Made by a program: the position numbers and the translations under genes | Source: a virus | DNA: 32,667 nt | Reading direction: 5' to 3' (one strand) | Virus record (IMG/VR): IMGVR_UViG_3300020463_000073 | Location: 1 to 32,667 of that record | The notes under the pieces: model-generated | Seen by the model: the letters and a program-made list of their open reading frames with translations, nothing else | What the model was told of the DNA's origin: nothing | Database searches by the model: none | Shown: positions 1 through 32,667 of the stretch, piece by piece | Position numbering within the stretch: the first letter of the stretch is position 1 | Layout of the letters: every line of letters starts with the position of its first letter

Positions 1-63
1 ACGCATCACATTTTTAGCCAAACGCTGTTGTAGCGTAAGATTAGTACTTCCTAGTACAAACAT
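1..63 (-). CDS. Partial 5' end of a minus-strand phage gene (21 codons visible)
   Basis: The start codon is at 63-61, with a strong AAGGAGAA ribosome-binding site seven bases upstream. The reading frame then stays open to the window edge. It lies 12 bases after the stop of the 41-aa ORF, so it continues the same minus-strand operon. The visible peptide begins MFVLGSTNL and continues with TLQQRLAKNVMR. In several phages a CobS-like AAA+ ATPase is followed by a VWA-type or DUF2201-type putative metallopeptidase, and the QRLAKNV segment would suit the N-terminus of such a protein. That is inference from 21 residues and context only. Confidence 0.6.
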   Translation of the reverse strand, partial: MFVLGSTNLTLQQRLAKNVMR

Positions 64-75
64 AGATTATTCTCC

Positions 76-201
76 TTACTTCTGTACTCGTATATATTCA
101 CGAGTTATTTTATGTTTAAAGTACAACGCAGACTCGTCCTCGTGCATGTACATGTATAGGTCTTTCATAACTTCGAAAGCCTCTTCAAACTTCTGTCTCA
201 T
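76..201 (-). CDS. Small acidic-basic protein of 41 aa, unknown function
   Basis: A 41-codon ORF starts at 201 behind an excellent AAGGAGA site and ends 12 bases before the next minus-strand start. The peptide is predicted helical: an N-terminal segment rich in Glu, Phe and Met (RQKFEEAFEVMKDLYMYM), an acidic turn (HEDES), and a basic tail with KHKITREYIR. No membrane segment or metal motif is visible. I do not recognise the family. The tight spacing and good ribosome-binding sites on both sides argue that it is translated. Confidence 0.65.
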   Translation of the reverse strand: MRQKFEEAFEVMKDLYMYMHEDESALYFKHKITREYIRVQK

Positions 202-222
202 AGTATCTCCTTGGATTTAAAT

Positions 223-238
223 ACGGATTTTAATCCGT
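223..238. other. Inverted repeat ACGGATT-TT-AATCCGT
   Basis: A 7-bp perfect inverted repeat with a 2-base spacer sits in the gap between the 28-aa and 41-aa ORFs, just after the stop of the former. No T-run follows, so it is not a convincing terminator. It may be an RNA processing or stabilising hairpin or a protein-binding site. Confidence 0.3.
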
Positions 239-324
239 TAGATTAGTTGGAAGTGGATACCGAGTATCCACCCCATTACCATTAAGATTGCTAACAACCC
301 GATTAGTTTGTCTTCACCTGTCAT
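238..324 (-). CDS. 28-aa single-membrane-span micro-ORF coupled to the AAA+ ATPase gene
   Basis: The ATG at 324-322 overlaps the ATPase stop codon as TAATG, so translation is probably coupled by re-initiation. The short peptide begins MTGEDK and then has an uninterrupted hydrophobic run (LIGLLAILMVMGWILGI) long enough for one membrane span, ending HFQLI. No independent Shine-Dalgarno is evident. An 8-bp perfect inverted repeat (GTGGATAC / GTATCCAC, 253-271) lies inside the ORF. It could be a small inner-membrane protein, but a chance ORF at a coupled junction cannot be excluded. No function is assigned. Confidence 0.5.
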   Translation of the reverse strand: MTGEDKLIGLLAILMVMGWILGIHFQLI

Positions 325-1448
325 TACACACCCGCCGATTTCTTGTCAGTTGCGCGTAGGTAGTTGTTTGCCATTGTGAAGTCAGTGAACTTCTTGTTCG
401 TGACCACAGCCTGTTGGCGCTTCTTGTCAAACTTGTCTGAGTACACACCGTTGACGAACATGCCATGCGCTTCTGTAGGTAAGCGATCCATGTAGTCCAT
501 CCATGAGTCCATCCATGAACGATCAATGTTCGATAGAGTACGATACATCATCAGGCATATAGCCGCCGCGTTTGTAGGAACCTTGGCAGACTTTGGATTG
601 TTCTTGATTTCATCCAACGGAACAAGCTGATCCGACAGAGAGAACTGAGCCTTCAAGTCCGTAGCCGCACGTTCACCAACACAACCGATAAGGTTTGCTA
701 CTGTAACGTCAGGCCCGAGCTGATCACGTACCTTCAGAATGTGAGACGCGTTCTCAAGTGATCGCGGTGTAACAAACGCCCGTCGTTGTACCTTCGGGTG
801 GTAGATGTACTCGTTGTCCTCTGGGTTCTCTACATCAGTGAATGAGTCAAAGATCTCAGGGTGTTCTTTCGCAAACAAGATAATCTGTGGATCACAGTTG
901 TTCCTGATAGCCCATTCCATCCACTGTTCATTAGTCCACTTCTTGACTGTAATCACACAGAAACGGTTCCGTGCATGAGGCTGTAGTAAGTCACCGACAC
1001 CTTCTGCCCCGAGGTTAGTCGTACCGTACACAATACTTTCTGGGTGTAGATCGTAACCACCCATTTTGCGTTCGTACATCAGGCAGAGTAGTGCGTTCTG
1101 CACAGACTTGTTTGCCTTACCAAACTCATCGATCATGATGATCACTGGACCGTCAACGTGTAAGCCAAGTTCTTCGTTCGCAATGAACCGAACAAATTGA
1201 CCGTCAGCGTCCAACTCTATGAACTTAGGTAGCTGAAGATCACCCACATCTTTGTTAGTGGCATCGCAATAGAATACACGATGCTTCGGGTGCTTCTCTG
1301 CAAGCATGAAGCGTGTTGCAGATTTACCGTTACCAATGTCACCCTCAAGGATGAAGGTTAGCTTGTGACCCAACAACGATATTGAATTAACGCAGTTGTC
1401 TAGATCCTGTGCATACATGGATGATGCAGTGTTATTAAAGTTTACCAT
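324..1448 (-). CDS. AAA+ ATPase of the MoxR/CobS type
   Basis: This 374-aa protein is a P-loop AAA+ ATPase. Visible motifs are Walker A (GDIGNGKSA, residues 36-44), Walker B (VIIMIDEFG, about 102-110), a sensor-1-like segment (VYGTTN, about 140-145) and a candidate arginine finger (HARNRF, about 158-163). The region after residue 170 lacks a recognisable accessory domain. MoxR/CobS ATPases act as chaperone-like remodelling motors, usually with a VWA-domain partner. Phage members are often annotated as cobaltochelatase CobS, but nothing here implies cobalt chelation. The start at 1448 follows an AGGAGAA site. A palindromic operator-like site lies about 30 bp upstream. The neighbouring 311-aa gene and the partial gene at 1-63 are likely functional partners. 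Confidence 0.85.
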   Translation of the reverse strand: MVNFNNTASSMYAQDLDNCVNSISLLGHKLTFILEGDIGNGKSATRFMLAEKHPKHRVFYCDATNKDVGDLQLPKFIELDADGQFVRFIANEELGLHVDGPVIIMIDEFGKANKSVQNALLCLMYERKMGGYDLHPESIVYGTTNLGAEGVGDLLQPHARNRFCVITVKKWTNEQWMEWAIRNNCDPQIILFAKEHPEIFDSFTDVENPEDNEYIYHPKVQRRAFVTPRSLENASHILKVRDQLGPDVTVANLIGCVGERAATDLKAQFSLSDQLVPLDEIKNNPKSAKVPTNAAAICLMMYRTLSNIDRSWMDSWMDYMDRLPTEAHGMFVNGVYSDKFDKKRQQAVVTNKKFTDFTMANNYLRATDKKSAGV

Positions 1449-1475
1449 AAGATTGTTCTCCTGTTTATATGGTTT

Positions 1476-1496
1476 GTTATTATCGATAATAATAAC
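1476..1496. promoter_or_regulatory. Operator-like palindrome, copy 1
   Basis: The 16-bp perfect palindrome TTATTATCGATAATAA (1477-1492), preceded by TTG on the plus strand, lies between the 311-aa gene and the ATPase start about 28 bases away. Near-identical sites occur at 2651-2668, 3302-3320 and 4217-4234. The repetition and position suggest a binding site for a dimeric regulator. A purely structural role is also possible. Confidence 0.6.
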
Positions 1497-1501
1497 CCCG
1501 A

Positions 1502-2437
1502 CTATATGTCGAGGTTAGGGATTGAAGCGAGGACATCATCGACCACGCTTTTAGTTTCGTCACGCTCATAGCCTTCTTCACGTAACGACTCATTGGTTTT
1601 ACCTTGAAAGGCGTACTCCAATTTGTTTGCGGCATCGACCATCTTGGAATCATTGGTGATGTTCAATGTCCGTAGCTGTGTGACCAGTTCCTGAGCCGCA
1701 GGGACAAGTGTGTCCTTGAACGTCTGTAACTTGCCGTCGTCTTTGTAGCCCAACGCTTTAGACACACGCTCCAAACATTTATGCGTACGCTTCCACATAT
1801 CATGGTTACTCTTCAACGCGTTTTCTTGTATCACGCTGTGCATATCAGATTTCATTTGCTCAAGAGCCTGTTTGGGCAGATCGCAACGTATATCTGTAGG
1901 ATCAGGTGTACCCCATGTCTTGAGACTGAAACGATACTTAGACCGAAACGTATCCCAATCATAGTACAGAGAGGGATCGTGCATGTCAGCGAATACGTTT
2001 GCTAGTTCTCGCATTGCATCTGGATATGTCTGTCTAAGATCGTTATCGAGCATACTATCCATCTGCTCCTGATGACCTGTCATGGTCTCGACATAGTCTA
2101 GGTAACTCAGTGTTGGTATAATACGTAAGCCACTGTCAGACCAAGTAACTGTCAGTCTCTCATGCTCACGCCGAACAAAACCGATATGGCTTTTCAATTT
2201 CTTGTACTCTTCCCAACCTTCGTAAAGGTTCTTATGCACAGCCGCTGGCTTGATTGGCCTACCGTTAACGTCATGCAAAGTAAGCTTGAAAAGTTCTGCA
2301 ATTTTCTGCGTAGCTTCTTTGTCCTCTCGAGTGATCGGTGGTTGACTGATGTTCAACTCTACTACACATGTTGATGTTGCAAGGGATTGGTAGTTGTCTA
2401 CATTAATCCCAGATAAGTTTGTATCTACCATGTTCAT
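1502..2437 (-). CDS. Phage protein, possibly DUF3150-like, partner of the AAA+ ATPase
   Basis: This 311-aa soluble protein has no signal peptide or membrane segment. It is rich in charged helices, with a central Tyr/Trp-containing stretch (YYDWDTFRSKYRFSLKTWG, about residues 158-176) and a helical C-terminal half. Size, composition and position directly upstream of a CobS-like ATPase match the DUF3150-type proteins that accompany such ATPases in phages. I could not confirm this by alignment. The start at 2437 follows AAAGGAGAA, and its ATG overlaps the TGA of the 47-aa ORF (ATGA), so the two are coupled. It probably acts with the ATPase as a remodelling complex; the substrate is unknown. Confidence 0.6.
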   Translation of the reverse strand: MNMVDTNLSGINVDNYQSLATSTCVVELNISQPPITREDKEATQKIAELFKLTLHDVNGRPIKPAAVHKNLYEGWEEYKKLKSHIGFVRREHERLTVTWSDSGLRIIPTLSYLDYVETMTGHQEQMDSMLDNDLRQTYPDAMRELANVFADMHDPSLYYDWDTFRSKYRFSLKTWGTPDPTDIRCDLPKQALEQMKSDMHSVIQENALKSNHDMWKRTHKCLERVSKALGYKDDGKLQTFKDTLVPAAQELVTQLRTLNITNDSKMVDAANKLEYAFQGKTNESLREEGYERDETKSVVDDVLASIPNLDI

Positions 2438-2577
2438 GATTGTTCTCCTTTACCTTGGTAGTTATTTAAGAATGCGCGATCAGCTTCTAAACAAGCGTCA
2501 GGCACAGGTTGCTCCCTTACGGGAAGTTCGGGCGTTAGGTAACGCATAAACTCTTCAAAGACTTCTTCGTCGGTCAT
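2434..2577 (-). CDS. 47-aa acidic micro-ORF, unknown function
   Basis: The ATG at 2577-2575 sits behind a near-ideal AGGAGG site. The ORF ends in TGA overlapping the start of the 311-aa gene by four bases. The peptide begins MTDEEVFEEFMRYLTPELP and contains a Pro-rich middle (PVREQPVPD) and one Cys. It belongs to a chain of three overlapping ORFs (20, 47 and 311 codons). Overlap at both ends and a strong ribosome-binding site support real translation. It could be a small regulator or a leader that sets translation of the 311-aa gene. The family is not recognised. Confidence 0.65.
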   Translation of the reverse strand: MTDEEVFEEFMRYLTPELPVREQPVPDACLEADRAFLNNYQGKGEQS

Positions 2578-2636
2578 AGATATATCCTCCTACGAAAACG
2601 CTTGATCACAATGATCTCTTTTGTGTTCTCTCCCAT
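2574..2636 (-). CDS. 20-aa basic leader peptide, first ORF after operator copy 2
   Basis: The ATG at 2636-2634 is preceded by AAAGGAACAAACC, the same ribosome-binding context as the 65-aa gene upstream. The 20-residue product is basic at the C-terminus (KRFRRRIYL). Its TGA overlaps the ATG of the 47-aa ORF. It is the first translated unit after the palindrome at 2651-2668. It could be a leader peptide or simply a short overprinted ORF, because its 3' codons also carry the AGGAGG of the next gene. Confidence 0.45.
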   Translation of the reverse strand: MGENTKEIIVIKRFRRRIYL

Positions 2637-2650
2637 TGGTTTGTTCCTTT

Positions 2651-2668
2651 GTTATTATCGATAATAAC
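2651..2668. promoter_or_regulatory. Operator-like palindrome, copy 2
   Basis: GTTATTATCGATAATAAC is a perfect 18-bp palindrome and the longest of the four copies. It lies 14 bases upstream of the 20-aa ORF and abuts the stop codon of the 65-aa gene. This suggests that the 20/47/311-codon chain has its own regulated start within the operon. Confidence 0.65.
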
Positions 2669-2865
2669 TATCGACATTTTTGGTTGAGGTGGAGCAAGTC
2701 AGACTTGCGAGATATCACAGTGTAGTTACCTTTGTGTAATGGTACGACACAGTGGACGACTTGACGTGCGGCTTCCTCGCCACAGTCTTTGCAAACACGA
2801 TAGCCTAGGAGACGTCTGCGTACGTCGTAGGTTGTGCCGCAATCAATGCAAGTTGCTTTCTTCAT
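2668..2865 (-). CDS. 65-aa zinc-ribbon phage protein
   Basis: Two CxxC knuckles (CIDC, residues 5-8; CKDC, 25-28) with an intervening basic YDVRRR segment form a typical small zinc ribbon. The C-terminus is SDLLHLNQKCR. Small proteins with this CxxC...CxxC and LNQK layout are, as far as I recall, common hypothetical proteins in marine phage genomes. Such ribbons usually bind nucleic acid or a host protein, but no specific role is known. The start at 2865 follows AAGGAACAAACAA. A good sigma70-type promoter lies about 40 bp upstream, making this the first gene of the leftmost operon. The stop overlaps operator copy 2. Confidence 0.75.
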   Translation of the reverse strand: MKKATCIDCGTTYDVRRRLLGYRVCKDCGEEAARQVVHCVVPLHKGNYTVISRKSDLLHLNQKCR

Positions 2866-2906
2866 TTGTTTGTTCCTTGTTTTGTTAGATTTCTAGTTAG
2901 ATGAAG

Positions 2907-2935
2907 AATATAGCATATAACATCCTAAATGTCAA
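2907..2935 (-). promoter_or_regulatory. Sigma70-type promoter for the 65-aa gene and operon
   Basis: On the minus strand, a perfect TTGACA (2935-2930) is followed after exactly 17 bp by TATATT (2912-2907), five of six consensus bases. Transcription would start near 2900, about 35 bases before the 65-aa gene. It is the clearest promoter in the window and implies use of host RNA polymerase for this operon. Confidence 0.75.
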
Positions 2936-2992
2936 ATGATGTACAAACGCGTCCATACCGATTGATGTACGTAAATGCGTTGGGAGTTGTAT

Positions 2993-3264
2993 TGTAACCA
3001 CGTAACTTACATTGTAACCAATGAGACTATCCTAAGTCATTGAAAAGATTATAATGTTACTTTGTAACCGTTTTTTGAGGGATAGATGAGGGGTAATTTT
3101 GGATTGCTAAACTGAGAAGAAATCGCCTGTTTACGGACGAACAAGGCTTCATGGTACTCTATATATTAAAAATAGGTAACAAAGTAACAATATAATAATA
3201 ACAAGTACTTGCAAGTTACACGGTGGTTACATTACTGGGGGATTTGGTTACATTAGCGGTTACA
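2993..3264. repeat. Inverted groups of GGTTACA iterons (3 + 3)
   Basis: TGTAACC occurs at 2993-2999, 3013-3019 and 3063-3069. Its reverse complement GGTTACA occurs at 3225-3231, 3246-3252 and 3258-3264. With flanks the consensus is YGGTTACAWW. The groups face each other across about 155 bp that include an A+T-rich stretch. A longer near-perfect inverted repeat (GTTACTTTGTAACC at 3056-3069 against GGTAACAAAGTAAC at 3175-3188) brackets the core. The layout resembles initiator or regulator binding arrays. Confidence 0.6.
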
Positions 3265-3268
3265 TTAT

Positions 3269-3293
3269 GCGTACTGCTAGAACGATAACTGGC
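3269..3293 (+). repeat. 25-bp direct repeat, copy 1
   Basis: This 25-bp sequence beginning GCGTACTGCTAG and ending ATAACTGGC is exactly repeated at 3411-3435. Bases on either side differ, so the exact match is limited to these 25 bp. Confidence 0.8.
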
Positions 3294-3301
3294 CTCACAC
3301 T

Positions 3302-3320
3302 TGTTATTATTGATAATAAT
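3302..3320. promoter_or_regulatory. Operator-like palindrome, copy 3 (one central mismatch)
   Basis: TTATTATTGATAATAA differs from the other copies by one central base. It keeps the preceding TTG and the following TA. No start codon lies nearby on either strand, unlike the other copies. It lies between the two 25-bp direct repeats. Confidence 0.5.
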
Positions 3321-3360
3321 ACAGCCGCGCAGGAAGCTGGGCCTTTACAATACCACACAT

Positions 3361-3370
3361 AGACATGTCT
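3361..3370. repeat. AGACATGTCT palindrome
   Basis: A 10-bp perfect palindrome recurs as the 12-bp CAGACATGTCTG at 3467-3478, with a near copy CAGACATATCTG at 4309-4320. The three copies flank the 3537-4187 gene and the 25-bp repeats. They may form a second type of regulator site. Confidence 0.4.
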
Positions 3371-3410
3371 GGCTAAGATAGTAAACTGGTTATACCCGGT
3401 TATACAACTC

Positions 3411-3435
3411 GCGTACTGCTAGAACGATAACTGGC
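3411..3435 (+). repeat. 25-bp direct repeat, copy 2
   Basis: This is identical to 3269-3293, 142 bp downstream. A short inverted repeat (GGCTTCC / GGAAGCC, about 3433-3460) begins at its right edge and encloses a G+C-rich loop. Confidence 0.8.
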
Positions 3436-3466
3436 TTCCCGGGCGGGCGCGTTTGGAAGCCGTAGT

Positions 3467-3478
3467 CAGACATGTCTG
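3467..3478. repeat. CAGACATGTCTG palindrome
   Basis: A perfect 12-bp palindrome about 25 bp beyond the 3' end of the minus-strand terminator. It is the second and longer copy of the 3361-3370 element. Confidence 0.4.
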
Positions 3479-3500
3479 AGGTCGTCAGAAAAAAAGGCAC

Positions 3501-3529
3501 AAAAAAAGTGGGGAACCCGAAGGTTCCCC
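3501..3529 (-). terminator. Rho-independent terminator of the 3537-4187 gene
   Basis: Read on the minus strand, GGGGAACC (3529-3522), a TTCG tetraloop and GGTTCCCC (3517-3510) form a perfect 8-bp stem, followed by AC and seven T. It starts eight bases after the gene's stop codon. A second T-run lies just beyond. It should stop transcription before the control region. Confidence 0.92.
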
Positions 3530-3536
3530 GAAGGTA

Positions 3537-4187
3537 TTACTTTAGAGTTACATTAAATCCCATGTCTTGAAATCCTGCAATTCTATGCGCTATTTCTGCT
3601 CTTTGTTTAGCAGTCTTTTCATCTGCAAACTTTTCATTTTCCATAGCCTTGAGCATACGTTTAATTGCCGCGTTAAATTCACGAGTTAACGTAGGTTCTT
3701 TTTTCTCGCGTTCTTTATCACAGATAATATGCTTTCGATTAGTGAAGGCTGTTGATAGGAACGTTACCCACTGACTTTTAGTTTTCTCTTTGTCGATGGT
3801 TATCAACTTACCCGCTTTCTTATCAGTAAAGTAGATAGTGAAAGTTTTCTTGTCTTTGCCGTCGTCTAATCCGTTAGTGAACGCTAGCATTTCAGTGTAT
3901 TGTGGCGTCGCTAACATCCCGCAATAAGCACGTGCAAACATGTTCACGTCGTAATGGGTATTATCCATCGGATTATTGCCCGGGCTATTCCAGACTTTGT
4001 TTACCCAATTAGGAACACCATCAAAGAAATTAGAAAAGATATCATGTAACGTCTTCCTATCTTCTTTTAAGTCTTCCCTTTGCTTATCCAATGCGAGTTG
4101 ATCGCGAACGATATTCAATCCCTTTTCTACTTGGGATTTAGTAGGTATTGCTGTTTCAAGTTTTACAAATGTTTTTGATTTTGTCAT
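3537..4187 (-). CDS. 216-aa phage protein, unknown function
   Basis: This is a monocistronic minus-strand gene with its own terminator and an AAGGAAATGAACA ribosome-binding context. The N-terminal third is helical and charged (about residues 15-50, KQREDLKEDRK). A middle segment contains FFDGVPNWVNKVWNSPG and a possible beta-rich KKTFTIYFTDKKAGKLITIDKEK. The C-terminus is a charged Lys/Arg/Glu-rich helix. There is no membrane segment and no catalytic motif I recognise. Operator copy 4 lies about 32 bp upstream. Its position next to the control region and separate transcription suggest an early, possibly regulatory or host-takeover protein, but this is inference only. Confidence 0.75.
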   Translation of the reverse strand: MTKSKTFVKLETAIPTKSQVEKGLNIVRDQLALDKQREDLKEDRKTLHDIFSNFFDGVPNWVNKVWNSPGNNPMDNTHYDVNMFARAYCGMLATPQYTEMLAFTNGLDDGKDKKTFTIYFTDKKAGKLITIDKEKTKSQWVTFLSTAFTNRKHIICDKEREKKEPTLTREFNAAIKRMLKAMENEKFADEKTAKQRAEIAHRIAGFQDMGFNVTLK

Positions 4188-4216
4188 TGTTCATTTCCTT
4201 ATAATGACTGATGACT

Positions 4217-4234
4217 TGTTATTATCGATAATAA
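4217..4234. promoter_or_regulatory. Operator-like palindrome, copy 4
   Basis: TTGTTATTATCGATAATAA with the perfect 16-bp core at 4219-4234. It lies about 30 bp upstream of the 3537-4187 gene, in the same relation to a start codon as copy 1. A TATTAT box on the minus strand overlaps it, so a bound protein could block that promoter. Confidence 0.6.
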
Positions 4235-4350
4235 TAGACACTAGGTAACAAGTCTTAACCCTTTGCCTAATACCATTATACAAGAAAACCCAAACGAACC
4301 AATAGCCACAGACATATCTGACTACATATTATATATAAAAAAACTAGCAT

Positions 4351-4371
4351 CCCACCGCCCCCCACCCCCCC
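4351..4371 (-). other. G-run tract, potential G-quadruplex
   Basis: On the minus strand the tract reads as G7-T-G6-C-GG-T-GGG. This satisfies the four-runs-of-three-G rule with short loops. It sits in the divergent control region about 115 bp before the terminase small subunit gene. Confidence 0.4.
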
Positions 4372-4487
4372 AGATACGCAACACGCGCACAGCAATTATA
4401 TAACTTGATTTCACTCAAATATTTTTGAAAATTACTGAAAATACGCGACCCCTTTATTTTACCGCCTATATGTACTACTGTATGCGT

Positions 4488-5075
4488 ATGAGTATTCATA
4501 TCGAACCCGAAGGTGGTATACCGATACCCCCACCCGTGAAGGGGAAGGACTTGGTAGAACGCACATCAGCCGCCTCAAAAACTATAGAACTTCTGTCTGA
4601 GCATGGGCTAGACGTGTCTGTGTCCAGTGAAGACAAAGATGTCTCTGCAAAGTTGGCAATGGCTTACGCCGCTGATCCAGTTAAGACCTCCAAGAAGGCC
4701 ACCCCCACCCGTACCTCCACCCTCACCCCCGCCACACTGTTACTTACAGACAAGATTCTAAAAGATTTTGGTCATTCTGTAGTTCAAAGCGCGGCTCAAG
4801 TACGATACCTAGTGACAAACAAACTCGTAGAAGAGACAGAGAACGAGGATGCGAAGGTTAGACTCCGTGCTTTGGAGCTGTTGGGTAAGATCGCAGATGT
4901 GGGTTTGTTTGCAGAGCGCACCGAGGTGACAGTCACACACCAGTCTACAGATGATCTAAAAGATAAGTTACGATCTAAGTTAGCTAGACTCGTAGAACCT
5001 GTAGAAGATGCAGTGATTGTAGACACGAACGCCATAGACTTAGACAAAGAGTTTGGCCTGAGAGATGACGAATAA
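4488..5075 (+). CDS. Probable terminase small subunit
   Basis: The product (about 195 aa) has a Pro-rich N-terminus (IPIPPPVKGK), a central helical block (LLTDKILKDFGHSVVQSAAQ), a LRALELLGKIADVGLF segment and a C-terminal LKDKLRSKLARL helix followed by an acidic tail. The RALELLGKIADVGLFAERTEV stretch is typical of phage small terminase subunits that recognise DNA and load it on the large subunit. It overlaps the large subunit gene by 11 bases. The start is uncertain: no Shine-Dalgarno precedes ATG 4488, nor the in-frame ATGs at 4470 and 4482, and translation from a leaderless or AU-rich 5' end is possible. Confidence 0.72.
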   Translation: MSIHIEPEGGIPIPPPVKGKDLVERTSAASKTIELLSEHGLDVSVSSEDKDVSAKLAMAYAADPVKTSKKATPTRTSTLTPATLLLTDKILKDFGHSVVQSAAQVRYLVTNKLVEETENEDAKVRLRALELLGKIADVGLFAERTEVTVTHQSTDDLKDKLRSKLARLVEPVEDAVIVDTNAIDLDKEFGLRDDE

Positions 5076-6618
5076 CCTAGCCGAGATCGCAACAGACATA
5101 GACTTCTCTCCAGAAGAGATACAACATATGCTGGACAATCTAGATCAGTTCGCACCGGAAGAGCTTCAGGAGATAGACAGAATAGTCGAAGAGCTGTCTA
5201 CGCGAAAGTCAAACACGGCGTCCAAAGATGATTTGATAGAATTTTGTAAGCGTATGCAGCCAGACTATAAGGTTGGTAGACACCATCGCATCTTAGCGGA
5301 TCAGCTTATGGCACTGGAGGATGGGTCAAAAGACAGGGTATGTGTTAACATCCCACCCCGTCACGGTAAGTCGCAGCTTGTGAGTATCTTCTACCCCGCG
5401 TGGTTTTTGGGACGTAACCCAAATAAGAAAGTTATGATGGTCTCTCACACAACAGATCTTGCGGTGGACTTTGGGCGTAAGGTACGTAACTTGATAGCGA
5501 CAGACGAGTATAGGGAAATATTTCCAGATGTCTCCTTGGCAGTTGACAGCAAATCGGCTGGGAGGTGGAACACAAATTTCGGAGGTGAATATTTTGCGTG
5601 TGGTATTGGATCTGCTCTTGCTGGGAGGGGCGCTGATCTTCTGCTTGTTGATGATCCTCACTCTGAGCAGGATGTTATTAACGGAAACTTCTCAGTGTTT
5701 GATAAAGCCTACGAATGGTTCACATTTGGAGCGCGTACTCGACTAATGCCGGGAGGCAGAGTGGCGATTGTACAGACACGTTGGCACATGGACGACCTTA
5801 CGGGGCGTGTAACCAACGACATGGTGAAGAATGAGCTGTCTGATCAGTACGAAATAGTGGAATTTCCCGCACTTTTGGACTCTGACGACGGTACAGTTAA
5901 ACCTTTATGGCCTGAGTTCTTCGATTTGGCAGCTTTGGAGCGTACAAAAGCGTCAATGCCCGCGTTTCAGTGGAATTCTCAGTACCAACAGCAGCCTACA
6001 GCCGAAGAAGCGTCTATAATTAAGCGAGAATGGTGGGGAATTTGGCCTCATGACAACCCACCACCCGTAGAATACATAATTATGTCGTTAGATGCCGCCG
6101 CAGAGAAGCATAATCGCGCAGATTACACCGCTTTGACCACTTGGGGCGTGTTTTTGAACGAAGAAGAGAACGCACACCACCTAATTTTGCTCGATTCTAT
6201 CAAGGAACGGCTAGAATTTCCCGAATTGAAGCAACTATCGATGGATGAGTACAATAAATGGGAGCCAGACGCGTTTATTGTGGAGAAAAAGTCCTCTGGA
6301 GTGGCAATTTATCAAGAAATGAGGCGTATGGGCATACCTGTACAGGAATATACCCCCCACAGGGGTACTGGAGATAAGATGGCACGGCTTAATTCTGTGG
6401 CTGATATCATCGCATCGGGTATGGCATGGGTTCCTTCTACCCGTTGGGCAGAAGAATTAGTAGAAGAAGTGGCAGGGTTCCCGTTTATGTCGAATGATGA
6501 CCTTGTGGACAGCACCGTTATGGCGTTATTACGCTTCCGTCAGGGCGGGTTTATACGCCTACCAACAGATGAATGGGATGATGAACCACAATATCATTAT
6601 AGACGTGAGTATTATTAG
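5065..6618 (+). CDS. terL: Terminase large subunit (packaging ATPase and nuclease)
   Basis: This 517-aa protein has the complete two-domain layout. The ATPase domain shows Walker A PPRHGKS (residues 97-103), Walker B LLLVDD (192-197) and the coupling motif VAIVQTRWH (233-241). The RNase H-like nuclease domain shows acidic residues at SLDAAAEKHNRADY (D343), FIVEKKSSG (E407) and NDDLVDS (D479/D482). It drives DNA into the prohead through the portal and cuts the concatemer. The ATG lies inside the end of the small subunit gene, implying coupled expression. All key residues are present. The subgroup, and so the packaging mode, cannot be decided from motifs alone. Confidence 0.97.
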   Translation: MTNNLAEIATDIDFSPEEIQHMLDNLDQFAPEELQEIDRIVEELSTRKSNTASKDDLIEFCKRMQPDYKVGRHHRILADQLMALEDGSKDRVCVNIPPRHGKSQLVSIFYPAWFLGRNPNKKVMMVSHTTDLAVDFGRKVRNLIATDEYREIFPDVSLAVDSKSAGRWNTNFGGEYFACGIGSALAGRGADLLLVDDPHSEQDVINGNFSVFDKAYEWFTFGARTRLMPGGRVAIVQTRWHMDDLTGRVTNDMVKNELSDQYEIVEFPALLDSDDGTVKPLWPEFFDLAALERTKASMPAFQWNSQYQQQPTAEEASIIKREWWGIWPHDNPPPVEYIIMSLDAAAEKHNRADYTALTTWGVFLNEEENAHHLILLDSIKERLEFPELKQLSMDEYNKWEPDAFIVEKKSSGVAIYQEMRRMGIPVQEYTPHRGTGDKMARLNSVADIIASGMAWVPSTRWAEELVEEVAGFPFMSNDDLVDSTVMALLRFRQGGFIRLPTDEWDDEPQYHYRREYY

Positions 6619-6730
6619 TAGTATATTACGCGCATGGGGTACTTTCCCAACCCCTACGTGGACGCTACCCTCCCACCCGCTGGGTGGTGTCCACACTTTA
6701 CTAGACGAACAGCAGTATGATCTGCTATAG
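6569..6730 (+). CDS. Possible 53-aa ORF bridging terL and portal
   Basis: A frame overlapping the last codons of terL continues through the otherwise empty 143-bp gap and stops 31 bases before the portal gene. Its distal part (AWGTFPTPTWTLPSHPLGG, then a C-terminus DEQQYDLL) looks protein-like. However, no Shine-Dalgarno precedes any of its ATGs (6569, 6578, 6581), and the same bases form strong hairpins. It is reported as a candidate only. Confidence 0.25.
   Translation: MNGMMNHNIIIDVSIISSILRAWGTFPTPTWTLPSHPLGGVHTLLDEQQYDLL
6658..6694 (+). other. Nested hairpin in the terL-portal gap
   Basis: CCACCC-GCT-GGGTGG (6673-6687) is a perfect 6-bp stem with a 3-base loop. It is enclosed by GTGGAC (6658-6663) and GTCCAC (6689-6694). 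A further GGGGT/ACCCC pair lies at 6636-6654. No T-run follows. It may be an mRNA processing or stability structure between packaging and head genes. Confidence 0.45.
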
Positions 6731-6761
6731 TTACTACAACTTTGCATTGTGAGGACATGAG

Positions 6762-9170
6762 ATGGCAGTCGAAAAACAGATGACCCCCTTTGAAATAGAG
6801 GGACAAGAAGACTCTGAAGAGCTTGAGATCGAGATTGTTAATCCTGAAGCTGTTTCTATAGAAACAGAAGACGGTGGTATGGTCATAGACTTTGACGGAG
6901 GTATAACTGAAAGCCTAGTAGGACCGGGTCATGATGCCAACCTCGCTGAATTTATGGATGACGATGAGTTAAAGGTCATGGCTACTGACCTTATATCAGA
7001 CTTTCAAGCAGACCGTGAATCTCGCTCTGACTGGGCTAGGGCATACGTCAAGGGTCTTGACCTATTAGGGATGAAGGTGGAAGACCGTCAACAGCCTTGG
7101 TCTGGTGCGTCAGGGGTGTTCCATCCGCTACTCACAGAGGCTGTAGTAAGATTTCAGGCACAGGCTATGGGTGAGATATTCCCCGCTTCTGGTCCTGTAC
7201 GTACGAAGATTCTAGGGAAGCAAGACCCTAACAAGACAGCGCAAGCAGAGCGCGTACAAAATGAGATGAATTACCTGTTAACTGAAGAGATGTCTGAGTA
7301 CAGGGATGAAATGGAGCAGATGCTCTTCAAGCTACCTATCGCAGGTTCTGCGTTTAAGAAGGTGTATTACGACCCACTGATGGAGCGTCCATCCGCTATG
7401 TTCGTACCCTCAGAGGACTTTGTGGCGTCCTATGGAGCGTCAGACCTCAATACATGCCCAAGATATACGCATGTGATGAAAAAAACAGCAAATGAAGTCT
7501 TACAGCTACAAGTAAATGGGTTCTATAAAGAGGGTGAGCTACCAGAACCCACTCCAGACTACTCTGACATACAAGAGAAGTATGATGAGTTAGATGGTGA
7601 AGAGGCGGTCATAGAAGACGATGATCGCCATACAATTTTAGAAATGCACGTTGACCTAAACCTGTCAGGAGAGTTTGAAGACCCTGACGGGATTGCACGT
7701 CCTTACGTAGTCACTGTAGACAAGTCCTCATCCACAATACTAGCAATAAGAAGGAATTGGTACGAAGAAGATGAGAAGAAAAGAAAACGTATGCATTTCG
7801 TACATTATCGCTACTTACCGGGGCTTGGCTTCTACGGCACAGGGCTTATTCACCTCATGGGTGGATTGGCTAAGTCAGCGACCTCGATACTTCGTCAGCT
7901 TATTGACGCGGGTACGCTATCTAATCTACCTGCGGGTCTTAAAGCTCGCGGCTTACGTATTAAGGGTGATGATACACCGCTTATGCCGGGTGAATTTAGG
8001 GACGTGGACGTACCGGGTGGCGCTATACGCGATTCAATTACGTTTATCCCTTATAAAGAGCCATCGAGCGTACTCTATTCTCTACTCGGAAATATTGTAG
8101 AGGAAGGACGCAGAATAGGTTCTGTAGCCGACATGCAGGTCGGAGACATGAACCCTAACGCTCCTGTAGGCACAACGCTTGCTCTGATGGAAAGATCCAT
8201 GAAAGTTCTTTCTGGTGTACAGGCAAGGCTCCACGCGTCTCTCAAGCATGAGTTAAGAATACTTGCTAAGATTATACACGACTATATGCCAGCAGAGTAT
8301 TCTTATGAGATAGAAGGTGACTTCAGTAGGACACAGGATTTTGATAGTCGTGTAGATGTCATACCTGTGAGTGACCCCAATGCTGCAACCATGTCCCAAC
8401 GTGTGATGCAGTATCAAGCGGCGGTTCAGCTTGCCCAGCAATCCCCCCAGATTTACGATTTGGGCAAGCTGCATCGTCAAATGTTAGAGGTCTTAGGTGT
8501 ACAGAATGCAGATGAAATTGTTAAACTACCTGAAGATGTAAACCCCGCAGACCCTGTTACAGAGAACATGGCGATACTGAAACAAGAGCCAGTCAAGGCG
8601 TTCAAGTATCAGGATCACGAAGCACATATAGCTGTGCATATGGCAGCAGCCCAAGACCCAAAGATCATGCAGATCATAGGTCAGTCTCCGTTTGCATCAG
8701 CTATACAGCAAGCTATGGCTGCACACGTAACAGAACACGTAGCTTTCCAATATAGACGTGAGATAGAGAAGAAGCTCGGTGTGGAAATGCCAGATGAAGA
8801 TCAGCCTCTACCAGAAGACGTAGAAGTAGAACTCTCTCGCCTAGCCAAAGACGCTGCTGAGAAGGTCTTACAAAAAGACAAGGCTGAAGCACAGCAGGAG
8901 CAGTTGATGAAACAGCAGCAAGATCCAGTAGTGCAGATGCAAGAACGTGAGTTGGCTATAAAAGAGCAAGAGTCTCAACACAACAGACAGATGGACTTAG
9001 CCAAGTTAGAACTGGAAGCAGCTAAGTTACAAACTACACAGAAGATAGAAGGCGCTAGGATTGGAACTAAGATAGCTACAGAGCTAGACAAAGAGCAGCG
9101 TAAAGACAAACGCGAGGGAACGAAGATAGGATTAGATATAGCGAAGGAGCTAGATAAGGGTGGAAGTTAG
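6762..9170 (+). CDS. Portal protein, P22-like family
   Basis: This 802-aa protein forms the dodecameric ring at the capsid vertex through which DNA passes, and docks the terminase and tail. The size and the order of segments match P22-type portals: an acidic N-terminus (1-90), QQPWSGASGVFHPLLTEAVVR (about 110-130), MGEIFPASGPVRTKI, a central FVHYRYLPGLGFYGTGLIHLMGG region, and a long C-terminal coiled coil rich in Gln, Glu and Lys (about 690-802). The start follows GTGAGGACATGAG. It is directly followed by a GTG-started 62-aa gene. Nothing appears truncated. Confidence 0.93.
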   Translation: MAVEKQMTPFEIEGQEDSEELEIEIVNPEAVSIETEDGGMVIDFDGGITESLVGPGHDANLAEFMDDDELKVMATDLISDFQADRESRSDWARAYVKGLDLLGMKVEDRQQPWSGASGVFHPLLTEAVVRFQAQAMGEIFPASGPVRTKILGKQDPNKTAQAERVQNEMNYLLTEEMSEYRDEMEQMLFKLPIAGSAFKKVYYDPLMERPSAMFVPSEDFVASYGASDLNTCPRYTHVMKKTANEVLQLQVNGFYKEGELPEPTPDYSDIQEKYDELDGEEAVIEDDDRHTILEMHVDLNLSGEFEDPDGIARPYVVTVDKSSSTILAIRRNWYEEDEKKRKRMHFVHYRYLPGLGFYGTGLIHLMGGLAKSATSILRQLIDAGTLSNLPAGLKARGLRIKGDDTPLMPGEFRDVDVPGGAIRDSITFIPYKEPSSVLYSLLGNIVEEGRRIGSVADMQVGDMNPNAPVGTTLALMERSMKVLSGVQARLHASLKHELRILAKIIHDYMPAEYSYEIEGDFSRTQDFDSRVDVIPVSDPNAATMSQRVMQYQAAVQLAQQSPQIYDLGKLHRQMLEVLGVQNADEIVKLPEDVNPADPVTENMAILKQEPVKAFKYQDHEAHIAVHMAAAQDPKIMQIIGQSPFASAIQQAMAAHVTEHVAFQYRREIEKKLGVEMPDEDQPLPEDVEVELSRLAKDAAEKVLQKDKAEAQQEQLMKQQQDPVVQMQERELAIKEQESQHNRQMDLAKLELEAAKLQTTQKIEGARIGTKIATELDKEQRKDKREGTKIGLDIAKELDKGGS

Positions 9171-9348
9171 TGTATTTGACGCTCTAGAACGTCGCCTAAA
9201 CGAATATAGGGATGAAGTATCAGAGTACATATCCGGTGGCGGTGTAAAGAGCATGGAAGACTACAACAGGCTTATAGGGAAACTTGAAGGTATAGATATT
9301 GCATTAAATAATGTAAAAGAGCTTGAGAAAAGATTTATTGAAGCATAA
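9160..9348 (+). CDS. 62-aa helical protein overlapping the portal end
   Basis: The gene begins with GTG inside the last codons of the portal gene, with AAGGAG about ten bases upstream, and overlaps it by 11 bases. The product is almost entirely helical and charged (FDALERRLNEYRDEVSEYI, a Gly-rich break, then LIGKLEGIDIALNNVKELEKRF), consistent with a short coiled-coil dimer. Similar small proteins often sit between portal and scaffold genes in marine phages without assigned roles. A head-assembly accessory role is inferred from position only. Confidence 0.75.
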   Translation: MEVSVFDALERRLNEYRDEVSEYISGGGVKSMEDYNRLIGKLEGIDIALNNVKELEKRFIEA

Positions 9349-9421
9349 GGTGCTTCGTAATATTCGCGGATAGGCCGCGCAAGGTAACGGTGAACCTTTA
9401 AATCGCTGCAACGGGTGTAAA
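9349..9421 (+). other. Structured 5' leader of the co-chaperonin gene
   Basis: This 73-bp gap in an otherwise tightly packed operon contains a perfect CGCGG-ATAGG-CCGCG hairpin (9365-9379). No strong Shine-Dalgarno stands before the ATG at 9422; GGGTG lies five bases away. The leader may control translation of the GroES-like gene or mark an RNA processing site. Confidence 0.35.
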
Positions 9422-9802
9422 ATGGTTGCGACAGTAAAAGTCGATAACACGAAGGTAAAGGATGACCTTCACGCAAAACTACCAGAACCTACGGGATATA
9501 GGCTTCTGATAGCACTTCCAGAGATCGATGAGAAGACAGAGGGCGGTGTATTCATGCCTGATGGTCTTCGTAAAGATGAGTCTACTGCATCTATCATTGG
9601 TTTTGTCATAAAGGCAGGATCAGATGCATACTCTGACAAAGAACGCTTTCCTAATGGACCTTGGTGTAAAGAGGGAGATTTTGTAATCTTTCGCTCTTAC
9701 TCAGGCACTAGATTCAAGGTTCAGGGTAAAGAGTTCCGTCTTATAAACGATGACACTGTAGAAGGTGTTGTTGACGATCCAAGGGGGTATACAAGAGCAT
9801 GA
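9422..9802 (+). CDS. GroES-like co-chaperonin
   Basis: The 126-aa product has the Cpn10 layout. GYRLLIALPEIDEKTEGGVFMP matches the conserved first strand and the mobile-loop/IIIPD region of GroES. KEGDFVIFRSYSGTRFKVQGKEFRLINDDTVEGVV matches the C-terminal strands (GroES: [22 protein letters not shown]). Compared with GroES it has an N-terminal extension of about 20 residues and an insertion (about residues 65-82, SDKERFPNGPWCKEG). Known phage co-chaperonins such as T4 gp31 replace GroES on host GroEL to fold the major capsid protein. Its place between portal and scaffold/MCP fits that role. Its last bases overlap the scaffold start (ATGA). Confidence 0.85.
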   Translation: MVATVKVDNTKVKDDLHAKLPEPTGYRLLIALPEIDEKTEGGVFMPDGLRKDESTASIIGFVIKAGSDAYSDKERFPNGPWCKEGDFVIFRSYSGTRFKVQGKEFRLINDDTVEGVVDDPRGYTRA

Positions 9803-10761
9803 GTACAAATACCGCAGAAAACCTAGAAAACGAAGTAGAGGAAACTACTGAAATCGAGGTTGAGATTGAGGAGGCTCCTGTAGAAGAAAAACAGGAAGTT
9901 GAGACAAAGGTTGAAGAAAAGGTAGAAGAGCCTGAAGTTGAAGTTGAAGCTGAATCTGAAGCTAAGACAGAGAACTCTGACGCTGAAATAGACAAATACA
10001 GCGCAGGTGTTCAGAAGCGTATTGACCAGCTAACAAAGAAATATCGTGACGAAGAAAAAGCTAGAGAAGAGGCGTTACAGCTTCGAGAAGAAGCCGTTAA
10101 GTATGCTGAGAAGGTCAAAGAAGAGAATGAAAAACTTCGCAAGTCCTTGGAAGATAACGAAGACGTACTTATAAACCAAGCTAAGTCACGCGTCGAAGCG
10201 CAGCTCGCACAGGCTAATGCTAATTATAAAGTAGCATATGAAGCAGGTGACTCTGACAAGTTGTTGGAAGCACAGTCAGAGCTTACAAGGTTACAGAACG
10301 AACAATACCGTATAAGTAACTACGTACCTCCAAAACGTGGGGAACCTGCACCTGTTCCAACAGAAGCACCAAAACCAGAGGGACAGCCCGATATCGCGAA
10401 GCCACCACAACGTGCTTTAGATTGGGCAGATAAGAACACTTGGTTTATGCAAGACAAGCGAATGACAGGCTTTGCGTACGGTGTACATGAAGAACTTGTA
10501 ACAAAAGGTGTTGAACCAAATAGCGAACAGTACTACAATGAAATAGACGCTGCCATGAAGGAAGCGTTTCCAAGTAAGTTTGAGGTTGTTGCAGAGGAGT
10601 CTGCGCCACCCCAGCCTCAAGCGGGTAACGTGGTTGCCCCGCCGTCTCGTACGTCAAAGAAACCACGCAAGGTGAAGTTAACTCCATCCGCAGCCGCACT
10701 CGCCAAACGGCTCGGACTAACTGCAGAACAGTATGCGGCGCAATTAATGAAGGATAGCTGA
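9799..10761 (+). CDS. Capsid scaffolding-like protein
   Basis: This 320-aa protein begins with a very Glu/Val-rich acidic segment (about 8-62). A long coiled coil follows (about 70-165, with EEKAREEALQLREEAVKYAEK), then a Pro-rich linker (VPPKRGEPAPVPTEAPKP, about 175-195), a compact region around DWADKNTWFMQDKRMTGF, and a basic C-terminus (RTSKKPRKVKL) ending in a small helix. This acidic-coil-basic-tail design is characteristic of phage scaffolds, whose C-terminus binds the capsid protein. The position just upstream of the head genes supports it. No protease motif is visible. The start overlaps the GroES-like stop by ATGA. Confidence 0.72.
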   Translation: MSTNTAENLENEVEETTEIEVEIEEAPVEEKQEVETKVEEKVEEPEVEVEAESEAKTENSDAEIDKYSAGVQKRIDQLTKKYRDEEKAREEALQLREEAVKYAEKVKEENEKLRKSLEDNEDVLINQAKSRVEAQLAQANANYKVAYEAGDSDKLLEAQSELTRLQNEQYRISNYVPPKRGEPAPVPTEAPKPEGQPDIAKPPQRALDWADKNTWFMQDKRMTGFAYGVHEELVTKGVEPNSEQYYNEIDAAMKEAFPSKFEVVAEESAPPQPQAGNVVAPPSRTSKKPRKVKLTPSAAALAKRLGLTAEQYAAQLMKDS

Positions 10762-10762
10762 T

Positions 10763-11206
10763 ATGGCTGATAGAACTCCACGCACTACAGAAACTAGAGA
10801 AAAGACAGAACGTAGAAAAGGATGGACAAGACCGTCCGCGTTACCTACCCCCGAACCAAGGGATGGATTACATTTCCGTTGGATTCGCACATCTACCTTG
10901 GGGCAGAGTGATAATACTAACGTTTCTACTCGATTCCGTGAAGGCTATACACCAGTCAAAGCATCAGACTATACGGATTTAAACATTGTGTCTGACATCG
11001 ATTCCCGATTCAAAGACAACATTGAGGTAGGTGGTCTGTTATTATGCAGTATACCTGCTGAAATTGCTGAAGAACGTGTTCAGGTTCAACTTGAACAGGC
11101 TCAACACGCACAAGAGGCTGTGGACCGTAATTTCATGAGAGAGAACGACCCACGTATGCCTGTGTTGAATCCCGAGCGTTCCACGCGAACTTCATTTGGG
11201 AAGTAA
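10763..11206 (+). CDS. Conserved phage head-region protein, unknown role
   Basis: This 147-aa protein has a basic N-terminus (TPRTTETREKTERRKG), a middle with GLHFRWIRTSTLGQSDNTN, and a C-terminal helix rich in Gln and Glu (EERVQVQLEQAQHAQEAVDRNF). It starts one base after the scaffold stop, with AAGGA in the end of that gene. Its place between scaffold and capsid genes suggests a minor head component. Similar proteins are usually annotated only as structural. No catalytic motif is visible. Confidence 0.7.
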   Translation: MADRTPRTTETREKTERRKGWTRPSALPTPEPRDGLHFRWIRTSTLGQSDNTNVSTRFREGYTPVKASDYTDLNIVSDIDSRFKDNIEVGGLLLCSIPAEIAEERVQVQLEQAQHAQEAVDRNFMRENDPRMPVLNPERSTRTSFGK

Positions 11207-11254
11207 CCTTTTTAGGGAGCTTCCTTGGTATTAACTTGGTTAGGAGATTGAGCA

Positions 11255-11866
11255 ATGGCTACTACAGCAGCTCCCTATGGCCTGAAGCCCGTAAGACGAG
11301 CCGATGGCATGCCCTATGCAGGGGCAACTAATACATACCTGATCGATCCCGCTGGCGAGGCGACCAATCTTTTTAACGGTCAAGTTGTCATAATTGGGGC
11401 AGACGGGTTTATTGCACTCGCAACAGGAACAGGCGCGGACTTAACGTCCAACTCCGTTAGTGGCACTTCAGGTGTCGGCGCTATCGGTGTGTTTGTTGGT
11501 TGTGAGTACACAAACGCAGAAGGCCAACAGCTTTTTGCACAGCACTATCCATCTGGCACAGCCAATGGTGGGCCTATCAAGGCTTACGTTGTTGACGATC
11601 CAAACGTACTATTCCAAGCACAGCTTGATGGTACAGGAGCGCAAACAATCATCGGCACTAACACATTCTTTGCAGCCGTACAGTCTACCTCTACAGGTAA
11701 CACAGCGACAGGCAATTCCACATCAGCACTAGATGCAACTGTACAAACAGCGGCAGCGGCGTTTAGAATTGTGGAGCATGTATCTGATCCAGCGGATGCA
11801 TTTCCAGATGTGTTGGTTAAATTCAACCCCGGTGGTCATCAGATGACCAACAACGTCGGCTTATAA
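11255..11866 (+). CDS. Probable head decoration or minor capsid protein
   Basis: This 203-aa protein is rich in Gly, Ala, Thr and Val, with predicted beta structure throughout and no membrane segment or cysteine motif. The N-terminus ATTAAPYGLKPVRRADG is reminiscent of small structural proteins encoded just before the major capsid protein in marine phages. The GAIGVFVGCEYTNAEGQQLF region would suit a beta-sandwich decoration protein. The ribosome-binding site TTAGGAGATTGAGC is good, and the gene ends 12 bases before the MCP. Function is inferred from position and composition. Confidence 0.62.
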   Translation: MATTAAPYGLKPVRRADGMPYAGATNTYLIDPAGEATNLFNGQVVIIGADGFIALATGTGADLTSNSVSGTSGVGAIGVFVGCEYTNAEGQQLFAQHYPSGTANGGPIKAYVVDDPNVLFQAQLDGTGAQTIIGTNTFFAAVQSTSTGNTATGNSTSALDATVQTAAAAFRIVEHVSDPADAFPDVLVKFNPGGHQMTNNVGL

Positions 11867-11878
11867 GGAGGCTAACTA

Positions 11879-12784
11879 ATGGCTATTTCACGCGCACAGC
11901 TCCTTAAAGAGCTACTTCCCGGCCTAAACGCATTGTTCGGCTTGGAATACGATAACTATGAAAATGAGCATGCTGAGATCTACGAGACAGAAAATTCAGA
12001 CAGAAGTTTTGAAGAAGAAGTCAAGTTGTCCGGTTTTGCAGCAGCCCCTGTGAAAGCAGAAGGCTCATCATTAGCATATGACAATGCACAAGAGCATTAC
12101 ACTGCTCGCTACAACCATGAGACCGTTGCAATGGGTTTCTCTATCACTGAAGAAGCGATGGAAGACAACTTGTACGACTCATTGTCTGCTAGATATACAA
12201 AAGCACTAGCTCGCGCTATGGCTTATACCAAGCAGACTAAGGCTGCAGCTTTGCTGAATACAGGTTTCACAACCTTCAGCTCGGGCGATGGCGTTACATT
12301 GTTCAATACTGCTCACCCAACTGTGGGTGGCGGAACAAACGCTAACCGTCTGGCAGTAAATGCAGACTTGAACGAAACTTCACTAGAGCAAGCAGTTATC
12401 GATATTGCAGCGTTCACAGATGAACGTGGCCTATTGATCGCGGCTCGCCCTCGTAAAATGATCGTTCCACCTGCGTTAATGTTCGTGGCAACAAGATTGC
12501 TACAGACAGAGCTTCGCACAGGTACAGCGGATAACGATACAAACGCATTGCGTTCAAATGGATCGATCCCTGAAGGCTACCGTGTGAATCACTATCTAAC
12601 GGACACAGACGCATTCTTTATCACCACAGACATTCCAAACGGAATGAAGCACTTTGTGCGTACTCCTATGGCTACGGCTATGGACGGTGATTTTGATACA
12701 GGTAATGTTCGCTACAAAGCTCGTGAGCGTTACTCTTTTGGTGTATCAGATCCGCTAGGGATGTTCGGTTCCCCCGGAGCATAA
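11879..12784 (+). CDS. Major capsid protein (HK97-fold type)
   Basis: The 301-aa product has features of HK97-fold capsid proteins. The N-terminal arm contains LLKELLPGLNALFGLEY. An E-loop-like charged region follows (EEEVKLSGFAAAPVKAEGSSL, about 44-64), then a long spine helix (SITEEAMEDNLYDSLSARYTKALARAMAYTKQTKAAALLNTGF). The C-terminal half contains the P-domain sheet and a DPLGMFGS end. It resembles the Mu gpT-like MCP group. It has the best ribosome-binding site of the head operon (AAGGAGG, seven bases away) and is followed by a terminator, consistent with very high expression. It is the likely client of the GroES-like protein. Confidence 0.88.
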   Translation: MAISRAQLLKELLPGLNALFGLEYDNYENEHAEIYETENSDRSFEEEVKLSGFAAAPVKAEGSSLAYDNAQEHYTARYNHETVAMGFSITEEAMEDNLYDSLSARYTKALARAMAYTKQTKAAALLNTGFTTFSSGDGVTLFNTAHPTVGGGTNANRLAVNADLNETSLEQAVIDIAAFTDERGLLIAARPRKMIVPPALMFVATRLLQTELRTGTADNDTNALRSNGSIPEGYRVNHYLTDTDAFFITTDIPNGMKHFVRTPMATAMDGDFDTGNVRYKARERYSFGVSDPLGMFGSPGA

Positions 12785-12786
12785 TT

Positions 12787-12866
12787 TATGTTACGGTAGA
12801 ATTACCTCTCTCGAACTGGGGCAGCGCAAGTTGCCCCTTTCTTTTTGTAAAATCTATGTTATGGTA
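12787..12866 (+). repeat. Duplicated TATGTTAYGGTA motif flanking the terminator
   Basis: TATGTTACGGTA (12787-12798) and TATGTTATGGTA (12855-12866) lie 68 bp apart, one on each side of the MCP terminator. They could be promoter elements for downstream genes recognised by a phage-modified polymerase, or a chance similarity. Confidence 0.3.
12818..12846 (+). terminator. Rho-independent terminator after the major capsid gene
   Basis: GGGGCA (12818-12823) and TGCCCC (12832-12837) form a stem with an 8-base loop, followed by TTTCTTTTT. It lies 33 bases after the MCP stop and would reduce read-through into the tail and fibre genes. Confidence 0.85.
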
Positions 12867-12960
12867 TTTGCAGGGGCAACATTAGCCTTGCAGACAGGAC
12901 ACTCCCCGACCTGACGTTGCACAGACTGCTAGGCGAAACCTTGTGCAAGGGGTATTTATT
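12847..12960 (+). promoter_or_regulatory. Structured leader with alternative stems before the 74-aa gene
   Basis: After the terminator come about 110 bp with mutually exclusive pairings. TTGCACA (12917-12923) pairs with TGTGCAA (12942-12948), while CCTTGCA (12886-12892) can instead pair with TGCAAGG (12944-12950). CAGG/CCTG (12895-12913) forms an inner stem. The 3' strand of both options touches the GGGG ribosome-binding site (12949-12952), so the fold could gate translation. I do not recognise a known riboswitch class. Confidence 0.4.
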
Positions 12961-13185
12961 ATGGCATCAACTACATTTTCAGGTCCAGTTACAGCCACTG
13001 ATGGCTTTGCAGGTCTTATCACACTAACAAATTATACAGTTGCATCAGCACCTTCCGCTGCTACAGCGGGTACAGGTACAATAGCTTTTATCTCAAACGG
13101 AGCTGCAGGTTCTGCTATCCTAGCTTTTTCTGACGGAACAAACTGGAAGCGTTCAGACACAGGCGCAACCATTTCTGCTTCATAG
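12961..13185 (+). CDS. 74-aa fibre-head-like structural protein
   Basis: The chosen start is ATG 12961 (MASTTFSGPVT), behind AAGGGG. An upstream in-frame ATG at 12943 would start inside the leader hairpin and is less likely. The product is Ala/Gly/Thr-rich beta structure. Its C-terminal GTIAFISNGAAGSAILAFSDG followed by TNWKRSD matches a short domain common in marine phage fibre and virion proteins. It is probably a minor virion or fibre component. No catalytic residues are seen. Confidence 0.65.
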   Translation: MASTTFSGPVTATDGFAGLITLTNYTVASAPSAATAGTGTIAFISNGAAGSAILAFSDGTNWKRSDTGATISAS

Positions 13186-13192
13186 GTGAATC

Positions 13193-13405
13193 ATGAGCAG
13201 ATTTGCAGCACCAAGCGCGGAAGAGTTAGCGGCTCGTGGGTTAGACCCAGACGGTAATCCGCTGAAAGTTTGGACAAATACTAAAAAAGTCCGAGCAAGA
13301 AACGATGATGGAACGCTTAAAGCAGATGATCCAAACACTCCTGAAAACGAGGCGTGGGAAGAAGCACCTGTCAAAAAGCGTGGTCGTCCTAAGAAAGAGG
13401 GGTAA
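13193..13405 (+). CDS. 70-aa basic protein with AT-hook-like C-terminus
   Basis: This small hydrophilic protein starts seven bases after the previous stop with a TAGGTGAATC ribosome-binding context. The N-terminus is AAPSAEELAARGLDPDG. The C-terminus PVKKRGRPKKEG contains the R-G-R-P core of an AT-hook, which binds the minor groove of A+T-rich DNA. It may therefore contact packaged DNA or be a structural peptide. It is the first of a run of small, very basic proteins. Confidence 0.65.
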   Translation: MSRFAAPSAEELAARGLDPDGNPLKVWTNTKKVRARNDDGTLKADDPNTPENEAWEEAPVKKRGRPKKEG

Positions 13406-13408
13406 GCT

Positions 13409-13678
13409 ATGTCTAGTGATGTACAGGCAAAGCGTGTCACAGGAACAGGCTCACTCGCAGTTGGTCCTGCCCGTATACGGCAAATACATGTTTTATCAGG
13501 ATCGGGTACACCTCGATTAACTATCTCAGACGGTAACGGTGGAGCTACAGTTCTAGATCTAGATCTAAAGGCTTCTGACGTTCATGCTGTCAACATCCCA
13601 GATGACGGGATTAGAGTTAGTGATATTCATGTAGCTACCGCTACGGCACTGACAGCTATAACAATATTCTATAACTAA
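13409..13678 (+). CDS. 89-aa beta-rich structural protein
   Basis: The product alternates hydrophobic and polar residues in strand-like segments (SLAVGPARIRQIHVLSG, TPRLTISDGNGGATVLDLDL, IRVSDIHVATATALTAITIFY). It looks like a single small beta-sandwich such as a decoration, tail-tube or fibre attachment protein. AGAGGGG precedes the start. It starts three bases after the AT-hook gene. No cysteines or catalytic motif are present. Function is unassigned. Confidence 0.65.
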   Translation: MSSDVQAKRVTGTGSLAVGPARIRQIHVLSGSGTPRLTISDGNGGATVLDLDLKASDVHAVNIPDDGIRVSDIHVATATALTAITIFYN

Positions 13679-13682
13679 TGTT

Positions 13683-13973
13683 ATGGCTGCTCGTAAAGGA
13701 ACTATGAAGGGTCACTCCATCAAGGGGGGCCATAAACGGCCCACCAAAAAAGGTGCGGGTATGACCGCCAAAGGCGTAGCTAAGTACCGTAGGGATAACC
13801 CCGGTTCTAAGCTCAAAACTGCTGTGACTGGTAAAGTTAAGAAGGGCAGTAAGGCTGCAAAGAGGCGTAAGTCTTTCTGCGCTAGATCTGCAGGGCAGAT
13901 GAAGAAGTTTCCAAAAGCAGCAAAAGATCCAAACAGTCGCCTAAGACAGGCCAGAAAAAGATGGAGATGTTAA
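13683..13973 (+). CDS. 96-aa very basic phage protein (KRRKSFCAR motif)
   Basis: About a third of the residues are Lys or Arg. The sequence contains AKGVAKYRRDNPGSKLKTAV, GSKAAKRRKSFCARSAGQMKK and a DPNSRLRQARKRWRC end. This arrangement recurs, as far as I recall, in marine phage genomes as a conserved hypothetical protein near head-tail genes. The charge and the likely high expression in the late operon suggest a DNA-contacting virion protein. Two cysteines (in SFCAR and at the C-terminus) could bind metal or form a disulfide. It abuts the next gene (TAAATG). Confidence 0.75.
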   Translation: MAARKGTMKGHSIKGGHKRPTKKGAGMTAKGVAKYRRDNPGSKLKTAVTGKVKKGSKAAKRRKSFCARSAGQMKKFPKAAKDPNSRLRQARKRWRC

Positions 13974-14279
13974 ATGGCTATTTCTCGTTCTCAAATGGGC
14001 AGTCAGCTTGTAGGTAATAGAGTTTCTACAGGTGATGACGCCAAAGATCTTGAAATTATCCGCATGGGTAAAGGCGGCAAGGTAACGAAAAAAAAGAAAA
14101 AGAAATCTAAAAGTCGTGTCAATGAGGCGGGTAACTATACCAAACCGGGTCTCAGAAAGCGTATATTCAATAGGATAAAAGCGGGCGGTAAAGGTGGCGC
14201 TCCGGGTCAGTGGTCAGCCAGAAAAGCTCAAATGATGGCAGCGGCTTATAAAAAAGCAGGTGGGGGTTACAGAGATTGA
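13974..14279 (+). CDS. 101-aa very basic phage protein
   Basis: The N-terminus AISRSQMGSQL is followed by a KKKKKKSKSR run (about 38-47). The C-terminal half contains NEAGNYTKPGLRKRIFNRIKA, then GGKGGAPGQWSARKAQMMAAAYKKAGGGYRD. The NYTKP...RIKAGGKGG...GQWSARKAQ pattern is one I associate with small conserved proteins of marine phages. No enzyme motif is seen. Charge suggests DNA or RNA binding, perhaps inside the capsid. Its TGA overlaps the TTG start of the next gene. Confidence 0.75.
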   Translation: MAISRSQMGSQLVGNRVSTGDDAKDLEIIRMGKGGKVTKKKKKKSKSRVNEAGNYTKPGLRKRIFNRIKAGGKGGAPGQWSARKAQMMAAAYKKAGGGYRD

Positions 14280-14806
14280 TTAGTATAGAGGCAGATTTAC
14301 GAAGCTGGTCGCGTGAGGTCTTAGAAGTGCCAAACCAAAGCCTCAAAGGTCTTTCTGCTTGTCCATATGCAAAAAATGCATGGGAGCGCGATAAAGTTTT
14401 AGTTGTAGAAACAGACGATGTGTACGCAGATAGTTTACGTCATTGCGCTGACTTTACTGTCACAGGTAAAGAACTTGTTGTAATAGCCTCTTACAATATT
14501 CCAAAACTAAATAAACTTAACAGGTATGTACAAAATTTAAACATATTGTTTGAGAATTTGCATTGTATGGAGTTTCATCCCGACTACAGTGCAGAGGATG
14601 CAGAGCTTGACTTTCTCACAGAGAATGATTGGGAGAGTTCTGCAAATCAACCGTACTGCATGGTATTCATCCAAGATCTTAAACAAGTTGTTCACGCCAG
14701 TGACAAGTTACAGCGCTTGGGGTACTATGATGTATATCCAGAGGATGAATACGAAGAGCTAGTTGTTAACAGGAAAAGGAGACTAACAGATGGCTATGAA
14801 ACCTAG
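14276..14806 (+). CDS. 176-aa conserved phage protein with TTG start
   Basis: The frame opens with TTG overlapping the previous TGA by three bases, with an AGGTGGGGG ribosome-binding stretch about nine bases before it. No suitable ATG is near. The product begins MISIEADLRSWSREVLEVP and contains GLSACPYAKNAW, FENLHCMEFHPDY and a basic C-terminus. The S-x-CPYAKxAW segment is conserved in marine phage proteins of this size. Several Cys and His residues (CPY, HCADF, HCMEFH) could bind metal. Function is unknown. It differs from its basic neighbours in being acidic and globular. Confidence 0.7.
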   Translation: MISIEADLRSWSREVLEVPNQSLKGLSACPYAKNAWERDKVLVVETDDVYADSLRHCADFTVTGKELVVIASYNIPKLNKLNRYVQNLNILFENLHCMEFHPDYSAEDAELDFLTENDWESSANQPYCMVFIQDLKQVVHASDKLQRLGYYDVYPEDEYEELVVNRKRRLTDGYET

Positions 14807-14927
14807 AGCTATGAAGATGAAGCGTGGCGGTAAAAAGATGATGGGCGGCGGCATGACTAAAAAGCCTATGGCTATGAAGCGTGGCGGCAAACCTGTAAAA
14901 ATGAAGCGTGGCGGTAAAAAGAAGTAA
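14790..14927 (+). CDS. 45-aa Met/Lys/Gly repeat micro-protein
   Basis: This 46-codon gene starts inside the end of the 176-aa gene behind a perfect AAAAGGAGACTAACAG site. It ends in TAATG, overlapping the next start. The peptide is built of MKRGGK-like units (MKMKRGGK, AMKRGGK, VKMKRGGK) with a Gly-Gly-Gly break, and has no acidic residue. Short MKRGGK-rich proteins occur near head-tail genes in marine phages. A nucleic-acid-binding role is inferred from charge. The strong ribosome-binding site makes translation likely despite the low complexity. Confidence 0.75.
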   Translation: MAMKPRAMKMKRGGKKMMGGGMTKKPMAMKRGGKPVKMKRGGKKK

Positions 14928-15181
14928 TGGCTTTAAAAAAGTCGCAGAGAAGCCTTAAAAATTGGACCAAGCAAAAATGGCGAACCAAGAGCGGTAAGCC
15001 GTCTACGCAAGGTAAGAAGGCTACGGGAGAGCGTTATCTCCCCTCTGCGGCTATTAGATCTCTTAGTTCTGCTGAATATGCAGCTACTTCAAGAGCCAAG
15101 AGAAAAGGCAAAAAGGCAGGTAAACAGCATGTACGCCAGCCTAAGAAGATTGCGAAGAAGACGAGACAGTTTAGGAAATAA
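14927..15181 (+). CDS. 84-aa basic protein, probably DUF5872
   Basis: The sequence LKKSQRSLKNWTKQKWRTKSG, followed by KPSTQGKKATGERYLPSAAI and ALSSAEYAAT-like residues, matches my memory of the DUF5872 family found in phages and large eukaryotic viruses. The C-terminus is very basic (KKGKQHVRQPKKIAKKTRQFRK type). The family has no firm function. Its place in a run of basic proteins suggests a virion or DNA-associated protein. It starts with TAATG coupling to the 45-aa gene. Confidence 0.75.
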   Translation: MALKKSQRSLKNWTKQKWRTKSGKPSTQGKKATGERYLPSAAIRSLSSAEYAATSRAKRKGKKAGKQHVRQPKKIAKKTRQFRK

Positions 15182-15184
15182 TAA

Positions 15185-15862
15185 ATGGCAGTAGTTACAC
15201 CAGATTTACCTGACATATTCGAGGAAGCCTACGAACGTGCAGGAATAGAACTAAACACAGGTTACGATCTTCGAACAGCAAGGCGTAGCCTTAATATTAT
15301 GTTACTTGAATGGCAGAACAGAGGTCTTAACCTGTTTACCATAGATGAAGGAACTCTACCTATAGCTGCGGGTACAGCAACGTATACTATGCCTGTGGAT
15401 ACTATAGACGTAATAGAACACAACATACGGACTGGCACTGGTACTAATCAGGTAGATACAGCCTTAGAACGTATATCTGTGTCTAATTATGCCGCTCAGT
15501 CTAACAAGAATACCACAGGCAAGCCTAGTCAGATATATGTACAAAGATTAGCTGCAGAGACAAAAGTAACGTTGTGGCCTGTGCCAGACACTTCTTACAC
15601 GTTATCGTTCTTTAGACTAAAGGGAATAGATGGTCTATCTACGGGTATTGGCACGACAGCAGCAATACCACCACGATTTATACCGTGTCTTGTTGCAGGG
15701 CTTGCTTATCAAATAGCTATGAAGAAGCCTGAGTCATCAGCTAGAGTTGTCCCTCTAAAACAAGAGTATGAGTATCAGTTTGAACTCGCAGCAGGTGAAG
15801 ACGCAGAGACAGCGTCTATAAGGTTCGTACCACACAACACGTTCTTGATAGGTGGTGGATGA
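15185..15862 (+). CDS. Head-tail connector or adaptor protein (P22 gp4-like type)
   Basis: The 225-aa product has a helical N-terminus (IFEEAYERAGIELNTGYDLRTARRSLNIMLLEWQNRGLNLFTI) followed by a beta-rich middle (GTATYTMPVDTIDVIEHNI; KVTLWPVPDTSYTLSFFRLKG) and a C-terminal helix. A helix bundle with an LxxLNxLLxEWxNRGxNLWTI-like motif is typical of proteins joining the portal to the tail in P22-like and marine phages. It probably forms a ring below the portal. The start follows TAGGAAATAATAA. Its stop overlaps the next start (ATGA). Confidence 0.7.
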   Translation: MAVVTPDLPDIFEEAYERAGIELNTGYDLRTARRSLNIMLLEWQNRGLNLFTIDEGTLPIAAGTATYTMPVDTIDVIEHNIRTGTGTNQVDTALERISVSNYAAQSNKNTTGKPSQIYVQRLAAETKVTLWPVPDTSYTLSFFRLKGIDGLSTGIGTTAAIPPRFIPCLVAGLAYQIAMKKPESSARVVPLKQEYEYQFELAAGEDAETASIRFVPHNTFLIGGG

Positions 15863-16719
15863 GGAGCGCTAGTAATAGATACGCTTTTGGTTTCTGTGAC
15901 AGAACTGGCTTCAGATACCCTCTGAATGATCTCGTTGACGAGTATAAGAATGGTGTGAAGACAGGTCTACGTGTGGGTAGAGACGTGGCTGACGATGATC
16001 ACCCACAAAACTTTCTTGGTAGAGTTAGGATATTTGATCCGCAAAACTTAACAAACGCTAGACCAGACACTGCCTTAGAAGCGAGTAGACAGCTATTTGG
16101 GTTTGGTCCTGTATGGAACCCTGCTCAATTTATGACTGCATCTGTTGGTAGGGTTACTGTAAGCTTTGATGAGAGCTTAGTAAACGCCACGGGTGTTTCC
16201 GCTACGGGTATTACTGGTGCAGCATCAGCGCTCACATTTACCGCAAGTGTTACGTCTCCAAATGCCGCTGCAGGTGCAGTTGGAACGGTTACAATAACAG
16301 GTGATATAGTAGAAACTATTCCTGTTACTGGGTCTTCTGCTACTGGTGAAGTTGGTTTTCCTAACCTATTAGTTAACGTAACATCATCAACTATAGTTAC
16401 GGTTGCCTCTGCAGGTTACGGAGGTGGTAATAAATATTATTTTGATAGTACGGAAGCACCTACAGTAAACCTTAGTGAAGGAAGCACTTATCTATTTGAT
16501 CAGTCAGACTCAAGTAATAGTGGTCACCCATTAAGATTTTCAACAACGTCAAATGGAACTCACGCGGGTGGTGTAGAGTACACAACAGGCGTTACAACTG
16601 TAGGAACCCCCGGAAACGCAGGTGCTTATACTCAGATCGTGGTAGCTTCAGGCGCACCAACTCTGTACTATTATTGCACAAACCACAGTGGTATGGGAGG
16701 CCAAGCGAATACACCTTAA
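15859..16719 (+). CDS. Virion protein with C-terminal cupredoxin-like domain
   Basis: This 286-aa protein has three parts. Residues 1-90 form a conserved N-terminal region (ASNRYAFGFCDRTGFRYPLNDL). Residues 95-185 are a VTG/ATG-rich beta segment like the repeats of the 29977-30963 protein. Residues 186-286 form a compact beta domain with SNSGHPLRFS (His223) and YYYCTNHSGMGG (Cys273, His276, Met279). These positions and the Cys-x2-His-x2-Met spacing match the type 1 copper ligands of amicyanin. The same domain occurs near the N-terminus of 19519-20733. The protein likely sits at the tail or a fibre base. Copper binding is inferred, not shown. Confidence 0.75.
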   Translation: MRSASNRYAFGFCDRTGFRYPLNDLVDEYKNGVKTGLRVGRDVADDDHPQNFLGRVRIFDPQNLTNARPDTALEASRQLFGFGPVWNPAQFMTASVGRVTVSFDESLVNATGVSATGITGAASALTFTASVTSPNAAAGAVGTVTITGDIVETIPVTGSSATGEVGFPNLLVNVTSSTIVTVASAGYGGGNKYYFDSTEAPTVNLSEGSTYLFDQSDSSNSGHPLRFSTTSNGTHAGGVEYTTGVTTVGTPGNAGAYTQIVVASGAPTLYYYCTNHSGMGGQANTP

Positions 16720-16770
16720 CGGTAGATTTGGAAATTTAAACATGATAGCATTGTTAAAAGGAGATTAGAT

Positions 16771-17157
16771 ATGCCCGGTAAAGTTGTTAAGAAAAAGAGC
16801 GGTAGTAAGATTCTTGGTAGTCTTAGCCCTCTGTATGGGATAGCTACAGGCAAAGGCGCATTTGGTAAATTGGCAAAAGCAGGTCTTAGCCCCGCAGGTA
16901 TGCTTGCAAAGAAGATGAAGAAAAATAAACAAGCACCAGTCGCTGCTACTGCCAGAGCAAATACAGGCGGGAAGCAGATCCCTGAAGGACCAGAAGGGAA
17001 TGGCCTAAGAGCCTTAAAAAAGAAAAACCCTGAACTTGTTAAAGAACGGTTGGGATACGCGAAACGTGGCGGTGTTATGAAGATGCAAGGTGGCGGTAGC
17101 ACATGCAGGGGTATGGGCGCAGCGATCAAAGGCGGCAACTTTAATAGGAATGGATAG
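16771..17157 (+). CDS. 128-aa basic Gly-rich protein with CRGMG tail
   Basis: It starts behind a perfect AAAGGAGATTAGAT site. The protein is Lys-rich throughout, with a hydrophobic Gly/Ala region (GSLSPLYGIATGKGAFGKLAKAGLSPAGMLAKKMKK, discussed in parts) and an AKRGGVMKMQGGG segment. The C-terminus STCRGMGAAIKGGNF shares the CRGMGxA..GGxF pattern with the next gene. There are no acidic patches or enzyme motifs. It is probably a nucleic-acid-associated or membrane-interacting virion protein, with the role inferred only from composition and context. Confidence 0.7.
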   Translation: MPGKVVKKKSGSKILGSLSPLYGIATGKGAFGKLAKAGLSPAGMLAKKMKKNKQAPVAATARANTGGKQIPEGPEGNGLRALKKKNPELVKERLGYAKRGGVMKMQGGGSTCRGMGAAIKGGNFNRNG

Positions 17158-17162
17158 TCATT

Positions 17163-17384
17163 ATGGGTAAAATGAAAGAAAGAGACTCAGAATTACAAGA
17201 TCTACGTGAGGAGTTCTTTGACGGTCCTATGTCAGATTCTATGAGTTTTGATCAGTTTTTGCTAAACAAAGGTAAGGGTGACTTACTTAGATTATCAGGT
17301 CGCAAGCCAATTAAAAAGAATATGGGTGGCTCACTGTGTCGTGGTATGGGTAAAGCCCGTGGCGGTCAATTTACAGTAAGGTAA
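17163..17384 (+). CDS. 73-aa protein with the same CRGMG C-terminal motif
   Basis: The N-terminal half is acidic (KERDSELQDLREEFFDGPMSD). The C-terminal half is basic (RKPIKKNMGG) and ends SLCRGMGKARGGQFTVR, nearly repeating the end of the preceding protein. It starts five bases after that gene, with only a weak ribosome-binding sequence (ATAGTCATT). The shared tail suggests that both proteins are recognised by the same partner. No family is assigned. Confidence 0.68.
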   Translation: MGKMKERDSELQDLREEFFDGPMSDSMSFDQFLLNKGKGDLLRLSGRKPIKKNMGGSLCRGMGKARGGQFTVR

Positions 17385-17389
17385 GCTAG

Positions 17390-18049
17390 ATGAACTATAC
17401 AGAGTTAGTACAGGCAATACAGGACTACACAGAGAACACAGAGACTTCTTTTGTGGGTAATATTCCTACGTTTGTACGACAGGCAGAGGAGAAGATACTC
17501 CGTCAGGTTCTTATTCCAGAGCTTCGAAAAGCTGCTACTGGTAGCACAGTTGCTAACTCTCAGTATCTTGCCAGACCAACAGATATGATTGCCGTGTATT
17601 CTATAGCTATCACAGATGGCAGTGGTAACTATAGCTACTTATTAAATAAGAATGTTACCTTTATGAAGGAAGCGTTTCCTGCAGGGGACACAGGCTTACC
17701 GAAGTATTACGGTCAATTTGTTGGTGGCACAACAAGTACACCGGGATACTTTATTCTAGGACCAACTCCAGACGCTGCTTACCTTGCTCAAATAAACTAT
17801 TATTACGATCCACCATCTATTGTAACTGCAGGTACAACATGGTTGGGTGACAATGCCGAAACAGCTCTCCTGTATGGCGCATTACTAGAAGCGTACTCTT
17901 ACATGAAGGGCGATACAGACCTCATGAACGAGTACAGAAAACAACATCAGCTCGCTATGCAAGCCTTTACTAAAGTGGGTGGCTTACTGCAACAAGACGG
18001 TTATAGAGATGGCGAAGAGGGATACAGCAAAGACGAGGCCAATGTTTAA
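17390..18049 (+). CDS. Tail connector or adaptor structural protein
   Basis: The 219-aa product starts with a helical region (MNYTELVQAIQDYTE, FVRQAEEKILRQVLIPELRK). The rest is beta-rich with PTDMIAVYSIAI, YFILGPTPDAAYLAQINYYYDPP and a helical C-terminus (TALLYGALLEAYSYMKGDTDLM). The FVRQAEEKI...R motif and the LLYGALLEAY helix are hallmarks of a widespread phage adaptor family usually annotated as a virion structural or tail tubular protein. It probably joins the head-tail connector of 15185-15862 to the tail hub. The small gene that follows overlaps its end. Confidence 0.7.
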   Translation: MNYTELVQAIQDYTENTETSFVGNIPTFVRQAEEKILRQVLIPELRKAATGSTVANSQYLARPTDMIAVYSIAITDGSGNYSYLLNKNVTFMKEAFPAGDTGLPKYYGQFVGGTTSTPGYFILGPTPDAAYLAQINYYYDPPSIVTAGTTWLGDNAETALLYGALLEAYSYMKGDTDLMNEYRKQHQLAMQAFTKVGGLLQQDGYRDGEEGYSKDEANV

Positions 18050-18335
18050 GTTTAATATAGACATACCAAAAGAACCTATAGTTAATATACAAACTACAGA
18101 GAATAGAGGGTTTACACCTGACGAAGTGGCAGAGAGATGTGTGGATAAGCTTATAAGCGTTTCCGAAAATGCACATCCTGCTATTCGAGATCAGGCTCAA
18201 GCCTTCCAAAAGCACATGGAAAAGACGGTTGCATTTTATATGCGAGAAGCTATTCGCAGTGACCGCACAACCGTGTATAATGCCTTGAAAGATGCAGGGC
18301 ATCCTAAACTTGCCGAGCTAATAAGGAGATTATGA
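18042..18335 (+). CDS. 97-aa helical protein
   Basis: The start is ATG 18042 (MFKFNIDIPKEP), inside the last codons of the adaptor gene and preceded by GAGG. A longer frame opening at 17979 lacks a ribosome-binding site. The N-terminus is extended and the rest is helical (PDEVAERCVDKLISVSE, DQAQAFQKHMEKTVAFYMREAI, YNALKDAGHPKLAELIRRL). Small helical proteins in this place are common in marine podovirus-like operons without assigned roles. It could be a chaperone or a connector plug. Confidence 0.65.
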   Translation: MFKFNIDIPKEPIVNIQTTENRGFTPDEVAERCVDKLISVSENAHPAIRDQAQAFQKHMEKTVAFYMREAIRSDRTTVYNALKDAGHPKLAELIRRL

Positions 18336-18336
18336 T

Positions 18337-18783
18337 ATGGCATTTTCTGGCAACTTTATGTGTTCGTCCTTCAAGCAAGAACTTCTTGAGGGAGGACATA
18401 ACTTCAAAAACTCAGGAGGGCATACATTCAAGTTAGCAATGTATACAAACAGCGCTTCTTTCAACGCAGCTACAACTGCCTACACTACTTCTAACGAGGT
18501 AACTGGGTCTGGTTATTCTGCAGGTGGTGGAACTCTAACAAGAGTAGACCCATCATTAAGTGGCACGACAGCGTTAACAGATTTCGCTGACCTGACATTT
18601 ACAAGTGCAACTGTGACAGCTCGTGGAGCTTTGATCTATAACACTACAACAGGTGGTGGATCAGGCACATCAGACACAGTGGTTGTACTAGACTTCGGTT
18701 CTGACAAGACCTCTACAGCGGGTGACTTTACTATTCAGTTCCCTGCAGCGGATGCTTCTAACGCTATCATTCGCATAGCTTAA
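18337..18783 (+). CDS. 148-aa beta-rich structural protein
   Basis: The start is behind AAGGAGATTATGAT. The N-terminus AFSGNFMCSSFKQELLEGGHNF is followed by Thr/Ser/Gly-rich strands (TFKLAMYTNSASF, LTFTSATVTARGALIYNTT). The C-terminus is DFTIQFPAADASNAIIRIA. This layout is one I associate with a conserved marine-phage virion protein encoded at the head of fibre clusters. No enzymatic motif is visible. It probably forms part of the tail tip or fibre attachment site. Confidence 0.68.
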   Translation: MAFSGNFMCSSFKQELLEGGHNFKNSGGHTFKLAMYTNSASFNAATTAYTTSNEVTGSGYSAGGGTLTRVDPSLSGTTALTDFADLTFTSATVTARGALIYNTTTGGGSGTSDTVVVLDFGSDKTSTAGDFTIQFPAADASNAIIRIA

Positions 18784-18795
18784 TGGAGCCTTACT

Positions 18796-19509
18796 GTGGT
18801 AAAATTTGCAGATCGAGTTAAGGTAAGTACATCGACCACAGGCACAGGAACTGTGACCCTTGGTTCTGCGGAAGCAGGTTTTCAGACTTTTGCTGATGGC
18901 GGTATCTCTAACGGGGATACCGTCAGATACGTTATAGAGGACGGAACCGCCTTTGAGATAGGACAAGGTGTATACACGCATTCAGGTACGACCCTAACAA
19001 GGGTACTATCATCCAGTTCAACAGGATCATTACTAAACCTATCAGGTAGCGCAGTCCTGTTTATCAGCCCTAGTGCTGAAGATCTAACTCTCTCTGGTGC
19101 TGCTCACGACTTTACTAGCTTTACAGCAACTGCAAACCAGACAACATTTACAGTAAACTATGCTGTTGGGAACATCCTCGTGTTTATGAACGGGGCCAAG
19201 CTAAACAGCGCAGATTTTACAGCCACAAACGGAACGTCAGTGGTTCTTGCTTCTGGGGCAACTGTAGGTGACATTGTTGAGGTTGTGGAGTATGGTGGGG
19301 CATCAGCTAACTACTCGACAACATCTTTTACGGCAACAGCAAATCAGACTGCATTCTCTGGAAGTTATAATGTAAACAAGTCTGCAGTGTATCTAAACGG
19401 TGTACTTTTGCTGCCAACAACAGATTATTCGATAAGCGCATCAGCGGTGACCTTGGCGTCAGGGGCTTCGTTGGGCGACATCTTGCAAGTTCAACAATAT
19501 GCTATTTAG
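18796..19509 (+). CDS. Tail-fibre shaft protein with two tandem 60-residue repeats
   Basis: GTG start preceded by TGGAG. The 237-aa product begins [22 protein letters not shown], a typical phage fibre head-binding domain. Two tandem copies of a repeat follow: [10 protein letters not shown]...VFMNGAKL...[19 protein letters not shown] (about 105-165), then [10 protein letters not shown]...VYLNGVLL...[19 protein letters not shown] (about 175-237). The pattern of NQTxF, xVYxNGxxL and GDIxxVxxY recurs in fibre shafts that trimerise. It opens the fibre cluster and probably attaches at the tail base. Confidence 0.75.
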
Positions 19510-19518
19510 GAATTTGAC

Positions 19519-20733
19519 ATGACTATAAACAGAAATTTAGCAAAGTTTGCTCCAAGTATTAACACTTCAGGTAAAGCGGCAGTCGCTACAATTACAGTTA
19601 CGGTTGTTAATTCAGGTGGTAACAAGTATGCTATGGATGGTACAGCTCAACAAACTGTGTCTCTTTCTAAAGGAATTACATACCGTTTTGACAACAGTGA
19701 TAGCTCAAACAGCGGTCATCCACTTGCTTTCTCTACAACTTCTAACGGAAGTCATGGTGGGGGTTCAGCATTTACTACAGGAATTACGACAGTAGGAACT
19801 GCAGGTAGTGCAGGTGCTTATGTAGAGGTTACATTAGAACAAGACGCAGCAGCTACCCTTTATTACTATTGCACAAATCACAGCGGCATGGGCGGCACGG
19901 TAAAAACCGCATATGGCAATTCAAATGTAGTTGAAGACACTACTCCGCAGCTAGGCGGCAATCTTGATGTAAACGGTAACTCAATCGTGTCAGCATCAAA
20001 TGGTAACATATCAATTACGCCAAACGGTTCAGGTAAAGTTATCCTTGACGGTCTTTCTCATCCAACAGCGGATGGCAGTGCAGGGCATGTTTTAAAAACA
20101 GATGGCTCTGGTAACCTAGCGTTTGCATCTGTTGGCTCCCTTTCTGGTTCAGGGATTGCTAATGTAGTAGATGACAGCTCTCCACAGCTAGGCGGCAACT
20201 TAGATATTAACGGTAATGACATTGTCTCAACATCTAATGCTAACATAGACATTATTCCTCACGGCACTGGTGATGTTAACTTAGGTGCTGATACGGTAAT
20301 GGTTGGCGACAATAACGCTAATGCAACGATTACTACACAAGGTACTGGAGATTTAACTCTAAATACTAACTCAGGGACAAACTCTGGAACGGTAACTATT
20401 GCTGATGGCGCAAATGCAAACATATCAATTACACCTAATGGTTCTGGTAAGGTTGTCATCGATGGACTTAGTCATCCCACAGCAGATGGGAGCAATGGAC
20501 AGGCTCTCGTAACAAACGGTAGCGGTGTTCTTAGCTTCTCTACAATATCAGGCGGTGGCGGTGGTGGAGCCACAGGTGGTGGTAGTGACGAGATTTTTTA
20601 TGAGAACGATCAAGCCGTGACAACTAACTATACAGTAACTGCTAGTCACAACGCCGTAACCGCAGGGCCTATAACAGTAAACAACGGCATAACAGTAACG
20701 ATTCCTTCTGGAGTTAGATGGGTTGTAGTATAA
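19519..20733 (+). CDS. Tail fibre with N-terminal cupredoxin-like domain and repeated shaft
   Basis: This 404-aa protein starts behind TAGGAATTTGAC. Residues about 24-130 repeat the domain seen in 15859-16719, with His67 (NSGHPLAFS), Cys118, His121 and Met124 (YYYCTNHSGMGG). The shaft follows, with two copies of DxxPQLGGNLDxNG and two of ISITPNGSGKVxxDGLSHPTADGS. After a Gly-rich linker (GGGGGGATGGG) comes a C-terminal trimerisation-type domain (DEIFYENDQAVTTNYTV ... TVNNGITVTIPSGVRWVVV). It is a classic fibre build apart from the unusual putative copper domain. Its stop overlaps the first propeller gene as TAATG. Confidence 0.8.
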   Translation: MTINRNLAKFAPSINTSGKAAVATITVTVVNSGGNKYAMDGTAQQTVSLSKGITYRFDNSDSSNSGHPLAFSTTSNGSHGGGSAFTTGITTVGTAGSAGAYVEVTLEQDAAATLYYYCTNHSGMGGTVKTAYGNSNVVEDTTPQLGGNLDVNGNSIVSASNGNISITPNGSGKVILDGLSHPTADGSAGHVLKTDGSGNLAFASVGSLSGSGIANVVDDSSPQLGGNLDINGNDIVSTSNANIDIIPHGTGDVNLGADTVMVGDNNANATITTQGTGDLTLNTNSGTNSGTVTIADGANANISITPNGSGKVVIDGLSHPTADGSNGQALVTNGSGVLSFSTISGGGGGGATGGGSDEIFYENDQAVTTNYTVTASHNAVTAGPITVNNGITVTIPSGVRWVVV

Positions 20734-21869
20734 TGAGTGAATTAAAAGTCGATACCATAGTTAATTTAGCGGGTACGGGCAAACCGAACCTACCAGTATC
20801 CCCTACGTTAGGAGGTGCGGCTCTATCTTCAGCAAATACCTACTCTTATACATCATCAGGAACAGAACCTAGTAGCCCTAAAAATGGAGCTATATGGTGG
20901 GATAGCTCTAACAATGAAGTATATCTTTACATAGCGGGTGAGTTTAAAAAAGTTACGCTAAATGCTTCTGCTGCTGCTTTTTCTTGGGGTGGTGATAGAG
21001 GAATCGTTTTTGGTACTAGCTCTTCCTACAATGATATCATGTATTTTAATATCGCTGGTAGTGGTGGGGGTTCAGCAAATTTCGGTGATATGACATTAGA
21101 AAGAAGTACGACAAGTGCAGGTGGTTCTGCTAGTAGAGTTCTTATGGGAGGTGGTTATGGCGGTTCGGCCAATTCTGGTAGAAGTGACATTATAGATTAT
21201 ATTACTCCATCAAGTCCCGGCAATGCGACAGATTTTGGAAATTTAACCGCAGGTAGAAATGCTTTACAGGGAATTAGCAACGGAACGAGATGTCTCTTCG
21301 CAGGTGGATATACCAATGGTCAAGGCGTAGGACACGCTAATTGGACGACTGTTATTGATTATGTGACGATAGCTACCACAGGAAACGCAGCCTCTTTTGG
21401 AAATCTAACTGCATTAGCATATAATCTTGGAGGCACTGGCGCAGGAGATGGAACAAGAGGTCTGTTTATGGGTGGTATCGAAACCACTAACAAACAAATA
21501 GAGTATGTTACTTACGCTACAACAGGTAATTCTGCTGATTTTGGTGACTTGATTTACACTGTTGATAGAAACTCAGCTTGCTCTGATGCAACTAGAAGTG
21601 TTTCTTTTGGTGGTGCGGCTAGTCATAGCCCTTCACACAGAAATATAGAATATGTCACAACTCAAACATTAGGTAATGCCACAGACTTTGGTAATTTGAC
21701 TAACCAACATACTTCGAGCGGTAGTATGTCTAATGGCACAATAGCGATTGCTCAAACAGGTATAGACTTGGAAAAAGTGACAATTCAAACAACAGGGAAT
21801 GCAACAGATTTTGGGGACTTATTAGAATCCAGAACTAGCAATTCAGCCTCATCAGGAAGCCCATCATGA
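20733..21869 (+). CDS. Propeller adhesin 1 of 7 (N-module class A)
   Basis: This 378-aa protein starts at ATG 20733 (MSELKVDTIVNLAGTGKPN), overlapping the fibre stop. An upstream ATG at 20718 lies inside the fibre gene and is not needed. The N-module contains SSPKNGAIWWDSSN and YLYIAGEFKK. Six repeats end SANFGDM, ATDFGNL, AASFGNL, SADFGDL, ATDFGNL and ATDFGDL. A short C-terminal segment (LLESRTSNSASSGSPS) can supply the outer strand that closes the first blade, which begins GDRGIVFG, as in kelch propellers. It is probably a receptor-binding fibre tip. It shares its class A N-module with adhesin 3 and its last-repeat end with adhesin 7. Confidence 0.8.
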   Translation: MSELKVDTIVNLAGTGKPNLPVSPTLGGAALSSANTYSYTSSGTEPSSPKNGAIWWDSSNNEVYLYIAGEFKKVTLNASAAAFSWGGDRGIVFGTSSSYNDIMYFNIAGSGGGSANFGDMTLERSTTSAGGSASRVLMGGGYGGSANSGRSDIIDYITPSSPGNATDFGNLTAGRNALQGISNGTRCLFAGGYTNGQGVGHANWTTVIDYVTIATTGNAASFGNLTALAYNLGGTGAGDGTRGLFMGGIETTNKQIEYVTYATTGNSADFGDLIYTVDRNSACSDATRSVSFGGAASHSPSHRNIEYVTTQTLGNATDFGNLTNQHTSSGSMSNGTIAIAQTGIDLEKVTIQTTGNATDFGDLLESRTSNSASSGSPS

Positions 21870-22981
21870 GTACATTAAAAGTAGATACACTAAAAAACGG
21901 ATCTAGCTCTGCGATTGATTTTCCGCAAAACCTAAAGATAGGTGGAGCAGGGGTCATACAGGGGTACACTGTATCTTCTAGTGAACCCAGTAGCCCCGCG
22001 ACAGGTGATTTCTGGTGGAATAGCAGTGACGAAAAACTCTATCGTTATATCAATGGTGCGTTTAAAGAAATAACTATTGCACCATCAGTTATCAACTATG
22101 GAGATAGAGGATTTTCTATTGGTGATTATAATGAAACCGCTGCAAGTAGAATACATTATTGGGACATAAGCACAGCAAGTAACGCAGCACTTTTTGGAAA
22201 CTTAATTCAAAACTCTCACATAGCAGCAGCTTGTACTAGTGGGGTATATGCTTTTAGATGTGGTGGTTCAAATACAAACTCGTCATCACAAAGAGTAAAT
22301 ACAATAGAGAGATGGACTTGTGCAACCCTAGGAAATTCTGCTGATTTTGGTGACTTAACAGCGACTTGTTACTGGTCTTCAGGACATTCAGACGGCACTA
22401 CTGGTATAGTAAATCATGGGCAAGGTTCTAGCGTTAATACTAATATAGACAGATTTACTATGGCTACAGCAGGTAACGCTACTGATCACGGTGACACAAC
22501 AGTAGGTAGATCTCATATTGCCGTTGCAGCTAATTTAACAAGAATGGTCAATATGGGAGGTCATACTAACACTAAGGTAAACACTATAGACTACATAACG
22601 ATTGCTTCTGCGGGCAACGCTACTGATTTTGGTGACTTAATTGCAGGAAATATGTATCATGCAGGGATGGGTACTGGTTCAGGAAACAGAGCTTTGTCTA
22701 CAGGTGGTAGACCCGCTTCTTCATATTATGATGGAATAGAATATATAGATATTGATACACCGGGCAATGCAACTGATGCAGGTAATTTACTTACTGGTAT
22801 TGGCTACCACGGTGCAACTTCAAACGCAACAAAAGGTCATGCTTACGGTGGCTACAGTAGTAGTGGAGAGTATGGAGAGATACAACAAACTATACTAGCA
22901 ACAGGTGCTAACGCCACTGATCATGGGGATTTATTAGTTGATGATGAATATCAGACATCCACATCAGGAAACGCATCGTGA
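21866..22981 (+). CDS. Propeller adhesin 2 of 7 (N-module class B)
   Basis: This 371-aa protein starts with ATGA overlap, and TCAGGAAG in the end of adhesin 1 serves as ribosome-binding site. The class B N-module (MSTLKVDTLKNGSSSAIDF, NLKIGGAGVIQGYT) is shared with adhesin 7. Six repeats end AALFGNL, SADFGDL, ATDHGDT, ATDFGDL, ATDAGNL and ATDHGDL. The His variants in repeats 3 and 6 and the DTPGNATD repeat 5 match adhesin 6 repeat by repeat, although adhesin 6 has a different N-module. It ends STSGNAS. A role in receptor recognition is inferred. Confidence 0.8.
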   Translation: MSTLKVDTLKNGSSSAIDFPQNLKIGGAGVIQGYTVSSSEPSSPATGDFWWNSSDEKLYRYINGAFKEITIAPSVINYGDRGFSIGDYNETAASRIHYWDISTASNAALFGNLIQNSHIAAACTSGVYAFRCGGSNTNSSSQRVNTIERWTCATLGNSADFGDLTATCYWSSGHSDGTTGIVNHGQGSSVNTNIDRFTMATAGNATDHGDTTVGRSHIAVAANLTRMVNMGGHTNTKVNTIDYITIASAGNATDFGDLIAGNMYHAGMGTGSGNRALSTGGRPASSYYDGIEYIDIDTPGNATDAGNLLTGIGYHGATSNATKGHAYGGYSSSGEYGEIQQTILATGANATDHGDLLVDDEYQTSTSGNAS

Positions 22982-24183
22982 CAAAACAACTAAAGGTAGA
23001 TAGCGTTGTTAACGTAGCAGGTACAGGAAAACCAAACTTTCCTGTCAGCCCCACTTCTGGAGGCGCTGCACTATCTGCCTTAAACACTCACTCATATACG
23101 TCTTCTGCCACAGAACCTAGCAGCCCCAAGAACGGAGCGATTTGGTGGGACAGCGCAAATAACAAGGTGTATGTCTATGCAAACGGTGAGTTTAAAGAAA
23201 TAACCTTAAATACTGCTTACCCTTCTTCATACGTCAACGCTACACACTTTGGTGATCGTGGTCTTAGATTTGGTGGCTATGATACGGGCGTTGATTACTC
23301 AAATGTAATAGATTACTGGGACATAACATCTGCAGGAAATGCTACCGATTTTGGTGATTTAACCGTAAAAAGAAATTATGTTGCCTCTTGTTCTAACGCA
23401 AGTAGAGCTGTTTCGATGGGTGGCGCATCAACTCAAAACGCTGATGGAACTATTTATACTGCTAGTGGAACAACTATAATTGATTATGTAACAATAGCCA
23501 ATACTGGCAATGCCACAGACTTTGGCGATTTGCTTTTCAGAAGAAACAGATCGGCTTGTGAAAGCAATGGAACAAGAGCAGTATTTGGAGGAGGTACGAC
23601 CCGTCAACCTGATGATGGTAGCGGTACTACATCTATTGTTAATAACATAGAGTATATTACAATAGCTAATACAGGGAACGCTACAGATTTTGGCGATTTG
23701 ACAGTAGCTAGAGAGCGTCTTTCAGCAGCATCTAATGGACCTAGAATAGTTTTTGTTGGTGGTAAGGACTCATCAGATTACAACACTATGGATTATGTTA
23801 CTGGTGATACCACAGGAAATGCCACGGACTTTGGTGATATGACAAATCAAGTTAGCAACTTGGGAGCTACAGGGACAGGAACTGGGGATCGAGCCATAAT
23901 ATTTGGTGGTAATGGTAGTAGTTATACAAATGTTATTCAATATTTTGCTGTTTCAAACACAGGAAACGCTGCAGATTTTGGAGACTGTATAGGGAACGAT
24001 TCTTATGCTTCTGCTTGTTGTAATTCAACTAAAGCTCAGTTTGTTGGTGGTTATAACAGTGCCGTAGGTGATATAAATAGAATACAAGAAGTAACAATGG
24101 CTACTCTAGGAAATGCTACAGATTTTGGTGATATAACCAACGCAGTGTATAGTTCGGGAGCAACATCAGGAGCGGCTTCATGA
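22978..24183 (+). CDS. Propeller adhesin 3 of 7 (N-module class A, GTG start)
   Basis: This 401-aa protein starts with GTG in a GTGA overlap, preceded by TCAGGAAACGCATC. The N-module (TKQLKVDSVVNVAGTGKPNF, SSPKNGAIWWDSANNKVYVY) is very close to that of adhesin 1. Six repeats end ATDFGDL three times, then ATDFGDM, AADFGDC and ATDFGDI, the most regular set in the array. Variable loops between GG and the IEY strand are of different lengths, and the third is long (TTRQPDDGSGTTSIVNN). It ends TSGAAS. It is the only array member not starting with ATG, which could lower its relative expression. Confidence 0.8.
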   Translation: MTKQLKVDSVVNVAGTGKPNFPVSPTSGGAALSALNTHSYTSSATEPSSPKNGAIWWDSANNKVYVYANGEFKEITLNTAYPSSYVNATHFGDRGLRFGGYDTGVDYSNVIDYWDITSAGNATDFGDLTVKRNYVASCSNASRAVSMGGASTQNADGTIYTASGTTIIDYVTIANTGNATDFGDLLFRRNRSACESNGTRAVFGGGTTRQPDDGSGTTSIVNNIEYITIANTGNATDFGDLTVARERLSAASNGPRIVFVGGKDSSDYNTMDYVTGDTTGNATDFGDMTNQVSNLGATGTGTGDRAIIFGGNGSSYTNVIQYFAVSNTGNAADFGDCIGNDSYASACCNSTKAQFVGGYNSAVGDINRIQEVTMATLGNATDFGDITNAVYSSGATSGAAS

Positions 24184-25358
24184 GTGAGTTTAATACAGAG
24201 GACATCGTAAACCGAGCAGGTACAGGCAAACCAGACCTGACTAATGGTTTTAACATTAACGGCTCTGACAGTGGTGTAAATCCTCACAAACACACAGAAA
24301 GTGCAAATGAACCTTCTAGTCCATCGAATGGAGATGCTTGGCTAGATACAGACAACGATGTATACAAAGTTTATATTGATGGAGAATGGAAAGACTGGTT
24401 TGGGACTACCGCTAAATTATGGTACGGAGACAGAGCTGTTAGAGTTGGTGTTGGGAGAGCTAACCCATCTCAATTATCAGGAAGCGCAGCTAGTGTAGTC
24501 CCTAATAATCAAATACATAGGTATGATATTACAACATTAGGAAATGCTGTAGATTTTAAAGACAGAACTGTTTCAGCTATTAGGCAAGGCGGTTGTGGCA
24601 ACGGTCAAAATGCTTACATTTTTGGTGGGACTACAACAGGCGAAAATACTAGTGGTGCTATAAACACAATAGAATACTTTTCCATATCAAATTCAACAAA
24701 TGCAGCAGACTTTGGCGATTTATCAGTAGTAGATAAAGACGGAGCCGCTGTTTCTGATGGAACGTATGGCATACATTCTCTTGGTTTTCAAAATAGTGGA
24801 TCTTATAGTAACACTATTGAGTATATTACTATGGATACCCCCGGAAATGCTACAGACTTTGGAGATCGTACTGTATCAGGTATTTTACAATCTTCAGTAA
24901 ATAATGCCACCAGAGGATGTTTTGCGGGAGGTTATGATGGGTCAACATTAGCTACTATAGATTACATTACGATGGGTACATCTGGAAATGCGACAGACTT
25001 CGGTGACCTTACTGTGGCAGGTTATGGTTTTGATGCAGGTGCGGGTTCTGGTAGCGGTGATCGTGGTATATTTGGTTCTATGTATAGGTCTGGTACAATG
25101 GATTATATAACAATCTCTAACACAGGAAACGCCACTGACTTTGGTGATTTGTATGTTGGCCTTAGTTTAGATGTTTATCAAACTCGATATGGTGGAGGTG
25201 TATCAAACGCTACAAGGGCTGTTTGGAGTGCTTCTGCCAATAGTAATGTCATGCAATATGTAACTATGGCAACAACGGGAAATGCAGTAGATTTTGGAGA
25301 TCAAGTCAGTTCTACTTCTAACGATGCTCAGTGTAATGTTTCAGGTAGTGCATCATGA
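24180..25358 (+). CDS. Propeller adhesin 4 of 7 (N-module class C)
   Basis: This 392-aa protein starts with ATGA overlap after TCAGGAGCGGCTTC. The class C N-module (EDIVNRAGTGKPDLTNGFNIN, GSDSG, EPSSPSNGDAWLDTDND) is shared with adhesins 5 and 6. Six repeats end AVDFKDR, AADFGDL, ATDFGDR, ATDFGDL, ATDFGDL and AVDFGDQ. The AVDFKD variant in repeat 1 and the SISNSTNA segment in repeat 2 are shared with adhesin 5, including nearly identical DNA. It ends VSGSAS. It is probably a recent duplicate or conversion partner of adhesin 5. Confidence 0.8.
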   Translation: MSEFNTEDIVNRAGTGKPDLTNGFNINGSDSGVNPHKHTESANEPSSPSNGDAWLDTDNDVYKVYIDGEWKDWFGTTAKLWYGDRAVRVGVGRANPSQLSGSAASVVPNNQIHRYDITTLGNAVDFKDRTVSAIRQGGCGNGQNAYIFGGTTTGENTSGAINTIEYFSISNSTNAADFGDLSVVDKDGAAVSDGTYGIHSLGFQNSGSYSNTIEYITMDTPGNATDFGDRTVSGILQSSVNNATRGCFAGGYDGSTLATIDYITMGTSGNATDFGDLTVAGYGFDAGAGSGSGDRGIFGSMYRSGTMDYITISNTGNATDFGDLYVGLSLDVYQTRYGGGVSNATRAVWSASANSNVMQYVTMATTGNAVDFGDQVSSTSNDAQCNVSGSAS

Positions 25359-26509
25359 GTGAGTTTAAAATTAGAAAACTTACAGACAGAGCGGGTACAG
25401 GCGCACCCAACTTTACTCATGGTTTTAACATTAATGGTTCTGATAGCGGTCTAGTTGGATTTACTCACACAGAAGGATCTAGTGAGCCTAGCAGTTCATC
25501 AAATGGAGATACATGGTGGGACACAGGAAACGACAAATACTATGTGTATATAGATGGTGCATTTAAAGAGTATTCTATTGTTGCTGCAGGGCCACTTTAT
25601 TATGGAGACAGGCTAGTAAGAGTGGGCTTCGCTACAGCAAAAAATGACATACATCGTCTTGATATTACAACATTAGGTAATGCTGTAGATTTTAAAGATC
25701 TAAATAGAACTAGTGCAAACAGAGCTTCAGCTTGTAGCAATGAAGCAAACGCTTACATTTTTAATGGAAACGCAGCGGCTAACGGTACTGGCGCAGAGCA
25801 AAATAGTATTAGTTATTTTTCCATATCAAATTCAACAAATGCATCAGATTTCGGAGATTCTACTGCTTCTACAAGTGCAGGTATGGCATGTTCAGATGCA
25901 ACTACTGGTTGCAATGCCCTAGGTTGGACTGGGAGCGCAGCATTAAATACCATTGATAAAATTACTATGGCTACACCCGGTAATGCTACTGACTTTGGGG
26001 ATTTAACAGTAGCTAGAGCGCCCTTTGGAAATTCTGCAGGGTCTAATGGAAGCAGAGGTATATTTGCTTTAGGTTATGATGGCTCTGGTGGGGTAAACAC
26101 TATTGACTATATAACTATAGCAAACGCAGGTAATGCCACTGATTTTGGTGATCATGTAGCTGCATCATACGGATCAGCCGCAGGAGGCACTGGTACAGGG
26201 GATAGACTAATATTTGCAACATTTTATGGTTACGGCTCTAAGATTAGTTATGTGACTGTATCTACAACAGGTAACGCTGCTGATTTTGGTAACACCACTA
26301 TGACTAGTAGCGCTATTAGTTTTTATTGTGGAGTAGCAGCCAATTCTGAGAGATGTGTTATCCAATCAGGTGGTTATATAGGTGGCGGTGCTTCAAACAT
26401 CATAGAATATGTAACAATGTCTACTTTAGGAAACGCTGCAGATTTTGGAGATCAAGCAACTAATGAAGAGCAATCCCATCAGGTTTGCACATCAGGAGCA
26501 GCATCATGA
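25355..26509 (+). CDS. Propeller adhesin 5 of 7 (N-module class C)
   Basis: This 384-aa protein starts with ATGA overlap, where the adhesin 4 end supplies TCAGGTAG. The N-module (MSEFKIRKLTDRAGTGAPNF, THGFNINGSDSG) is nearly the same as in adhesin 6. Six repeats end AVDFKDL, ASDFGDS, ATDFGDL, ATDFGDH, AADFGNT and AADFGDQ. Repeats 1 and 2 share long identical DNA with adhesin 4 while later repeats diverge. This suggests local conversion or stronger selection on the later blades. It ends TSGAAS. Confidence 0.8.
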   Translation: MSEFKIRKLTDRAGTGAPNFTHGFNINGSDSGLVGFTHTEGSSEPSSSSNGDTWWDTGNDKYYVYIDGAFKEYSIVAAGPLYYGDRLVRVGFATAKNDIHRLDITTLGNAVDFKDLNRTSANRASACSNEANAYIFNGNAAANGTGAEQNSISYFSISNSTNASDFGDSTASTSAGMACSDATTGCNALGWTGSAALNTIDKITMATPGNATDFGDLTVARAPFGNSAGSNGSRGIFALGYDGSGGVNTIDYITIANAGNATDFGDHVAASYGSAAGGTGTGDRLIFATFYGYGSKISYVTVSTTGNAADFGNTTMTSSAISFYCGVAANSERCVIQSGGYIGGGASNIIEYVTMSTLGNAADFGDQATNEEQSHQVCTSGAAS

Positions 26510-27690
26510 GTGAATTTGACTTAGAAGAAATTACAGATCGTGCAGGAACAGGAGCGCCTAACTTTACTCATGGTTTTAACATAAATGGATCTGACAGTGG
26601 CATATCTGTATTTACTCATACTGTAGGTACTACAGAACCATCTAGCCCTTCTAACGGTGATACATGGTGGAACACTGATAACGATTCCTACAATGTGTAT
26701 ATAGACGGTGAGTGGAAGGGATGGTTGGGAGATAGTTATTCTTCAACTTCTAATTACGGAGATAGGGGCTTTGTTTTTGGTGATGACTCATCAACGGACA
26801 TAACCAGAATACAGTATTTCAATCATACATCTTCAGGAAATGCATCAGACTTTGGTGATTTACCCACAGGTGCTTATGGCGCAGCAGGATGCACTAATGC
26901 AATAAATGCATTTAGATTGGGAGGAAATTCAACAACATCTTCTTATCAAAAAACAAACACCATAGAAACTTGGGTTTGCGCTACTACGGGTAATGCAACT
27001 GATTTTGGAGACATAGGGGCGTATACCATGTACAGCCATGCTAATTCAGACGGCACTATTGGCATAGTAGTATGGGGAAGAAGTAAAAGTTCTGCGGGTC
27101 AAGCCAATGGTGATTATACTAATGATGTAGAAAGATTTACTATGGCTTCAGCAGGAAACGCTTCTGATCATGGTGACTTAACTTATAGTCGTGGTTATGG
27201 TGGTTCTGTAGCTAACGCTACTAGAATGGTTAATTTTGGAGGATATAACGCCACCGATCCTTATTACCATAAAGACTGTGATTATTTGACAATGGCAACT
27301 GCGGGCAACTGCGTAGATTTCGGTGACTTAATAAAACATAATCATTACTGTACAGGAGTAGGTAGCGGTTCTGGGGATAGAGGTCTTCAGATGGGTGGCA
27401 TGGCAAGAGTTCCTCCGAGTGGTGGCTTCTATACAGACGAAATACAGTATGTTGATATTAGCACCCCCGGAAATGCTACAGATTCAGGTGATTTGGTCTA
27501 TGCTTCAGGCGAAATGGTAGCAGGTTCAAACAATGCAACAAATGGTTTTAAGTCGGGTGGATACAATAGCGGCACTCCTCAAAATTACATACAAAAAAGT
27601 GTATTGGCTACAGGGGCAAATGCTACTGATCATGGTGATCTACTTACAGCAACATTTGTTTGCACAGGCACATCGGGGAATGCAGCATGA
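26506..27690 (+). CDS. Propeller adhesin 6 of 7 (class C N-module, adhesin-2-type propeller)
   Basis: This 394-aa protein starts at ATG 26506 (MSEFDLEEITDRAGTGAPN), with ATGA overlap and AGGAG nine bases upstream. An in-frame ATG at 26485 lies inside adhesin 5 and is less likely. The N-module is class C, but the six repeats (ASDFGDL, ATDFGDI, ASDHGDL, CVDFGDL, ATDSGDL, ATDHGDL) follow adhesin 2 blade for blade. Shared features include NTIE-W-CAT, DGT-GIV, RFTMA, TRMVN and LATGANATDHGDLL. It is therefore a natural chimera of an adhesin-5-type head and an adhesin-2-type tip. It ends TSGNAA. Confidence 0.8.
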   Translation: MSEFDLEEITDRAGTGAPNFTHGFNINGSDSGISVFTHTVGTTEPSSPSNGDTWWNTDNDSYNVYIDGEWKGWLGDSYSSTSNYGDRGFVFGDDSSTDITRIQYFNHTSSGNASDFGDLPTGAYGAAGCTNAINAFRLGGNSTTSSYQKTNTIETWVCATTGNATDFGDIGAYTMYSHANSDGTIGIVVWGRSKSSAGQANGDYTNDVERFTMASAGNASDHGDLTYSRGYGGSVANATRMVNFGGYNATDPYYHKDCDYLTMATAGNCVDFGDLIKHNHYCTGVGSGSGDRGLQMGGMARVPPSGGFYTDEIQYVDISTPGNATDSGDLVYASGEMVAGSNNATNGFKSGGYNSGTPQNYIQKSVLATGANATDHGDLLTATFVCTGTSGNAA

Positions 27691-28805
27691 GTACACTAAA
27701 AGTAGATACAATTAGAAACTACGACAGTGCCGTTGATTTCTCTCAGGGCCTTAATATTGGCGGGACGAGCATAATCCAGAACTATACCGAAAGTGCTGAT
27801 ATGCCATCCTCTCCTAGCAATGGAGACTACTGGTGGGATACTGGTAACAATAAGCTATACAAGTATATGGATAGTGGATTTAAAGAGCTTGGTATTGCTC
27901 CCCCACCTAGCAATCCTTGGAGTGGTGATAGAGGTATGATTGCAGGAGGTGAAACATCAACTGCTTCGATTTCAAATGTTGTTCAGTATTTCGACATTAC
28001 TACAGCAGGTAACACTCAAGACTTTGGTGACCTAACAACAACAACAGAAAATGCTGCAGGTGCTAGTAGTTCTGCAAGAGGTTTGAGTTTAGGAGGTTCA
28101 GGAACATCAGGTCTTGCGGAGATACAGTATGTAACCATTTCAACTCTTGGTAACGCTCAAGACTTTGGTGATTTAGCTACTGGTGTTTATTATCATGCAG
28201 CCTGTTCTGATGGCACAAAAGCGTTTGTAAATGGTGGGTATAATGGTAGCTTTCTCAATCAAATACAGTATGTAACTATTGCAACTACTGGCAACGCTGC
28301 TGATTGGGGGGATCTGGTAGGTACATCTTGGCTTGGTATGGCGGCAACCGCAGATACTACAAGAGTCGTTCACTACGTTGGTCATCGTAGTGGATACACT
28401 AACGCCATAGATTATTATTCTACTGCTAGTGCAGGAAATGCTTCAGACTTTGGAAATGCAACTGCAGCTACAGGACAAGCAGGAGCATGTTCAGATGCTA
28501 CAAGAGCTGTAATTGGAGGCGGTACTCCTGATGGTGGTACTACCATCTATAATAAAATAGACTACCTTACTATACAAACCACTGGTAACGCTGCTGATTT
28601 TGGCGATCTTACTGCGGCACGTTTTAGACCTGACGCATGTGCTAATTATACTAGAGGCGTTTTTTCTGGTGGGAACGCCGCATCAAGCACTAAGCAAAAT
28701 GTTATGGATTTTGTAACTATTCAAACCACTGGTAATGCAACAGACTTTGGTGATCTCTTAGAGGCTACAGTCAATCATTGTTCATTTTCAGGGTCGCCAT
28801 CTTAA
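27687..28805 (+). CDS. Propeller adhesin 7 of 7 (N-module class B)
   Basis: This 372-aa protein starts at ATG 27687 (MSTLKVDTIRNYDSAVDF) with ATGA overlap. The upstream in-frame ATG at 27660 lies inside adhesin 6. The class B N-module matches adhesin 2. Six repeats end TQDFGDL, AQDFGDL, AADWGDL, ASDFGNA, AADFGDL and ATDFGDL. The IQTTGNATDFGDLLE end and the final SGSPS match adhesin 1 rather than adhesin 2. It closes the array. The next gene has its own strong ribosome-binding site rather than a coupled junction. Confidence 0.8.
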   Translation: MSTLKVDTIRNYDSAVDFSQGLNIGGTSIIQNYTESADMPSSPSNGDYWWDTGNNKLYKYMDSGFKELGIAPPPSNPWSGDRGMIAGGETSTASISNVVQYFDITTAGNTQDFGDLTTTTENAAGASSSARGLSLGGSGTSGLAEIQYVTISTLGNAQDFGDLATGVYYHAACSDGTKAFVNGGYNGSFLNQIQYVTIATTGNAADWGDLVGTSWLGMAATADTTRVVHYVGHRSGYTNAIDYYSTASAGNASDFGNATAATGQAGACSDATRAVIGGGTPDGGTTIYNKIDYLTIQTTGNAADFGDLTAARFRPDACANYTRGVFSGGNAASSTKQNVMDFVTIQTTGNATDFGDLLEATVNHCSFSGSPS

Positions 28806-28816
28806 AGGAGAAAAAA

Positions 28817-29662
28817 ATGGGAAAGACTAAGACTAAAAAGAAAACTAACGTAGTAACGAAGCCAATCACGTTTTCGTTACCTATAGAGTCGTCTGAGAAT
28901 ATCAATCAGGTAGCTGCTGCAAGGGTGGCAGATAAGTTACCAGAGATAGATCAGGCAACCAGAGCGTTTGATCGTAATAACTCAGCGACAACTTTGTCTA
29001 TGATGACACTCACTATGCTCAATGGTCACTCGCCTATGCGTATGCTTCGTCAGATTACAGCAGAGGTAGAGAAACGTAAGATGGCACTTGCAGAAGCGCA
29101 GGTCAGCCATGCTGAGAAGCGTGTAGAAATATTAGACCTTGAAGAAGAGGATGACATTGTCTCTGAGGCAAAGCTCAAAGCAGCTCGTCATGGCCTGACA
29201 ATGATGGAGCATAAGATAAACGGATCTATCAAAGACATTGCGGTTCTTATTGATAGCTATGAGAATATAAAAGAAAAGTGGGACATAGATGTCTGGGATG
29301 AAGAGCTTTTCGAAAGAGAAGAGAAACGTCACCATGTCCGTAGGGGCTTTGAGCTTATGTACCGAAACCTGATGGATGGTGGCAGAGTTTCTACTTCAAC
29401 TATAGAATACATGCAGCAATATGGCGTTCACCCACAGGTGGCTATGACTGAAGTGTCTGGATACATAAACCACACTGCACAGCAGATAAAAAATCATGTA
29501 CTGCCGCATTCCAATGATCTTGAAGAATTTATGGATCAAATGGCTGATAAGTATTATAAGAATGCAGACAAGACTGCTGAAAGAATATTTGGTAAATCAG
29601 ATTTTCTGAATCCCGAATATATGTTAAGACTAGAAAAAACGGAGAAAAAAGATGATACTTGA
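28817..29662 (+). CDS. 281-aa helical phage protein, unknown function
   Basis: The start is ATG 28817, behind a perfect AAAGGAGAAAAAA site. An upstream in-frame ATG at 28778 lies inside adhesin 7. The N-terminus is Lys-rich (GKTKTKKKTNVVTK). The rest is nearly all helix with strong coiled-coil potential (TAEVEKRKMALAEAQVSHAEKR, LDLEEEDDIVSEAKLKAARHG) and contains DVWDEELFEREEKRHHVRRGFELMYRN. It ends in a charged region. There is no beta-fibre character, unlike its neighbours. It may be a tail-assembly chaperone or internal virion protein. The family is not recognised with confidence. Confidence 0.7.
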   Translation: MGKTKTKKKTNVVTKPITFSLPIESSENINQVAAARVADKLPEIDQATRAFDRNNSATTLSMMTLTMLNGHSPMRMLRQITAEVEKRKMALAEAQVSHAEKRVEILDLEEEDDIVSEAKLKAARHGLTMMEHKINGSIKDIAVLIDSYENIKEKWDIDVWDEELFEREEKRHHVRRGFELMYRNLMDGGRVSTSTIEYMQQYGVHPQVAMTEVSGYINHTAQQIKNHVLPHSNDLEEFMDQMADKYYKNADKTAERIFGKSDFLNPEYMLRLEKTEKKDDT

Positions 29663-29966
29663 ATACAAAATGCACATGACTGCAGGTGGCATGAAAGCCC
29701 CTGAGTGGGTTGAAGACGGTGGTTATTGGAGAAAATCAGACTCCACTATGATTGGTTGGTCGCCAGACGAAGATAAAAGGGAGTATTATATTCCAGATAC
29801 AGTCACAGAGCTTACAGCGACACAGCTAGAGACTAGAGTTTTGGCAATGCACAGCGATAATGCTTTTACAAAGCCAGATGCAGACCCTGACAAAGAAGAC
29901 GTAGAGATGACTAATGATGAGGTTAAAGCACAAGTCGCTGCTTGGGTAGCCGCAAGAGAGTCGTAG
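29652..29966 (+). CDS. 104-aa acidic protein, possibly fibre-associated
   Basis: The start overlaps the preceding gene and is preceded by ACGGAGAAAAAAG. The product has a beta-like N-terminal half (EWVEDGGYWRKSDSTMIGWSPDED, YYIPDTVTELTATQLETRV) and an acidic C-terminal helix (DPDKEDVEMTNDEVKAQVAAWVAARES). The DxTMIGWxP pattern occurs in small proteins beside phage fibre genes, some of them fibre-assembly chaperones. That assignment is a guess from size and neighbourhood. No metal or catalytic motif is present. Confidence 0.62.
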   Translation: MILEYKMHMTAGGMKAPEWVEDGGYWRKSDSTMIGWSPDEDKREYYIPDTVTELTATQLETRVLAMHSDNAFTKPDADPDKEDVEMTNDEVKAQVAAWVAARES

Positions 29967-29976
29967 GAACACTTAG

Positions 29977-30963
29977 ATGTTTGGCTTTTATCCAGTAGCA
30001 TCGGCTCCGATAGCTGATGATCAGGCGGGAGTAGTCGTTCCGATTACTGTCTCCGTTACTGGGTTAAGCGTAACAGCTTCTACAGCCGCTACTACGATAG
30101 CAGGCGCTGTAGATACTCCACAGACAGGTCTTGGCTCTACAGGTGGGGTCGGAACTCTTACTGTCACAGGCATTGGTAACACTAGTGCCACAGGCGTTGC
30201 AGTTACTGGCTCTGTAGGCACAGCGGTAGCGAGTATACCAAATGACATATCAGTGTCAGGACTTGAGGCCACCACAGGTATAGGCTCAGTCACAACAGCT
30301 AACCAGACGATTGTTTCCGTAACAGGCGTATCATCTAACACAACTTCTGGTTCCGTTACTGTTGAAGGCTTGGCAATCGCCCCTGCCACAGGGCTTGAGG
30401 CTACTGGTGCAATAGGTTCTCCAACCATACTTGCGGATACCGAAGTCGATGTTACAGGTGTAAGCGCTACGGCCTCTGTAGGGTCGGTCAATGCAGATCT
30501 ATCTATAAGCGTCCTTGTGACAGGTATAGCGGCTAACATCTCTACAGAAGACGTAACTATTACGGGCGCTGCAAGCATACCTGCAACAGGACTGCAGGGT
30601 AGTGGAAATGTGGGAACTATCGCTGTAGCAGCAAACGCAAGCACAGGAGTAACAGGTCTAAGCGCAACAGCATCTACTTCTTCAGTCAATCCAGTTTCAA
30701 GTGTCGATGTTACAAGCGTAGGCGCTACTGGTGGTGTAGGAAGTGCATCAATAGTAGGTATTGCCTCTGTACAAGTAACTGGTGTCTTTGGGCGGGGTGT
30801 TGTGGGAACAACTAGACACTTTACACCTGTAGACTTACTGGATGTCCCATTAGATCCATATGCGCCCTTAGTTGTAGACGTTCCGATTGATGATGTGTAT
30901 GGTGAGGTAGATTTAAGTGGTGAGCCAGATCGTGTATGGACAGATCTAGACGTAGCAGCATAG
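29977..30963 (+). CDS. Fibre-like protein built of about eleven VTG-type short repeats
   Basis: The N-terminus MFGFYPVASAPIAD is followed by about eleven imperfect repeats of roughly 20-25 residues with consensus VxVTGLxATxxVGSV (residues about 25-270). A non-repeated C-terminus follows (VDLLDVPLDPYAPLVVDVPIDD, YGEVDLSGEPDRVWTDLDV). Such short repeats suit a beta-solenoid or stacked-strand shaft. The same VTG...ATG style occurs in the middle of the 15859-16719 protein. The codons for the repeats create a long open frame on the opposite strand, which is a shadow. It is probably a virion fibre or tail-surface protein. Confidence 0.72.
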   Translation: MFGFYPVASAPIADDQAGVVVPITVSVTGLSVTASTAATTIAGAVDTPQTGLGSTGGVGTLTVTGIGNTSATGVAVTGSVGTAVASIPNDISVSGLEATTGIGSVTTANQTIVSVTGVSSNTTSGSVTVEGLAIAPATGLEATGAIGSPTILADTEVDVTGVSATASVGSVNADLSISVLVTGIAANISTEDVTITGAASIPATGLQGSGNVGTIAVAANASTGVTGLSATASTSSVNPVSSVDVTSVGATGGVGSASIVGIASVQVTGVFGRGVVGTTRHFTPVDLLDVPLDPYAPLVVDVPIDDVYGEVDLSGEPDRVWTDLDVAA

Positions 30964-30972
30964 GAGCATAAC

Positions 30973-31716
30973 ATGCCCAGTACATTTACAACGAACACAG
31001 GTATAGAAAAGCCCGCTCAAGGTGAGCAATCTGGTTCTTGGGGTATTACCGTAAACACAAATAGCGATATACTTGATCGCGCACTTAATGGCGTTGTCTC
31101 GTTAAGTCTTGTAGGAACCTCTAGCAACCTCACGACAAGCAACGGTGCTACATCAGATGGGCAAAACAAAGTTCTTCTTTGTAGCGGCACTCTAGCAGCA
31201 ACTCATACTATCACCATACTCCCTGCAGACGCACAGAAGGTTTACTATGTAAAGAACGATGCAACCAAAACGGTTTCATTTACTCAAGGTTCTGGTGCTA
31301 CTACAGCAAACATAGCCGTAGGTTCTTTCGCAATCATATATGCTGACGGTAACAACAATGTTGTGAACTTATCGCTTAGTTCTGAGTTAGGTCAGCTTAA
31401 ACAGAATGGCGTTCCTATAACTTCATCTGCTGCAGATCTTAACATGCTTGATGGCGCTGATGCCACTACTCTAGAGCTTGCAGATTTAGTGCTTTTAGAC
31501 GGTGCAGTAAAGAATACTGTTGTTGCTGAAAAAGCTGTTGTCTATGGAAGCAGCGGTGAGATTATAACAAATAAAATGCAAGTGGGCGGCAACTGGAGTA
31601 TAGAGCAGTCTGGGTCAGATTTGAAGTTTTTCTATAATGGAAGCCCCAGATTTAAGATAACGTCTGGCGGTGCTACAGTAGCTATAAACGACGTAACGGC
31701 ATTTGGAAGTGTATAA
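30973..31716 (+). CDS. Tail-fibre protein
   Basis: The 247-aa product begins PSTFTTNTGIEKPAQGEQSGSWG, with ITVNTNSDILDRALNG, a widespread N-terminal domain of marine phage tail fibres. It also contains ITSSAADLNMLDGADATTLELADL, the typical fibre ITxSAAELNxLDG repeat motif, and ends with a beta-rich segment (WSIEQSGSDLKFFYNGSPRFKITSGG). The start at 30973 follows AGGAGCATAAC. The stop overlaps the next start (TAATG), so the two fibre proteins are coupled and may form one fibre. Confidence 0.78.
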   Translation: MPSTFTTNTGIEKPAQGEQSGSWGITVNTNSDILDRALNGVVSLSLVGTSSNLTTSNGATSDGQNKVLLCSGTLAATHTITILPADAQKVYYVKNDATKTVSFTQGSGATTANIAVGSFAIIYADGNNNVVNLSLSSELGQLKQNGVPITSSAADLNMLDGADATTLELADLVLLDGAVKNTVVAEKAVVYGSSGEIITNKMQVGGNWSIEQSGSDLKFFYNGSPRFKITSGGATVAINDVTAFGSV

Positions 31717-32453
31717 TGACTCTACCATCATCTGGAAATCCATTAAGCTTATCGCAGATAGAAGGTGAATTTGGGGGAGGCGCTCCTACTACCCTAAGAG
31801 AGTACTATGACGCTGCCACTGGTGTTCCTTCTCTAGGTAGCCCTCTCTCTATAAGTGATTTCTACGGCAAGTCTAATGTTACATATTTTAATTATACCAT
31901 CTTAGGCGGGGGCGGTGCAGGAGGGTGGGGTCGAGAAGATGGCTATGGATATGGTAGAGCAGCAAGTGGAGGCACATCCTCTATCTCTGGCTCTGGGTTT
32001 GTAACCGTATCTTGGACTGGTGCGACTGGCGGCTTAAATGGGAATGTATCTCCATATGATACAGCTTCTCGGACGGGCAAATCATCTACCAGAGGTGTAG
32101 GTGGAACGGCCTTTCCTAATGGTAGAGGCGCTAATTCAGGCGGATCATGGACAACTTATGGCGATTCACCCAATAATGGCGCAGGTGGCGGCGGTGCAGG
32201 TGGGGATACACCCGGTTTTCTTGACAGCAGTGGTGGAGCGGGTTCAGGCGGGAATGCATCATCTACAAGCTCTGGATTTAGGTATATTACACCCGGAACA
32301 GTCATTACAATAGTTGTTGGAGCAGGTGGTGTAGGTACTCCGTTTAACTATAGTGGTGGTAAAGGCGGGGATGGACTTGTAATAATAACTCCTGCAGGAG
32401 GTACTGCAACCACTTATGACGTAGCAGGTACTTATACACAAACAATAACGTAG
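31716..32453 (+). CDS. Gly-rich adhesin or fibre-tip protein
   Basis: The 245-aa product has an N-terminal domain with LPSSGNPLSLSQIEGEFGG, TTLREYYDAATG and GSPLSISDFYGKS, a motif set common in marine phage structural proteins. The rest is very rich in Gly and Ser (YTILGGGGAGGWG, NNGAGGGGAGGDTPG, SSGGAGSGGNAS) and ends in hydrophobic strands (VITIVVGAGGVG, DGLVIITPAGG). Glycine-rich segments framed by hydrophobic turns resemble the polyglycine-II sandwich of T4-type gp38 adhesins. It is likely a receptor-contacting tip on the preceding fibre; this is inference. Confidence 0.72.
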   Translation: MTLPSSGNPLSLSQIEGEFGGGAPTTLREYYDAATGVPSLGSPLSISDFYGKSNVTYFNYTILGGGGAGGWGREDGYGYGRAASGGTSSISGSGFVTVSWTGATGGLNGNVSPYDTASRTGKSSTRGVGGTAFPNGRGANSGGSWTTYGDSPNNGAGGGGAGGDTPGFLDSSGGAGSGGNASSTSSGFRYITPGTVITIVVGAGGVGTPFNYSGGKGGDGLVIITPAGGTATTYDVAGTYTQTIT

Positions 32454-32461
32454 GCATTAGT

Positions 32462-32667
32462 ATGGTTTTACAGAAACTCGAATTTAGACCCGGAATAAAT
32501 ACAGAGCTTCCTGATTACGCCAATGAAAACGGTTGGAGTGACGGAGATAAAATACGATTTCGTGTAGGATACCCAGAAAAAATAGGTGGGTGGGCAAAAA
32601 AAGGTAGTAATCAGTTCATAGGCGCTGCCCGTGCTATGAAGCAATGGACTACGTTAGATAGAGACAA
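32462..32667 (+). CDS. Tail hub or stabilisation protein, P22 gp10-like, N-terminal part
   Basis: The gene starts at ATG 32462, eight bases after the preceding stop, and runs off the window after 68 codons. The visible sequence LEFRPGINTELPDYANENGW, followed by DKIRFRVGYPEKIGGW and AARAMKQWTTLD, closely follows a widespread phage family with RPGINRE...EGGWxDxDKVRFRxGxPEKIGGW and RxLxxWxxLD. It is usually annotated as a structural or tail accessory protein related to P22 gp10. It would extend the connector below the portal. No Shine-Dalgarno is obvious (GGCATTAGT precedes the ATG). Confidence 0.75.
   Translation, partial: MVLQKLEFRPGINTELPDYANENGWSDGDKIRFRVGYPEKIGGWAKKGSNQFIGAARAMKQWTTLDRD

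Follow-up and report, generated by a model that had tools for sequence, protein, structure and literature searches.

The eukaryotic Kelch domains of Keap1, KLHL12 and KLHL20 and the designed protein SAKe6 are built of six four-stranded blades with a GG doublet, are closed by a C-terminal innermost strand, and present variable BC and DA loops at the ligand face. In KLHL20, the C-terminal strand gives the innermost strand of blade I, and the BC and DA loops make up the substrate surface (PMC6720452). The products of the phage gene array described here resemble them in blade architecture, GG doublet, closure and variable loops, but the identity is 10-18%, a phage anchor takes the place of BTB/BACK, the genes are tandem and exchangeable, and the ligand is putative.

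Modular variable tail fibres are already known in phages, whose host range is generally attributed to just one or two genes for fibres. The tail protein that serves as receptor-binding protein of the staphylococcal phage phi11 has a beta-propeller as its receptor-binding part, which differs from our array in phage type, in blade family and in being the product of a single gene. Marine phage metaviromic islands encode tail fibres with a conserved attachment part and a recognition part that is hypervariable among near-identical phages (PMC3909814). Tandem, paralogous or multi-copy genes are not mentioned in the text of that paper, whereas the array has many paralogues per operon, three anchor classes and one six-blade scaffold. 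The cultured Pelagibacter phage HTVC023P (gp59-gp62) and the cultured phage 023Pt_psg01 resemble our phage in carrying three to four tandem paralogues in the corresponding region, a related portal protein and a similar MSxxKVxxI start. However, their products are Gly-rich proteins rather than propellers (the C-terminal domain of HTVC023P gp62 is Gly_rich_2, PF21722, E 3.6e-18) and are annotated only as hypothetical or structural. A pelagiphage paper (PMC9599517) makes no mention of tail fiber, tandem or duplication, and we found no description of kelch or propeller tail proteins or of tandem receptor-binding arrays; propeller arrays are thus without description in the literature searched. Among the best viral structural matches were the S-SKS1 protein M4QT40 and the uncultured phage protein A0A6J7WZC1 (the latter 34% identical), which are unnamed or fragmentary and have no described function.

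Layout of the array and its turnover in relatives

The window, that is, the whole stretch of 32,667 nucleotides analysed (IMG/VR record IMGVR_UViG_3300020463_000073), comes from an uncultured, probably marine phage, and its genes follow the order terminase, portal, capsid, tail. Upstream of the array lie, on the plus strand, a tail-fibre-like protein (18796-19509; PHROG 2710 tail fiber, E 7.7e-9) and a second one with a cupredoxin-like domain (19519-20733; PHROGs 677 and 693, both tail, E 1e-20 and 1e-16), which places the array inside the tail gene module. Positions 20733-28805 are filled by seven consecutive intact plus-strand ORFs, and these are paralogues, as the first-pass annotation had stated; the others are 32-48% identical to gene 1, and each of the six junctions is a 4-base overlap (ATGA or GTGA). 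The earlier gene starts had to be corrected, since gene 3 begins with GTG, gene 6 at 26506 and gene 7 at 27687.

Every array gene begins with a separate N-terminal anchor domain of about 78-91 residues, which had previously been overlooked. Gene 1 (20733-21869) combines a class A anchor (20733-20990) with a propeller at 20991-21869, gene 2 (21866-22981) a class B anchor (21866-22099) with a propeller of six repeats at 22100-22981, and gene 3 (22978-24183) a class A anchor (22978-23250) with a propeller at 23251-24183. The next three genes have class C anchors: gene 4 (24180-25358; anchor 24180-24425, propeller 24426-25358), gene 5 (25355-26509; anchor 25355-25603, propeller 25604-26509) and gene 6 (26506-27690; anchor 26506-26757, propeller 26758-27690). 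Gene 7 (27687-28805) ends the array with a class B anchor (27687-27923) and a propeller at 27924-28805. At the first junction (21847-21868, plus strand), the last codons of gene 1 (SSGSPS, TCATCAGGAAGC...) contain the Shine-Dalgarno-like site of gene 2, and such a site recurs at about 22961, 24163, 25339, 26489 and 27670. In relatives, the Shine-Dalgarno-like core was present at 157 of 160 junctions, against a background of 15%.

The plus-strand gene downstream of the array (28778-29662; listed from a TTG at 28778, its real start probably being further in) is conserved at 80 IMG/VR loci with 59-96% identity, and array size in relatives was counted upstream of its homologues. The arrays at this locus comprise one to seven genes, the number differing even between close relatives, and another phage has 13 elsewhere, so that a constant set of seven in fixed order was not found. 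The array had been called unusual, which holds only in a relative sense, since related phages in IMG/VR commonly have one. Among close relatives, the flanking tail genes are mostly about 88-98% identical, the anchors mostly 60-89% and the propellers mostly 35-55%. When inter-genome pairs had anchors at least 85% identical (n=25), their propellers were below 55% in 19 cases and at or above 80% in six.

Outside this group, a megablast of the window and a tblastn of gene 3 against named phages gave no match, the latter possibly in part owing to the low-complexity filter, and a blade consensus search of named phages returned Synechococcus phage S-SKS1 only. Bacterial genomes gave eight scattered matching contigs, mostly MAG fragments, with no clear prophage or host. 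The PHROG matches of the propellers (phrog_26444, 19111 and 29440) are all of unknown function.

Fold and variable face of the propellers

The first-pass annotation had counted exactly six repeats per product, and this count is borne out by two routes: the ends of six repeats could be identified in every one of the seven products (42 in total), and a blade profile likewise gave six blades in each. In a redundant set of 338 complete homologous ORFs with lengths of 300-450 aa, 318 also have exactly six blades, and among 14 ORFs of 560-720 aa there are eight with 12. By these blade counts, the constancy of six is far above chance.

AlphaFold2 was applied to two of the seven window products (genes 1 and 3), while the ring was assessed in all seven by repeat count. 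The gene 3 model has a pLDDT of 89.5, mostly above 95 in the propeller, and aligns with the designed six-bladed kelch protein 7onc over 279 residues (VIA-align Z 40.3, rmsd 1.8 A); for gene 1, the most degenerate of the seven, the values are pLDDT 87.5, Z 35.0 and 2.3 A over 269 residues. Since both models superpose on six-bladed kelch crystal structures across the entire repeat region, the two products are predicted with high confidence to be closed six-bladed kelch propellers, as the annotation had expected. In sequence searches, Pfam Kelch_1 matched a single product (E 0.037, 14.0 bits against a gathering cut-off of 20.1); hence, we claim the kelch fold and not membership of the Pfam Kelch family. 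When PDB sequences were searched with the profile, nothing beyond non-significant kelch matches (E 1.8) emerged, so the fold claim depends on structure prediction.

The GG doublet closing strand B occupies profile columns 25-26 (G/G, entropy 1.3 and 0.3) and is missing from some individual window blades, for example gene 1 blade 6. It had been proposed that extra C-terminal residues supply an outer strand lacking in the first repeat. The models support such a velcro closure, but the strand absent from repeat 1 is strand A, the innermost, and it is supplied by the C-terminal 16-18 residues. This strand (residues 394-398 in gene 3 and 371-375 in gene 1) aligns with the C-terminus of Keap1, and the structural alignment of gene 3 extends to residue 401, which corresponds to Keap1 612.

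We then surveyed loop entropy and indels in a profile alignment of 654 blades (columns 1-52). Indels are confined to the BC loop and the entropy maxima are the BC and DA loops, so that the proposed constant scaffold with one variable face agrees with both the blade counts and this pattern. Between paralogues, the BC/DA face varies in sequence and loop length, whereas the opposite face is conserved. The face built from the BC and DA loops, the side with which kelch proteins bind, is therefore the hypervariable and probable ligand-binding face.

Exchange of heads between anchors

An anchor tree resolves the three classes A, B and C. Gene 6 is a domain swap, in which an anchor of gene 5 type (65% identical to that of gene 5) is joined to a propeller of gene 2 type (51% identity to gene 2, 34% to gene 5). 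The propeller tree makes gene 6 sister to gene 2 (support 100/99) and rejects its grouping with gene 5 (p-AU 0.0097), while the anchor tree rejects genes 6 and 2 together (lnL difference 60). The propeller of gene 3 has likewise been exchanged: it is 72% identical to that of L039:5218-6795, whose N-terminus is unrelated, and L232, which shares in this exchange, has an N-terminal domain matching annotated pelagiphage tail fibres. The gene 7 propeller is 66-68% identical to L169:3386-4531, with anchors at 52-56%. Between L178:6908 and L249:13311 the propellers are 86% and the anchors 39% identical, and between L169:4528 and L174:7774 dS is 0.41 in the anchor and 0.06 in the propeller. In summary, heads clearly recombine between anchors and between phage lineages, at or near the anchor-propeller boundary.

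Display, storage and other readings

We consider it likely that the array is a set of exchangeable, putatively receptor-binding tail-fibre heads on conserved bases. As in modular tail fibres, the sequences combine a conserved N-terminal part, by which the products would attach to the tail, with a variable C-terminal part. A role as adhesins is supported indirectly by the site in the tail module, the fusion of a closely similar propeller to a domain of pelagiphage tail fibres and the replacement of domains on the same anchor. There, the place of the kelch propeller can be taken by a laminin-G/ConA-like end (a weak match, E 0.026) or by a propeller of SBBP type (E 0.002, just under the cut-off). 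No sequence match to a characterised receptor-binding protein and no attachment partner for the anchor were found; the AlphaFold2 confidence of the anchor is partial (about 50-67 pLDDT in the first 40 residues of genes 1 and 3). In the mechanism we propose, the anchor would fix each product to the phage tail, and the propeller, predicted to be closed by its own C-terminal strand, would grip a host ligand with its BC/DA face. The genes would be translated in series, each start being served by the Shine-Dalgarno site in the last codons of the preceding gene. Propellers are traded by recombination among anchors of three classes in partly conserved order, and the phage would carry several different host-binding heads that could be renewed without changing the tail.

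The annotation had left two options, a mixed receptor repertoire or a reservoir for recombination. In a reservoir, one or a few copies would be displayed and the rest stored as cassettes to be recombined into an expression slot, in line with the movement of heads within and between genomes and with the clustering of the window propellers of genes 2-6, as local copying predicts. However, none of the copies lacks a complete anchor, a start codon or a ribosome-binding site of its own, unlike the incomplete copies of the silent-cassette systems known so far, and the anchors retain their classes and, partly, their order. Moreover, propeller dN/dS is 0.14-0.57 (ten pairs, two including a window gene), which points to purifying selection on the comparable propellers. 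The junctions with their ribosome-binding sites and this selection make silent storage unlikely, and a displayed repertoire fits better, although head recombination does nevertheless occur. There is also no sign of retroelement-driven diversification, since no reverse transcriptase (RVT_1) was matched in the window and eight related records (fragments); a diversity-generating retroelement was rejected on this basis, and the result likewise speaks against a reservoir.

The three anchor classes could instead reflect a single heteromeric fibre, in which anchors dock to specific neighbours and gene order is assembly order. Consistent with this, the order A-A-C-B-C-B is found in both L169 and L174, and the last-slot anchors (gene 7 with L169_6, L174_6 and L175_5) form a group with support 93/72. 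Such stacking is nonetheless quite improbable, given that even closely related phages differ in how many genes they have, that the window order is A-B-A-C-C-C-B and that the order of anchors is swapped between L170 and L172. Kelch propellers include oxidases, and Foldseek matches include phage proteins named galactose oxidase, but the BC/DA face differs between paralogues both in sequence and in the length of its loops, and other binding-type domains occur on the same anchor. It is thus very improbable that the products are enzymes, such as kelch proteins active on glycans, or that they are virion or secreted proteins with some other non-adhesive role. An assembly artefact or a recent duplication of a single gene has a negligible chance of being correct: although arrays in relatives often lie at contig ends, the divergence of the paralogues and the recurrence of the same arrays in metagenome assemblies with different numbers (L174/L237, L195/L197 and, for the arrays with 13 matches, G010 and G015) led us to reject it.

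Within the repertoire of displayed heads, we tentatively suggest, as a possibility short of probable, that each anchor class has its own docking site, so that one virion would show as many as a dozen different kelch heads at once, in a defined combination, and lineages would continually re-deal the heads among slots. If so, this would be a combinatorial recognition system made from one scaffold. The uncultured phages with these arrays are a common group in which module exchange is visible, and they carry 1-13 parallel adhesin candidates on one scaffold. Hence, how many receptors one virion can use and how fast heads turn over in nature are questions that can be approached by counts in genomes and by proteomic tests. 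The array looks like a kit for altering the range of host molecules to which the virus can attach, and with hardly any indels outside one loop, the family offers naturally occurring variants of a kelch scaffold, a type of scaffold that protein design already employs.

Predicted fold and domain architecture of the seven products

The window (32,667 bases; a linear virus record in IMG/VR) carries terminase, portal, capsid and tail genes, then seven consecutive open frames (20733-28805) and, 3′ of this array, a conserved gene that ends at 29662 and has no known function. Judged by the portal protein, the named phages closest to it (about 39-45% identical) are the pelagiphages HTVC023P and HTVC027P, phage 023Pt_psg01, the Roseobacter phages CRP-901/902 and some cyanophages, from which we infer a marine origin.

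We located six repeat ends in each of the seven products, in agreement with the six per product (42 in total) counted in the first-pass annotation, and a blade profile built from the window repeats again found six blades in each. The AlphaFold2 model of gene 3 (110 homologues) had a mean pLDDT of 89.5, mostly >95 in the propeller, and that of gene 1, which has the most degenerate first and last repeats, had 87.5. Both match six-bladed kelch crystal structures over the entire repeat region, best of all the designed SAKe6 proteins, followed closely by Keap1, KLHL12 and KLHL17. The strand missing from the first repeat, previously taken to be an outer one, is strand A, the innermost, and is supplied by the C-terminus. 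Six blades were also found in 318 of 338 complete homologues of 300-450 residues, a redundant set (240 distinct six-blade sequences at any length), and twelve in 8 of 14 frames of 560-720 residues, which would represent a fusion of two six-bladed propellers within a single protein. Exactly 12 blades are frequent at this size in related loci (L043, 5071-8783; L078; L070; L073).

Each of the seven genes starts with a separate N-terminal domain of about 80-90 residues, the anchor (consensus ...YTxSxxEPSSPSNGDxWWDTxNxKxYVYIDGEFKE), which the first-pass annotation did not describe. It falls into three classes, A (genes 1 and 3), B (genes 2 and 7) and C (genes 4, 5 and 6); with so short a domain, several forks of the tree have low support. 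Relatives also combine this anchor with other heads, namely a laminin-G/ConA-like end in locus L250 (a weak match, E 0.026) and, in L178, an SBBP-type propeller that narrowly misses the Pfam cut-off (E 0.002).

Variable heads, array size and module exchange

In an alignment of 654 blades, in which very divergent blades are under-sampled since the profile was made from the window, indels were confined, blade ends apart, to columns 27-34, the BC loop. Entropy reached its highest values, up to 3.8-3.9 bits, in the BC loop and the DA linker; the AB and CD loops were more conserved. In KLHL20, the substrate surface is built from BC and DA loops (PMC6720452), and the natural inference is a fixed ring bearing one variable binding face.

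We fetched relatives of the downstream gene and tallied the propeller genes directly upstream. The complete, de-duplicated arrays held 0 (10 loci), 1 (24), 2 (6), 3 (29), 5 (2), 6 (5) or 7 (1, the window) genes, a count that includes some loci with low identity to the downstream gene and leaves out genes interrupted by a non-propeller gene. Two assemblies (69 and 121 kb) of another phage gave 13 propeller matches each; hence, arrays are common, they differ in gene number, and the seven of the window, though high, are not the largest count. In these two assemblies, L039 and L062 (records G010 and G015), the 13 matches span about 18 kb, several of them joined to a tail-fibre-like N-terminus of another kind.

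Most proteins flanking the array are 88-98% identical between the window and its closest relatives; the best anchor per window gene is mostly 60-89% identical, but the best propeller usually 35-55%. The neighbouring tail-fibre genes also vary among these relatives (19519-20733, 29-90%; 31716-32453, 40-77%), which is what a recognition module would be expected to show. The product of the latter is rich in glycine, matches Gly_rich_2 below cut-off and may likewise act in recognition. Among 25 inter-genome pairs with anchors at least 85% identical, the propellers were <55% identical in 19 and ≥80% in six, with none between.

The gene 6 anchor resembles that of gene 5 (65%; 75% at the DNA level), whereas its propeller is 51% identical to that of gene 2 and 34% to that of gene 5. 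The trees disagree: the grouping 6+2 is rejected by the anchor tree (lnL difference 60) but recovered with support of 100/99 in the propeller tree, which in turn rejects 6+5 (p-AU 0.0097). As these groupings came from the data on which they were tested, the p values are descriptive. The propeller of gene 3 has 72% identity to one in L039 and the same identity to one in L232, a locus whose downstream gene shares only 63% with that of the window. There it sits behind an unrelated N-terminus, part of which matches tail-fibre-annotated proteins of cultured pelagiphages, and the alignment starts at the domain border. Synonymous sites of the genes L169:4528 and L174:7774 have diverged more in the anchor (0.41) than in the propeller (0.06). 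These patterns point directly to recombination at or close to the domain border.

Translation signals and selection

A Shine-Dalgarno-like core lies just 5′ of the next start, within the final codons of the preceding gene, in 157 of 160 distinct junctions of consecutive propeller genes (background at random positions inside genes, 15%). In the window, the C-terminal motif SGxAS (TCAGGA...) coincides with the ribosome-binding site of the next gene (at about 21847, 22961, 24163, 25339, 26489 and 27670), and in other phages HGGL (CACGGAGGT...) takes the same place; both motifs are thus at least partly explained by that site. Propeller dN/dS was 0.14-0.57 in ten pairs, only two of which include a window gene (3 and 7); such values indicate selection keeping the proteins working and speak against silent cassettes.

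Proposed function and known fibres

We consider it probable that the seven products are receptor-binding tail-fibre adhesins on conserved bases, several displayed together. The anchor would attach each product to the tail, and several heads would be presented at once, binding ligand on the BC/DA face. The analysis itself documents the predicted fold of genes 1 and 3 and the repeat counts, along with differing gene numbers, hypervariability, exchange of modules and signals for translation.

Fibres with a conserved base and a variable tip are known in near-identical marine phages (metaviromic islands, PMC3909814). HTVC023P and 023Pt_psg01 likewise have tandem tail-region paralogues, which the pelagiphage paper PMC9599517 does not discuss, but with Gly-rich heads instead of propellers. 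We found no description, in the limited set of papers searched, of tandem six-bladed kelch heads that are exchangeable and sit on anchors in a partly conserved order. In L324 (21242-26938; HTVC023P gp59-gp62, from a cultured pelagiphage) and L326 (25472-29679, from a related phage), the 3-4 tandem Gly-rich paralogues, annotated as hypothetical or structural, end in SGIVIIRYKFQ or close variants and form a parallel array bearing another type of head.

Elsewhere in the window, two tail-fibre-like proteins (15859-16719 and 19519-20733; PHROG 677/693 matches) each have a cupredoxin-like domain, whose ligand pattern, GHP...C-x2-H-x2-MG, makes it a candidate type-1 copper site; in the second protein, the match to Pfam Copper-bind fell below cut-off (E 0.0075). 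A 325-aa open frame (30021-30998, minus strand) antisense to the repetitive gene 29977-30963 is probably a by-product of the composition of that gene.

Follow-up and report, generated by a model that had tools for sequence, protein, structure and literature searches.

Conserved heads and kelch-like propellers are grouped differently in a tandem array of putative phage tail adhesin genes

Seven tandem genes and their parts

The window analysed here is the whole stretch of 32,667 nucleotides of the viral record IMGVR_UViG_3300020463_000073, from a marine phage. Seven open reading frames follow each other in tandem at positions 20733-28805, each made of a conserved head, or N-module, a linker and a six-bladed propeller (Table 1). 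In this array, each start codon overlaps the stop of the preceding gene, in the form ATGA or GTGA, and heads of the same class are direct repeats of 219-230 nucleotides with 68-74% identity.

Table 1. Positions, in the window, of the parts of the seven genes and of the two flanking genes.
Feature	Position	Linker	Strand	Remarks
Gene upstream of array	19519..20733		+	Overlaps gene 1 start; PHROG 677 'baseplate wedge tail fiber protein connector' over residues 20-129
Gene 1 head, class A	20733..20948	20949-20990	+	230-nt direct repeat with gene 3 head, 71%
Gene 1 kelch-like propeller	20991..21866		+	Gene 6-type propeller in its place in L084
Gene 2 head, class B	21866..22066	22067-22099	+	55-nt repeat with gene 7 start, 78%
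Gene 2 propeller	22100..22978		+	Sister: gene 6 propeller
Gene 3 head, class A, GTG start	22978..23196	23197-23250	+	
Gene 3 propeller	23251..24180		+	Recurs in L135 behind an unrelated N-terminus
Gene 4 head, class C	24180..24392	24393-24425	+	~219-nt repeat with gene 5 and gene 6 heads
Gene 4 propeller	24426..25355		+	Sister: gene 5 propeller
Gene 5 head, class C	25355..25567	25568-25603	+	
Gene 5 propeller	25604..26506		+	
Gene 6 head, class C	26506..26718	26719-26757	+	AF2 pLDDT < 50 at residues 76-79
Gene 6 propeller, gene 2-type behind class C head	26758..27687		+	Predicted six-bladed kelch fold
Gene 7 head, class B	27687..27884	27885-27923	+	
Gene 7 propeller	27924..28802		+	Nearest: L002_4 (68% amino acid identity)
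Conserved gene directly downstream	28814..29662		+	Listed ORF starts at 28778

The AF2 model has a pLDDT of 89.5, with propeller blocks mostly above 90, and is weak over the head, where blocks of residues 1-40 lie at 56-71. The top Foldseek matches in the PDB are six-bladed kelch proteins, with a best E-value of 7.8e-17 and target-normalised TM-scores mostly between 0.84 and 0.89; on this model, the propeller is predicted to be a six-bladed kelch beta-propeller on a flexible linker. The predicted fold is that of KEAP1, KLHL12, the SAKe6 designs and the kelch proteins found in phages BcepSaruman and S-SKS1, from which the array proteins differ by a strong blade motif, GNATDFGDL, by their fusion to tail-type heads and by scores below the Pfam kelch cut-offs: gene 7 reaches 14.0 bits against a Kelch_1 cut-off of 20.1, and 1 of 71 members matches a kelch family of Pfam at E ≤ 0.01. 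The heads have weak matches to tail-fibre PHROGs and no solid match in Pfam or the PDB, and sequence searches of the PDB, with heads or with full-length proteins, yielded no useful match.

Conflict between heads and propellers

A first-pass annotation had divided the heads into three classes, and both alignment and tree recover them: class A with genes 1 and 3 (support 98/97*), class B with genes 2 and 7 (93/92) and class C with genes 4, 5 and 6 (80/93), the star being on {g1,g3} only. It had also claimed that the propellers group otherwise, and had proposed separate trees as a check. The propeller tree indeed groups {g2,g6} (100/99*), {g4,g5} (100/98*) and {g1,g7} (98/97*), the last pair being a weak link, and the conflict between the two trees is backed by AU tests; strongly supported congruence was not found. 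With head data, the groups {g2,g6} and {g1,g7} are rejected (p-AU 0.0011 and 2.6e-6); with propeller data, {g4,g5,g6}, {g5,g6} and {g2,g7} are rejected (1.8e-4, 1.6e-58 and 6.6e-6) and, less strongly, {g1,g3} (0.028). A shuffling of N-modules against propellers, that of gene 6 above all, is strongly supported by these sequence comparisons.

The details said to be shared by genes 2 and 6, namely DHGD, TPGNATD and LATGANATDHGDLL, are present in the sequence, and TPGNATD is also found in genes 4 and 5. The claimed link between genes 1 and 7 holds only locally: IQTTGNATDFGDLLE and SGSPS are present in both, but the similarity lies mostly in the last ~30 residues, with 74% amino acid identity there versus 41% over the propeller, and closer propellers exist in other phages. 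When relatives are added, the nearest propeller of gene 7 is L002_4 and that of gene 1 is L002_6 (56-58%), so that the two are not mutual nearest neighbours.

Relatives were fetched with the conserved downstream gene as marker. The 191 ORFs of the family include 142 with a recognised head, of which 132 are complete and 99 remain after dereplication at 97%. All class counts use labels taken from the head tree; consequently, neither the 3 class changes that this tree shows nor the agreement in class of all nearest heads (99/99) constitutes evidence, both following from how the labels were made. The 6 rows of a class D are excluded from the identity map, which also omits pairs with propellers at least 80% identical, and from the following test by residue segment, which compares between-locus pairs of A, B and C genes among the 99, 1370 of the same class and 2756 of different classes.

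Same-class pairs exceed different-class pairs in identity by 27.1 points in residues 1-42, by 10.2 in residues 43-72 and by 8.2 in the third head/linker segment, values reached by none of 1000 within-locus shuffles of the labels. In the propeller (residues 85-394), the difference is +0.87 for a shuffled mean of +0.84, and 452 of the 1000 shuffles reach it; leaving out pairs with propellers at least 80% identical, it falls to +0.17, under its shuffled mean of +0.81. As judged by sequence identity in these 99 dereplicated genes, head class is predictive up to residue ~84, and beyond that not at all.

The conserved WWD...FKE stretch that the first-pass annotation saw as the crossover point is therefore not where the switch occurs: it still tracks head class, and the class signal does not come down to the shuffled mean before residue 85. 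In nucleotide alignments, the change falls within the linker and no further than the W/Y-x-G-D-R codons, in a linker/GDR motif about 25-30 codons past WWD.

The propellers are not entirely free of class: their tree has 33 class changes versus 49.9 when shuffled, and the nearest propeller has the same head class in 62 of 99 genes, versus 28.6 by shuffling, which suggests that part of the pattern is vertical inheritance. As for the order of the heads, every recovered array that has an A head begins with it, and arrays recovered with at least three heads contain A, B and a C-type head. One array, L162, lies on a MAG contig labelled Porticoccaceae, possibly a mis-binned phage, and no host is claimed on this account. 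In L011, an SBBP-like propeller stands behind a B head.

Probable replacement of propellers among phages

Among the 145 between-locus pairs with heads at least 80% identical, propellers are below 60% in 127, between 60 and 80% in 4, and at least 80% in 14: such bimodal identities behind like heads point to replacement rather than gradual drift. Tandem duplication without recombination could produce a similar picture if heads were under purifying selection and propellers under diversifying selection, the apparent reassortment being convergence and noise in fast-evolving repeats. Near-identical blades within propellers, the many pairs at a background of 40% and the weak deep branches of the trees agree with such a history, which is nevertheless contradicted by the bimodality, by sharp joints in the DNA, and by near-identical propellers behind unlike heads: L029_4 and L034_5 (propellers 89% in amino acids, heads 47%), L018_1 and L023_2 (85% and 46%), and L004_3 and L007_3 (98%, the two heads being of different C subtypes). 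We hold it to be very improbable.

Several joints can be followed between phages. Locus L084, which has the backbone and gene 1 head of the window, aligns to window positions 20413-20962 at 84% nucleotide identity, then changes to a gene 6-type propeller within the linker. The gene 3 propeller aligns at 75% nucleotide identity over 933 columns (23250-24171) to the L135 gene. Loci L029 and L034 have six heads in the same order, with two adjacent propellers displaced by one slot: the propellers of L029_4, behind a C head, and L034_5, behind a B head, are ~77-100% identical in nucleotides, and the preceding propeller is also common. In their first genes, L029_1 and L034_1, the head is at 90-97%, the propeller mostly at 20-70%, and the next head at 80-100%. 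Conversely, between L004_3 and L007_3, the upstream flank is at ~100%, the heads at 63-87%, and the propeller at 90-100%.

Could these joints be chimeras, produced when repeated genes were assembled from metagenomes? The window comes from one linear IMG/VR record, and repeats favour misassembly, but the same arrays recur at 97% or more in separately named contigs (L004/L005/L006, L023/L024/L025, L029/L032, L003/L071 and L047/L048). The sides of the swaps are backed by three contigs for L004 and two for L029, and by one each for L034, L007 and L084; in the cases viewed, joints sit at the linker, and not at random blades. We give this explanation almost no weight.

The first-pass annotation had placed the shuffling within one genome. 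Shuffling itself is borne out; its placing within one genome is not, and the original reading, already amended for the WWD crossover and the genes 1 and 7, is supported in part. Unequal crossing-over and conversion between tandem slots would find in same-class heads ready direct repeats; genes 2 and 6, and genes 4 and 5, are mutually nearest propellers in the window, and the slot shift between L029 and L034, as well as the swap in head order between L004 and L007, can be explained, as far as the shared propellers are concerned, without a foreign source. However, the nearest propeller lies in the same locus for only 5 of 99 genes, versus a mean of 3.4 with shuffled locus labels, 4 of these 5 being genes 2, 6, 4 and 5 of the window, which is unusual in this respect; propellers of the window's types occur in other phages (L084, L135), and the clearest joints are between phages. 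Shuffling mainly within each genome is thus unlikely, and the general pattern appears, from these sequences, to be exchange across the phage population. At ~51-53% amino acid identity, the pairs g2/g6 and g4/g5 are old events, either direct exchanges within the genome or imports of two related propellers.

Scans of viral_contigs specific to the propellers of genes 6 and 2 found no relatives, and it is a profile scan that yielded L084. Against cultured phages, tblastn with genes 3 and 6 gave no match at 1e-5, and the sole match of L029_4 is cyanophage S-SKS1, in two records. The family is absent from the stretches searched of pelagiphages HTVC027P and HTVC023P, which rank near the top when compared by TerL.

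The cassette has fixed ends, and its 5' joint bears a conserved motif; both might suggest a dedicated machine, either a diversity-generating retroelement or a site-specific recombinase acting on an invertible shufflon. In 12 records, possibly fragments, neither the reverse transcriptase family RVT_1 nor the serine recombinase family Resolvase was found, and a tyrosine recombinase occurs in 2, neither being that of the window nor those with the clearest swaps. The lone inverted repeat in the array, a weak pair at 74%, does not pair two joints, and whole blocks seem to change rather than adenine-directed points. Such a machine is, in our view, extremely doubtful. Two records, those of L032 and L034, carry an ERF annealase; in the window and in 7 of the other 11, any of which may be a fragment, no match to ERF, RecT, RecA, resolvase or tyrosine recombinase was found.

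The downstream end of the cassette may have a second role. The C-terminal motif SGx(A/P)S is conserved at 41 of 42 overlap joints and at 28 of 29 spacer joints, where a separate spacer and ribosome-binding site precede the following gene. A function solely as ribosome-binding site is rejected by this equal frequency, which indicates a structural motif with codon choice added on top: the terminal Gly codon is GGR in 40 of 41 overlap joints versus 12 of 28 spacer joints (Fisher 2e-7, for counts that are not phylogenetically independent). In overlapping arrays, the last conserved Ser-Gly codons of the cassette thus also resemble a ribosome-binding site for the gene that follows, and a cassette would carry the translation signal of the next slot along.

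A putative multi-slot adhesin locus

We propose, with a probability of about 0.8, that the array forms a multi-slot locus of tail adhesins with kept sockets, in which propellers are cassettes exchanged by recombination among phages. Each gene would provide a socket of ~70 residues (class A, B or C) anchoring the protein in the tail, then a linker, short and flexible, and a kelch-type propeller of six blades, most likely binding a host surface structure. The sockets would be maintained as an ordered set; the propeller would be an exchangeable DNA cassette that begins at the linker/GDR codons and ends with the stop codon, replaced or shifted between slots by recombination, presumably driven by homology, among phages of the group.

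The closest known analogue is the tail-spike cluster of Ackermannviridae, whose adjacent adhesin genes TSP1-TSP4 are described, in the excerpted text of PMC8432352 and PMC11414711, as having conserved N-termini that form a complex, and C-terminal receptor modules swapped between TSP types at a conserved motif. The array likewise has conserved N-terminal parts and exchanged C-terminal modules, with a putative receptor role. It differs by its up to seven slots, its three small head classes, its ATGA-coupled genes, its kelch propellers in place of beta-helical spikes, and the uncoupling of socket and propeller across the phage group. The TSPs are a branched complex on the virion. No Pfam match to the XD or gp10-like domains of TSP2 and TSP4, or to beta-helical modules, was found in 71 proteins or 23 heads.

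In marine phages, host-recognition genes vary sharply between otherwise similar genomes, forming metaviromic islands (PMC3909814), which are marked by poor recruitment of reads from the source virome. The genes named in the excerpted text of that paper are tail fibre, C1q, lectin and carbohydrate-binding genes, and the words kelch and propeller are absent from it; compared to these islands, the variable unit of the array is resolved to a cassette inside each of several tandem genes. Judging by titles and abstract openings in open-licence PMC, we found no description of tandem kelch-propeller arrays in marine phages.

A bolder version, which we hold tentatively and at somewhat less than even odds, is a combinatorial display of adhesins across the population: an ordered grammar of three sockets, 3-7 slots, a single shared pool of propellers in linkage equilibrium with sockets, annealase-type movement at the linker motif, and a downstream ribosome-binding site borne by the cassette. 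If this were true, each virion would show several unrelated propellers simultaneously, and sockets could hold other modules too.

It has long been asked how phages alter their host range while keeping tail assembly intact. In these arrays, the putative assembly and recognition parts can be separated by sequence alone, within a few codons, in natural recombinants. The array would thus be a natural library of socket-propeller pairs, which predicts that any propeller of the family works behind any of the three sockets, and its joints may serve as a clean marker of recombination partners among uncultured marine phages.

Two modules that group differently

Among the genes on this linear viral record from IMG/VR (32,667 bases) are those for terminase, portal, GroES and capsid, as well as tail-fibre-like genes. 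The terminase shares 45-48% identity with its counterparts in phage 023Pt_psg01 and in the pelagiphages HTVC027P and HTVC023P. Each product of the tandem genes g1 to g7 (371-401 amino acids) consists of a head of ~70 residues, a linker and a repeat domain of ~290-310 residues, the propeller, in which a GNATDFGDL-like motif occurs six or seven times. The gene that immediately precedes the array has a match to PHROG 677 ("baseplate wedge tail fiber protein connector").

The first-pass annotation held that heads and propellers group differently, and separate trees bear this out: heads form {g1,g3}, {g2,g7} and {g4,g5,g6} (classes A, B and C), and propellers {g2,g6}, {g4,g5} and {g1,g7}. In AU tests of tree topology, the head data reject {g2,g6} (0.0011) and {g1,g7} (2.6e-6), and the propeller data reject {g4,g5,g6} (1.8e-4), {g5,g6} (1.6e-58) and {g2,g7} (6.6e-6). 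The clearest chimera is g6: its head is 75% identical to that of g5, its propeller 51% identical to that of g2 and 34-39%, depending on method, to that of g5. The propeller link between g1 and g7, also proposed there, is recovered in the tree, but the similarity is mostly confined to the last ~30 residues.

Table. Features of the window and of related loci (L-numbers) from other contigs
Feature	Coordinates	Strand	Observation
Seven-gene array	20733-28805	all one strand	each start overlaps the preceding stop
Gene joints	21844-27700		invariant C-terminal Ser-Gly codons, likely ribosome-binding site of next overlapping gene
Similarity to L084	17091-20277		87% nucleotide identity
Similarity to L084	20413-20962		84% nucleotide identity
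Window genes	15859-16719, 19519-20733		YYC..H..GMG stretch; tail-fibre PHROG matches
L012, L014	1344-2825, 1611-3098		YYC..H..GMG stretch inserted within class A head
L011	5289-6911		class B head, then different SBBP-like repeat domain (PF06739, 18.5 bits; cut-off 20.5)
L009, L010	7922-9985, 7691-9940		class C heads, additional ~300-aa stretch between linker and propeller; propeller start of L010 much like that of the second gene of L008
L004	3767-6532		other genes between slots 1 and 2, one with Peptidase_S74 tail-fibre chaperone domain (E 1e-14)

Relatives and the head/propeller boundary

A scan with the gene downstream of the array fetched 80 loci, in most of which family genes sit immediately upstream of this marker. 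Of 191 family ORFs, 142 had a recognisable head, and 99 were kept after filtering and dereplication. Classes A, B and C recur among their heads, and one subgroup has in addition a divergent middle class, D. The head orders recovered are ACB, ADB, AACCBB, AACBCB, ACBCB, AACBC, ABCC and ABC, the window being ABACCCB; six further loci have no more than two heads (BC, B, C, CB), and class A comes first in every recovered array that has it. One six-head array lies on a 9.85-kb MAG contig (NYWV01000059.1) labelled Porticoccaceae, possibly a host hint or a mis-binned phage. The locus with the SBBP-like domain suggests that heads may serve as sockets for modules besides the kelch-like propeller. The YYC..H..GMG stretch is, by its motif alone, presumably cupredoxin-like.

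Class labels were taken from the head tree, which is thus clean by construction; the real test is whether propellers follow. Over the 99 genes, the propeller tree requires 33 head-class changes (minimum 3, shuffled mean 49.9), and its well-supported branches alone force 9 for B, 7 for C, 6 for A and 3 for D. Identity between same-class genes exceeds that between different-class genes by 27 points over residues 1-42, 10 over 43-72 and 8 over 73-84, differences reached by none of 1000 shuffles of the labels within loci; over residues 85-394 the difference is +0.87 (shuffled mean +0.84), reached by 452. With the difference at the shuffled level from residue 85, propeller sequence cannot be detectably predicted from head class, and it is the linker/GDR motif (the linker up to the W/Y-x-G-D-R codons) that marks the boundary. 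In the AF2 model of g6, the sole stretch below pLDDT 50 is residues 76-79, inside the linker.

Probable replacement of propellers between phages

In loci L029, L027 and L034 the order of the six heads is identical and the heads themselves are 85-97% alike, yet all 18 slot-matched propeller comparisons give only 39-55%. The third and fourth propellers of L029 recur in L034 at 95% and 89%, each one slot later (slots 4 and 5), where the heads are its second C and its first B. Between the first genes of L029 and L034, divergence sets in at the linker and extends to the final codons ahead of the stop. The third propellers of L004 and L007 are 98% alike, and the order of their two C heads is reversed. 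L084 resembles the window in two stretches, a g1-like class A head included; past this head, within the linker, it changes over to a propeller that shares 57% identity with that of g6 and 51% with that of g2. One propeller lineage is thus joined to a class A head in L084, a class B head in g2 and a class C head in g6. The propeller of g3 also occurs in L135 (75% nucleotide identity), where the N-terminus is unrelated.

The conflict had first been read as shuffling within one genome. The nearest propeller lies in the same locus for 5 of 99 genes (shuffled mean 3.4), four of the five being window genes; the group-wide rule is a shared propeller pool. The window's own propeller pairs look old (51-53% identity) and may have arisen by within-genome or between-genome routes.

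Among 145 between-locus pairs with heads at least 80% identical, propellers are below 60% in 127 and at 60-80% in only 4; judging from sequence, propeller change appears to be the work neither of drift nor of a dedicated machine. Reverse transcriptase, resolvase, RecT and RecA families had no match in 12 of 12 records, possibly fragments, two of which have a tyrosine recombinase and two an ERF annealase (those of L034 and of L032, whose array is the same as that of L029). We infer that propellers would move by recombination over short homology, at the linker/GDR codons, which are conserved.

Start signals, fold and putative function

Terminal Ser-Gly is found at nearly all joints, overlap and spacer alike. 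At overlap joints its codons form a Shine-Dalgarno-like TCAGGA/GGR (GGR 40/41, AGGA 29/41), against GGR 12/28 and AGGA 3/28 at spacer joints; these rows are related to each other and their p-values indicative. A transferred cassette, from linker/GDR codons to stop, would carry the start signal for the next gene.

Foldseek groups the g6 model with kelch propellers of six blades, among them SAKe6 designs, KLHL12 and KEAP1 (best E 7.8e-17; target TM 0.88); its matches in viral models include phage kelch proteins. Family proteins stay below the Pfam kelch cut-offs. Heads had no firm match in the searches: in PHROG, a few of the 23 heads had weak tail-fibre matches, and there were head-protein matches just as weak.

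In the literature searched we found no precedent for a tandem array of kelch propellers in which sockets are ordered by class and fully uncoupled from the propellers. Ackermannviridae hold up to four tail spikes in a branched complex by N-terminal domains, and receptor modules appear to shift from one type of spike to another at a motif that is conserved (PMC8432352, PMC11414711); host-recognition genes differ sharply among marine phages (PMC3909814). We propose that the g1-g7 family are putative tail adhesins with swappable receptor-binding propellers.
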